In this document: positions 1 through 64,000 of the stretch, one piece after another
Position numbering within the stretch: the stretch's first letter is position 1
Layout: each line of letters opens with the position of its first letter
Translations under genes and position numbers: made by a program
Source of the DNA: Plectrocnemia conspersa
Taxonomy: Eukaryota > Arthropoda > Insecta > Trichoptera > Polycentropodidae
Length of the DNA stretch: 64,000 nt
Reading direction: 5' to 3'
Assembly: GCA_009617715.1 (NCBI GenBank)
Contig: VTFK01000379.1
Location: 1 to 64,000 of the forward strand
The notes under the pieces: generated by a model
The model's database searches: none
Told to the model about the DNA's origin: nothing
Seen by the model: only the letters and a program-made list of their open reading frames with translations

Positions 1-539
1 CCAATTACGAATAATTTAAAATACGAGCAAATTCTTTTTAAATTTGACTTGACACACGAACCAAAAAACGTATAGCTTTAAAAAATGATCATTAATTTAG
101 GTAGTATGTATGTATATACCATTGCAATATTGTCATTAATCCATTTAAATTTTTCCCCATTGAAATGGATCAATGGTATTTCAATTAATTTTAATGGGGA
201 AAATTGATTTGACATACGAGTAATTTAAACTACGAGTCACGGAACGAATTAAACTTGCAAGTTAAGTCACCACTATACATTTTATTATTGTAGATATCTT
301 TATACAATATATGTAAAATATGTTTTTATGCAATATTTTTTGTCAATATTTAAAAATGTAAATTACATTATTTATAGTAATTAAAATATAGAAGAACTTG
401 AAGAATATTAAAACATTAATCATTTCCTAAAACATATCAGTAGGTACATTATCCTCATTATTATTAAAACAAGAACACATACCATCTAAAGTGAAATCGG
501 TAATCCTTGTTTTATTTTTTGTAAATTAATATTCGGTAA
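1..539. other. AT-rich non-coding stretch
   Basis: Very AT-rich sequence with stop codons in every frame. I see no exon, RNA gene or transposon end in it. It may be intergenic or intronic. Confidence 0.5.
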
Positions 540-960
540 AAAAAACTCTGTGGGAAGCCCCCATACATTTTTGAAATATGTCGATTTTCACGCGGATCAT
601 TTTTTTCTTATCTGATTATTTTGTTTTTAGATTACCAAAGGAAAGATAAAATCGATTAGATAGTTGAGAAAATCATTTGTTGCCTTTCAAATACTTCCGA
701 TTCATAATAAAAGCTTTAAAGAAAGCATGCATATATTCGAGCATCTGGCACGGACCCACCCGTTTTATGCAGCGGTTGTAAAGTATTTAATAATATTCAT
801 ACAAATTTAATTTTAACAAAAAAAAGACTGAAAATTCTCGAAAAATCAGAAAATTTCTGATGAGTATATGAAGTGTCTGATGAAAATAAAAATTCTCGAT
901 TCGACATATTTTTTAAAAAATCGTTGAGAATTATTTCTCGCAATACTAAACGTGACGCTA
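540..960. repeat. Dispersed repeat family A, copy 1
   Basis: This segment shares ordered blocks with 10,440-10,800. The shared blocks include 'CCCCATACATTTTTG' followed by a 'GCCGATT/GTCGATT' block, then 'TCTGGCACGGACCCAC', then a run of A's and 'GAAAATTCT' stretches. The spacing of the blocks is similar in both copies, but the sequence between them has diverged. It therefore looks like an old transposable-element family with no coding capacity left. I could not find terminal repeats or a target duplication, so the class is unknown. Confidence 0.55.
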
Positions 961-1586
961 CTAAGACATTTACAGATGATAAAACGCACCCTATTCAATT
1001 AAATTTACACGTTTACTCAACTAGAGAAGCTCATTATCTATTATAGCTACAGGGTCTTCCCTAAAAAAAGCCGGCAACAATACAGGGATTTTTCTTGCAT
1101 ATTCAATGCATGTTGCAATTTTTATTTTTACACCCCTCGACCTCCAACCAACCAATGATTGTACATGTTATGATTTAAAATATTGGTCGCAAATTGGAAG
1201 TAACAGCGGCCAAACCGCGAGATTATAATCTTCCAACCCATATTTATCAAGCAAACAAATAAATTAAACAATTGTGTATCGCAGTCGTAAAGCGCCGAGC
1301 TTGTAACCGATTCGCCTAGAAATAAAATTCATTCACGATTTTACTGCCGCGGTTCCGACGCCTATTTTATCGTTACTGAAAAGACTGGTTCGAGCCAGTG
1401 AGAGGGTCAACCGGCGAAGGTTCTCCACGGTGAATCACTCGGTCGAAAGTCGCACACAAAACTCGCGTTTGGCATATCGACAAGACGATAATAACGGGTT
1501 AACGGAGCGCGTTCCGTTGTCACGCTCGACCGCGCGCTCAATGGAAATAAAAACGAAAATAAACAATAAAAAAAACTGCGACTCAC

Positions 1587-1720
1587 ATTATCGATAGGCA
1601 AAGACATCTTCAGTCGAAAATCTAATACTTCGTATTAGATCAAGTGTTGAGTTGCTCGGCGGGCTGCATCACGACACGCCGTGATGATCTCGGTCTTCAG
1701 CTTCTTCAGCTTACCTGCGA
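1587..1720 (-). promoter_or_regulatory. Candidate 5' exon with start codon, minus strand
   Basis: On the minus strand a GC-richer leader runs from about 1,720 down to an ATG at 1,607-1,605. It is followed by six more codons (M-S-L-P-I-D-N) and a good splice donor, AAT|GTGAGT, with the intron starting at 1,586. This would be a first coding exon ending in phase 0, with the rest of the gene to the left of the window. Alternatively, the stretch just downstream of CGTCGCAG at about 1,713 could be read as the end of an exon, because it encodes a short lysine/arginine-rich tail ending in TAA. I do not recognise the protein, and no neighbouring exon is visible to confirm either reading. Confidence 0.3.
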
Positions 1721-1729
1721 CGAGTGAAT

Positions 1730-3240
1730 AATTATAATTAAAGCAATCGACTGTTCGGATAGTATGAGATAAATTAGACGAGATATGGTCGAAATGGAAA
1801 AACAACATAAAGGACGCATCGCAGGAAGGTTATCGCTGTTGTGTTACTTCTACTGTATTTACTGTTGTTTTTTTGTCATAACGGTAACTGCACACCACAA
1901 CTATGATAGCCAGACTGTTATCTGCACAGTGCATGTGTACATTATTATATATTAAATTGAAAACACGATTGAATTTTATTTGGAAAATTTACGATAAAGG
2001 AGGTATTGTTAAAAAATCTCTTTTGTGCACTTACTTACAAATTCAGGTAAATTAGTATAGTAAATATATAAGTCCAGAAAACTCATTTAACATTATAACA
2101 TTCCTTTATATATTTTTTAACAAATGAACCACATAGCATTTGATGATCTTTTTTTAACACGGAAGTCCGGGAAACGGGATTAGGAATTAACTTTTTAGTA
2201 GCTTTATATCTTTACTTTCTGAATATACATAACATATAGTGCATCTACTAGTAGATGACTGGACATCGTCTGACTTTATTTACCAATACCACCTTACATA
2301 TATGCGACTCTGGCAAAATATATCTATCGATGGTGCCGCGTATCTTCGTCGTCGACGACGATATTACTTATACTAAAAACACGATTAATTCATATAACGT
2401 TTATATTTTGCATAAAATATAGCATTTTAATAGACTTCTGTAAATAATATTACCAAGATTTTAGTAACTTTCAAGTATAACGGTATACTTTTTAACAAAA
2501 AAACATAAATATCCATCGATAGTACTGATATATTCTTTTAGATTCAAGATTATATAAAGATGATTTGATAATTTATTATACAGGTCAAAAGCAGTAGCAG
2601 TAAATCTTTTTACTTTTGACTAAGAAAATTTAATATACATTATTATTTTCATTAAAGTAAGCCGATGATTTTCAAACACAATTTCACAAATGAAAACAAA
2701 CCATATATTACAACACTTCATACTCCTACATCCTGCGAATCACCAGAATCGGTAATTGTTATCTTTATGCCAATGTTATTTTAACATATGGTAATGTGAA
2801 GAATATCTTATACTACATAATATACCCGTTCGTTTTCAATAACACAGCTATATGAATGAACACGACGAATTTCACCGGATACTGTCACAAAAAACGTTCG
2901 ATAAAAAAGTCTACAATTGCGTTGTTTGTATGCCAACGCTCACATGTCAGCGAGTTTGACACACAAATCGATAAGTGCCTTAATTGAAAAACGAACGCCA
3001 ATTTGACACACAACCAAAAACACTTCGTTGAGAAGGAAAAACAAAAACACAAACGAGCAACGCGAGCGATCGCTTTCGAATGTCCTATCGCACCTTGGGA
3101 CCACCGATGGTGACACACTCGGGGCAATTGCGACACGCGTCATAACCCCGACGAGGGTTTAACTAACGAACAGACCGATCACTAGAGAAATTCTATCCGA
3201 GCAGAAGAACAGTCGGTATCACAAGCGAATGATAGCGAGC
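1730..3240. other. AT-rich non-coding stretch
   Basis: No exon, RNA gene or transposon end is recognised. Short open frames near 2,885-3,140 lie in the edge of the next GC-rich island and show no protein signature. Confidence 0.45.
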
Positions 3241-3500
3241 GATTCCGGGAAGACTCACTTTTCGCGCCGTCTCTCCTATTCCGGCAAGTTAAACAGACTG
3301 AGATGAAGTTTCGGGATTAGCCCTTCCTGGGTAGACAGGGGGACGATTGCCTCAAACAACGCGGAGATTAAGATCTTAATGCGGCAGACCCATAAGAATC
3401 GATCGTATCGCCGGTTTCAAAGGGAATCTGAGTATTATAAACTAACTACAAAGAGTACACAATGAGCGCGTGCAGCGGTCAGTGAGTCACTGTGACAATT
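3050..3500 (-). promoter_or_regulatory. GC-rich island, possible non-coding first exon
   Basis: This island is clearly richer in GC and CpG than its surroundings. On the minus strand a possible leader running down from about 3,420 ends in GCGAAAA|GTGAGTC near 3,259, which is a good splice donor. There is also a TATA-like TTTATAATA near 3,440 on the same strand. This is compatible with an alternative first exon of a minus-strand gene, perhaps the one starting near 1.6 kb, but nothing in the window proves transcription. Confidence 0.3.
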
Positions 3501-4415
3501 ATGCAATGAAGGTTGTTGCATATACAATGTTATTGTTCGATAAAACGAAAATTACAAAATCGAATATACAAAGACAAAATAAACAAAAACTGTTAATTGA
3601 CACACGTAGACAATGCGTTTCACATAATATGGAAACATAAATTGTCATTGAAAAGATTTCACCTGTCGTGCTAGCGCCGTCAAATAATGTATTGGCAAAT
3701 TAACTTTTAAACCTTGAAAGCATTACACAGTCGATTGAATTATTAAATCGATGATTAAAAAGTAACGTTTAATTAATGAAGTAGTGCATATATTAATGTT
3801 TAATAGTTATACGGGGTCGTCCATATTTATGTTATTATAAAACTTTTAAAAATTCATTTATTTAAAAATGTCTACAACAGAGCATGGTAAAAAATCTTTG
3901 GATCTCATTTTTATGATTTACGCTTTTTTATTCTAAGTTAAGCATTTCCAGCGACAGTGACTCTAGTACAAAAAATCAAGTACATACAATAGAAACAACC
4001 AAGAAAGTCCACTTAGAGACGTCTCGTATAAACTTGGAATTACAAATGCTAAAGTAACAATACATTTGTAACAGCAGATATTTCAAGAAAGAAAGCTCCT
4101 TAAAGATTTAGATTTATTAAAATTATCCTCTATGTTCCCCTCACATGATACGTTACATTTACATTACAGTATGTATAATTAAAAATCATACTGTCGAAAC
4201 ACAGGTATTTTAATTTTAAGACGATAATAACATATTTAATATTTAAACTATTATTTAGAACTTGGTTTCCACGAAAGAAGTATTATAGTTTATAATAAAA
4301 AACAGGCTTAGTCTCAATCCCAGAGTAAAAATGAACTACTGCATGGAAGGGGGGGGGAATACATTTTTCTTCGGAAGAACATTACTTGTTTTTCAATAAA
4401 AAAAAATCACTGATC
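3500..4415. other. AT-rich non-coding stretch
   Basis: No gene or mobile-element end is recognised. A run of nine G's lies near 4,350. Confidence 0.4.
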
Positions 4416-4423
4416 CTCTATGA

Positions 4424-4679
4424 CAGTGGTCGGCAAACTTATTAGCCAAAGAGCCAAATATGTACATTACAACGATTAAAAAAAATTGAGAGCCAAATCT
4501 ATTTATTAATTTAGCAAACCTTTATTACAATTTTCCAAATCAACAAAAAGACGTTTAAATTTAGAGCTCCATATTTCCTTATTTTTTAAATCGAATCCGC
4601 GTGGATATTTGTGCCAGAGCCGCACTTAAGGGGCCAAAGAGCCGCATGCGGCTCCGGAGCCGCACTTTGCCGACCTCTG
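4424..4679. mobile_element. hAT-type MITE 1 with 8-bp target duplication
   Basis: A 256-bp non-autonomous element. Its ends are imperfect inverted repeats: CAGTGGTCGGCAAACT at the left and CACTTTGCCGACCTCTG at the right. Inside are the inverted GAGCCAAA and GAGCCGCATGCGGCTC motifs common in animal hAT MITEs. It is flanked by CTCTATGA at 4,416-4,423 and 4,680-4,687, an 8-bp target duplication as expected for hAT transposases. It has no coding capacity. The right flank is at the same time the left flank of the next element. Confidence 0.92.
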
Positions 4680-4687
4680 CTCTATGA

Positions 4688-4975
4688 CATAGTTTCTTAA
4701 CCAGTGGTCCGCGGACCACTGGTGGTCCGCGAAGATTTTTGGGTGGGCTGCAAGTAATTGCAAAATAAGAAAAATCTATATTTATATTTCTTGTTACTGA
4801 CTGTTTTAATATACGCAAATATGGTTATATCAGCATACTGTGTTGCAAAATGAATCATTTTGAATAAAAAATCAATTATATAAATATTTATTATTTTATT
4901 CCAATGTTGGTCGTCCGCAAAACATTTTTCGATTTTTTTGGTGGTCCGTGGATGTAAAAAGGTTAAGAAACTATG
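4688..4975. mobile_element. hAT-type MITE 2, adjacent, same target duplication
   Basis: A 288-bp element of a second family. Its terminal inverted repeats CATAGTTTCTTAACC / GGTTAAGAAACTATG match perfectly and continue into GGTCCGCGGACCAC-type subterminal repeats. It is flanked by CTCTATGA at 4,680-4,687 and 4,976-4,983, the same 8 bases that flank MITE 1. No coding capacity. Confidence 0.93.
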
Positions 4976-4983
4976 CTCTATGA

Positions 4984-5770
4984 TACCCTTTCGTTTAAAA
5001 ATATTTTTTATATATGTGCGACTTTCTATGAGATGCTATTTGCTATTTGTTGGAGTTTTTGATACCAATATATGATATATACACGATTCAGCTCGATTTT
5101 AATTATTCATCACAATTTAAAAAATAAATAATAATCACTAATTCCGATCTTCCAGACATGATACAAGTTTAAAACGTACTTAATTCATTATACAAGCGCA
5201 CGTGACAATCACCTATTTGAGCGGATTATGACCACTTGAAAATTAACCTAAACAAAGGACAGTGGGTGTTTACAAAGTGTGAATTTTGAAAATTCATACA
5301 TTAACTAATCAATGTATGCACTGACAAACCACTTCGGCTACAGTACATACAAAATAAGCTATGAACATTGTAACTAGTTATTGTATGATTTCACTGTTCG
5401 GTGCTTGTCAAATTAAATCATTTATATATTTAATAGGTATTTTAAACCATGTATATAAGGTAAATCTTGTTTCCAATTGATATAATTATCATTTTAAGTA
5501 GATTCGTTGCAGAGAGTTATTCATGGGGTGTTCACTGTCCTGACCAACACTGTCACTCGCTCGCACCTAATCTGTCAAAACGCCATTTTTATATTGGCTC
5601 TACGATTAGTCGCTTGCGATTAAGTTGTTTGTTAAACCTTGTTTAGTGGCTCACGTCGGAGAGGTCACACACGCATTAGATATTTAGGGAAAAATATACA
5701 CGAAATGTAGCATTGTAAGCTTTAACTAAAACTCAAAGTTAATACATACTTTGTCTATACTCCATTTGCA
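4984..5770. other. Non-coding stretch
   Basis: No exon or mobile-element end is seen. A moderately GC-rich patch lies at 5,530-5,660 without recognisable coding. Confidence 0.4.
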
Positions 5771-5774
5771 TTAA

Positions 5775-6064
5775 TACAGTTAGTTCGAGAGCTATCCATT
5801 TCATCATTATTCATAAATGAGAAATTTATGGCAAGTTTGGTTGAACGTCCCTACTATTGGTTCTAAAGCACACGATAAGTATGTACGTTCGATATACTTA
5901 TCATTACTATATTTTTTATATTTATCAATCAATCGGAGTAATGATAAGTATATAGAACGTATATCCGTATCCTTAGAGCTAATAGTAGGGGCATTAGCCC
6001 AAACTTTCAATACCTTTCTTAATTATGAATAATGATGAAATGGATAGCTCTCGAACTGACTGTG
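5775..6064. mobile_element. Palindromic foldback MITE flanked by TTAA
   Basis: About 290 bp made almost entirely of two inverted arms of roughly 140 bp. The left arm starts TACAGTTAGTTCGAGAGC and the right arm, read on the other strand, starts CACAGTCAGTTCGAGAGC. TTAA flanks both sides (5,771-5,774 and 6,065-6,068), the target site of piggyBac-type transposases. The arms stay alignable to the centre near 5,925. Open frames on both strands here have similar translations only because the DNA is palindromic; they are not genes. Confidence 0.85.
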
Positions 6065-6068
6065 TTAA

Positions 6069-9000
6069 CGCAAATATACTATAATCATTGTACATTTTAT
6101 CTGTAACATATACAAATACAAAGGAATATGATATCAATGCCAACATTACAAAATAGTGTCTATCTAAATTACAAGTGCTCAGTGACAGCGAGAACCTCCC
6201 ATATATACTAGAGTATTTCAGCGCGAAAATAGAGTATGCACAACACTTCCTTTTGGAACACACTTCCGTCAGATACTTCCAACTTGGGATACACGAGAAT
6301 TCAATCGAAGATTCCTAAAAATACCGTAGATGCAGCCATTTCCACTCCACGGCAAACCTGGTCCAGCTACCATCTCATCGTAATCGAAGATCTTAACTAG
6401 ATCTTCAGAGACGACTGGATTATATTTAATGCAGACAAGGCTACGAGAACAACGCGTATCTATATTATTAGACCGGCCCGGCCATTCATTAATATCGGAA
6501 GATATATATTCCAGGTAAGCAAAATATTTTTAAAAGTGACCCACCGCAACTAAATGTACTTTGTACTTTCTTAAATAAAAAGGTTAAACATTAAATAAGT
6601 CTCGCTGAAAAAAAACTGTGTAGTAATGTAAAATATCTTCAAGAAACCTCCAAAACCCACCAATTTACATTCAAAGCCCACTTATTAAAACTGAAAATCT
6701 AAAGTAGCCCGCGGATGTGAAAAAGATGCCGACCCATCCTCAAACATTATTAAAAGTTGGGGTTTCTAGAATAATATTATAAACTTGAATGTTCCCGAAG
6801 ACTATGGGTGGTTGAAAGCTACTTGTTTAGATAATTAATAAAATGTTCGCGTAAAATACATTAATCTGGTCAAAAAAATAAAAACATATTTATAAATTTT
6901 TGTACTTAACAATCTTTTATACTTATTCAAAATTAACACAAAAAATATCTTAGTTTTGTGACAAATATAGTTGAATTAAATTACTATTTTTAATAAATAT
7001 ATTATGAAAAAAAAAACACATACATTGAACTTCAAAAATCACTGTTTTTGTTAATGTGAAGAAAAAAACTGGGAGGCTGAACGATACGATGCGGTCACGC
7101 AATTTTCCGTCGATTGTTATTGCGAAAATTGTACACACAACATTGCTAAATGTATTATCGACACATTAGCGTTTATCAGCATCGGTATGCGAACCGCCGA
7201 ACTGAAAATATTAACGATCACGTGAAAACGCAAGCGATCAAAAAAAAAAACGTAACATTCGTGCGCTCCGGCCGATGCATAGCGCACGAGAGCATTAATC
7301 AACACTTGAAAAAATAGAATCTAATCCTCCTACATAAAACATTGTCCACCATATCTGACAAACTAAAATACATGCATATGTCTCACACATACACAAGCCA
7401 TATAAATTCCTCTAAATAACCGAGCGACTCCAAAATCTGATGAGTCGACCGTTGATAACGCGCGAGCCGAAACAATGCCACCTGATAAGGCAATGATATT
7501 AAAATAATCCAGTTGGAAAAACTATTCAAGTCATTTTGAAAATATTTTTAAAACGATTCGTTTTCGATTAGCACGATAAGATCGCTCAAGGATCGTAAAC
7601 GAAAACACATTAAAAGAAAAAAAATCATATACACATACGCCCAAAACGCAAAGCGATTCAATATGCAAACACCTGTTGGAATCCGATCAAATATATTCCT
7701 TGACCCACGCAGCGAGAATTGCAAAGGCTACGCCCACAGCGCACACGAACAGAAGCAACACTAAAAAAACTGCAATACCAAAGAATGACAACAGCGCGTA
7801 AATCAAACAACGTGTTCTACAATAATTTCAGAAGAGGAGATAAAAGTGTGATAGATAAACACGAGCGATATACGCAGATAAAATAGTTGAGTGTTATCAT
7901 TCGCTCAGGTAATTGGAATGGAATTTTTGATACATAAATTAGTGACGAAAATCAGTAAACGGGAAATGTGTCGACATCAATTATTGTTTGTACGCATTAG
8001 TATTGTTCAGCATATAAATTTAAACCAAGCACTTGCGCGTCGTTCATGTTTTAGTAGTTGCCGGTGACTCGCTACTCGCAACGAACATGTGCGCAACTAC
8101 AGAACTAGAAATTTAGAGCCAAAGCAAAACATAATATATAATGTTTCAAGAACAAAATACAACGAATGACATTCGCTCCATACCGATTTTCGACCCTGGT
8201 CTTTCTGAATTCGCCTGATTGGCTATTCCACCTGCGTAACTGAGTTAAGTTTTATTGTTTTTCCACTTCATTGATCACCGACATATTCTTAGTAACGATT
8301 AAAACAATATTTTATGATGTTTTGAGACGCATCAAACTAGAACGCGTAATGAAGGAATTATTAATTATTAAGGTTAATATCATTATTTATCGTGTGAGTT
8401 GAAATATAATAAAATTAAGCTGATTCCATACCGAGGTAATATATACACTTAATGATCTTTTTAACTAACAATACCCTTAGCAGTATTTTTTGTTATTTTA
8501 ATATACATTGGCATGAAACCTATTATTTAGTTTATATGCAAATACAGTACTAACGCTATTCGTTGCTACATTAATCAATTTCGTGTGAGATTCTTCAGAC
8601 CGATACTGGCGACGTACAAATTAGAACACACCTATAAAAAATACATAACACAATGGCTTAGCGTCAATTAAAATGGCATTAGGGCCAGCATCCTGGAGTG
8701 GATATGTGTGGTTAGGATCGTAAGTACCCCAACTATATTTCAAGGTCTGATAATTGTATAATCACTAAAAAAAAGCACAATTTACAGATACAGTTAATTT
8801 AATTAATGCATCAAAGTTTACGTGGTTTTTATATATAATTATAGCGTGCCATAAATCGCCCTACGTTAAAAGCCAAACAGGAAGCACTATGGCTTTTAAT
8901 GAAAATGTATATTAATATATTTAAATTACTGTATTCAAAACAATGGATGTTCAGAGTAATTTGTAGCATTTGTAGAGGGGTTCAAAAATCAATGAATTCA

Positions 9001-9358
9001 ACGCAGTGATTCACGTTAACTGCTAAAAAAAACTAACATAATCGTAAATCATAACCAAGGGTACGTAAGGTTGAAAAATATATTTAATCGTATAACAAAC
9101 CATTCTTACTATGATATGTCTTGTAATGCTAAAGAATCTAACAATACTCATGTCTAGGCAAAATCTTTCTATTGGTTAGAAGTACCGCTCTGCAACGAAT
9201 CCTTTTCTGAAGAAAAAATCCTTACATTAATGCACAAACAATTTGGTTTATGGAACAAAGTATTTATTTAAATGCACATATTTAAAAATAATTCCTTGTT
9301 AAATAGCACCCTTGTCATAATTATGAAGCTCTAAATCGGGACAACTTAAAATAAAAAC
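6069..9358. other. Non-coding stretch
   Basis: No protein exon, RNA gene or clear transposon end is recognised. Poly-A runs and short open frames occur near 6,950-7,300 but have no protein signature. Confidence 0.4.
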
Positions 9359-9452
9359 AGGTCACTTCAGACATTTTTGTTAAAAATGTTTGGCGTGAGC
9401 TAAAAAAAAAGGTCGTCTTGAAAATTTTTGTACAAAAATGACTGAGTGACCT
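9359..9452. repeat. Imperfect inverted repeat (hairpin)
   Basis: The arm starting AGGTCACTTCAGACATTTTTG pairs with the arm ending CATGACTGAGTGACCT-like sequence on the same strand. The arms are about 35-40 bases with several mismatches, around a short A-rich loop. It could be a small foldback element or a chance hairpin; neither a target duplication nor conservation can be judged here. Confidence 0.5.
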
Positions 9453-9690
9453 TTTGCGTACTCTTTCTCTGAAATGCTGAAACAATTTAACACTCAACCG
9501 TTATCCTGGACGGCGATTTCAATTCCGAGATAATCCCGGTCAATCCGAAACTGTTGGCAACCCTAGTTAGGAGAGACGTAGAAGCGACACCCTTAAAAGT
9601 TTAAAGGAACTCACCGTAGGATAATAATTACTTTCCAAAGTTCATGAAATTTTGTTTAGATAGCAACTATCGATTCGTTAATACTACAAA

Positions 9691-9802
9691 GCCAGTAAAA
9701 ATAGTATACGATTTTTTACTTGTTGAGTGTGGCAACCCTAGTTAGGAAAAAGCCTTAAAAGTAGGATAAAAATAGTATACGATTTTTTACTTGTTGAGTG
9801 TT
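9691..9802. repeat. Local direct duplication, about 75-bp period
   Basis: The block AAAAATAGTATACGATTTTT plus the following ACTTGTTGAGTGT occurs at about 9,697 and again at about 9,768. The related phrase GGCAACCCTAGTTAGGA also occurs at about 9,557 and 9,731. This is a recent local duplication without coding content. Confidence 0.75.
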
Positions 9803-10349
9803 ATACACTGCCATTTTCGCTGTATGTTTACAAAGCTTCAGTTGTAGAAACATTGTGCTTGTAGTGTTTAAAATGACAATGTGAATTCATAATCATACCA
9901 AGTATGACGTTTGTTGTGATCTGTTTCTTGTATACGAAATCAGAAATTTATCGCCAACCTGGTTTTGGAAATGACGTTCATGACGAAGTCACTGATGGAT
10001 TCATTAAAATAATGAAGAAAAAACTGTTATTTATTATTTAGTTTGGTGCAACATGACACGCGTTAACCCAATGCAATTCATGTTTCTGATGTTTTTCATT
10101 TTTTTTGATTTTCTCGAGAATTCTTGAGAATTTTTGATAAATAAAAAAAATATATATGTACTATACATATATTATGTAATTATAAAAATACGGCATATTA
10201 TTGACGAACAGAGAACTGGATGATCGTCAAAAGAACAAACAATAGGATAATGAATTGCTATAAGGAGCAAATACGGATAGATCTATTTCAATTGATTACA
10301 GAGCATTAAGATACAAGGTAATTTGGGGCTCCAGTATTTATACCCGAAT

Positions 10350-10800
10350 CGTAGAGAAAATTGTCAACAACAGCTGTTGTAACTTTACATTTTCCATATT
10401 TCAAACTCTTTAGATTCTTGAAAAAGCGAGATTTAAGTTCACCGACAAGCAAATTTTATGGCGTATCTTTGCGGAAAGACCCCATACATTTTTGCAATCT
10501 GCCGATTCCTAGGTATTATTATAGTTTTTATATAACTAAACCAAAGATAATACAGAGGTTAAAAAAAAAATTGCCATTAAAATATTTCTGACCTCAAAAA
10601 AATCAAAAGCATACATATTTTCAAACTTCTGGCACGGACCCACTCTTTCTTATGCAACGGTATAAAAATATCGATTGTAAAACATTTTAAAATATTCGTA
10701 CAAATTAGTTTCTTAACAAAAAAAGGCTTTATGAAAATTTCTCTAGAAATGAAAATTCTTGATTTCGAATTTTTCTCGAGAAACAATTTTCGGGAAAAAG
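10350..10800. repeat. Dispersed repeat family A, copy 2
   Basis: This is the second copy of the family seen at 540-960. The shared blocks (CCCATACATTTTTG, CTTCTGGCACGGACCCAC, an A-run and GAAAATTCT repeats) occur in the same order. Open frames across it on both strands are not supported by any protein feature. Confidence 0.55.
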
Positions 10801-11269
10801 CACTAGTTACAACGGGGTAAACACAAGCAACAACTGCTAAGTAGCGAGACACCAGAACGAAATCAGTGACATAATTTTATTAATTATAAACTATTGTTAC
10901 ACCTTACAATCATTAATAGATTTGAATTATTTCCAACGATATTCATCGGTGAGATTAGGAAAATTTAAGAAAACCTAATCTGTGATGATCTATCGGAATT
11001 ATAGAAAATAAAAATCCTCTGAAAACATTTTAGGGGATTCGAAGCCTTTTAGATATTAATCACGACGTTGTAATTAATACCAAATAAATGGTAATATCTT
11101 ATGACTATATTGAAAAAGCCATTTCCAATATAAAAAACGCTTTAGAAATATATTCCAGGCTTTGCAGATACTGTCTCTCATAGATTCTTGGCATTAGTAA
11201 GAAGTAGAACAAACGAGGAAGATATCCGAATTTTAAATATTTTATTCCGAGTGTTACAGAACTAGTTCA

Positions 11270-11640
11270 ATTCGTTCTAATCGAGTCCTGCTCGGCGCAG
11301 CATACCAACGTCCCTAAACGTCCTTCGAGATTCCCTAGGGGCGCTAAGAAATCGCATTCGCCGCCATACCACAAAGCGCAAAAGCATGAATAATTCAACG
11401 CGGGCGGAGCGATCCCTTGAGGAATTCACTCTAAACTCTCGAGTACTGTTCAGGTACGTTTTGACTGCACCTAGGCCCGACGACGACGCATCGACACGTG
11501 CGTATTTGAATACAATATCTCATTCGGAATAGCGGTTTACGTAAGCGATGGCAGAGAAAGGTGGAAACCGAAGCGAGGAAAATCGACCGAACGACACAAG
11601 ACGCGAGAGAATAGTTTCAAAATAATTCCGCACACACAAG
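11270..11640. promoter_or_regulatory. GC-rich island, strand uncertain
   Basis: A CpG-rich patch within AT-rich DNA. On the plus strand TGTTCAG|GTACGT near 11,453 is a plausible splice donor after a GC-rich leader. No open frame with a recognisable start is attached to it. It may be a promoter or a non-coding first exon. Confidence 0.25.
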
Positions 11641-12789
11641 AGGTAATTTACAATAAGCTAGAAAAAGACTATAAGATCTGTCATATACATGTTTTACAAA
11701 TACCAACACGCAAAAGTATTTCAACGTCTTATCAACAGCTTACAATAATGTCAATAATAAAAAAATGAAAAACACAGATTAAGATTTTAATATTCACCAT
11801 TGTGTCATAAACTGTAATAACGCCATTATACCGTTGACGACATGAAATTAAGTTAAATTAGAACTAGTTATATTTTTTATTTATTAAGACATACTGTAGA
11901 ATCGCATATAGTCGGAAATGATAATATAATTTTACTTAGTTTGGAGTAGAGCAAGCTCCATGGCATGTTTTTGAGAGTAAGGTAAGGTTAATTAGGCTCT
12001 ATGCTTCGGGGAAAAGGGCAAACAACTTAAACTCGATTTAGATGAGGTTAGCTAACGAGATTCAACTCGACTTTAATGATAAGGCGCGATCGTCATCGAC
12101 GTGTAAACATGGTCTTTCAACACCGACCTAACCTGTTCACGTCTAGATGGAGATGAACGACGAGCGTGCAGCTAATTCAATCTGTGCTAGTTTATTACTT
12201 GGCAACGAGTGTACAAAATGCCCATACAACAGCATGCGCTATCAAAATTATCGGATACTGTGCACTATCACCATTCTTCAAACAAGAATTTATCGAAACT
12301 TGTTTTATAACATGTGTAGTACCGAGGAGTATAAATACTAGATTGCGACAAGAATGCGATATTTTACCAAAGATGTCGTAGCATCGCATAATTGTCGAAC
12401 AGGTTTTTGAAATAGCCTTTTGACAGTGTAAGAATTAATTTTAGTTTAAAAAGCATTTTAGCGAACCATATAAAGCCTAGATGTTAGTACAATAATCAGA
12501 AGTCTATCAATTCAAGGTTTAAAAAGAAAAACTATCTAATGTGGTCCCATATGTAGGGCATCCAAATACCCGGCCAAATTCATTACTCGGTTCTCGGATA
12601 TTTTTCCTTAAATTAACCGGGTATCCAGCTCGGTATAATTTATATTATAAACTAAAATATTTGATTTTCGTATATGTATTGCTTTAATAGTATTTAATTA
12701 TGTTTGAATAGAAAATTAAAACAGATCTATAATTGTTAATATTTTATTTAATCGAAATAAGAATGTACATACACAGGAACGTCATTCAG
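11641..12789. other. Non-coding stretch
   Basis: Short overlapping open frames on both strands at 12,147-12,389 have no recognisable domain. Weak inverted CCGG-containing motifs at 12,560-12,635 may be a decayed MITE, but I could not define its ends. Confidence 0.35.
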
Positions 12790-12890
12790 CTTTTTTTATG
12801 AAGATGGGGCAAAAGTTGACCAGTCAGTGGTCGCTTTTTTATTATTTCCATATCGTCAAGATTCATAGTATTTCATTAAATGATAACATC
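12790..12890 (+). repeat. Dispersed repeat family B, copy 1
   Basis: Shares GGGGCAAAAGTTGACCAG and then a CAGTGGTCG...AAGATTCATAGTATTTCATT block with 15,195-15,280, 32,260-32,350 and (inverted) 31,390-31,480. It is non-coding. The class is unknown, since no terminal repeats were found. Confidence 0.7.
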
Positions 12891-14344
12891 GCAGTGGAGT
12901 CACTCGGTTATCTAGTGTTTATATCAAGTATTTTAGCAATATTACGACTTACAATAAGTGAGAATCGAATGATGCATATCCCATACGTCACGGTGCCTCG
13001 AAATGAAAAATGACATCCGATGGGGTCGCTCAACTCCCCCAAACATTTCAAGTCAAAATATTGATGAATTCTTTATCAAATTTATTTAAAAATGGATAAT
13101 TCTAAGTATAAAATTTGTTATTCATGATAAGCTTCATCATCTGGTCAATATTTAGGATTTTTTAATTAATCATTACGACGCATAAGTGACGACGTAAACG
13201 CCGAGATTTCGCTGCAGACTAGCTTTGCAGGTATACGAGTGACTGCCGCGCGCTCGGTACATAAAACTACGGAGTAACCCAAAAAAATAAACAAGTATTT
13301 CATTTATTTATTATTTCAATTTTTGAAATAAAAAATTGTTGCAACATTTATGTTGTTAATATACAAAAAAGTCAATATATAAATACTATTTTGAAATTAA
13401 AATAAGAATTTGAAAAAATAAAACACATTTATTTTATAAACACAAAAAAATTCAAGTGTAACACTAAAAAATATGTTTATTTTATACATATATATTAACA
13501 TTTTATATTAATTTCAAATTTGTAAAAACTTTTTTCAAGCACACCTTTCTTTCGGATTGTGATATTTTGTGCTAATGATTATCTACAAAAGTGAGAAATG
13601 ACATTTTTGCTAATACGAGTTTATTGATATATAATTCAATTGCAATCAAATATTCACTCACCATTGTAATTTTTCTCCACCGTAATGGGAAATCTTCCAG
13701 GCAAACTCAATTCTTATCCATAAGTTTTTATGTGTATCGTGCTAATAATTTAAAAATAATAACTCGAAAAAATTACCATTTTCAAAAAAAAATGTGCCAT
13801 TTCTGAGATTCGGTACTTCCAGTGAGCCAGTAATATCTGACGGAGATAATATTTACTCAAAAAAAAATATGTTATGATTTCCTTATAACAGGATAGAAAA
13901 AAAATACAATATAATCTTACTAATCTGACAATCTTTAAATTCTCAGTAATCCATTATTATTATCTAATGGTTAATGGTAAGATACATTTTAGTGTCTTGT
14001 ACTTTTTTTATATATGTACATCGTATTTTTTATTTTCTGTAATTTTACTTCATTTCTAAATTAACCCTTTTACATTGGCATGCGTGTCCTTGCCAACAGT
14101 TAGAGGGCGAAATATTTCCCTGATTGCGGCTATAAAATTGAAGGAATTGCCCTAGCGAATCATTCAAATCGATTAAATTTGGTGAACGTTATGCATGTAT
14201 ATGTAAATGAGTATGTAGCCACAGTTACTTTGGCAAATTGTAATACATATTATATGAATACATATAAGAAATAACCTGCAGCTGCTCGGAAAAATAAACT
14301 ATAAATTGTGATTATGTACACGTGAGTACAATAAAGCATTTATA
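12891..14344. other. Non-coding stretch
   Basis: AT-rich. Short open frames such as the one at 13,591-13,806 show no domain. A GC-richer patch at 13,190-13,270 is unexplained. Confidence 0.4.
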
Positions 14345-14650
14345 AAAAAATATCTTCTCTGGTCAAACGATCATCAAATCTGAGCACCGAAAATCTATCT
14401 CTAGACATGACCGCTGAATAAAAAATATTGTTTGGACAGTTCGTTTGTTGTCCATAATTCTTTTGAACTGTATTTTACCCCATTCAATCCTCCAGAAGAT
14501 AATAGGATACATATAAACGCTTCAACTTCGATACGATTTACGGGAGAAATGTATTTTTTGAAATGTATCGTATTCGCTACCACTCTCGTCAGAATCTTGC
14601 AAAATTCTTAGCAACTCTTCGTCAGTTACAAACCGATCAGCTATTTTACA
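14345..14650 (-). pseudogene. Fragment of a piggyBac-like transposase
   Basis: Reading the minus strand from about 14,650, one frame gives an acidic N-terminal segment (T-D-E-E-L-L-R-I-L then D-S-D-E-S-G-S-E-Y-D). A second frame gives V-E-A-F-I-C-I-L-L-S-S-G-G followed by K-E-L-W. After another frame change near 14,405 there is M-S-R-D-R-F-S-V-L-R-F-D-D. This order (acidic head, 'EAF.G.L...G', 'LW', 'MSR.RF...RFDD') is the start of piggyBac-family transposases. At least two frame changes and the absence of the catalytic core show it is dead. No ends were found. Confidence 0.75.
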
Positions 14651-15091
14651 ATTTCAAAAGTAACGCGAGAAATAAAATAATAACGATCGAATTTGGCAGT
14701 TCAATTCGTACTGTATGTTTTTTTGGGTAACGGTGTAGTTTGCGATAAAGCGTTGAAGGAACCGCGTGGAGGGGGCGCCGCGCGAAATTCTTAGAAGGCG
14801 AATTTCTCTAAAAACTGACTCAGGTATACAAATCACACGGCGACAGTACCGATTAGTTGATTTTATTTTTTTCTCGCGATTGGGGATAATAAAGTACAAT
14901 GATTATTTTTAATATTTATTCTTTAAACTACTTTTGACAAATACAAAAAAGTTTGCGACAAATAGGATTTATATTAAATAAGTTATTTGAGAAAAAAAAC
15001 CAAAAAGTTGGGGGAGTCAATAGACCCCACAGGCACGGAAGGGATATCTAAACCAAATTTTGACCAGTAGGAGCGCAAAAAACAATTATCT

Positions 15092-15180
15092 CTTCTCAGA
15101 AGTCAAAAATCTACGTCAAAGACAATAAAACGGTTCCACTATTTTCATGATTTTGACGTGAATTTTTGACTTCTGAGAAG
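15092..15180. repeat. Near-perfect hairpin, 28-bp arms
   Basis: CTTCTCAGAAGTCAAAAATC plus TACGTCAAA (15,092-15,120) is mirrored by TTGACGTGAATTTTTGACTT plus CTGAGAAG (15,153-15,180), with only one or two mismatches and a 32-base loop. The size suits a pre-miRNA-like hairpin or a foldback element. Its place next to a copy of repeat family B favours a transposon origin. Confidence 0.75.
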
Positions 15181-15194
15181 TGATAAATAGATAA

Positions 15195-15280
15195 ATTAGC
15201 CTGTCAGTAGTCGATTTTTTATTATTTTGATTTCAATAAGATTCATATTATTTCATTAATATATGTATAAAGTGTACATA
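15195..15280 (+). repeat. Dispersed repeat family B, copy 2
   Basis: Contains the CCTGTCAGTAGTCG block followed by TTTTGATTTCAATAAGATTC and a TTATTTCATTAA end, aligned with the copies at 12.8 and 32.3 kb. Confidence 0.65.
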
Positions 15281-17099
15281 TACATATGATTTAATCATTA
15301 AAACGAGACTATATATTCTATGAAATTTAAAAATGGCTGTTGACACTGAAAATTTTATAAATACGATTTTATGATTTAAATTAAATTAAATCTTATTAAA
15401 TATTTTTTCTTGAAATAATAGATTTAAGTTGCATTGGGGTATAATTATTTAAACGAAACTTACGGAATTGTTTACAATAATTTTATTTGAATGTTGAAAA
15501 TTATGAATTTTATTTACAAAATATAGATAAATTTATAATTGCATTTGGGAAATAAAAAGTGAAAAATAAAAAATAAAAGTAAGAAGAGGAGGAAGGGTTT
15601 TTAAGCTTCCAAGTCAGTTTAAAATTTTGATTAAAATTAATAAACACGGCGGATAAATTTATTGTTTGTTACAAAACTTTTATGGTTGATAAATTTATCA
15701 GTTTTAAAATTATTCTGAGAATAACAGATAAACAATATGATATTATACTACACCGCAGATAAAACTAATGTAATTTTTATAAAGTTGTATATAAAAAAGT
15801 TTTAATTTTGGTCATAATACATAAATTTTAGAGTCCAAAGTCAAAATTATTTTGTCATAAAACCCAATATAAATGGCAAAGAAATATTTCAAAACTACTC
15901 TTGTTTTGCTTTTTGTCCGTGAGATTCAGACAATTTTAAAATATGAATTTGCTTATCGTAAAAACACGTGAAACGACTCACCCGTCCCAATATATTGTTG
16001 ACAGCAAAAATGTGTTTCTACTATGAGTCAATAAATTAACAGTGCCGACCATTGTCAACTCTCACGGATTATAAACTAAAAACATCATAAAATCTTCTAT
16101 TTATGGACCACTTGATTGTATATGCAGAATTTGCTCTCTTCATATTTGCAAAAGGAAAGAATAAATATTTTTTGTTACTTCTTCTAACGACAATAAATAT
16201 TAATTACATAATCAAATCATTAATTCTGTGTATTTGGTATGAAAATTGCATTGGAATAGTCTTAAAAAATTCTGTTCACATCAACCGATATATACCGAGC
16301 GAGACTAAAGATCATAAATCACCGAAGGTAAATATTAACAATATATTTAAATGTCGTTTTTTGTGTACAACCGTCCTCCGAGTATGCAATGTGAATTTTT
16401 TGCAAATACTAGCATTTTTATTTTTTGTGAAACGGCAAATGTTTGAGGATGTTGAAACGAAATGTGTCATAAAATTTACATTGTGAAACAATACTTTCGG
16501 ACCGATAAATGGGGATTTCCTAACCCGTTTCAATACACCGATCTCACTATACACTTAATCTCTAAATGAATTTTGCATCTTGAAAATGATGTGAGATATA
16601 TATTTCATATGGAGAAATCAAAAGACTGGGTTACCTGTTAAAAAGAACAAGGTATTCGTTTTTTAAAAACGTGCGGGTTTTACCAGGGTCGGAAGCCTAA
16701 GTACCAAGTCTTAAACTCTTCTGGCACTGAGAGTTCTTCTATAATTGATTAGTATATTCCACAATATAATACATACACAAGCTATTCTCAAATAGTATGT
16801 GCAAATACTTGTCCGTAGAGCAATTAAGACATGCTACATCTATCTTACAGTTTAGTCCTGAATCTCATGAGTCAGGACTAAATTTACGAGTCATATAATA
16901 AAATATGTTTATATCTGTACATATATCACATCCGTATTCCACTAAGGCCAAATAATTCTAAATCTACTGGTATGTATGCGATTATAGAACTTTAGAGCTT
17001 CAAAGAATTTTTATAATAATAATATAAAGATAAATAAGCGTTCTCAGCAATCAAGAAAATGCTTATAAACACGACTGAGAGATAACCGTAAACACGATC
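15281..17099. other. Non-coding stretch with an unexplained open frame
   Basis: Mostly AT-rich. An open frame of 127 codons on the plus strand (16,103-16,486) overlaps an 80-codon frame on the minus strand (16,554-16,312). Neither shows a domain, a signal or a codon bias that I recognise, and both may be chance or an old element. Confidence 0.35.
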
Positions 17100-17625
17100 T
17101 AACAGCTAACGATCGATGCCTGGAATCGGACTACGGATCCCCACCACCATCAAAACTACCGTATCAAATTGTAAAACTTATCGTATATACCAGAACGTCC
17201 TTCGTTTTCGCGACACCCAGATACTTTGCTATAGTTCGACAGACGAAGAAGGGTGCAACGACACGAGAGCAACGCTATGTCGACCTTCGGACGCGAGATG
17301 AAGGCCACCGGGGGGGATGAGGACAGACACTCCCCGGCGGGCCGGGGGCGAAGTCCTCATTACATCCGATGCCACAGACCTTAGGTCGCACTACACTACA
17401 CAACACAGACACACACTCCGAATCGGTGAAAATGCCCGTCACAGCAGCAGCAGAGTCGGATGCTGCATGTCTAGAGCGCGGCGGGCGACTAGCGCCGCTC
17501 CAAGGACAGAACCGAGCTGGTTTCTCGCCGGATAACGGTCCGAGTCTCCGAACCGAGGTGGGAAAGAGATACTACTCAGTCGGGTCAATTCGCGCCTCGC
17601 GCGGCACACACGCGGCGGGATAGAC
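17100..17625. promoter_or_regulatory. GC/CpG-rich island
   Basis: The strongest GC island left of 27 kb, with many CpGs. Several open frames run through it in different registers because GC-rich DNA has few stops. None has a recognisable domain. It is probably a promoter or a 5' untranslated exon of an unidentified gene; the strand cannot be decided. Confidence 0.35.
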
Positions 17626-18319
17626 GGATTATATTATTATTTAATCGCCGATTGACTAATCGAGATGATGACACCAAGGTCGAAGCAACGAGGTGGAAGC
17701 GCCTTGCGGAGAAAAAATTGCAGAGCGCCGGTCGTTAAACCGACGCAGTAATGGTTGACCCGTTACGCGGGTTTCGATAATTCGGGTTGACTGCGCCCGA
17801 TAAATCTGGATGTTCGACATGAATGAAAACCTCTTCACTGGTACAAGTCGTCTAGAACGCGTCAAGTTTGATTCTATTCAGCGGACAGAATTGTTAATAA
17901 TTGGTCCGGGGGAGAATAAGGCTTCGATGGTGATTAATTTCCAGCAATTCCCACGAACCGCTGAAAACATTATTTCAATCTCTAATCAGATTGACATTTT
18001 CGACCATAATCAAAAAGACATTATACTAATTCCACTCTAAAGTTCTTAAATTAGTGAGAAATTAAAAACTATCTAACAATGCTAAAATAAACCAATAGAA
18101 AATCCTAAGAACGTTTTATAATGATATATTCGATGAAGATTAAATAATATATATAATTTCATTCTATACGATAATCTACTAAACATTTAGGCAAATAATA
18201 AACGAAAAAAGTGTTTACGTACGCGTAATCATATCTTGATTATCGAGAGGATATTGATACGAGTTATTATATATATTACATATGAAAAACATAATTTATT
18301 AATAATACAAAATCAATAA
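17626..18319. other. Non-coding stretch
   Basis: The GC-richer edge of the island continues to about 17,930 and is followed by AT-rich DNA. No gene is recognised. Confidence 0.4.
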
Positions 18320-19270
18320 ATTTGAAAAGTATTAATCAAAACAGCCGATCCTTTCGGTGTAATTTTCTGCGACTTTTTCATACATTCAGCGATATCTAGA
18401 ATGTTGGTTTTTATGTGATAAAATATTACGGGTTTGGTGGCGTAGAAACGACTTTTAGCCTAACATTACAAAACATCCAACGGTTTTAAATCGTATGATC
18501 TTGGCAACTAGTTGACGCGTCACAAAAACATGAAAAAATGCGACATGGGAACTTTTCACGCAAAACGTCCAACTTTACACCCGACGTGTGGCAAGTTGTG
18601 CTATCTTGTTGGAACTACGTGTCTTCCACATCAATATATATATCAACGGTTATTATGCGCATATAGCGCTCACAATTGACTTCGTTTTTCAAACAGTAAG
18701 GCCCAATGACGCCACCTGACCACAATACTCGCCCCATATGCGACAATTTTGATTATTAATATACACAGAGAGGTGAAAATATCCTTCATTTTTAAAGAAG
18801 ATTTTCTTTAATTTTCTTTAAAAAATCAGCATCAACTTACTGCCGTTCTAACACCCAATCTGGGTTAATTCTTCGCCGTTTATGGTTTTTGGGATTTAAT
18901 TCTTATGTTATCTGAATTTTTTACGGGTGTAAGTGCAAGTCCAGATGCAAAATGCGCCAAAGGGAGCCATAAGAAAAGCCCAAAAGCTGCGAACACTGAC
19001 GAATCGACAGTTCCGCGTTTTCAGCCAGACTTTCACTTACAACAGCAATATTTTCGGCTAAATGGGCGACACGATGATGCATAGTACCTATCCTATTTCC
19101 AACGCTTCCAGTCTCTTTAATTTTTTTCAAAACGTTGCGAACGGTTCACTCAGTAGGACGATGAAATTGACCATAATCTTCTCGTAAATTTCGATACACA
19201 GTTTGTACAGAATTATTATATCTGTAGAACAATTGAACAATTTTAAAGCTTCATTTCGTAAATGTGTTAT
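18320..19270 (-). pseudogene. Decayed mariner-like transposase
   Basis: The minus strand reads as a complete but broken mariner-superfamily transposase. From about 19,230 there is an N-terminal helix-turn-helix part (K-I-V-Q-L-F-Y ... Y-G-Q-F-H-R-P-T-E). A second HTH part follows (S-I-R-Q-C-S-Q-L-L-G-F-S-Y-G-S-L-W-R-I-L-H). Then come H-L-H-P, E-L-N-P-K-N-H, D-W-V-L-E and N-N-Q-N-C-R-I-W-G, then F-Q-Q-D-S-T-T-C-H-T (the region of the second catalytic aspartate), then A-T-K-P. Several in-frame stops (just after HLHP, for example) and at least two frame changes inactivate it. I could not define terminal inverted repeats. Confidence 0.85.
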
Positions 19271-20103
19271 TGCAAACTAATATTTGACACTTGAAACACG
19301 CGTGATTAATGATAGCTGTCAGATTTACAGAGCTGCTAACATAGAAAACTCGAATTGGATCAATATTTCTTAATAAAATTCGTTTTTGTTTAAATTCAAA
19401 AACACTTTTTTTACATGTACATCAAGTGAACATCACCGGAACTCGCACAATTATTTTGAACCGTAAGGGAAGGTTGAATAAAACTAAATTAAAAATAAAT
19501 TATATATCATTTGTCTGAATTGACCGCCAGTTTAGTGTTTACGTGTTCAAATAAAAATACAAATTATTTATGGCGCAGTCAAAACATTTTAATAAACCAA
19601 CTAAAGTCAACTGAAGAACAATATCGTTACAGAAACAGAAATAAGAAGATTATACGCGATGAACGATTAACATTTTTCGATAAAATCAATACTTTTTGTG
19701 GGGATTCCAAAAATGGCCCTATAGAAAGCCAGAAAAATAAAGGTTTGGCAAAACAAATCTCGGTTTAATGGACTTGGCTGGCTTTTTTAACGGATTCTTA
19801 AGATTCATCAACTCGCTTCAACTGACCACGAGGATCACCATTCCTATAAATACGATGTTATACAAATTGTAAGGCCTTTAGAACTTTTTATCGAAAAACA
19901 AGCGCCAAAAATCGCTATGGGTCGAGTTGCATTTGTCATAATTGTAACGATAGTCGCAACTTTCTTAAAACATTTACACCTAACTGCAGTTTTTTAACTT
20001 CGTAAAGGTCTATAGTCAAAGTGACCTAAATGTGGAAGAGCTAATGATAACTTTCTGTAAAACCATCAAAAACTCAAATTTGGAGACGAAAAATAAAATA
20101 TAA
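19271..20103. other. Non-coding stretch
   Basis: An 85-codon open frame at 19,511-19,768 lies just outside the mariner relic and has no recognised domain. Nothing else is supported. Confidence 0.35.
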
Positions 20104-20319
20104 TACAGTAGACCCCCCAATAACACGGTAAATTGGGAACGTGTTGTTTGGGTGCGTGTAGTTTGGGGACTAGAAAATACCCATATATTTTTTGCAATAC
20201 GTACGTACGAATCAGGTGCGTGTGGTGATATATCCTCCCTTTGGCTTTCTGACACATAACAATAACGGATACCCAAATAGCACGTTCCCAATTTACCGTG
20301 TTATTTGGGGTCTACTGTA
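20104..20319. mobile_element. pogo/Tc1-type MITE with TA ends
   Basis: A 216-bp element with terminal inverted repeats of about 37 bp. The left end, TACAGTAGACCCCCCAATAA, is mirrored at the right end by TTATTTGGGGTCTACTGTA. The shared inner part is CACGGTAAATTGGGAACGTG. The TA at each tip fits a TA target duplication, and CAGTAGAC tips are typical of pogo/Tigger-type elements. It is non-coding; open frames inside are by-products of the inverted repeats. Confidence 0.9.
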
Positions 20320-23300
20320 ATTAATATAATAATGTAATGATATTAATATAATAACCAATGTAATGGGTATCTTGGCATGTTTTATAATAATATTGGCAAT
20401 TAACCTTATGCTTGCAAATATATTGGATTTTTTGAACACATATATGAATCAACAAGATATATTTAAACAAAGTTTATATGATATCACTAGGTGATGATCA
20501 CCTTAGATTGCCATTTACAAATGTATAATACATTAAAATTACTTCTTGTTACCAGTACTATTGAAATTTAATAGTTTATATTAGGTTCATTGGTTAATTC
20601 GCAAACCTTAACCGATTTAGCGAAACTATATCAGCGTTTATTATTCATTATTATTAAATGCAGGTAAAATTTTAGGATAGAAGCGTATGAAATATACTCA
20701 ACAATATTATCTATAATTTCACAGCACATAGTCATAAACGAAGTTATTAATAAAATATGTATAAATTTAGAAACACATAAATTTTATAAAAAAATTGCAG
20801 CGTTGAATTCGGAACAAATGTAGTAAGTATAATATTTCTTCGCGTTTATAAAGCGATATTTTTCATTTATATTTTATCTAAACCAGCGATGCTTAAACCT
20901 TCTGGCTCTCGGCCATCTTTTTATCAAAGCGGCACCGTATAAAGTTGGATTTGTAAAAAAACTAATATGAATCGAGAAAAACGAGGCGAAAGATAATACA
21001 ATTTAAACTAAAATTTTAATATACATAATACAAATTCGTGTTTGCGATTATATCTCTATACACCTAAACTTTTTGCACGAATTTGGCACGATAGACGTGT
21101 TTGCCATAAGAAAATTAAATATAATTGATTAGCATCATATAAACCAGTAACTTGTTTGATTGATAGAATGAAAGACAAACATATAAAAAATATAGCAACC
21201 TCAAGCTAATTGAACATTTGAACGTCCATTCTTTACATCGCGCAAACATACTAATAGCCAGTCAAAATTTCAAGCGCGTTCATTTTTCAGGTTTCTTTAA
21301 AAATGTAATCTCATCATATTTGAAATATAATGTTGTATTGTAGGAAATGCTTTAGCTGGCGTTTATCAATAAATATAATAAAGCCAAATTTACGGTGGTA
21401 ACTAAAGAAGCAAGACAAGATCTAAAGACAAAACGGATTGACTAGTAATCATTATCTTAATTACCAACCAAATGAAAGAAACGTGCAGCGGCCGCGCACA
21501 CTTACACGCACTCAGTAAGTAGAATAATTTGAATACAATAACTTAATAATAAATAGGTATGAAATCCTACAAATCTTCCTATGGCACAAATTTCTCTAAC
21601 CCAAACCCGTCAAAGATATAGGCAATACAATAGAAGCTATTGTTAAAAGAGCCAAAACTGATCAATTTGATCGGACTTTTGTGTTACTGAGGAAAGCAAC
21701 ACGACAGACACGAGCCATGTTATACCCTTAGCCTTTTTATAGATTTTTCTGGCACCGTTATTTTATTCGAAAAAAACAGCTAAAAGTGCTGAAAACGAAC
21801 ACAATAAGATAAAATTATGTGTTCATGACACAGAACATCTAACTTTCTGTTTTCGATAGTAGTGGGTGACATTTTTTTGATAACGCATCGTTCTAACTTA
21901 TTTTATATAAAATAAATACTGCATTCACAAAAATGTGTTATTCATGGAATACTTTGTGCGTATATTCCGAAAGTATAAATAAAGATCTACCAGATTAAAA
22001 AATCTCTCCTGGTTTTTGATCATCCAAATAAGGTTTGCTTATAAAAGAGAACAGCACAGAAAACCCATTGACAAAATCTGCGGACGGTCACCAACAATCG
22101 AGTAAGAAGACTGAAAGAAAGCGTGGGAACGCGTGTGTAAAAAATAAAAATAAAATACTAGAAAAGCGTAATATGTAGACAGGCAGCATACAACAGAAGG
22201 GCATGCATTGGTCATTGTGGATAATGCTCATTATGTGCATCACATTGTCACTGCTCGCATGTACACATGTAGTAGTAGTAATAGAGACTAGGAGCGTTGC
22301 ACAACAATACCATACGGCATGTATGATTAAATTTCTAATTGACTAAAATACTACGTACGTATAGATCTACTCAAACGAACAATGATAAGCAGATCTGAAA
22401 ACGAGATGAGCCCGAGATCGTTGCATAATGGTAGCGAATGGACGAATCGGCATTGAGGATAACTTATCAATGGCGATATGCAATTCTGTTATTGAATCTA
22501 AAAATAAATTCATATTGAAACCTGAAGAAATTTATGAGCACTTCGAGCGCGCTGTGCAATGGGCATAACGTACCTACTGCAATACACATTCTCCATTTAT
22601 ATATCATCCATATAAATGACAATCTAGAATCGACTTAGAAAGCTTCAGTGTATGAATGGCCATTTGCCAGACGTGCACTATGTGTGACGATTCCACTAAA
22701 ACTTCGCTTCGAAACGGTATTGGATGTTCGTCCATGAGGAAAATACTGCACTGATTAAATCAGTACGTTCGGTCACTTATATATTATATTATTAGCGACT
22801 GTGATGCACAATGTTTCGTATTATTTTATGGATCTTTTCTGTCAATAGCATGTTCAAGACGCTCATTAACAAGTTCATAAAATGAAACCTCACCCACGCG
22901 CAGAAAGTATTGGGGCAATGTCGAAAAGACTTGACACCCACAAATTGTGATTAAAAAAACATCAGTGAATGCGACTATTCATCTTTGTATAAATCTGGTC
23001 AAATAACGATAAATTAAGAAGAGAAATTGAGAGCCTTAACACGCTTGCAATGTTGCATGTAAAAACATAATTCTAGTATACTAAGGCAGGTGATGAGTGG
23101 CAAGAGAAGGCAGCTCCAAACCTCAGCACTATATTCTATCCATCATTGTAAGCGAAACAGGACAAACAAATTTTTGATAAAGAAAAGACAAATTCTGATA
23201 CAAGATGAAATATTATTTTGTTTCACACAGATTCATTAAAATTAATAATGCATAATAATTAAGAGAAAATACGATATTTTGCAAATATTTATGTTATTGA

Positions 23301-26300
23301 AAATATGTACTTTTTCAAAACACACATTCAAGATTTTTCAAAGAAAACAATAAGATTCATGTAACTGCGCAGTTTTTAGAAGTTTCAATAATAAATTACC
23401 ATATAATTTTTAAAAACACATTTTCAAATATTTTCATAAATACTTTATTTTTATACAAACTGGGTTTCGAATCTTAAATTGTCAATGAAAATACGGACGT
23501 ATGGTAGGTCTATGTAATATATGACTTAGCCCAAACAAATCAAATTGGTAAAATATATGCGACTGTAACAATATTTTAACCCATTTACACTGTCCGATTA
23601 CAAAATGATTGATGTTTTTATCACCACGAATGATTGCTGAAAGACGAACAGATATAATTGTAATGTGTTTATAAGTTAGTTATTTAAATAATGTCACAGC
23701 AATTGTAAAAACAAATTAAGACAACCCTGAATTTTTATTATTTTTGTTAATTATTTTTATTTAGTACATTAAAGGAGCATGAAAAATATTTTTATTTGAA
23801 ATAATGTGGTTTACAAAAGGTTACGGTGAAAATAAATGGAAAATAACTTCAAAAACAAGTAATAAATTATGGTACACTGCAATGTGCACTGGGTCTGAGA
23901 GGTTAATATGAAATCATTTATGTATTTGGTACAATAAAGAGTACTAGGCCTATCTGAATTGAATGCAGATATAAATATACATATTTATTAGTATTCCAAA
24001 TAAATCATTATTTTATTATTTATATATGTTGATGTTATATATGAGTCAAAAATTAAAAGCGCTATTTTCAATCACACATGATTTAACAAATATAAAAATA
24101 ATACTAGGGTATTTTTTTACTCGTTTCCGATAAGATCTACTTGACGCGACAGAATTACGAGGTCATCGAAAGCAAAAGAAGTGAATTTCATGATTAAAAA
24201 ATAACTATAAACCCATCCGTAGTCACTGATAAACTCATAAAAAACTCGTTTTGATATGCGTTTAATATTCCATGAACTTGATGTACAGTGTAAAGAAGTG
24301 TTCAGGACTGTTATCAAATGATTAGGTTAAACTACGGAGATGTTGCGCGCGTTGGGTGCCAAGTAGGAGAGCGGGCGCGAGACTTAAACGCAAGAACTTG
24401 TTCACAGGCTCACTAAATGTACTGTGGTCTATGATAAATCGTAAAATACAATTCTCTAGAAATATTTTATGAAGTTATCTTTACTTTTAGAATAGCTGTT
24501 GTTGCATTGATCTTTAAGAGTTGCTGAATATTATTTTAAGACGCCATTTGCTCCTATCGCACTAAAAAACACAAATGACTGGTATGTTATCGACGAAGCA
24601 TAATAAGTCAACGTCTCATTTATCAAGGGATGTTCTAAAGATATTATGTGTCAATCCTGTACATACACTTTTTAAAGATATTTATTCAATCTGTATCTAG
24701 TAATACACAGACACCAAAGGCGAGAACAAGTTAACTGATATAAAGAAAAATTCGATATATTTAAATATATATGCAAATTGACCAGCATTTTTACAATAAA
24801 AAAAAAAAGTTTCTTGTTATTTTATGTATAATATTTTAATCTGAAATATCATATTAAAATGCAATAAGTTTAATGGTAAGTGAAGACTTCTAAATATTTT
24901 CTTAAATGAAAAAAATCCATATTACAATAGCTAGAAATATTTTTATGAAGGGTTTTTTTCCGGTAAAATATGTTTTAATGTAAATAAATTCATGCCTTAT
25001 CTAAATCTTTCACAGATTCATGAAACAATATTTTTTCTCCCACTGAAGTATTTTTCAACTTGTTAACTACATATATAGTTAGCACACTGAGCGTATTCGT
25101 TTGAAAGGGCATATGAAACTAAGTCAGGGAATATTTAAATATTGTCAAAAATTTCAAGCACATCTCAATAAAATATGTGTGAATAATGCTTAATCTTGCT
25201 TCATCTGAATATAAATAAAAAGGTGCTAATAGTTGAAAGAATACACATATATAAGCGTATGCTTCGTTTTCTCAGATTGTCGTATTATGAATAAACTTTA
25301 GATATACAGATCAATCAATATTATTAACACATTACGATGATAAAAGTACATTATGTCATCACTAGAATTCCTTTCAGATTGTGTGGGTTTGTTAAAAAAC
25401 AGATTTTACATCAACAAGTACAATTTTATCTGCCTTCGGCTCGCCGTTCATTACAAATTACGTATTATCAAATAGTTTTAAATCATACAGATAGGGTATT
25501 GTTGTACCTAATTTTTACTTTAACACTTATTTTTTTGCATATATGTTGCGTACTGCTAATATTGATGATAAGAAAGTATAAAACACTAGCAACATTATAT
25601 GATTATATAGCTTATTAAAACCATAAAAGATAAAATTTACATGAGAACAAAACAAATTGTTAAAAAAACTTTATATTATGCAATTTATGTTTAGACATAC
25701 ATATGTATATAATATAAAATAACAAATAATAAATATCAACTTAGACATTCATAATTTTTGGGAAAACGTTTGACGACAAACATTGCCTATTACATCAAGA
25801 ACTTACAGATTTACATAAGAACTTACAGAAAAATAAAGTCAAAATATGTTAAAGTTACTATGTATTATTACTTAAAACACCTTGACTGTATTGTTCGATA
25901 TATTCAAAAGCAAATGGAAAATGTTGATATAACTGTCCGTTTACTGAAGTTTTAGATTAATTTTTTGTTTACTGGATTAATTTGTACTGGATTAATAATA
26001 AATGTCGAAAGAAAATGTATAATTCTGGAGATTGCAGGGAGATGTAAACGCAGAAAACTTTATACAATAGTGAAGCTAAGCTACAGAAAGCTTAACATAT
26101 ACTTATGAGTTTTAATTATTTGGTGGTGTTTTTTATTGGGTGTTATTTACCAGGGAATTATTTTAAGAGATATGTGCATTTAAATAAATACTTTATTCCA
26201 TAAAACGAATTGTGCATTAATGTAAGGTGAACATTCGGATTTTTTCTGAAGGATTCCTTGCATAATTCAAATTTCTATATGTAGTAATTTATTCATTTAT

Positions 26301-26409
26301 GTATTTATCATTATTTATTTATATGCGATGTATAAATGTTACAGTGAATGTGTATTTTTCCTTGAAGATATATTTTCACTAGTGACATTTTCACAGTAAA
26401 TATATATTT
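20320..26409. other. Long AT-rich stretch without a recognised gene
   Basis: About 6 kb with no supported exon. Open frames at 24,117-24,317, 25,337-25,618 and 25,758-25,955 have no domain and no splice context. A small GC-richer patch at 24,340-24,420 contains GCGCGCG but no reading frame I can use. It is probably intergenic DNA or a large intron. Confidence 0.4.
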
Positions 26410-26419
26410 CTTCTAGCAA

Positions 26420-26700
26420 ATTCTTATAGGAGAATAAAATCACTGTCATCAGCTAGTAGAATGCGATCAGTTTAGGTGGAAAGTCGTTCGTAAAGTTTCA
26501 TTTTAAAATTGAACACTAGAGAATGTCAGCAGATACGGGTTCGGTGTTTAATAAGTTAATTTTAAGAGTTTATCAATGTGACTATGATTAAAAGTTTTGG
26601 CAAAGTCAAGAAATAGAGATATGATATGTTTAACATTGATGCAGTTGGTGAGTAAGGAAATGATAGCATCTAAAACTAAATTGATCATCAGGCAATAAGA
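26420..26700 (-). pseudogene. Fragment of a non-LTR retrotransposon reverse transcriptase
   Basis: On the minus strand from 26,688 the frame gives I-I-S-L-F-L-D-F-A-K-T-F (26,614-26,590) and N-H-S-H-I-D-K-L-L-K-L, the 'FLDFxKAFD..NH..LL.KL' motif of Jockey/CR1-type LINEs. A little further on, L-A-D-D-S-D-F-I-L (around 26,457-26,431) is the '.ADD' catalytic motif. The two motifs are far closer together than in an intact enzyme, and stops interrupt the frame. This is therefore an internally deleted relic. Confidence 0.75.
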
Positions 26701-27399
26701 ACTATATTTACAAATATACATATATATGGGATATAACGTTTGAGAATATAATAATTTCTATAACTTTATTCAAATGTTTTTTTTTAATTATATTTCAGCT
26801 AAGCTTGTTATCTAGGGTTATCTGATATATATTTTAAAATGGCAGCTATTCAAAATACTTGAATAATCCAAAATATTCTATAATCGTTTTTAGATTAATG
26901 GCTCATCTCTAAAGCAAAAAACAATTTATCAATAACAGCAACATTCATATTTATATTATTTAGTTAAAATCTTTTTTATAGTCAAAGCATGTTATACTTG
27001 AAATTCAGAAAACATCGAACTTCTGTAAATAAAAATTAAAATAAATCAATATTATTCATTTGAAAATAAAATGAGCATAAAAATAACATGTAATTATTAT
27101 TGTTCAGCGAATGACGTCTGTGTGACGTTCTCTATCTGTCAAACCGTACGTCGTTTTTAACGCATTTTAAACATTGCGCAATATTGTTTGGTCCCCATAT
27201 AAACAAGTAACTTCTGCGACGTTTTCTGTATAGCGCAACGTTGAACGCGCGTACAACGTTATTACACCGACGAATCGCGCGATACAACTTTTGTCAAATT
27301 TGTAACCTAAAAATGAAAACATTTAATAGATCGGCGACGATTCGAACAGCACGCACAAATTAAAATAGAAAGATTTTATTTCGAGTGAAATGTTTCGCG

Positions 27400-27760
27400 T
27401 ACGAGGTCGACCCCGCGACGCAAAAGGTCAAATTTATCACTGGCGGGGAGAAAGTCACCAGATCTCTGTCAGGGAGCATATGACGCTTTGTTTATTTGCA
27501 ATGCGGAGCGCCTCAGTTGGGGGCAGGGGAGAGGGGCGCGGGGTGTGTAAATAAGATAAGTCACGTTTCGAGTCCGCAGTGCGTACCTCAGGGCTGGTGG
27601 GCGCTGGTGCGGCGACGGGGGCGCTCATGGGCGCGAGACGGAGGCTCGGCGCTAAGCTGGACGGGCGCGGCCGGCCGCCGGCTGCGCCATCTTGCCGCGA
27701 TGTCACTCGCCGGCCGACACAACAACTGGGTTGCCACACGACGATCCGAACCGTGTTCGC
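27400..27760. promoter_or_regulatory. CpG-rich island
   Basis: The most GC-rich block in the first half of the window, with many GCGC and CGCC motifs. Long open frames on both strands (up to 130 codons on minus, 27,847-27,455) are expected from composition and contain no recognisable domain. It is probably a promoter or first exon; direction unknown. The adjacent repeat element starts about 280 bp to the right. Confidence 0.4.
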
Positions 27761-28037
27761 AAAACACTGCACAAATATAATTGCAAGCGAACACTGCACA
27801 AATTGCAATATCTTAACACATTGTTTGCGGGTATAATCGCGTGCCATATCCCTCCTGGCGCAAACGAAAATCGAGGTCTCGCGCGCACAAAAATCGTCAT
27901 AACTTCTAAAGTATCTAATATAATTTAATTAAATTTTAATTTTAAACTCACCATATACTACGTTTTCAAACTTTAATGCAGCGAACGTCACAGCTTCCAC
28001 TTTTTACCAAAAAAACTGTCTAGCGTCGCTACGAAAA

Positions 28038-28462
28038 GAGAGTCCGTTACGCAAGTGTTACCAGAGTGCCTCCAAGTTTTGGCCCATAACAAAATCTAAA
28101 TGAGAATATATATAAATAGTCCCCCATACAAATCATTGGAGGTTTTTTGGATCAAAATGTGTGATATTGAGGAATATACGGAATCGAGTGAAAGAGCTAT
28201 TATAGATTCCTGCCATTCCAAACAACCTATCGTTGTGAACAAACATTCTCTAAAATGGTTTGTGAGGCCTATTTATATGTATATATATTTCTTTAGATTT
28301 TGTTATGGTCAAAACTTGGCGGCATTCTGGTAACACTAGTATAACGGATTTCTCTCGATTAGCAATCTTCGACGAGCTCGCGCGCGTTGCGCGCCTGCGC
28401 CCTGTATATTAATAAGCATGTAACTATTTATCGTCAATAAAACAAATTACTGCAGCGGACAA
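28038..28462. mobile_element. Long-inverted-repeat element, family C, copy 1 (partial)
   Basis: The left arm contains GAGAGTCCGTTACGCAAGTG and then CTCCAAGTTTTGGCCCATAA. The right arm contains the inverse: TTATGGTCAAAACTTGGCGG then AACGGATTTCTCTC, followed by ATCGTCAATAAAACAAATTA and CTGCAGCGG. The same arm sequences occur at 54,968-55,760. This copy lacks the outermost left end, so it seems truncated there. No coding is recognised. Confidence 0.75.
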
Positions 28463-29075
28463 AAATATAAATCCCATTCAATTAGAGACACCTTTTTGAA
28501 TTGCATTATATAAAATTATGCCTGGGATTGACGAACTAGTTATTAATGATAAAATAATGTATCTGATGCGTGAAGAAGAAATTGATTGATTCTGTACAAA
28601 AGGAAGTTAAGTATTTGTTTAATATTTTGTTGTAGATTTTTATCAATGTATGACTAAAAATTTAGTATTTCTACTTTCAACTTATTCGTGATTTTATTTG
28701 AATTTTTATTTTTTAAATGTCATTAATTGTATTTTTAAATATGTATATGTTCTATGTAAATTTTCTGTAAATATATTTTCTATGTATGTAAATTTATATC
28801 TATTATATGTATGTAATTTGTATCATTATATAAAAAAAATATTTCAATAATTTTTGAAATGTTTTTAATTGCATTTTTTAAATAATATATCATACGTGTA
28901 GAAGTATTTTCGATCTCTTCTAAACTCTCCAAAATATGCCGATACGCTGCAGTTTTCCGATAAAAACCGTTATTGCAGCGCATGTAGAAACAAAAACAGC
29001 ACACAGTCGTATTTTCGTGCAACGTATACTACTTTCTTCCTGTGACTCGGCCCTAGCACATTGGCCATAATATTG
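28463..29075. other. Non-coding stretch
   Basis: AT-rich, with no supported feature. Confidence 0.4.
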
Positions 29076-29135
29076 CACCCATTAAAAATGGTGTAGTCTG
29101 ACATAAGGACACCCATTAAAATGGTATAGTCTGAC
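29076..29135. repeat. Two-copy tandem repeat
   Basis: CACCCATTAAAA(A)TGGTGTAG and a near-identical CACCCATTAAAATGGTATAG, each followed by TCTGACA, lie in tandem with a period of about 34 bases. Confidence 0.75.
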
Positions 29136-29329
29136 AGAAATATTCTAGCTAGTAGTTTTAACCGTAATTCGGAGAACTATGTATAGGAATTAGTCGTTTT
29201 TAATTGCTCATTTGAGTTTTTAAAAAGGATTGCAGGTCTAATTATTCATAATTTACCCGTCCAAATATTATTGTAAAATTTATAAAAATAAACATTTAAT
29301 CTTAATTGGTCGCCAGCTATATTCCGATA

Positions 29330-29480
29330 TCCGATAAGACCGCTGCTGAGTTAACTGAAAATATCTTGTGACACCGTCATGAAGATCTAATCAACAGAAA
29401 ACTGTACCGTGCTCAAGGGTATGATAACACTGCAACTATGACCAAAATGAATGGCAGGGTTAAAAGATAATCAAATGAGT
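29330..29480 (+). pseudogene. Small relic of a hAT-type transposase
   Basis: Plus-strand translation gives S-D-K-T-A-A-E-L-T-E-N-I-L, a stop, and then R-A-Q-G-Y-D-N-T-A-T-M-T-K-M-N-G-R-V. This matches the 'RGQGYDNGANMxGxxxGVQ' segment of hAT transposases of the DUF4371/zinc-finger type. Stops bracket it. No element ends were found. Confidence 0.6.
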
Positions 29481-31384
29481 GGATCCAGAAGTTTGTTTAC
29501 GCTATTTGTACGGCTATAAAATTACATGTTAATATGTTATTATGTTAGATTCTTAAAGTCCTCCCGTCGCGTCGCCAAAGAAGTAAGTGCCGCTTCGTAT
29601 CAGTGTTGCCAGCGAAACGCCAGGATTCCAATTAAATCGCCTTCTTCCTCCCACATTCGTTCAGAAGCATTCTTTGTGGAGAGAATAAATAATATTTTTA
29701 GCATTGTAACACCGATTGTAATATTATATATGTTGCTCTATGAAAAGAGTTGTAGAGATAAAGTGTAGCGCTCATCTCGACACTGTAAGTCCAGTGAAGA
29801 AAAATTTAAGAGGTTATTATGTTTTATTATGTAGGGGGAGCGGCAATCACATTCATAACTGTTTTTTGTTGTATTTACATTTTTATGTTAAGCTACGCGT
29901 CACACATTAATATACTAATGTTGTGGCAAAGTACGTGTGTTCTTGGGTATGGTTTTATAAAATGAAATCCATTGTCATAAATTCGATATATCGTAGAAAG
30001 ATCAATATTATACATAATAACAACAAAAAAATTCGATGTATGCAAATCTTGATAAATATTTCTATAATTTTAATTAATATATAATAAAAATTTATAATCT
30101 GGTACGATCGTGTATCTAATAAATATACCTAAGATATTGTAGGTTAAAGGCGGATAATTTTCGTGAAAATTCCGTAAAAAATGGATTTAACTGTATATGC
30201 AAAAATATATATTGGGTGAACAAATCAATCAGTTTGCTAATTTTTACATATATTTTGAATCATCATGCAAACAGTGATACAATTATGAACGTCATTGAAC
30301 ACAATTTATTATCATAAACGCTGACCTAGGGGCTCCGTTAACACTGGAAAACGAATAATAGGGTCTAATAAAAAAAGATTATTGCGATTTATATTTATAT
30401 CAGCGGTTACAATAAAATTAATATTTATAACGCGACTTTAAATAATTCTTCATTAAAAAAATCAAGAAGTTAAACTAAAATAAATTAAGTACGATAGTTA
30501 TCTTATCAATTAGTATGTTTGCTGTAAATGATACATATTTTCGGTGGTTTAATAAGTAACTAGTTTATTTAAATTTATAACTAAAGCATTATCAACACTA
30601 CATATATTTTTACCTACATATATTTTTCTACCTATTATTTTTGTAATAAATTTATAACATATTATCGATAAAACAGTATATTCTTATATATTGTTTATTA
30701 AGATCCTTTGTCCTTTGAAAGTGCTCACAAACCTCTAAAATATTATATTTTATTATCTTCTAATGGAGAAAAGGAGCGTAACCGAAATAGTTAAACGTAA
30801 TGTTTATTGTGGTTTAGTACTTCGAAGGTGTGTTTCGGGACCGCAATCCTTTAATCTTGATCAATATATTAATTCTATAATACGAAGCTTTAAACATCTA
30901 AAGCTCGTAGGATTTATTATTATATCTTATTTTAGTATACGTATAATTGATATAAAAAATATTTTGACGGTTGAAATTGAGTTTGAAAATTTCACAATTA
31001 TAATGTGAAATTACTGGTTAATGTTAATAGTTTTTTAATATTTCTCCCTAGGGAATGCATAGAAATATTTTTGCTGAAATATAGGTTGCCTATTAACTAG
31101 AAACATTATAATATATACGTATTATATTCGGAAAAAATTTGAGAACTCTAAAAGTTTTTCCTTCATCCAACTGGTCATTTGTATTAGTTATACATGAAGT
31201 CGAAATTTTCTACATGAAATCTCTTGGAGATGTACGAATTTCGTACAGATCCACAAAAAAGAATAAAAGAAAGGATAAATAAATCGTGCATTAATAACTC
31301 TAATACGGTCAATTCGGTACCTTCGGCATCTACAGGGACAGTATTTGAGAGGGTGGGGGGCAGGTGAAGGCAATTCCTCCCCCC
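29481..31384. other. Non-coding stretch
   Basis: AT-rich. Open frames at 29,526-29,768 and 30,763-31,008 have no domain. No RNA gene or transposon end is recognised. Confidence 0.4.
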
Positions 31385-31545
31385 TTAATTTTGACCAGTA
31401 AAATGCAAGTCATTAAATAAAATACCGTGAATCTTAACGAAAGCAAAATAGTAAAAAAATACCACTGATTAGCCAATCCCCCCCCCCTTGAAAAAAAAAG
31501 TTATCCCAGATTCTAAACCGAAAATTCTCGGGTTATCGCTGTGAG
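31385..31545 (-). repeat. Dispersed repeat family B, copy 3 (inverted)
   Basis: Read on the minus strand this gives GGTTTAGAATCTGGGATAAC, then a G-run, GGCTAATCAGTGG and TCGTTAAGATTCACGG. These are the same blocks, in the same order, as at 32,220-32,350. It shows that the family extends upstream of the core seen at 12.8 and 15.2 kb. Confidence 0.6.
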
Positions 31546-32160
31546 AAAATATAATCTAAACCTTAACAAATTTTCTAAAAACTCGACCAACGTGTCCTCG
31601 ATGAATAGCTGTGACAGCTTTTATTTTTGTGCTCCAGCGTGTTTGCAAATCGCGTTTTGATTTCAGTAGTAAAGCTGTTTTTAATTCTTCATGGCGAATA
31701 GTATAACGAGAAAAAAATGGCTAGGCTTTTAACTGTTGCAAAAAAAGTGACTACCACTGGACCTTGCCTTAGTGAGTGTATTTCAGCTTAATTTAAACTA
31801 TTGTTATATCACAGTTTACAAATAATGGCATGTAATTCCTGACAAAAATGAAATATATTGTTTGAATTTGGATTATTACCAACTTCGTTTAGGCGCCCCC
31901 TCAATCTTACGCCCGGAGGCATATGCCCCCCCCCCCTACGCTACGGATCTGCATGTAATTGCATAATGATTTTTATATATATATATACATTTAGATACTT
32001 TATTAATGAGTAATAAAGTATGTAAATGTATATATTACTACGTATGGAAAAGTTGATCATATAATTTGACTAGCACCTGCCAGATAAATTATATTTTCAC
32101 TGATAAAAATATATATCTACCTTTAAAAATGTAATTCGATATGATTTCATTGAAATGACA
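31546..32160. other. Non-coding stretch
   Basis: Ends of the type CCCCCCCTACGCTACGGATCTG near 31,930-31,952 resemble a hAT MITE terminus, but no matching partner end with an 8-bp duplication was found. Confidence 0.35.
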
Positions 32161-32199
32161 TATGTATTTTAAAAAATATCTTCGCGATAGATTTTCTTT

Positions 32200-32395
32200 G
32201 ATAGATAACCCGATAATTCCTGGGTTAGAATCAGGGACATTATTTCAGCATTTTTCAGAAGGGGCAGGGGACAAAAGTTCGCCAGTCAGTGGTCGTTTTT
32301 TTAAATATTTTGATTTCATTAAGATTCATAGTATTTCATTAAATTACATTCATTTTTCTGAGAAAATTCAAGGGGGGTTACGTTCCTAGGTGGCC
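32200..32395 (+). repeat. Dispersed repeat family B, copy 4
   Basis: Contains GGGTTAGAATCAGGGACATT, GGGGACAAAAGTTCGCCAG, TCAGTGGTCG and AAGATTCATAGTATTTCATT in the order seen in the other copies. It ends next to the hAT MITE at 32,418. Confidence 0.65.
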
Positions 32396-32417
32396 TAACA
32401 CGCACTCGTGATACGAT

Positions 32418-32682
32418 CAGTGGCGTAGCTAGGGTATGTGCCGCCCAGGGCGATCCTTAAAATTGCCCCCCCCCATACATTTTTTGCAGGGTCATAAAAT
32501 CAGCATTTCTTAAAATAATAAATTGGTTATTATTAAGCTCTTGTTATTCGTGGATTTATATATGTTTTAGTGCATTCAGGGTTAAGAACCACACTAGACG
32601 ATCCCATCGCGAATATGCCGCCCCCAAGCAGGTGCCGCCCGGGGCGGCCCGCTCCCTCCGCCCCCCCATAGCTACGCCACTG
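32418..32682. mobile_element. hAT-type MITE with perfect 8-bp target duplication
   Basis: A 265-bp element with ends CAGTGGCGTAGCTAGGG and CATAGCTACGCCACTG (inverted), and G/C-rich GCCGCCC-type interior repeats. It is flanked on both sides by GATACGAT (32,410-32,417 and 32,683-32,690). Non-coding. The intact duplication implies a fairly recent insertion. Confidence 0.93.
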
Positions 32683-33039
32683 GATACGATTACTTGATTT
32701 CAAAAAGCTTGGCCACCTAATGCTTAAAGCTTATGTTGTATTGTAAAATTGTAAAAGTGTTCTGCGCAAAAAATGTCCGAGTTTAGTGTTCCCCGACTTG
32801 AAGAAGATTGAGAACCACGGATTTACATCTACAAATGCTTAAAAATGATTATCTTTTTCCAAGTTATGACTTACGATGGTTACGTAATAATACACAAATT
32901 ACAAGGTACGACGCCTACAACGTTTCGATTGCATTTACTGAGTTCGAAGTTCTGTAAAAAAGCAATCCTAGAACATTGATTAGAATGGCATAGCAGCAAA
33001 GTTATCGAAACGTGATCTAAAACTCAGTCAGCACCCTGG

Positions 33040-33351
33040 TCGTGGAAATCGTGTGTCGAACAGCCCTCTGACGTCACGGTGCCAGGCACGGACTAGGAAG
33101 TGCACAAAAGTTCCGCCGCTAGGGGAATGCTTTCAGCATTTAGCCTGAATTAAAACTAGGTTATTGCACTTTGGCGGACGTATTTTTAGCGCGGAAGGCC
33201 GTCGTCAGTACAGTGGCGGAGGCTTTCACGCCATGACGCGTTCCTGACTAAATTTGGTCAGCAGTTTCTGCGGACTAAATTTAGCTTATTTTTAAGTGCT
33301 TATTATTTTTTTTGCTAGCAGAAAGTCATGGGTTGATTGGCAAAAAAACTA
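33040..33351 (+). promoter_or_regulatory. Promoter / 5' leader of the first TTLL3 gene
   Basis: A GC-richer block just upstream of the first coding exon. It contains a perfect CRE-type palindrome TGACGTCA at 33,069-33,076. Two tiny upstream frames lie before the real start: ATG-ACG-CGT-TCC-TGA at 33,233-33,247 and ATG-GGT-TGA at 33,328-33,336. The second is in frame with the main ATG, so its stop fixes 33,352 as the first usable start. The transcription start site is not determined. Confidence 0.5.
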
Positions 33352-36300
33352 ATGGGTACAGATGTTGCCAAGGTTCAGATGGCGATAAAGGCGACGGCCG
33401 AAGATGGAAAATCACAGGATAAAGAAAATGGACACAAGAGAAAGTGCAGACCTCACAGCGCCCATAATTTTTCGACTAGGAAGCTAAGTCCAGGTGTTTT
33501 TTTGTGTGTCGATTAGATTTTTACTTTATTTTGAATGCGTGTTTGAGGTATATAACTGTTCAAAGACAAATAGCCCAACGATCGAAGTACTATTAAGTTT
33601 ATTTTATGAGTGTCTAGAATATTTTTAGTGACGTGCAAAATCTAGATTGCTTACAATAAAAATATAAAATGAATGATTTTTCCATATTTAATAAAATAAA
33701 TAATATTTGTTATTGTTTAATATAATATATGTATCTTGAATAACTTAAAAAATGCATAACATTTAAAAAATGCAATATTTTTTGCAAATGTAAGATTTAG
33801 TTTAAAATACTGAAATTAATTACATAAATACATTAAATATAGTTTTATTACACAAAAAGTAAATTAGAAAATTGTTTTGTATACTTGTAATATAAATAGC
33901 CATTATAACGATAATTGGCAATTTAAGACCCGAACCGTTGAGTTAGTAGCACTAATAAACATAAAATTAATGGGTTTAAACGATAATTTAGTTATTTTTG
34001 CATAATGTTGCCTTAAAAGTGCTATTAAATTATAAAGGCATTTCTTCATCTGAAATAAATATAAAATGGAAAATTAACTTAAGCTTACAATATCGTTTCT
34101 TGAAGGATCAATAGATACATACATACAATACATATATATATATATTTTATATAACTAAGCAAAATTATCGTTTACTACTATATAAATATATGATAAATAC
34201 ATTTCAATACTTTAATGAAATGTATTTATACTTATATGGTATAGGTCTTGAAATGTATTTACGTTTCAAGACCTGTACCCAAATTTTTGTTTTTATTATG
34301 TTTGATTTCATAGACATTATAAAGGTATTTCGCCATAATTCTATGATTATAAATAAATCCGCTTTATAAGTCAATATATGTATGTCTTGTATATACGCAC
34401 GACATTATTTTAATCACTATTTTTTTTATAAATTTGAATGTATTCATAATATAGTTATAAGCAGGGCTTTTTTAAATAAAAAATGGTGTCGTAAGTTACT
34501 TTTTGTCTAGCTTTTTACTAAAAAAAATATATTCAAATATCATTTAAATGAAATTTAAAGCAGCTTTTTCTATGCCGCGAAGCGCATAAAAAATAAAATA
34601 ATATTTATCATATTTTTTCTATACTTTAGACATGTCAAATCTAAAGTTAAAAGAACAAATACAAATACAGAACTGAAGACTAAATGTAAAATAAAATTGT
34701 AAAACATCATATATTTGAATAAAAGTTTATAGTGATTTACAAAATTTTATTCAATTTTCGTCTGACAACTCTTCTCTATTTCTATTTTTAGATTTTTTAT
34801 CTGAAAAACCAGAGATCAACGTATTTTGAAGGATCGAAAAGTGGCAAAGGTGGCTGGGTGCGAAACTGTATTATTGAGGGATGATTATTGAACTGATATT
34901 CGAGGGATGTTTATGTTGCCTCAGTCGCAGCCTTGGCCCTCGGTTTCCTAAGTTGATCTTCTGTGCTTTGCTCGTCATAAATTGCGCTTCACGCACTACC
35001 TTGGACGGCCAGTCCGAGAGTTTACTTCCCCTCAAGGGTTTGGGTTTTAACCTCAAGAGTCCCTCGCTCTATCACACTGTTATCGGCGAACTCCAGCGTG
35101 TGGTCGACTACCGCCGTCTGTGATTAGAACAATGCCAAACTATAATGGAAGGAAATTTCTTTGTCAGGAATTTTTCACTCCACTTTTACATCCTAACATC
35201 ACAGCAGCGCCGTCGCATGCTACCGAAACTATTTTTTTTAAAAATCTTCTGTCATCCTATAAAAATCAAGATATTGGAGTAAGAACTTAAATATTCCTTA
35301 AGCCGTTATGTTTTCAAGTTCAAAAATAAATTATTCGGTGAATTCATTCTAACGCTTTCGATACAGCATCGAACATACACAGTGAGGGTGGTTTTTATGC
35401 TTATGGTGGTAGATTCATCAATTATCAATGAAATTATATTCTTCGATTGAACAATTTTTTTAAATACATTTTTTCTCATTTCATCACTTATATGATACAC
35501 AATATTAACGCATACGTTTGTTGAATGGAGAATATTCAATTATTTTATTATTTTTAAATATGTGTAGACACGTATAAACAAAAAAGTCAGTAAATTAATT
35601 TAGTCAAGTTAAAAACCATTTTATATGCAGCTAACTTCATGCGTTACACATGGTTGTTTATTATATTATTGTTTATAGTATATTTTTTTTTAAATGACCA
35701 TACTGTACTGTTCATTTTAATAGTACAATGATTTTAAATTCATTTTATTGTTTGAACCACTCTAAATACTCTGAATGTAAATATTCTGTATGATTTTTTA
35801 ACTTAATTTAGTATTTTAATTTAATAAGATACTTCGTACAATAAGGTTAATATAAATCATTCATATTTTTATATGTATAAAAAATATTTAGTAAACGATT
35901 ATAACTATCATACTTAAATATAAATATTTTATCCTACAAGCTGACATTATGAAATTATTATTTTTAGAATAAAGTTGTAAGATTTATTTAATATTTTAAT
36001 TTTATCTTACAATCTTTTTCGAAGAGCACAATGAAGGCCCTAAGCATTACCGTCCGTGGATAAGTAACGACCGATGGAAAGAGTTAAGAAAGATGGCAGA
36101 AACAGCTTCAAAGGAGAAAAAAATATTTCTGATCAAAGGTGGCGGCTTTCCGGCGATAAGATATGCTCTTTTAGAAAGAGGTTGGGTCGAAAAAAAAGTC
36201 GACTCTTTAAAACCAAGACCAAGCAATCCTTATCCGTTCAGCAATGAAATTCCAGCACAAGAATCCTTAGCGAAAAGCTTAAACGATTCAGACCGCCTAT

Positions 36301-39300
36301 TAAAGTTTAAATGTGAAAAGATGATAATGAATAAATTTTTGGAACATCAACCTGTCGACTTTCTATGGACTACAAAGAGAGACAAATATGATTGGATGCT
36401 AGTTAAAAAAGATGTCGTAATAAGCAGGTAAGGTTGATATTTAATAAATGTTTATGAACATGGTTTAAACGCCATGATTAGGTTTTCTAGATCAAACTTT
36501 ACAACAAAGGAAGGATTATGCGCCGGACTCAGTCAAATGTATTGGTATACCGAACCAGGAGTTGCAAGCATTATGTTTCCAAGATGTTACATTCTACACA
36601 ATCAGGAGCAAATGGATGAATTTATTGACGACTTTCGGTTAACTGCTTGTTTAGGCCTCTTAAAGTGGTTCATTGCTAAATATAGTAAAGGAAATATTGA
36701 TAGCATTTCATCATCGTCAGGAAAAGTGCCTTATACGTCAATCGACTTTTCTATTAGCAGAGTAAATGAATATTTAATGTTTGTGTGTCATAATGACATA
36801 GACGATGCGGAAGATAGGTCTAAACATATTTGGGAGCACGAATGGGACCAATTCTTGACTCATCATTATTTGCTAATACATGAGAATGCTAAATTTACCG
36901 AAGACAAATCCGTTTGCTTAAGGTATAAGTTATATTTAATGACTCATGAATCACATTTAGATAACTAGCAGTAGGTATTGCACTTGTCATTAATAATCTA
37001 TTTCATTTTACATATTTTAACGTACTGTACTGAGTACATTCTCACATTCTCTTTGTAGTGAAAAAATTGATAATAATTGTAATGGCATGGTAAATCTTAT
37101 CAACACTCTATATTATGTGGGCATATCTTGTCTCCAATTACATTATTAAAAGTTATAAGTCATATTCAACACCATTCTCTCCGACATATAATAAATCTGC
37201 TTGTTTTACTTTTTTTTCATATAAAAAAGTGTTTCTCTCACCAATGGTCTCTTCTTTTGTCGTTGTAGTGTGCAAAATTATTCATTTTCTTCATTAGCAT
37301 TGTTTCGTCGGGATCTAATTACTCTTTAAAAATCTAAAAAAACTATATATCTTAAAATAATAAAAATAACTTATTACAGTTCGCTTGAAAAACGTGCTGC
37401 ATCAACTTTAACATCCGTTAGTAAGTATTTGCCTCAAATGGACATAGATGGTGTTATGAATATTTGGATTATAAAGCCAGGAAATAAATGTAGAGGCAGA
37501 GGTATACAATTGATGAATAACATCAAAGATATAATTGGAATTGTAAATTTTCCTATGACGGCTAAAACGAGATTCGTTGTACAAAAATATATAGGTAACA
37601 ATATTTTATGTTTTGCTATGAATAATATTTATTATTAATGAATTTTTATTGCATTAGAAAACCCGTTGATTGTATATAACACCAAGTTTGATATCCGGCA
37701 ATGGTTTTTAATTACAAGTTCTCAACCACTCACTATATGGATGTATAAGTTAGTATAATATCATTTTACATTTCATATATTATAGATTGAAGGATTCTTA
37801 TTTAATTTGAGATACTTTTAGAGATAGCTATTTAAGATTTAGTTCACAGCTGTTCAATTTAACAAACTATCATGAGTCTGTACACTTGACCAATAACGCG
37901 ATTCAGTCAAAGTATAAAAATCACAATCAAAGAGATAAAGCATTACCTGATGAGAACATGTGGGATTGTCATACGTTCAAAACATATTTGAGGTGAAAAT
38001 ATATTTTGTATTATGATAAAAAATATTTAAATTAATATTTATTTAATAATAATTATAGACAAATTGGAAAATCAGGCGTTTGGGAAGATAGAATATATCC
38101 AGGAATGAGAGAATGTTTAATCGGAACGATGCTCGCTTGCCAAGATTCAATGGATCGTCGGCAAAACAGTTTCGAATTGTACGGTGCTGATTTTATGTTA
38201 ACTGAAGATTTTACTCCATGGTTAATTGAGATTAACTCAAGTCCGGATTTAGCTCCTACGACAAGTGTAACAGCAAGACTTTGTCCACAATGTTTAGAGG
38301 ACGTCGTTAAAGGTACTTATTTTATGATTGAGTGTTGTATGTAATTATATTAATGCTATTTTATTTTAGTTGTAATTGATAGAAAATCTAATCCAGAAGC
38401 TAGCACAGGGATGTTTGAATTAGTGTACAAACAGATCATTCCACGAGCACCGGCTTATCTAGGCTTATCATTATCAGTAAGTGGTAAGAAGATATTCAAG
38501 AAGATCAAAGTGGATAAACCAAGAATTGAACGAGAATACACGCCTGTGATACATAAGCCCAAACAAGAAGAGCCTGCAGAAATAAACACACATACTAATA
38601 CTCCTGTAATGCCAGATTTGATGGCATGGCTTCAACCGTACGGATCTGATCCGAACGAAATTTCAAAAGAATTCGATAAGAAAACTGTCCCGACTGTTCA
38701 ACATGCACTAACGGTTGTAAAATCAGGACTTTTGATGAAGACTTCGAGTAAAAAACGCAAATCGACGTCTCATATATCGCTACGGAGCAGAAGTGCAAGA
38801 AAGGATAAGAATCAAACGGCCAAATCAAAGACGCCAACGTTAGGAACATATTGTTGCAAAAATGACAGTGAATTGAAGGCGGCAAACTGTTATAAAGAAT
38901 GGAAGAAGAACTGCAAATACCATGATAAAAATATAGTTGAAAAAGTCTATTGGCAAGATCCAAACATTGTGAAATCGGTTGGTAATAAGAGGTGTTATAT
39001 AGAACCATCCATTTGGGAGAGAGATACTGCTAGTATTTTGAGATCGCGTTCTTCTTGTTTGCAGAACATAGGCAAATTGGAAGGCAAGCAGCAAATGCAA
39101 ATCACACCGAGGGTTTTCAGTCCTGGGATCATGTCTTACAGTAGAAGAAGTAGGCTGGTACATAAAAATGCTGAGGGTGAATCTTCAAAAGCTTTTTCTA
39201 GCTTCAGCTTGAACATTAGACGTCTTATTCAATGCAAAAAAGAAAGTAAAAAAGCTCAAGAAAACAATAATTCTAAGAAATCGACAAATCAACAAAAAAC

Positions 39301-39331
39301 ATTGGGATCAACAGATGTAATTGCTAGTTAA
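33352..39331 (+). CDS. TTLL3: Tubulin glycylase, TTLL3 type (complete, 8 exons)
   Basis: Predicted 892-residue enzyme that adds glycine side chains to tubulin tails, mainly in cilia and sperm axonemes. Coding exons: 33,352-33,493; 36,025-36,427; 36,482-36,922; 37,380-37,594; 37,658-37,748; 37,822-37,992; 38,059-38,312; 38,370-39,331. Every junction is GT-AG and keeps the frame. Hallmarks of the TTL/ATP-grasp fold are present: K-I-F-L-I-K-G with R-G-W-V-E-K-K near residue 80-105, [16 protein letters not shown] (K358), K-F-D-I-R (410-414), [15 protein letters not shown] (D532) and P-W-L-I-E-I-N (E545, N547). After the catalytic domain comes a basic, low-complexity tail of about 300 residues. 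The 47-residue first exon is supported by its Kozak context, the upstream in-frame stop and perfect phase. The assignment TTLL3 rather than TTLL8 rests on insects having only the TTLL3A/3B group. Confidence 0.92.
34800..35130. other. GC-richer insert in TTLL3 intron 1
   Basis: A block of higher GC inside the first intron, with overlapping open frames on both strands (34,881-35,123 plus; 35,056-34,871 minus). No domain is recognised. It adjoins a hAT relic and is probably part of an old inserted element. Confidence 0.4.
35135..35540 (-). pseudogene. hAT-type transposase fragment in TTLL3 intron 1
   Basis: The minus strand gives [12 protein letters not shown] and T-L-T-V-Y-V-R-C (35,450-35,360). 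Further on, after frame changes, there is [16 protein letters not shown] near 35,215-35,165. These are the 'DESTT' (first catalytic aspartate) and 'DGAxVMLGxxSGV' motifs of DUF4371-hAT transposases. Stops and shifts between them show that it is inactive. Confidence 0.75.
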
Positions 39332-39396
39332 AAGTGATGTACATTTTTGAAGAATGATAATCAAAATTATTTTCTATTTATTCAGTTAATTAATTA

Positions 39397-39402
39397 AATA
39401 AA
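39397..39402 (+). terminator. Polyadenylation signal of the first TTLL3 gene
   Basis: AATAAA 66 bases after the stop codon; the first canonical signal downstream of the gene. Confidence 0.55.
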
Positions 39403-40028
39403 TTAACTGATATTATGTATATCCTAGAAAATATTTAATGTACATGTTATCTTATTGACTGCATACATACAGACTGTTGAAGTATGTTTATTAAAAAAAT
39501 ATAAATAATTAAATAGTGCACTAACTAAAACTGTTTTAAAATAATCATTGATCTTACATATTAATATGTTCATGTTGTAAACTAAAATTGTTTAATTTTC
39601 TAATAATTAATTACAAGCTATTAATAGTGTTATTTTACAAAACTGTTGGCTTAAATATAAAATGGCAATTAAATAGTTAAATGTTTTAAATCAATTATTT
39701 ACTTTCATGTCAAGCTTATGACAATTATAAATGTATTTTAATGTTATAAATGTTGTTCATTAATGTATTAAATAATTGTTGATATTGTATCTAAATAAAT
39801 TATATCTACAGTTATTGCTAGCAATATTTTTTAATTCTTTTCAGGTTATTTTAGGAATAATAGGTAGTTTATATTTCAATAAGTGATTAATAAATCATAC
39901 TTCTGCAACAAAAAACGATTGGTAAGCTCCAAATATATGATATTTTTACAGACTATCCTAAATATACATATTATACAATAGATTTGCCTGGAGTACCCAT
40001 AATCGTTGCGTCGAAATTTTTAAAAGGG
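39403..40028. other. Intergenic stretch
   Basis: AT-rich; nothing recognised. Confidence 0.45.
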
Positions 40029-40451
40029 TCATACAACTGAAACACACATAAATTGCAACATTCCAGAGGAAAACCACGTTGCAAAATGTACATAATTTCG
40101 AATTTCTATCGAAACGCTGTTACACACCCCAAAGACTTTGATGAGACAAACCAAAGAGTCTGGTTCCACCCTGAGTCTGCACTGGGTGAAGGATCGAGGG
40201 CTGGAAGGAACGTTGAACTTCCTGCTATTTCTCGATAGTATGTAATCTAGAATGCTGTCATACTTAATCACTTCCATTAAAACTTCAATCAAGACTTGAG
40301 AGACCCTTCGCTTTCGACTTGGAATAACGAGAGACATCAGAACTTGCTCTAGGAGAAGCTTCATTGAATAGACCAAGATGACCGTCTGAGGCAAATTCAT
40401 TTCAACCGTCCGATCTATTCCAACTTTTTTGAAAAATACAACATTAAACAA
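40029..40451 (-). CDS. Unassigned 140-codon open frame
   Basis: A continuous frame of 140 codons in a block of higher GC than its surroundings, between the two TTLL3 genes. The predicted protein has a basic patch (P-S-R-K-R-R-V), a hydrophobic middle and three cysteines in its last third. I recognise no family. A different frame over the same stretch also looks protein-like (G-H-L-G-L-F-N-E-A and S-K-A-K-G-L-S-S-L-D), so a frame-shifted old element is equally possible. There are no obvious splice sites and no transposon ends. Confidence 0.25.
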   Translation of the reverse strand: MFNVVFFKKVGIDRTVEMNLPQTVILVYSMKLLLEQVLMSLVIPSRKRRVSQVLIEVLMEVIKYDSILDYILSRNSRKFNVPSSPRSFTQCRLRVEPDSLVCLIKVFGVCNSVSIEIRNYVHFATWFSSGMLQFMCVSVV

Positions 40452-41036
40452 AAAATTTTAAATTTGTTTAAAAATTTTTCACTCGTTTCACCTTAAGCCA
40501 CAGTTACTGGTATTGTACAAAATAATATTAGGAAATATTGTTTTTTTTTATTTACAAACTGTATGGATAAATTTTTTTTCAATTTTTGTATCATATATTG
40601 AATTTAAATGTCAGATAACAGATAACAACTCACCATGATCATCGTTATATTTGTTTCGTAATTTTTTGCTTTTTCCCGAATTACGTCGTCATTCAAGTAA
40701 TTGAATGCATTATTTATTTATCTTACTGCATCAAATCTAGTTGTCAAAATACCGATAAAAGTTTGGATTCGTTATTTGAGGTCGTTTTTTTATAAATATA
40801 TTCTAGCTATGGTTTTTTCCAGAGTTGGGACCCTCAAGGAGAACATGCCCTAGGAATTTGTTCCCTCCCCTTTCCCTCTCGGCAGGCCTGATTGTATGTA
40901 TCAACAAGGAATAGCTAAAAAAACGTGTAATTAATTTCTTGATTTAAGGCATGATGAATAAGATTTTATTAATTATCCGATTATGTTTTTAAATTCTCTA
41001 AATCAAAGATGATTACCACATCGCTAATAACCCTTA

Positions 41037-41585
41037 GGCCGGTTTCACACGTGCCGGGTGGATTTGCCCGGCACCGGGCCAGCGCCGTGTAGTGGGGATG
41101 GTGTTGTATGGGCTAGTACCTATCATTTCAGACGTGCCGGACAAATCTACCCGGCGCCGGCCCGACGCTGACTGCCGGGTTGTCGCCGGCCGCGCTCACT
41201 AAACTGTCCGGCGCCGGGTACCGAGTTGAGTGTGGTGGGGGTAAAACTCAAACATGAACCGGGCCGTTGACAGTGATTGTGGTATCTTGTAATAAAATTA
41301 TTAAATATATTCCTCGTGTTTAGGCAATAGCGGAAGAAATAGACCTCGAAATTTTAATTATATTAATGTAATCTCTTTTAATTATCTTAGTAGAATACAT
41401 ACAAAAATAAAAAAATAACGCGAAATGTGTGGAAGGACTTATGTGTGAAGCCGTTAATCCTAAATTACTGGCACCAGTTGACGGGGTATAGGTCGGGTTG
41501 GGAAGAGACCGGCCACGTGTGAAAGCTTTGTAAACGGCGCCGGCCCGGTGCCGGGTGAATCCATCCGGCACGTGTGAAACCGGCC
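41037..41585. mobile_element. PIF/Harbinger-type MITE with TTA target duplication
   Basis: A 549-bp GC-rich element. The terminal inverted repeats are GGCCGGTTTCACACGTGCCG at the left and the inverse (CGGCACGTGTGAAACCGGCC) at the right, and they continue imperfectly through CCGGCGCCGG-type repeats. It is flanked by TTA on both sides (41,034-41,036 and 41,586-41,588), the 3-bp target duplication of PIF/Harbinger transposases. Non-coding: the minus-strand open frame in its right half and the flank lacks any domain. Confidence 0.9.
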
Positions 41586-41588
41586 TTA

Positions 41589-42223
41589 ATGTTGGTTGCA
41601 CTATTAGGTGTCAAATTTTAATCTAACAAAAGTGTGCAATGAAACACAGTTAGTTGTTTAGGCATTGAGCACATCATTTGTGATTGAGTAAATGATCTTG
41701 ATGGACGGATTTAAAGTCGAGAATTTATTCCCTGAATTAATAACTATATAACAATAATAAATCATTTTACTATTTATGTCGTAATGTCATAAACGAAGCA
41801 TACAAAAACCTGTATGTGCTGACAGATGAAAAAAATATCTCATTCGACACTTGGGAATAAAATCAGGCAAAGCCTGCTAAGAATTGTTACATATACTTTT
41901 TCATACTAAAATTTTTCTATGTGCTCTGCAGCTGATACACATGATTATTTTTAAGCATTTAAAGTATTAGTTTTGATTTTAAAACTTGATTATGAAAATA
42001 TATAGCGAAACACACAGAATGAGCAAATAAAATCAGGATTAAGTGGGCATAAGTGAAATATAATGTTTATTTACTTTATATAATAAATAAACTATAAAAG
42101 ATGTAGTGATTATATATGTTTGATCAATTAGTTTTCAATTTAAATGCTATTTACTGATTCAATGAAACATATGAATATAAAAATAGTTAATTTTTATTTT
42201 ATCCAATTATCTAAATTGAAGCA
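41589..42223. other. Upstream region of the second TTLL3-like gene
   Basis: AT-rich; no recognisable promoter motif. An in-frame TAA 10-12 bases before the ATG at 42,224 supports that start, unless a splice acceptor lies in between. Confidence 0.4.
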
Positions 42224-45200
42224 ATGGTAAATCTAAAAATTGTAAGTATTCCAGTGAATAAAAATATTTTTGGTGCAAAAAATACAATGGAAATACCTCC
42301 AGTAGTAAGGATGAGAAAGTTAGAAATAATTTTAAGTAATTACAGTAGAACGCAAAATACAAAATACAAAGAACTTTGGAAGAAAGCAAAAACTGCAATA
42401 TTAAACAAAAAAATATTCATTATTCACAGCTCGAATAAGAATTCTCACATTAGACATTTATTGAAAAATAGAGGATGGGTTGAAAAATTGGATTTCAGGA
42501 GACTAAACTATCTTTTAAGCGAATTGAACGTTGCCAGCAATGATAGCATATTGGAGGTACTGATACTCGCAAAGGTAGTGAAATCAAATCCCGCAAACTT
42601 TGTATGGTTTGATGGAGAGTATAGCAACCTTAAATTAGAACCGTATCAAATGTGTAATAAGATAAGATTTAAAGGCAATTGCTTCACCACAAAGAGCGGA
42701 TTATGTGAATTAATAAAAGATAAAAAGTGGCATTGTATACCTGGCATTTCTAATGTGAACGCTCCGAGATCTTATAATGCATATAATGTGGAAGAAGTAG
42801 AAGAATTCAAATTTGATTATAAATTGACAGCTTGTACAAGTTTGTTAAAGTGGTTTGCTGCTACTTATGATAGAGACGAGATGTTATTTGAACAGAAAGG
42901 TAACATTCCATTTTCGATGATACATTTCGCTTTGGAAGGATGTAAAGTATATATGGCTATAAAGAAACACGAAGATATCGATAAGGTCAAAATTGGGAAG
43001 CCGATATATAACTGGAATGAATTTTTGTTAAATTGCCATAAGCTGATACAAAAAAAAGATTATTTGAATTTTGATATAAATGATGGGATTGAAATTTATG
43101 TAATGTATGCCAAAAATGTACTCGAGCGCATTGGAAAGTATAATCCGCAACTCAGTTGGGAAGGGATATTCAACGTTTGGATTATAAAACCAGCGAATTT
43201 GTGTCGTGGTAGAGGAATTCTTATGGAATCTGATTTAAATACCATATTGAAAGTCAGTACACAAAATTGTAAACTGAAATACATCATACAAAAATATATG
43301 GGTAAGTTAAAGTGAATTAGAAAGAAAAGCGGCTAGCATAATTTCCAATCATTTATTTGTAACACAATGAAAATTAATATACATTTACTTCTAGACTGCA
43401 ACCAAAGATTTTTCTGGCATGTGTAGTTTCTTTGTTGTAGTCGATTTTATCATGGATTAAAACTGTTAGTTTTACTATGATGAAATATTAAATTATGTCA
43501 ACTATTATATTAACATTGTGCTTATATTTTTATCATTAGACTTGACCATAAACAATTGTAGATACTTATCGGTAAGGTTCCCTAATACAATTACCTGGAA
43601 TATATAGACTCACGGTGGATGATCAGGTAAAATGCCAATCAATATATTAGGTAATAATATAGGTTTGTGCAGTTTTTAGTGGCGTCACTTATTCATCCAG
43701 GTTTTATTGTAGAATTATAATTTATACTGATACACAAATAAAATTCAGGTGTCCAAGAAGAGTCCAGGTTGATCCAAAAGGAGCTGTAGCAGGCAGTAGA
43801 ATTGTAGACTAGTAAGGTCATCACAGGGCGTAAAAGTGGCGAGCCTCTTTGACTTTTGGTAGTGTTGTTCTGAATCAGGGTCATGCTCTCTTTTATACGT
43901 TTCCTTGAATGAGGGCTTATTTAGACCAATGGCCAGACTGTTTAACCCCATCCATATACAACTCCTCTAATGAAGCAAAAGTATGTGTTCGTGTGGCTCT
44001 TTATAGGCGAAACCTTTGTGGTCACTTATCGAATGTCGACAAAAGATACAAGTACAATGTTATGGTGTGCGAGGCTATGAGTTTTGTTCGACGTGTCTTG
44101 AAGATCAGCAGTAAATTCTATAAGTCTAGTGCGGTTTAGTAATTTTGGTTACGGTAATTAGCACTAATGGTTGTCAAAAGTCTGCCGACTTTCAAATTCT
44201 TGAATGTTTCGTTTTGCAAAATACTGTGCAACTATTTAGGATCTTCTATATATTTTTATTTATTAAAAATCTAGTAATGGCAGAAGTTTTAAAATAAGGT
44301 TTTATTCGTTAAATTAATAGCGGCAAAAAAGTGATAACTTATTATTGTATAATATATCACAAATATTTTTATGAAAGGAATGCATAACATAATCTCGAAT
44401 ATTTTTTGGTAAAATAATATTTAATGTAAATATAGACAAGCATATCGAAAGTTAGTTTTGTTAAAAAATAATACTTATAAAAATATTTTTAGGAACTATG
44501 TTCATATTTGTAATAAGGAAATATACATTTTAATGTCATAATTGGTAATAAAAGTATAAATGGATAAATTTTGTAAAAGTAATGATTTCATTATTGAATG
44601 AACGATAATGAATCTTTGAAATTAGTAAAAACAAATCAACTATAACATAAAAACTATGCTAAGAAAAGTTTTGTTTCTAAATGTTGTAGAAAATTATGCC
44701 TGACTTTTTCTTAATATACTTCATCATTTATAATATACGTATTATTTTTTTTAGAAAGACCTTTACTGATCTATGAAACCAAATTTGACATACGTCAATA
44801 TTACCTCATCTCAAACACCAACCCGCTCACAATCTGGATGTATAAAAATTGTTATTTGCGATTCGTGTCAAGAAAATATTCCCTTGATAATTTTCACGAA
44901 TCCATTCACCTGACAAACAATGCGGTTCAATGTAAATACAAAATGTACGACGACGAACATAATGATATCCCGAGTTATAAAATGTGGGATTTGTGTAAGT
45001 TCAAAAATTATTTGAGCAGCATCGATCGCGGTGATGTTTGGACCGAAGTTAATTTATCCTGAAATGAAGCAGAATGTGGTGTGCGTCATGTTGTGCTCGC
45101 CGCCAGGTTTGACGGATTGTACAAAATGTTTTGACTTGTACGGATGCGATTTTGTGTTGGATGAAAATTTTAAGCCTTGGTTGATTGAGATAAATGCGTG

Positions 45201-45914
45201 TCCTGATTTATCGGCCAGTACACCGGTTACGAGCGTGATATGTAAAGCTGCATTAGAAGACATGATAAAAGGTATAGTAATATTAGTATCATCATTTGTT
45301 TAACTGTAACGACTACTCAGTTGATTCCAAAATTATTTGTCTTTTATTTTATTTATAAATGCTATTCCAATTTCTTGGTATTGCGGCAGTATGAAAAATC
45401 ATTTCAGGTAAAGCTTGATAATAGCACAATACTATTGTCAATATGTATCACCTTGCGGGCGAGTGACGTCAGGCCGAAAAAATAATATTTTCACTGTTCA
45501 GAGAAGGAATCAAGCATTGTATTTTTATGTGACATTCAGAATCAACATCTAACTGAATTGAATTGCCTTTAAATTGGTTCTGAGTGTGCATATTTCATTC
45601 TTACGTTCGAGATGAGCGTTGAGCATTAGACGAGTCCTTAAATTGTGTCCCCAGTGGAGTGCTCCGTTCAATTATATCAATGGCTTGAACTGCGTCTCCA
45701 TTGGCAACTCAGAATCAGGCTTTCTCGACTCTGTTTCATTCTCAATTATTTTCTTTCAGTTGTCATCGATTACAGATCTGATCCGAAAGCTTCAACTGGG
45801 GACTTTGAATGCATATACAGAGAAAGGCAAACACAGTATTTCAATCAATTTGAAAAATCAAGTTTGAAGGTTCAAGGAAGGAAGATACCAAAGAATATAT
45901 TGCATTTAATTTAA
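42224..45914 (+). CDS. Second TTLL3-like glycylase, 3 exons, with a frame break
   Basis: Tandem paralogue of the gene at 33.4-39.3 kb. Exons: 42,224-43,301; 44,755-45,271; 45,760-45,914 (about 582 residues if the frame were intact). The fold motifs are present: R-G-W-V-E-K, F-T-T-K-S-G-L-C, W-I-I-K-P-A (K322), K-F-D-I-R, H-L-T-N-N-A-V-Q, F-D-L-Y-G-C-D and P-W-L-I-E-I-N. The usual K-P-G is K-P-A here. Exon 2 carries one extra base near 45,048-45,052: the upstream frame stops at 45,060-45,062, while the homologous sequence continues in the next frame from I-Y-P-E-M. As read, the protein would end before the metal-binding E-I-N and be inactive. Four introns of the first gene are missing, and the long basic tail is absent. 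It may be a functional gene with an assembly error or a young pseudogene. Confidence 0.8.
43680..44140. other. GC-richer insert in the intron of the second TTLL3-like gene
   Basis: A block of raised GC within the 1,453-bp first intron, with several overlapping open frames on both strands and no recognised domain. It is probably an inserted repeat such as a solo LTR or MITE. I could not define its ends. Confidence 0.35.
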
Positions 45915-45939
45915 TTGATATAAAAAGTTATAGTTTGCA

Positions 45940-45957
45940 AATAAAAAAAAAAAAAAA
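45940..45957 (+). terminator. Polyadenylation signal fused to an A-tract
   Basis: AATAAA at 45,940-45,945, only 25 bases after the stop codon, runs directly into a 15-base genomic A-run (45,943-45,957). It may be simply an A-rich 3' end or a trace of reverse transcription. Confidence 0.5.
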
Positions 45958-46292
45958 CATTATTCTCGTTTACCTATTTATTAACAAAACCGTTGATACA
46001 AATTGTACGAATGCTTTCTTATGTATTAATTAACCGCAAGAAAGCAAAACAATTGTATATCAACAAATTCATATGATTTTGCAATTAATGCACAGCTGTA
46101 AAAACGTTTACTATGTATATCAATAGTAGTAAATAGTCAAAATTCACCAATCGGATGTAAAATTCGCCGTAAATATTTATATAATAACTTAATTAAATGA
46201 ATAATAATAATGTAACGTCCGATTCAAATTATTCACATGTATGATAGTAAAGCCGCAAATTACATCTATCGTGTCACTTCACGAAACACATT

Positions 46293-46298
46293 TTTATT
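46293..46298 (-). terminator. Polyadenylation signal of ARGLU1
   Basis: AATAAA on the minus strand, about 50 bases after the ARGLU1 stop codon (46,352-46,350). Confidence 0.65.
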
Positions 46299-46349
46299 CA
46301 CAATTAAAAAAATTAAAATTTCTATATATTATAAAAACATAATGCAAAC

Positions 46350-49300
46350 TCAAGAAACGGGTTTCAACTGAAATGACAACTTAGGTCTGGAATTATTTTT
46401 ACCAAGTATTTTTTTTTGTTCCTCCTTTATCCGCTTCTCTTGTTCTTTCTTGAGCTTTTGCCTCTCCTCATCCATTTTACGTTGCTCTTCGATCATGGCC
46501 AAACGATCTTCCGCCTGAAAAATAAATATATTTTCTTAGTATCCATTGTATTATGTTATACGAGGTGTGACAATTTAATTTCTGGGTCAGTTTATCTAAC
46601 GTAATCTTTAACATCTTCACGGCTTTGAAATACATTAATAAAACTGTGGCAGCATTAATCTGGAAATTAAATTGCCACACCATATAATGTATATATATAT
46701 ATATATAATTACCAGTTTTCTCTGGGCTTCTTCGATTTTACGATTGTTTTCTGCCATGATCGCTTCCAGAGCTTGTCTTTTGCGGGCTTCTTCCTCCTGT
46801 ACAATAAGATCGTTCGTTTAATTTTTATACGGATTCAGCGTCCATAATATAAACACTACATTCAAACACACTTTCGTCATATAAATAAAAATAAAATATC
46901 ATACTCAAAATGCATCCAATCACATCAAACATGTTTCAACAGTGTATAAAATAATATATATATATATATACATATATACGGGAATCGTTTGACAAAAATA
47001 TTGTGTGATAACATATGGAAGTAAATTAATCAAAATAAAATCCAAACCTGATATTTTCATTGGAACATTCTGAAAAGTCGAATCATTTGCAACTAAATGA
47101 TGCCAATTGCCTATGTCTCTCTCCGTTCCTATGTTGATTATGTTAACTTTACTTCATTCATTCTACAAAACATTCATATTGGGATTTTTAGATTCTAAGC
47201 AAAAACATCAATAATACATGAAATTTTCGTTCATTCCCAAAATCGATGACTTTTGAAGTATTCCATTAAGACATTAAGAAAACAGAGATGAGTGGTTAGA
47301 TGCAAATCATTGACTTTACGATTTGGTGGATCAAATCGGACAAATTTGTAACTGTTTTTGACGGTGAAAACGACGATGGTCGTCACGAATAGCAGGTTTG
47401 AGATTGATAATGCAAATAGTGTTATTTGCAATATTTTTTTTAAACAGTCCAAGAAAAATATCTCCAAAAGTCAGAGAGCGACTCACCACTCGAGCAAGTC
47501 CCTGTGTAGTAGGTCTTACGAAAAAGTCGCGCTGAAAACACTGTCATCACACAACTGCAGACCACTGAGATGAAAAAATGATTAAAGTAGTAAGATATCA
47601 AATAATACCTTGAGTGAGTAGGCCACTACCGTCAAAAGCAGCCGTCAGCCGTTAACGACACCTTGGTGATGTTCGGTTCGCGTACTGTTCTGTCTTGATA
47701 CCTAATTTATCGATTGAACGATCGGTCTGTGCTACCGGTCATTACTTACGATCGCTCGACTCTAGCCCTTCACGGTTAAGATTCGTATGTGGTTTAGTTT
47801 TTTTTTTTGTGATAAATGCGAGCGAATCGATTCAAAACATAAAAACAGCATGACATTAATATTTTTGTTGATGTTTCCTTTAAGTTATTATTATTTAAAA
47901 AAATTTAATAAAAAAAAATGAGTCAAGCGTGTTGTTAGATTGAAAGTTTCCAAAAAAGTTTTTTTTTAAAACAATAAAAATAGTATTAGTTTTATTTCAG
48001 TATTATGTGAATGAATCAATGTATCCCTGGAAAGAATCTGTGTGTTCTGGTGTAATTTTTAAATGATTTCCGTAAAAACCGATCGCGATCTGTTCACCTC
48101 CCAATGAGGGGCCCGACTGCTGTTAAATTCGTTACGTCAACTGAATTAAAATCTCAAAAACGACATGTAACAGCAGTCCCTGGTCTGGTATACAATATGC
48201 AGCCACATGGTCAGAATGTCGTCGCATATTGCAAACGTCGTCCAAAAACAAGGAAGTATTATTACCTCACGACATTTTTCCTCAAGGCGTTGCTTTTCTT
48301 TCTGCCGCTCAATCTCCGCCATCATCTCTTTCTCCATTAGTCTTTTGGCTTCTTCCACTCTCTTGGCCACTTCGGTCTCTATTTCGTCTTTGCGCTTTTC
48401 CAACTCTTCGTCGACTCGCTTTTTAACCAGGAGTTCGATCCGCTTGGCAGCTTCTTCCTCTACTACCTGTCCGAATAAAAAGTGACGTATGAGAAACAGT
48501 AGCAGACTATATCTATAAGATCCATTGTTGGTACTACATCTCAGACTTCATTTTTTCTAATCTTCAATTGGAGCATTATTGTTAATCAATTTTTCTTAAA
48601 TTTATTTTTATACTATTATAAATATAGTTTCAATTTTATATACATATATATAATTATTTATCCTATAATTATATGATTTTTAAATTAACGTGTGTTTGTG
48701 TTATTAAATTAAATATTGCATAGTTATTCATTAGGACCTTGCTCAAAACCCCAAGAAAATTGTTAAAGTAGTAAGATATCAAATTTTGCATATTCTTGAA
48801 GTAAATGTATTTTTTAAATGTCCGCGTCTTATATATTTAGTGTTAATAAATTCATTTATGACTTACTTTTATTTTATAGTGACCATGCATAAAAGATTTT
48901 GCTACACAAAAAATAACTAGATTTATACGTAAAATCACACAGTGATTACAGTTGTATCATTAGATATGTTTTTTTTTATCAGTTATTTGATAATATTATT
49001 ATTTGTAAAGGAAAAAATATATTGTATTATATTGCGAACGTTTGAGAAGTCGCGCGTACTTTGACATCATCGGGTCTAAGTAGGAAATGCATTTGTGTGC
49101 GTGCATAAACAATGATCAAAAAGGCATAGCATGGTCTTGTTCTATGCTCCATTCAAAATATTTCGGTCTCTCGGCAGTTAAACAAATTTAATTGTATAAT
49201 ATATTATGTATATATTATATTGGGTTGATAAATAATGGTTATATACAGGCTTGGCCATAATATTGGGGCACCCCAATAAATGTGTTATATGTTAAAAATC

Positions 49301-52300
49301 GTGAAAATATAAATAAAAAAACTGATTACGGTTTAATGTTTAGACCGTAGCTATAATTGAAGCTGCAACCCTTTTTTTTGGCATACTATCAATTAAGGAC
49401 TTGCTGGTGGACGAAGACAATTTTCTCCATTCCATCTGCAATTTTTCTCGCAACTTAATTTTGGGTATGCAATTGTGTTGGGTAACCTTTTCTTTTAATT
49501 CTGTCCATAAATGCTCTATAGGATTTAGGTCTGGTGACTGTGTGGGCCATCCTAAAAGCGTCAAACCTTTTGACGCAAATTAACCCCTGCTTCTTAGCGA
49601 AGTAAGGCATGGGGCGTTTTCTTGCTGGAATTGTCTGTGCTTGGAAATATTTTCCAGTAGGAATCCATCAAAGTGGATTCCAACATTGAAATATAAATGT
49701 CACTATTCATACTACCTTTGCAAGAGGTTTTCTACCCCTAATGCTGCTATGCAACTCTAGACCATAACGCTTCCGCCACAATAATTGACTTTGGGTACTA
49801 CGCAATCAGTTAGATATTTTTCTGACTCTTCGACGCATGTGTACTACACCAGGGGTCCGATGAATCCAACTTTAAGATAATTTGAAACTAAAATTTTTGA
49901 ATAAGTTTTTAATATCTTTTTTACATTAATCAATTTTAGTTTCATATTATCTTAAAGTTGAATTCATCGGACCACATGACTTTTGCCCAATCTGTGTTTT
50001 CGGGCCCATTCCAAGCTTCCAGTTTCATTTATTCCTGAAAGCCACGGTTCGTGTCAGGTTTTACAACATCCAAGTTCCACATTGTTGAGCTTTCTTTTCA
50101 CCGTTCGCAAAAAAATGGATGGCCCTCCGCTAGCAGAGACTTCAGCAGCCAGCTTTGAAGACGTTTTTCGACAATTTTTAACGGATTTGTTTTTAACATT
50201 CGATCTTCCTGGGCAGTTTTCTTCCAGTTTTTGGCTTTGATTTGTAAGAAACACATTCATTGATCGTTTAAAGGATTTTGGACAGCATGTCGTAAACAAT
50301 TAATGTGTTAATTTTCGATATATTCAGTCAATAATATGCAATAAAATTATATTCGCTCTTTTAGCTTCACTTAATTCGCGTTTTTTGACATTTTTAGACA
50401 GCACCAGACTATGCACTTGTAAAGAGTTACACCCCATTATTATGGCCAAAGCTGTGTGTATTATATAGGATTGATAAATAATGGTTATATGTATACATAT
50501 ATATTATTGTAATTTTAATCAGCACAAATTTAGAGTTCAAATGCAGGTTCGTGTTGTGACAAAACTTATATTTATCAGTAAGAAAATGTAAAGAAATCGA
50601 TTGGATTTTGAAGACAGTATTCAAATTGCGATGACATCAAAATGACCCAATTAAGATGTCAATATATCAAAAATGAAACGACATTATTTCTCCAAAACCT
50701 GAAGTAAAAAAGTTTTTTCAAATTTATGTTTCATAATGACGATATTAATTGATTTTATTGCATTTATTTTTTATTTATAATTATATTCTCTGTATAAATA
50801 GATTTATTAAACCTTTCGAATTCAAATAATATATGATTTTCTACCTTTCAAATAAATATATTTTGGGATAATGGGTAAAAAAGTTAGCCGATGAACCCTG
50901 GTCTAAAAGAACGCTGCATTCCTAGTACCCCTTCTAACGTACGGAGTGGATATGAGGTTTACACAGTTAGTTGCACGCACAGGCAGTTGCCCAGTGCGCC
51001 AATTATTCTGTACTGTGTTTTACCTCCCGCCAACATCTCTAAACAAATAAAAATTTCACGGATGACCATTTTTTTATAGCTCTCGCAGTATCCCTAAAAA
51101 TAAGGTGACACATCCTCATCAATAATTTTTTATTTCTTTATCCTCCTTGAACAAAAATGTCCAAGGTGACCATTCTTTAGCTCTCGCAGGATCCTAGAAT
51201 GAATAAAAATATCCGAAACGACCTTTGTTTCTTCGATCATGGATTTACACCGTGTCTCTTGTTTGAGCAATCGCTTCCAGGACATGCGCTTAAGAACGGG
51301 TATCAACGATTTCTAGAAAGACCTACCGACTTAACCGAAAATCTACTACAACCTGTATGCTTCACTAACATGTATGGTTTTTTGTTATAGTTGATTTTTT
51401 AAAGATGATCCAGATTATTTATATAATACTCAATTTAAAATTAAAAATACTGATTTAACCATTTGGTTGTCGATAGTTTTGGGAGTACTATGTAAATATT
51501 GATGTATTACATAATAAATTTAAAACAGATATATCGAATTACAGTAACCAAAGAAGTAGAACATTTCATTTTTAGCACCTTATATATAATTAAATGCTTT
51601 AATTGTTTTTAGTCACCCCGAACACCAGCATAGACAAGGTTAGATAATTGTAATATACAATATAGCTACTTGGTATGTGATTAAAATTATTACTTACGAC
51701 TACGATACAACCACTACTTACATAGGCAGTCTAGAAATAAAATAGTATAAAGTGTAAGAATTATGACGGAAAAATCCATTAGTCATATTGTCACTTGATT
51801 TTTGAGCTGTTAAGTAGTATTAGAAATACATTTATACATAAACATCAAACCCTAAATCAGATTCATTCATACACACACACACACACACACACATACCTCA
51901 CGTCAATATTATTAACCATTTGAGTGCCAATGAGCGCGATCGCGCTCGCGTTGAGAGAATGCATGTTTCGACATGTTACGTCAGTATTTATTGACAGTTC
52001 CTGGGGGCCGCTCGTTTTTTAGGTTAAAAATATATTTAGCTACTGGTATATATTGCTTTACACTTTAATTTTAATCTACAAGGGTAGAAATAAACAATTA
52101 AAATATACGTTTTTCATAGCCTATGAAAGATAACAATATGAGTTTTGAAAAATTTGAAAGTGAAGACGATTCGCTGTACGATTTTGCGAGAAGTGATGAT
52201 AGTATTCTGGAATATGAAACTGATGATAGTTACATTGTTACTATTTGAAACAAACCCAGTTTTTAATCTCATCGAAAGTTCAGAAAGCGAAGAAATTGAC

Positions 52301-54571
52301 ACAAATACAACTTTCGGATTCAATGAGGTTACGGAGAATTTCGATACCATCAGCCAACCTCTTTATTTCTTGAATCGCCCGGTAAAAAACACGCGCCATC
52401 GGCTGATGCACATACAATAGATTATTTAATCTCTTTTTTACAACCAGTTTATGGACATTGATGGATACGGAGACAAATTGATATGAGAATCAATTTTTAT
52501 TATCTCACCCAAATTTGACACATAGTGCAAGAGCTAAGAAATGGAAACCGATTAAAATAATCGAAATGAAAGCTTTTGTGGCTGTACTATTAGAAATGGG
52601 CATTACTCGAAGACCTACTATGTACTCATATTGGATAAAAAAAATTCTAGGTATATTCCTTGGTTTGGAAAAATGTTATCTAAAATCGATTCCAACTATT
52701 ATTGAAATTTTTCCACTTGGTCGATAATACTGAACTGTTTCCTCCTGGACATAAAAAATATGATGCCTGTGCAAGATTTACACCTTTAGTAGAACACGGT
52801 AACAGACTTTTCCGCTTCCACTTCATTCCTCATCAGCAACTTAAGGAATGGTTAGAAATAAAAAATCAACCACATATTTCAACTACGAATGTTACCTCAA
52901 GAGATTTAAGAGGGTTGGAAAATTTGAGAAAATGTACTGTGTGCAGTTCCCAAAATGGAGGACCTATAAAAAGATCAAACCTAATTTGTGTCTGATATAA
53001 GAAAGGTGTACACGAAATATGTGTAGGACAGCATAAATGCGAAGAATAGGTAAAATAAACTTTATACTATGACGAAAATATTATATTATTTACAAAAAAT
53101 GTTTGCAGATATAGCCTTCTATGAATGTCTAAGAAGTAATAAGAAAAATTGTAATATATAAAGGAAAGATGTAAAGTTTATAGTTCAACTTTGTTATTTT
53201 ATTATTGAAATCCATATATTATTTTTTAAAAAAGTATATGATTTTTTTTTAATAAATTGTTGGCAATTATGACATAATATGAAAAAAATGAGTGGCACTC
53301 AAATGGTTAAGAACAAAATATAAACAGTGTATCATACGATGGATCAATATTTACTTTTTGTTCCGCTTCTCTTAACCGACGCTGTCTCTCCATGTCGGCC
53401 AGTCTGTCAACCTCGTCCATGTGCGTGCGTGGAGTGCGAGGGGGGCGCGTGCGTTGCCTTCTAGAACGAGGCCTCGCATCGCCGGAGGCTGCACTACTCG
53501 CGCTCGACGAGGCCGAGTGTGACCGCTTTCTGAAACAAAATATAATATATTAAAACAAAGCTACAGTGGATTGCCGTCAGCGAATTTAACACGTTAATTT
53601 GTTAGTATACACCTGGTAGTGAGTTATTTTTACGTATTTTTGTTGTTATTTTATAATGCATTTATAGTAAAATATTGAAAAAAAATCAGCAATTCGCAAC
53701 ATTTTAATTCTTTGATTTTTTTACTATTTTTTTGTATAAGTATGTTTTAATAATTTATTTCATACTTTTCTATTATTCAATATCATTAATTTATTTACAT
53801 ATTTTTTAAATATTATTCAGCTTTTGTGGATGTTTTTTAAAGCAACTGAGTATTATTTTCTATAAAAATCATTTACATTAATGCATATAAAAAATATATT
53901 ATATGAATGTTTTTTATTTATTATTTCTTCAGTTATACCTCAAAACAGTTAAAGATCGATCACTGTACACGTACGGAGATTCTGTCCAAATGGGATAGGG
54001 ACTACCTGACCCGTCAGTTAAGCGTTAAAAACCGGGTGTGATTGTAGTGTCTTATCGAGGAAGTCGAAGTTTTTGTAGAAAAATTATATCTCATCTTTGA
54101 GACATGAGGAACATCCGGCACAAAAAATATAATCGTACTAAGCAAACGGCTAATAAAAACTCTACAATTTAAACTTCTATTACGAAACTAACGTTAAACT
54201 AGTTACGAAAGTTTAGCTCTAAGGTACTGATCCAAAAACATTTCGTATTTGCATCGAAGTTGTAAAATTGAAAAATAAGTTTAGTTTTTGAATTTTACAC
54301 CAGGTAACCCTAGCCGAAAGCAGCAATCTACTTTATCTCTTATGAAAAGAGCACGATCATAAAACAAACGAAGCATATAAGAAAGCCTATGATAGCGAAT
54401 TAACCTCGATTTGGAAGATCGGTCTCGGTCTCTTTCGCGCTGCTGCTCCCTGTCCCTTTCCCGGTCGTGTTTGTGCGACCGCTTCGAGGTTTTGTGCGAG
54501 TGCCTGGCCGGCGTGCGAGAGTGAGAGCGCGAGCGCGTGCGACTCCTGGACCTGGACCGCGAGCGCCCCAT
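46350..54571 (-). CDS. ARGLU1: Arginine and glutamate-rich protein 1 (complete, 5 exons)
   Basis: Predicted 263-residue nuclear protein; human ARGLU1 has 273. ARGLU1 couples Mediator and nuclear-receptor transcription with splicing. Coding exons on the minus strand: 54,571-54,405; 53,529-53,355; 48,466-48,266; 46,796-46,713; 46,514-46,350. All junctions are GT-AG and in phase. Residues 1-85 are an RS domain starting M-G-R-S-R-S-R-S. From about 95 to 250 there is a long E/K/R coiled coil with the conserved core [10 protein letters not shown] and [11 protein letters not shown]. The end, [15 protein letters not shown], is nearly invariant in the family. An upstream in-frame start would add 25 residues, but M-G-R-S-R-S is the conserved one. 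Intron 2 (about 4.9 kb) carries a Tc1 and a piggyBac element. Confidence 0.96.
46797..48265 (-). other. ARGLU1 intron 3
   Basis: AT-rich, with (AT)n runs nearby and a GC-richer part at 47,470-47,780 and 48,090-48,260. No coding is recognised. ARGLU1 genes in vertebrates regulate themselves through a retained intron, so the GC-richer blocks could be regulatory, but nothing in the sequence proves it. Confidence 0.35.
49214..49245. repeat. Left copy of a 32-bp direct repeat flanking the Tc1 element
   Basis: ATTATATTGGGTTGATAAAT followed by AATGGTTATATA; matched with two to three differences at 50,460-50,491. Confidence 0.85.
49246..50458 (-). mobile_element. Decayed Tc1-type transposon in ARGLU1 intron 2
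   Basis: A 1.2-kb element with inverted ends (CAGGCTTGGCCATAATATTG at the left; the right end read on the other strand contains CAGCTTTGGCCATAATAATG) and TA at both borders. The transposase lies on the minus strand in broken frames. Near 50,200-50,080 is an HTH part ([10 protein letters not shown] ... R-T-V-K-R-K-L). At 49,564-49,340 is the C-terminal [15 protein letters not shown] motif, with the catalytic glutamate retained. The middle is interrupted by stops. It inserted in the same orientation as ARGLU1 transcription. Confidence 0.9.
50460..50491. repeat. Right copy of the 32-bp direct repeat
   Basis: ATTATATAGGATTGATAAAT followed by AATGGTTATATG, starting at the border of the Tc1 element. 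Confidence 0.85.
51030..51250. repeat. Degenerate tandem repeat, period about 110 bp
   Basis: The pair 'GACCATT..TTTAGCTCTCGCAG(T/G)ATCC' occurs at about 51,062 and 51,170, preceded each time by an AAAAATnTC(C/A) block; a third partial unit follows. Non-coding. Confidence 0.6.
51871..51893. repeat. (AC)n microsatellite
   Basis: Eleven AC units in ARGLU1 intron 2. Confidence 0.95.
51916..53306 (+). mobile_element. Internally deleted piggyBac-like element with intact ends
   Basis: A 1,391-bp element flanked by TTAA (51,912-51,915 and 53,307-53,310), with perfect 14-bp terminal inverted repeats CCATTTGAGTGCCA. On the plus strand are: an acidic N-terminal part from 52,123 (E-S-E-D-D-S, Y-E-T-D-D-S); [19 protein letters not shown] (52,545-52,600) with S-Y-W; then [18 protein letters not shown]; and the cysteine-rich C-terminal finger (C-T-V-C-S-S-Q ... 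C-V-G-Q-H-K-C). The catalytic middle between 'P-H-Q-Q-L' and the finger is deleted and several frame breaks exist, so it cannot make active transposase. It lies in ARGLU1 intron 2, in the opposite orientation to the gene. Confidence 0.93.
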
Positions 54572-54967
54572 CTCTGCGGCAACGACGACGCCGATATCGT
54601 CTCTGCGCAAGCGCAGGCTGCCAACACGCCGACGCCTAAATGTCAACGTTTAACGTCCCTCTCCGGTCAGATTGGCAGCACTGCGTTCCCAGAAACTTAT
54701 CTTTATAATAAATTATTTTACGATAGCCTAAATATATTTGTTCAAACGTGTGAACTAATCGATAACGTTATCAAACGCCCTCCTAAATAATATGTAAGCG
54801 TTATTGCAAGAAATGGCATACCTGCGCTCGAAATCATCTCAACATATCGGTAGGTGCTAAAAGCAGGGTTGACAACCGTCTCGGATTGACCGGGATTGTT
54901 TCAGGAAAAGTTGGCACAACCTAAAAGACTCGTTCACAAAAATATATAAGTACTTTGGCGACGGAAC
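54572..54967. promoter_or_regulatory. ARGLU1 promoter / 5' leader
   Basis: A GC-rich block of about 100 bp directly upstream of the ARGLU1 ATG, continuing the GC-rich first exon, then falling to AT-rich DNA. No TATA box is evident. The MPDU1 start is 2 kb away on the other strand, so the promoters are probably separate. Confidence 0.45.
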
Positions 54968-55760
54968 GGTGAAGGGTGGCAATTAGACACAGATTGAGTA
55001 GCTGCAGTAGTGTTTTATTGAAGTATGTATATAAAAAGTTACGTGGTGTTTATACAATAACGAACCCGCGAACGCGCCGAGGGCTGCCAGTTGAGAGAAA
55101 TCCGTTACGCCAGTGTTACCAAAGTGCCGCCAAGTTTTGGCCATACCAAAAATCTATATATAAATACCTATATATTGGTCCCACAGTACGATACAACTTT
55201 AACATTCGCACAGTGCAACAAACCGAACGAGGCATACGCGAATGAACGAGGCATACATCGTCAATTGGAGCTTCAATTGTCCATCATTTGAAATTTTAAA
55301 ACACGTTAACATTGACAATCGTAATTGACCGTCTCAGGGACTCTTTAAAAAAACGGTTCAATTCATGCTTAAAGTCGTTAGTCGCCATTTGAAGTAACAG
55401 TCACGCTTATTTTATTACGGCAATAGTCTCATATTCGCTCTCCCTTTCGACACCCACCGCACGAAGAGTTAGTTATATCTGGTAACCGGTTCCTAACAGC
55501 TCTGGACAAATTTGGATAGCAATATAATTTTTTGACATACTTTCTCAAAAGACTAATGAAATTGTGGGAGCCTAGATTTGTTATGGCCAAAACTGGTCGG
55601 CATTTGAGTAGCATTAGCGTGGCGTTTTCTCTACACTGGCAATCTTCTAGGTGTTCGGATGCATCATCTCGCGTCCTCCCTTTTACAATGTAAATAACTC
55701 GTATCATCAATAAAATACTACTGCGGCGGCTCAATCTGTGTATAATTGCCACCCGTCACC
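54968..55760. mobile_element. Long-inverted-repeat element, family C, copy 2 (complete)
   Basis: A 793-bp element. The left end GGTGAAGGGTGGCAATTAGA and the right end (read inverted) GGTGACGGGTGGCAATTATA start imperfect inverted repeats of around 200 bp. The repeats contain ACACAGATTGAG, GCAGTAGTGTTTTATTGA and CCGCCAAGTTTTGGCC blocks. The arms match those of the partial copy at 28,038-28,462. No transposase frame is seen, so it is non-autonomous. I could not fix the target duplication or the superfamily. It sits between ARGLU1 and MPDU1. Confidence 0.8.
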
Positions 55761-56627
55761 ATCAATCATCTTTAAAAAATCATTTTAAACACCTTTACCA
55801 AATTAATTAGGCGCTCAGTGTACATTAATAAAAAAAAAAGTTTTTTGACGTCCTTTGTGTGCAAGAAAATGTTTTAGTAGATAGTTCAGAAACAAAATAA
55901 CGCCGATATAAAAGACCTTTTAAAAATTTTTTAATACATTCTTTATGGAAATCCCAGTCACCCGTGAAACTAGAAATACACTTAATTAAGAGAAAGCTTA
56001 ATATAGTTAACATATAGTTTACACAATACTGATTAAGTATACAACCACATATTGTACATTTTTAAAATCGAAATATTACTTTTAATTCAATAAAAATATA
56101 TGACTCGCTTTTAAGAGATGAGTATAAAAAGTATTTTTAAATAAAAACTATTAACTTGCTTAAAATGTAAGGTATGCCTCAAACAAAAAATGTATTATAA
56201 TATTTATAATTTTAAAGAAAATATATAATAATACCGCAATATTCAATTTTGTGGTACGAAATGGCAACACTGATATATTGACAGTCAAAGTTTCATTCGT
56301 TGCCGACCGGCGTAACCATTCGCAGGCTTCGCTATTAAAGGGTTAATATTTTATCAATTTACACGTAGATACGAATTACGTAATAATGTCGCATTGAAAA
56401 TCTTTCCTCCATATTAAAATCGCGATGCGATTGAACTAACGGTATTTTTTTTAATAATTAACAAAGGAAAGATGGATTTTTCATAAAAATTTTCAATTGC
56501 GACTTTGACCCTTGATCGAGTGTTACTTTTGTGCGGCAATTTTCCTCAAAAACGAAATTATTTGTACAGTGCTTGTGTATGATTAATAACAGAATATTAA
56601 TGAAACATAAAATTGCAGGTGGCCAAG
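55761..56627. other. Intergenic region and MPDU1 5' leader
   Basis: AT-rich to about 56,260, then a somewhat GC-richer part. GGTGGCCAAG precedes the ATG at 56,628. TTGCAG just before GTGGCC could be a 3' splice site of a leader intron. Confidence 0.4.
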
Positions 56628-58712
56628 ATGGAGTATATTAGAAGTTTACTATTGATGGTTCTATCGGAGCAATGCTTCGACGAATATTTCTTAAAAGTAA
56701 ATTTCTTAGATGGTGAGTTGTTAAATCGTTTTTTTTTCTATTCGACACAAATTCTGCGCTCGAGTGGCTGACCTTTCACGGTTGGAAAATCAATCGATCA
56801 TTGTTATTTACGTTTCAGTGCCGTGCTTCAAAAGCTCGATTAGCAAAGTTCTCGGATTGTTGATCATTGCCGGATCGGTCACGGTCAAAGTGCCGCAAAT
56901 CTTGAAAATTACCAAAGATGGGAGCGGCAAGGGAATAAACATAATCGGTGTCAATATGGAATTGTTCGCCATCACAGCTACAGTGGCTTATAGTTTCGTC
57001 AAAGAGTTTCCTTTTAGGTATGACAAAAAAAAAGATTTACATAAAACTATAAAATAATAAAATATGTTTTTTGTAGCGCATGGGGAGATGGAATTTTCTT
57101 ATCTATACAAACATCAGCGATTTGTGCATTTGTTATGTTTTATGATGGCAATAAAAGCGGCGCTGTTGTATACATAATAGGATATTTTGGCATTTTGTTG
57201 GTGCTCATGAGTGGTATTGTTCCAATTCAAGTTTTATGGGCCCTCCAAGCTTGCAACATACCAGTCGTTTTCTTCGGGAAGGTAAATATGCTTTTCAGGT
57301 TATTTAAAATTAATTGCCAAGCCTTGAATTCAGAGCATTCTATTGCAACATCAATTTGATATTCAACTGTATGTTTCGAGGTGCTCAAGAAGCAGTTTCT
57401 CAAATAGTTTGGAAATAACTAGAATAAAGAATTGATATTGACAGAAATTAAGTTATATTGTCAGTTTTGGTATCATAATCATTTCAACTATCTTGTATTG
57501 TTTAGTCATGTATTTCAGTCTAAAGATGGTGTTTAATGGATGCGTAAATTCCACTATAGTTTTATACGAAAGTTCTTTTATTTATAATCATATTGTCCCT
57601 TTTCTTACGCTGATATTCTTATAGATTTCGTTTTACACATTTAATGTTACATAACTCAGTGGACTATTGTCTTCATTTTTCATCAGTTGTTTGTGTTGGA
57701 AATATTTCTGTTAACTTTTCAAAGGCTCTATAAAGAGTATTATTGTTTTATCATTTCATAAAAAAATATTAATAGATTCTTGTTTGTATAAATGTAAATC
57801 CCTACACATGTATGTAAATAAATAAAAGATCTTAGCTATTTCTTTCGTCAGAAATAATACCTTTCATCTCAAAAGCGTAGCTATTTCCTTTTAAACATCG
57901 GATAGTTTCAGGCGTATCTTGGATCGGTCTTTTAACATCACCGAGCTGTTATTTTAATTATATCCTAAAGCTTTGTCAGTCGGTATATATGTTTTCTTAG
58001 CAGAGGGTGTTTCCTTATGATTTTTTTCATTTAGCAATAAAACGATCAAATGTGTCATAACAATTTTTTAAGTCAACGAAATTGATTCAAATGTAATACT
58101 ATCTTGACTAATAGTATAATTGATAAAAAAATAATCCAAATCATTCATGTTTTACTGAGCAATTATTCATAGTACATAATTTAAGAACCTAAATTATTTG
58201 TTTACACAATAATAATCAATAATTTTATCTCAGAAATGAAGTAATCTTTATTTCATTATTTTTTGCTAGAAAAATAATCAGGAAACAATCACTGTAATAA
58301 TTCTCATAGGTGTTGAGGTCTAGTGCGTTTTATAAAAATCATAGATAATTTTATTATCTTATCTTGTAGCTACTGTTATTATTAGAATATTAAATCAGAA
58401 TATAAAAAATATTTTGTAATTGTAAATCAAGGGAAGTATTGGTTAAAATTTGTCTCTTTACAGATGATCCAGGCCTACACAAATTATAAAAATGGCAGCA
58501 CAGGTCAATTATCAGCGATCACTTGCTTCATGTTGCTCTTCGGCTCGACAGCACGTATCTTCACATCAATCCAAGAGACAGGAGACTTCATCTTGATCCT
58601 GACATATTGCATCGCATCTTCAGTGAACTGCTTAATCGTAGGGCAGTTAATTTGGTATTGGAACGTAGAGAAACCGACAAAGAAAAAACAAAAACATTCC
58701 AAAAAAGACTGA
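56628..58712 (+). CDS. MPDU1: Mannose-P-dolichol utilization defect 1 protein (complete, 4 exons)
   Basis: Predicted 245-residue ER multi-pass membrane protein; human MPDU1 has 247. MPDU1 is needed for use of dolichol-phosphate-mannose and -glucose in N-glycan, GPI-anchor and O-/C-mannose synthesis on the ER lumen side. Exons: 56,628-56,712; 56,819-57,017; 57,077-57,281; 58,464-58,712, all GT-AG and in phase. It belongs to the PQ-loop (MtN3/SWEET-like) superfamily. The first PQ motif is V-K-V-P-Q-I-L-K (P54-Q55), followed by G-S-G-K-G-I-N and about six more hydrophobic segments. The second repeat starts with I-Q-A-Y-T-N-Y-K-N-G-S-T-G-Q-L-S, and the tail is lysine-rich. The V-P-C-F-K-S-S junction and W-A-L-Q-A segment are family hallmarks. 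Introns 1 and 2 are short (106 and 59 bp); intron 3 is 1.2 kb. Confidence 0.95.
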
Positions 58713-58764
58713 TTGGAATAATTAATAATTGTTATATATTATGTATTTATTTCTATTTCCAACG

Positions 58765-58770
58765 AATAAA
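58765..58770 (+). terminator. Polyadenylation signal of MPDU1
   Basis: AATAAA 53 bases after the MPDU1 stop codon. Confidence 0.65.
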
Positions 58771-59340
58771 ATCTTTAGAGTTTTACACATTCTTTTACTG
58801 AGGGAAATTAAATACTCGTATATTATTTATATCTAATGTTTATTTGTATCAATGACAGATATAGAGCGATAAAATATGCTGTCAAATATATTATAAATGA
58901 TCGATAACACAAAACCAGTCAATACCCAGGTGCGACACAAAGTAAAACATTAATAAACACTTTTATACTCAATCAAAATTAACATAAAATATTAATTTTA
59001 TACAAATTTCAAAGACAAAACCGTGCACCCTAGCATTATAATTTGTAGAACTGTAAAATCATTATTCAGATTATAAAATATTAAAAAGGAGTAAATGCTA
59101 TTTACAATTCATACTTTTCTTCAAAATCGAACAGCATTTGTACTTTGTAAGATTATTGTTGATGTAAAACTTCCACAAAGTGCTGAGAAAAACATGATAA
59201 ATTTCAGGAATGTAACAGTTAAATATTGATTACATTTGAAAGAAATTTTATACCATATACAATTAAGTTATATGGGGACGCGTACATTGCACAGGAAAAG
59301 AATTGTAAAAAAAAAAAAATTAAGTAACTTATGAATATTA
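58771..59340. other. Convergent 3' region between MPDU1 and TTC14
   Basis: AT-rich. It holds the TTC14 3' untranslated region on the minus strand; nothing else is seen. Confidence 0.5.
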
Positions 59341-62300
59341 TTAATTTTCTCCTTTGGATGATGTGCTGACTTCGACGTTCTTTTCTTGTTCGGGCATCGC
59401 TCCATGTTCTCCGTTATCGGCCCACTTTCCGTCATATTCTTTCCTATCAACATAGCGTTCTTCTTCGTATTCACCTTCGCTTCTACCTCCATCGCGCTCC
59501 GAATATCTAAAAATCGAATTTGATCAGTAAAAATTTATTTGAATATACTTAATGATTTATGATAATTTACCTTTCGACTTTATCTTTATCTTGATGTCTA
59601 CGGGCATTTTCTTCCGGTGAATAGCTGCGACTGTGTCGTCTGCTAACCTCCGGGCTCCTGGATCTAGAGAACCTCATACGACGATCTCTATAATCACGAT
59701 ATCCTCCCCTAAAATTATAGATTAATATTTAATCATATTAGAAATAAAAAATGTGATAAAAGTAATAAACGATACATACCTGAATGGTCTTCCACGATTA
59801 TTTCCTCGTTGCCTAGGGCGATAAGGACGTCCACGACCGCGTCCATCGCGCCAATCAAATCTTCGATCATCTCTGCGGAAATTATCACCCGAACCACGTG
59901 GTCCTCGACCGCCGCGTTGACCGTACGGTTGGAATCGAGGCTTATAATAAGTTCCACGATCGTATCCGCGACCCCGCCATCCTCCACGTCTATTAACGCG
60001 TCGGAATCTTTATAACAATAAAAAAATTTGAATAGTTTGTTACATACCTAAATTCATATTTTTATAGATATATACCTGTCTCTCGAAAGAGAGCGAGACC
60101 TGGAACGCGACCTAGATCGACTACGACTGCCAGGAGAACGACTACCTTCAGATCTTGAACCGGGTGAGCGAGATCCCATTGAACGGCTGCGGCGGTTGTG
60201 CCTTCTTGATCCGGAAGAAGAGGATCTTGATCCCGAAGTGTGAGAACGATATTTTCTTGGACGAGATCGACTTCTTGAAGAACGTTTATGAGGAGATTTT
60301 TTATCGCGTCTATCGTCTCTGCCTCCACCTGAAGATTCTCGAGATCGACTTCTGCCATGAGGGGGTGATCTGGGTCTTCTTCTCGGCTCCGGAGGTCTTG
60401 GTCTTCCGCCCGTAGGTTGTCCCGGCGGCAAAGGAACAGACATGGGTATTCCGGCTGCATTCTCTCCTTCTTGCACAAGGCGGAATGAACCGAATTTATC
60501 CAGCACGACATTTTTGATAGGCGGTCTTACCTATGTAAATAAAAAAAAGATTATAATAATATATGTATATTTTATTACATGAAAAAATAAAAATAAATAC
60601 CTCTTCAGTTCCTGGTGGTTCTGGTTCTACACTATGCTTGAGAGGAATAGGTTCCTTAAGTGCCATTGCGCGTCTTACGCTTATATTTTTATCATCAGGT
60701 GATGGTTTTTTTCCTTTATTCATAGGGTCTGCAGATTCTTCAGATTCCTCAGAGCTTTCGTCGAAAGCATAAGCTTTGCTATCGTTCTTGTATGTCGGAC
60801 GAGGCAGTTCTCTCTTCTTAGATCTGATACAAAGTAAACATTGAATCTGTGGTATATGACAAAACTGAAAGACAAAATAATACTCACTTATCCTTGGACG
60901 TATTTAAATTCAGTTTCATTTTGGGCTTTTCCATTGAAACATCGGGACTAGCAGATCTGGATTGATCGAACATGTCACTATTTTGTCGTCCATTATCTTG
61001 CCTTTTAGTAAGCCCCGTGTCCTTTTCAACTTTGGCATAATAAGCTGTTAATTTAGATTCCAATTCCTCTAAATCTGGGATGTTTTCCAGAATCCTTTTT
61101 CCAGGACCATGTTTTTTATCGTAATCGTTACTATCTGGACTAGCATCTTTTTTGTTGCGCCTTTTCTCATCGGCAGGTTTTTGAGAAAGTTCTTTTCTAA
61201 AAAAAAAATTAAAATATATATTAAATCAAAAAATATGTTTTATTTCAAGTGTGACATATGCTTTGGAGGAATTGACAGATTTGATAACTAAAATATTCTC
61301 TGCACTACCTGTGTTATTTATTATACTTTATTTTCAGAAAAACCAATTTAGATGATAAAAAGATAATTAAAAAAATACGAAACAAAGATATTTTTGGAAT
61401 TAGAGATCTTGGGAAAAAACTTTTTTTTTTAAAGCACATGCAATATACGTTTATTATTACATTATATTTTTCTTTTTGTAAAAAATATAAAAATTACAAT
61501 TTTACAGCAATGGCAACAATTTCCATAAAAATACTAGTGTCACATCACTGTGCTTCACCTAAACGTATTGCACTATACCTCAAAGCATCTCTAAACTTTT
61601 TATCGTCCATATTTTGATCAAAATCACGCAAGTAATCTCCCGTGGAAGTAGAAGTACGCTGGGCCAGTTTTGCTTTACGGCGCTCATCACGTTCTCGCTC
61701 CTTGCGTTTTCTTTTCGACTCTTTTTTACTTTTCCTATTGAAAGTGATATAATTAATTAATAAAAGACAATAAAAAATTTAAATAATATATATTAAAATA
61801 TATTTACTTTGATTCTTTCTTTGCCTTCCTTCTAGCTTTGCTGCTCTTCTCGTGTTCTTGAGTACCGAGCTCTTGAAGCTTTCTATCTCGTTTGTAACGC
61901 GCTGTTTCCTCCAACAATTTACGAACTTTTTCTTCATAATCCGAGTCCTCTTTAGTCGTTTCCAAAAACTTACGCACCTATAAATTCAGGGATATTATAA
62001 TCTACGTTCAATATTATTAAAGATATTTGTGATCTTACTTTCATCTCATAGTCCAGATCTTGAGTATTGACATGAGGTACAGCAGGCTGTTCAATATTTT
62101 GAGCAGGAGTGGGAACGGGCTGCTGACCCGTCCAACCGTAGGGATGGTTAAATTGAGAACTGTTATTTTTTTCCATTCTTTTGCTCAACGGAGACAATGA
62201 ACGCTGTTTCTTGGCGGACGATCGAGACCTTCTCTTCTTTTTATGATGACCACCGCCTTCTGCACCTAAAATTAAGTATTTCACGAAAATAGGCAAGATT

Positions 62301-63211
62301 GAATAAAATAAATGGGATTTACACACCACTCGAATCGGACGTTGAAGTCGAGGACTCTGAGCTGGAATCTTCGCTCGAAGACTCACTGGAGCTCGAACTA
62401 GAACTGCTGGATCGGTGCTTCTTTTTTCCTTTGCCCTTCTTCTTACGTTTAGATTTTTTCTCCTTTTTGTCAGTGAGGTTGAGAAGCTGCTTGAGTGTTT
62501 CCTTCATTTCGTATTCTTTAGTACCGGGTAAAACGAGTTCGGTAGGTTCGATCAGAGGCTTCGATGAATTAGTCTTATTTTTCAAAAAGTCTAGGGAGCT
62601 CTTCGCTTCTTCGTGAAACGGTATGATCGCAAGGCAATCTTCGTACGCTTTCTGAGCTTCTGCCAATTTGTTTTCGTCTTCATAACTGCGACCGAGCGCC
62701 ACTAGCGTTTCGCCCATGTATTTCCTAGCATTTGCGTGATTAGGATTTAATTTCAAAGACGTCTCAAAATCTTCGATGGCCTTCTTGAACGTTCCACTAT
62801 TAGCATAGAGGGCTCCACGGGCGACGAGACCTTCTACGTTCCGCGGATCTATGTTCAGTGCTTTGTTTAAGCATTGGAAGGCTTCCGAATGCCTTCCTGC
62901 TTTGAAATGCTCGATTCCTTCCGCTACGGATCTAAACGCCCATTTACTAGCCTGCGCCTGTCGCAGTTCGTCGGCATACTCTTCTGTTGGAAACCCGCCC
63001 CTTTAAAAATATTGATTATTAACAATATGTAAATAAATTTAAATACTTGAAAAAAAAATGAAGAAGCACCTCAGAGATAAAAAGTTTGTGCAATGCATCG
63101 ACGATATACCCAACAAATCAGATAGGTAATGAGACACAGTTCGGATTGTTAAAGCCGGGACTTTTTTCGAGCACAGCTTCGTAGCTCTCTCCTTTCATAT
63201 CGCCAGTTTTT
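59341..63211 (-). CDS. TTC14: Tetratricopeptide repeat protein 14 (C-terminal part, 11 exons)
   Basis: Minus-strand exons: 63,211-63,070; 63,000-62,327; 62,265-62,039; 61,977-61,808; 61,734-61,579; 61,196-60,888; 60,823-60,601; 60,530-60,076; 60,007-59,780; 59,708-59,571; 59,506-59,341. They encode about 960 residues. The N-terminus, with the S1 RNA-binding domain in this family, lies beyond the window. The order is: G-E-S-Y-E-A-V-L linker; three TPRs in the 674-bp exon ([15 protein letters not shown], then [10 protein letters not shown], then [10 protein letters not shown]); K- and S-rich stretches; an RS domain; an R-G-G-rich part ([13 protein letters not shown]); and a second short RS part ending S-S-K-G-E-N. 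Function is probably nuclear RNA binding or processing. In the first exon one extra T (63,128-63,129) breaks the frame between N-P-N-C-V-S and Y-L-S-D-L-L-G; this is likely a sequence error. Confidence 0.93.
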
Positions 63212-64000
63212 CTGTGAATTTAAAAGTAATTAGTACGCACATTACACAGAAACATGTATTTATATTTATAGATTTTTATATATTGTATGTAATATGTATA
63301 CTATATAACACAATAAAAATTATGAAAAAAATAAAAGTATTGAATTCAATTTTCAATAAAATTAACACATTTGGAATGAACCATTTGTGCGGCATTTATA
63401 AAACGTTACATTAATCCGTCATTAAGTGATATGAAAACGACATTTCATTGATAAGTTTTTTTAAAACATAATCAAATATGAATAATATAATAATAATAAT
63501 ATATTTACATTTGTCTAGTAGTCATACTTATGTTAAAAATAAGAGCAATAAATGTGACACCCTGCTTTTCTCACCTTTATAATACAGAATTTGAAAATAT
63601 ATTGCAATCTATTCATATCTATGGAACAATACATTGTACACACACACAAAATCGATTTGTCGATACGCTTCCAAAATTAATTAAAATAGCAAAATAAGTC
63701 GGATAACATTCGGTCGGCAGTGTGTGTTTTATGTGGTTACCGCAACAATTGGTCGAAATACCTAGAAAAGAGATTCCCTATTTCCCATTTGTTCTTACGA
63801 AGCCCAAATCACCCACTTCATGTGTATATTATAGCGTTCTTCCTGTTTGGGTTTTCGTTAACGTCTTCCATAATGCAGCATATAAAAATATAATGGTCAT
63901 TAGACGACGATCTTTATAAACATAAGCCTCTCATTGTCAAGTTTTTAAAACAATAATACACGTATTAGACGGGCGATTGACTGATTTTTGCATTCACATT
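63212..64000 (-). other. TTC14 upstream intron
   Basis: No further TTC14 exon is recognised. The first visible exon opens at 63,211 after TTCACAG and starts in the middle of a codon, so an upstream exon must exist, probably right of the window. Short frames at 63,214-63,919 are not supported. A minus-strand stretch at 63,872-63,770 starting M-E-D-V-N-E-N is interrupted by stops. Confidence 0.5.

Follow-up and report, generated by a model that had tools for sequence, protein, structure and literature searches.

Tandem TTLL3-type genes of a caddisfly differ by four introns, probably gained in part in one copy and lost in part from the other

Two TTLL3-type genes lie in tandem in the 64,000-nt stretch of Plectrocnemia conspersa DNA analysed here (hereafter the window), and the second of them (copy 2) is uninterrupted at four of the six intron sites found in the region that it shares with the first (copy 1). 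We consider it rather probable that this difference goes back to an ancient tandem A/B pair with separate events, namely gains of introns 2 and 3 and losses of introns 5 and 6, and that the common phase of the four introns is coincidental. The difference is ordinary intron turnover, though well polarised, and it illustrates that a striking intron difference between neighbouring genes can build up from long-past gains and losses in paralogues.

Copy 1 extends from an ATG at 33352 to a TAA at 39329-39331, and the phases of its seven introns, all of them GT-AG, are 1, 2, 2, 1, 2, 2 and 1 in order (Table 1). In a protein search it showed 74% identity to a 'tubulin glycylase 3A-like' protein of Arctopsyche grandis, a hydropsychid caddisfly, over 96% of the query, by which the window is caddisfly-like. 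Both copies grouped with proteins annotated as tubulin glycylase 3A/3B in the protein searches and in the trees, and exon 1 of copy 2 also matched PDB entry 5vlq ('LOC100158544 protein', E 5.9e-22), which we take to be a Xenopus TTLL3. The identification of the genes as tandem TTLL3 glycylases, already proposed in an earlier note on this DNA, is thus supported by family, neighbours and tree, with the activity itself being predicted.

Table 1 Features of the tandem TTLL3-type genes in the window, with sites numbered after the introns of copy 1.
Feature	Position	Strand	Remarks
Copy 1, TTLL3A-type gene	33352..39331	+	Spliced model, 8 exons, 892 aa
Copy 1 intron 1	33494..36024	+	2531 bp, phase 1; outside the alignable region; without counterpart in copy 2
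Copy 1 intron 2	36428..36481	+	54 bp, phase 2, GT-AG; absent from copy 2; probably a gain in the A lineage
Copy 1 intron 3	36923..37379	+	457 bp, phase 2, GT-AG; absent from copy 2; probably a gain in the A lineage
Copy 1 intron 4	37595..37657	+	63 bp, phase 1, GT-AG; common to both copies
Copy 1 intron 5	37749..37821	+	73 bp, phase 2, GT-AG; probably ancestral and lost in the B lineage
Copy 1 intron 6	37993..38058	+	66 bp, phase 2, GT-AG; probably ancestral and lost in the B lineage
Copy 1 intron 7	38313..38369	+	57 bp, phase 1, GT-AG; common to both copies
Copy 2, TTLL3 'B-type' paralogue	42224..45914	+	3 exons; Pfam TTL in pieces; B clade support 99
Copy 2 exons	42224-43301, 44755-45271, 45760-45914	+	End at 45914 includes the stop of the shifted frame
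Copy 2 intron at site 4	43302..44754	+	1453 bp, phase 1; same codon as copy 1 intron 4
Copy 2 intron at site 7	45272..45759	+	488 bp; same codon as copy 1 intron 7
Copy 2 +1 frameshift	45033..45062	+	Inside the TTL domain; TGA 45060-45062; homology resumes in the next frame

The earlier note had described six introns in the shared region of copy 1, numbers 2, 3, 5 and 6 in phase 2 and numbers 4 and 7 in phase 1, and their lengths and phases were confirmed. It had also stated that copy 2 keeps introns only at sites 4 and 7. These indeed fall at the same codons in both genes, a homology of position far beyond chance, and copy 2 is unbroken at the codons homologous to introns 2, 3, 5 and 6 (42659, 43091, 44844 and 45015, respectively); the alignment places the compared introns at homologous positions rather than at different codons. 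The match in phase at site 7 is a qualified one, as the copy 2 intron is phase 1 in the shifted frame supported by homology but phase 2 in the frame of the ATG. The wording that copy 2 lacks exactly the phase-2 introns of copy 1 holds within the shared region but not beyond it, where the phase-1 intron 1 is missing from copy 2 as well. Exon 1 of copy 1 is similar to the N terminus of protein P0001, and the N termini of the two copies are not alignable around intron 1. Upstream of the copy 2 start, an in-frame stop is found at 42212.

The reading frame of copy 2 is not intact, which the earlier note overlooked. A +1 shift, with a TGA at 45060, breaks the frame within 15 codons after site 6, and the TTL family (PF03133) was recovered above the cut-off in three pieces of copy 2, in two frames and on either side of the break. 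Of the five pieces of both copies submitted to Pfam, four contained PF03133, including copy 1 piece 38036-38344, and for copy 1 piece 36000-36431 no Pfam family was matched. A short intron masking the frameshift was ruled out by inspection, with homology on both sides and no residues missing. The frameshift probably stems from an error in the assembly or from a very recent real lesion, because copy 2, when read through, keeps 83 of the 101 residues invariant among 15 TTLL3/TTLL3A rows, its close caddisfly B relative P0121 is 85% identical to it over the first exon, and its tip branch next to P0121 is short (0.061 in a tree of 68 rows). Seven other B-type rows keep 87 to 92 of the same 101 residues. 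As part of the explanation that we favour, copy 2 would have been under constraint until recently.

The known counterparts of this pair are the TTLL3A/TTLL3B-type glycylases of insects (PF03133), which it resembles in the TTL domain, in the tandem arrangement found in other insects and in the invariant residues retained by copy 2, and from which it differs in the broken frame of copy 2. According to one study, the initiation and the elongation of glycine chains are functions of TTLL3A and TTLL3B in Drosophila, and the family has a role in fly sperm tails, in which polyglycylation is studied (PMC3925317). 'B-type' is used here for membership in the clade of lepidopteran and coleopteran B proteins; another paper reports that Drosophila TTLL3B has no obvious homologue beyond the Diptera (PMC6826512).

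The pair does not appear to be recent. Copy 2 shares 38% identity with copy 1 (208 of 542 aligned residues), 44% with an Arctopsyche protein and mostly 42-46% with lepidopteran B-type proteins among the matches listed. In trees of 68 and 49 rows, copy 2 grouped with lepidopteran and coleopteran B proteins with a support of 99, in a clade separate from trichopteran, lepidopteran, dipteran and coleopteran A proteins, and in the 49-row tree all 17 B-type rows (copy 2, Lepidoptera and Coleoptera) fell on one side of a branch with support 99. Both trees came from quick searches with SH-aLRT support and no bootstrap, and the B branches are long; the second tree retained 49 of the 68 rows of the first after long-branch, near-duplicate and short rows were dropped. 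The fused beetle model P0020 (Asbolus) consists of an A half followed by a B half, which is the order in the window. Moreover, the largest source contig is equal in size for the A and B proteins of Arctopsyche, Cydia pomonella, Ostrinia, Colias and Epargyreus; in Chilo, Mythimna and Tuta, the two proteins bear neighbouring gene numbers. Given the place of copy 2 among lepidopteran and coleopteran B proteins and the A-to-B order of the beetle model, the pair would already have existed before beetles diverged from Amphiesmenoptera (the group of caddisflies and Lepidoptera), presumably hundreds of millions of years ago. A recent tandem duplication was ruled out by the tree together with the low identity between the copies. 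The one ant second half placed in the 68-row tree grouped with Hymenoptera on a branch of 2.36.

In the same tree, the B stem of caddisflies measured 1.43 against 0.31 for the A stem, and the Arctopsyche B tip 2.01 against 0.16 for the A tip; the B gene of caddisflies seems to evolve far faster than the A gene. The A-type P0033 and the B-type P0132 are both listed with a largest contig of 5215 bp, and if they lie on one intron-free contig, A and B may be carried on one read-through transcript in a moth.

The introns of other species were read at the protein level, from the ends of ORFs and gene models and the indels in them, rather than from DNA. When a fragment ORF left the family at an exact codon and continued with residues fitting a splice donor, its contig was taken to be most likely genomic with an intron at that site, and fragments of this kind can polarise intron states without access to genomes. 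The searches with copy 1 and copy 2 gave 1972 and 286 proteins, respectively, and the best 120 of each were used; the indel scan covered 221 proteins among the matches listed, or 230 rows after fused models were split. A profile search with exon 3 (A1) gave 27 hits, comprising 12 A-type fragments (nine lepidopteran and two caddisfly by match, with P0237 uncertain), two dipteran, one collembolan and 12 beetle B-type ORFs (two by source name and ten by best match), and the taxa of many fragment ORFs are likewise best-match assignments. P0244 and P0247 were excluded as evidence of continuity, because their sources are annotated and the sequences may be spliced models. One scan each of genome contigs and viral contigs for insect loci recovered no relative, and no paper on the intron evolution of insect TTLL3 was found in the part of the search results that was listed.

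At site 2, an intron was detected in all four lepidopteran A ORFs that reach it (P0222-P0225), each of which begins there. The site is continuous in the dipteran P0226 and P0238, in the collembolan P0233 and in the beetle B ORFs P0227, P0231, P0234, P0236, P0241, P0242 and P0245, and the beetle B ORF P0243 departs at or near it and could have an intron there. At site 3, the A-type ORFs all leave the family (12 of 12), and the Scirpophaga A model has a deletion ending at this site; the collembolan P0233 and the beetle B ORFs P0227, P0231, P0234, P0236, P0243, P0246 and P0248 are continuous, with P0241 and P0242 stopping upstream. The lepidopteran B ORFs P0166 and P0167 and the caddisfly P0121 run through both sites. 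Site 3 was sampled in lepidopteran and caddisfly A, in lepidopteran, caddisfly and beetle B and in Collembola, and site 2 also in Diptera. As introns 2 and 3 occur in lepidopteran and caddisfly A genes and the sites are continuous in beetle B genes and the collembolan, parsimony makes both introns look like gains in the A gene on the line to Amphiesmenoptera. A more specific version, in which TTLL3A acquired two precise spliceosomal introns of the same phase on the amphiesmenopteran stem and its tandem sister lost two adjacent old ones, we judge to be evenly balanced between true and false; if it is true, the pair allows dated intron gain and loss to be compared side by side.

The remaining four sites gave a different distribution. 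P0166 and P0167, whose best matches are lepidopteran B proteins, carry 30 and 31 aa of inserted sequence exactly at site 4, are continuous at sites 5 and 6 and run off exactly at site 7, so these two lepidopteran B genes appear to share the two introns of copy 2. The intron at site 4 is also indicated by P0121, which ends there, and by the beetle B ORFs P0227, P0231, P0234, P0236, P0243, P0246 and P0248, and the site is continuous in the collembolan P0233; at site 7, a Vespula model carries a 9-aa insert. By parsimony, introns 4 and 7 would have been inherited by both A and B. P0233 ends exactly at site 5 with no residues beyond, for which a contig end is the alternative cause, and intron 5 is probably present in this collembolan. 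Deletions in the Asbolus A model and a Mischocyttarus model start at site 5, and in the fused Asbolus model the B half picks up again there, at a deletion edge, hinting that beetle B genes still have intron 5. Outside Amphiesmenoptera, intron 6 is indicated by one ant isoform, P0208, with a 20-aa insert at site 6. Based on these data (lepidopteran B for both sites, Asbolus, Mischocyttarus and the collembolan for site 5, and the ant for site 6), introns 5 and 6 seem to predate the pair, and B would have lost them before caddisflies separated from Lepidoptera.

Introns of the family also occur at other places, namely 10 codons past site 2 in Hymenoptera, about a dozen codons before site 3 in Diptera and 8 codons before site 5 in Drosophila. 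Shared break points elsewhere (YYR^C; HE^D) are seen in the beetle B-type P0241, P0242, P0244, P0245 and P0247, the last three differing in place from the first two, and beetle B genes may have later introns of their own. With several lineage-specific intron places in the sample, the TTLL3 family is a usable, not an exceptional, test case.

The earlier note had named two alternatives, that copy 1 gained the introns or that copy 2 lost them, and each fits one half of the pattern, gain for introns 2 and 3 and loss for introns 5 and 6. The comparison with outgroups that it proposed, made here on protein fragments, divides in the same way, with sites 2 and 3 continuous in Collembola, intron 5 probably present in Collembola and intron 6 in the ant. 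An ancestral origin of all four introns with subsequent loss from B, either in two steps or in one step through a partly spliced cDNA that kept introns 4 and 7, with independent losses in Collembola and Diptera, seems to us unlikely, though worth weighing: introns 5 and 6 do look old, the two lepidopteran B ORFs lack all four introns, P0243 may carry an intron near site 2, and such a cDNA could in principle act in one step. A study on reverse-transcriptase-mediated intron loss in Drosophila adds that losses there are enriched for adjacent introns and germline-expressed genes, with the expected 3' bias being absent (PMC3296678). Against it, the collembolan ORF and beetle B genes read through sites 2 and 3 and two dipteran ORFs through site 2, and other lineages have introns at different places nearby. 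Since intron 4 is situated between the two pairs, it would have disappeared as well had the cDNA been fully spliced; a single event for all four therefore implies a donor that retained introns 4 and 7, together with separate losses at sites 2 and 3 in Collembola and at site 2 in Diptera. The recombination with cDNA suggested in the earlier note is plausible for the adjacent introns 5 and 6 but needs that special donor for all four at once. Introns 5 and 6 are adjacent and precisely absent, as in the Drosophila losses described in PMC3296678, and given this adjacency and the germline bias of those losses, their joint loss fits such a recombination; the differences are that introns 2 and 3 do not look lost, that the retained intron 4 separates the pairs, and that beetle B may keep intron 5.

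It is extremely improbable that copy 2 arose recently as a semi-processed retrocopy from a partly spliced transcript of copy 1. Its few introns and a run of 15 A at 45943, shortly past the stop, would suit such an origin, but the run starts inside an AATAAA at 45940, the identity to copy 1 is low, the clade of copy 2 includes lepidopteran and coleopteran proteins, and the two lepidopteran ORFs show the intron set of copy 2. Comparison of 41800-42230 with 45955-46060 revealed no flanking direct repeat of more than 7 bp, and on the tree, the shared intron set, the position of the A run and the lack of a long repeat a recent retrocopy was rejected. A process that selectively removed or added phase-2 introns is also very improbable. 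In the shared region, the introns that differ are phase 2 in four of four cases and the shared ones in none of two, a pattern already described in the earlier note; yet the chance that the four missing introns are the four phase-2 ones among six is 1/15 (0.067), the absent intron 1 is phase 1, and the four introns probably arose from two kinds of event at different times. The phase rule is most likely a coincidence. According to the reading that we favour, ancient tandem TTLL3 A and B genes would both have inherited introns 4 and 7; the B lineage would have lost the adjacent introns 5 and 6 before the separation of caddisflies and Lepidoptera, possibly through one recombination with a spliced cDNA; and the A lineage would have gained introns 2 and 3 on the amphiesmenopteran line, with no special mechanism needed for the phase that the four have in common.

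Rfam and tRNA scans of the window found nothing. Between the two genes, an element of about 550 bp (41037-41585) has inverted ends with 63-nt arms that are 87% complementary and is flanked by TTA at 41034 and 41586; we take it to be a non-autonomous DNA transposon of the Harbinger type. Judged by their translations, an ORF near 46350-46535 on the minus strand presumably represents an ARGLU1-like end, ORF pieces at 56725-58712 on the plus strand an MPDU1-like gene, and the ORF at 60054-63002 on the minus strand a TPR/SR-rich protein.
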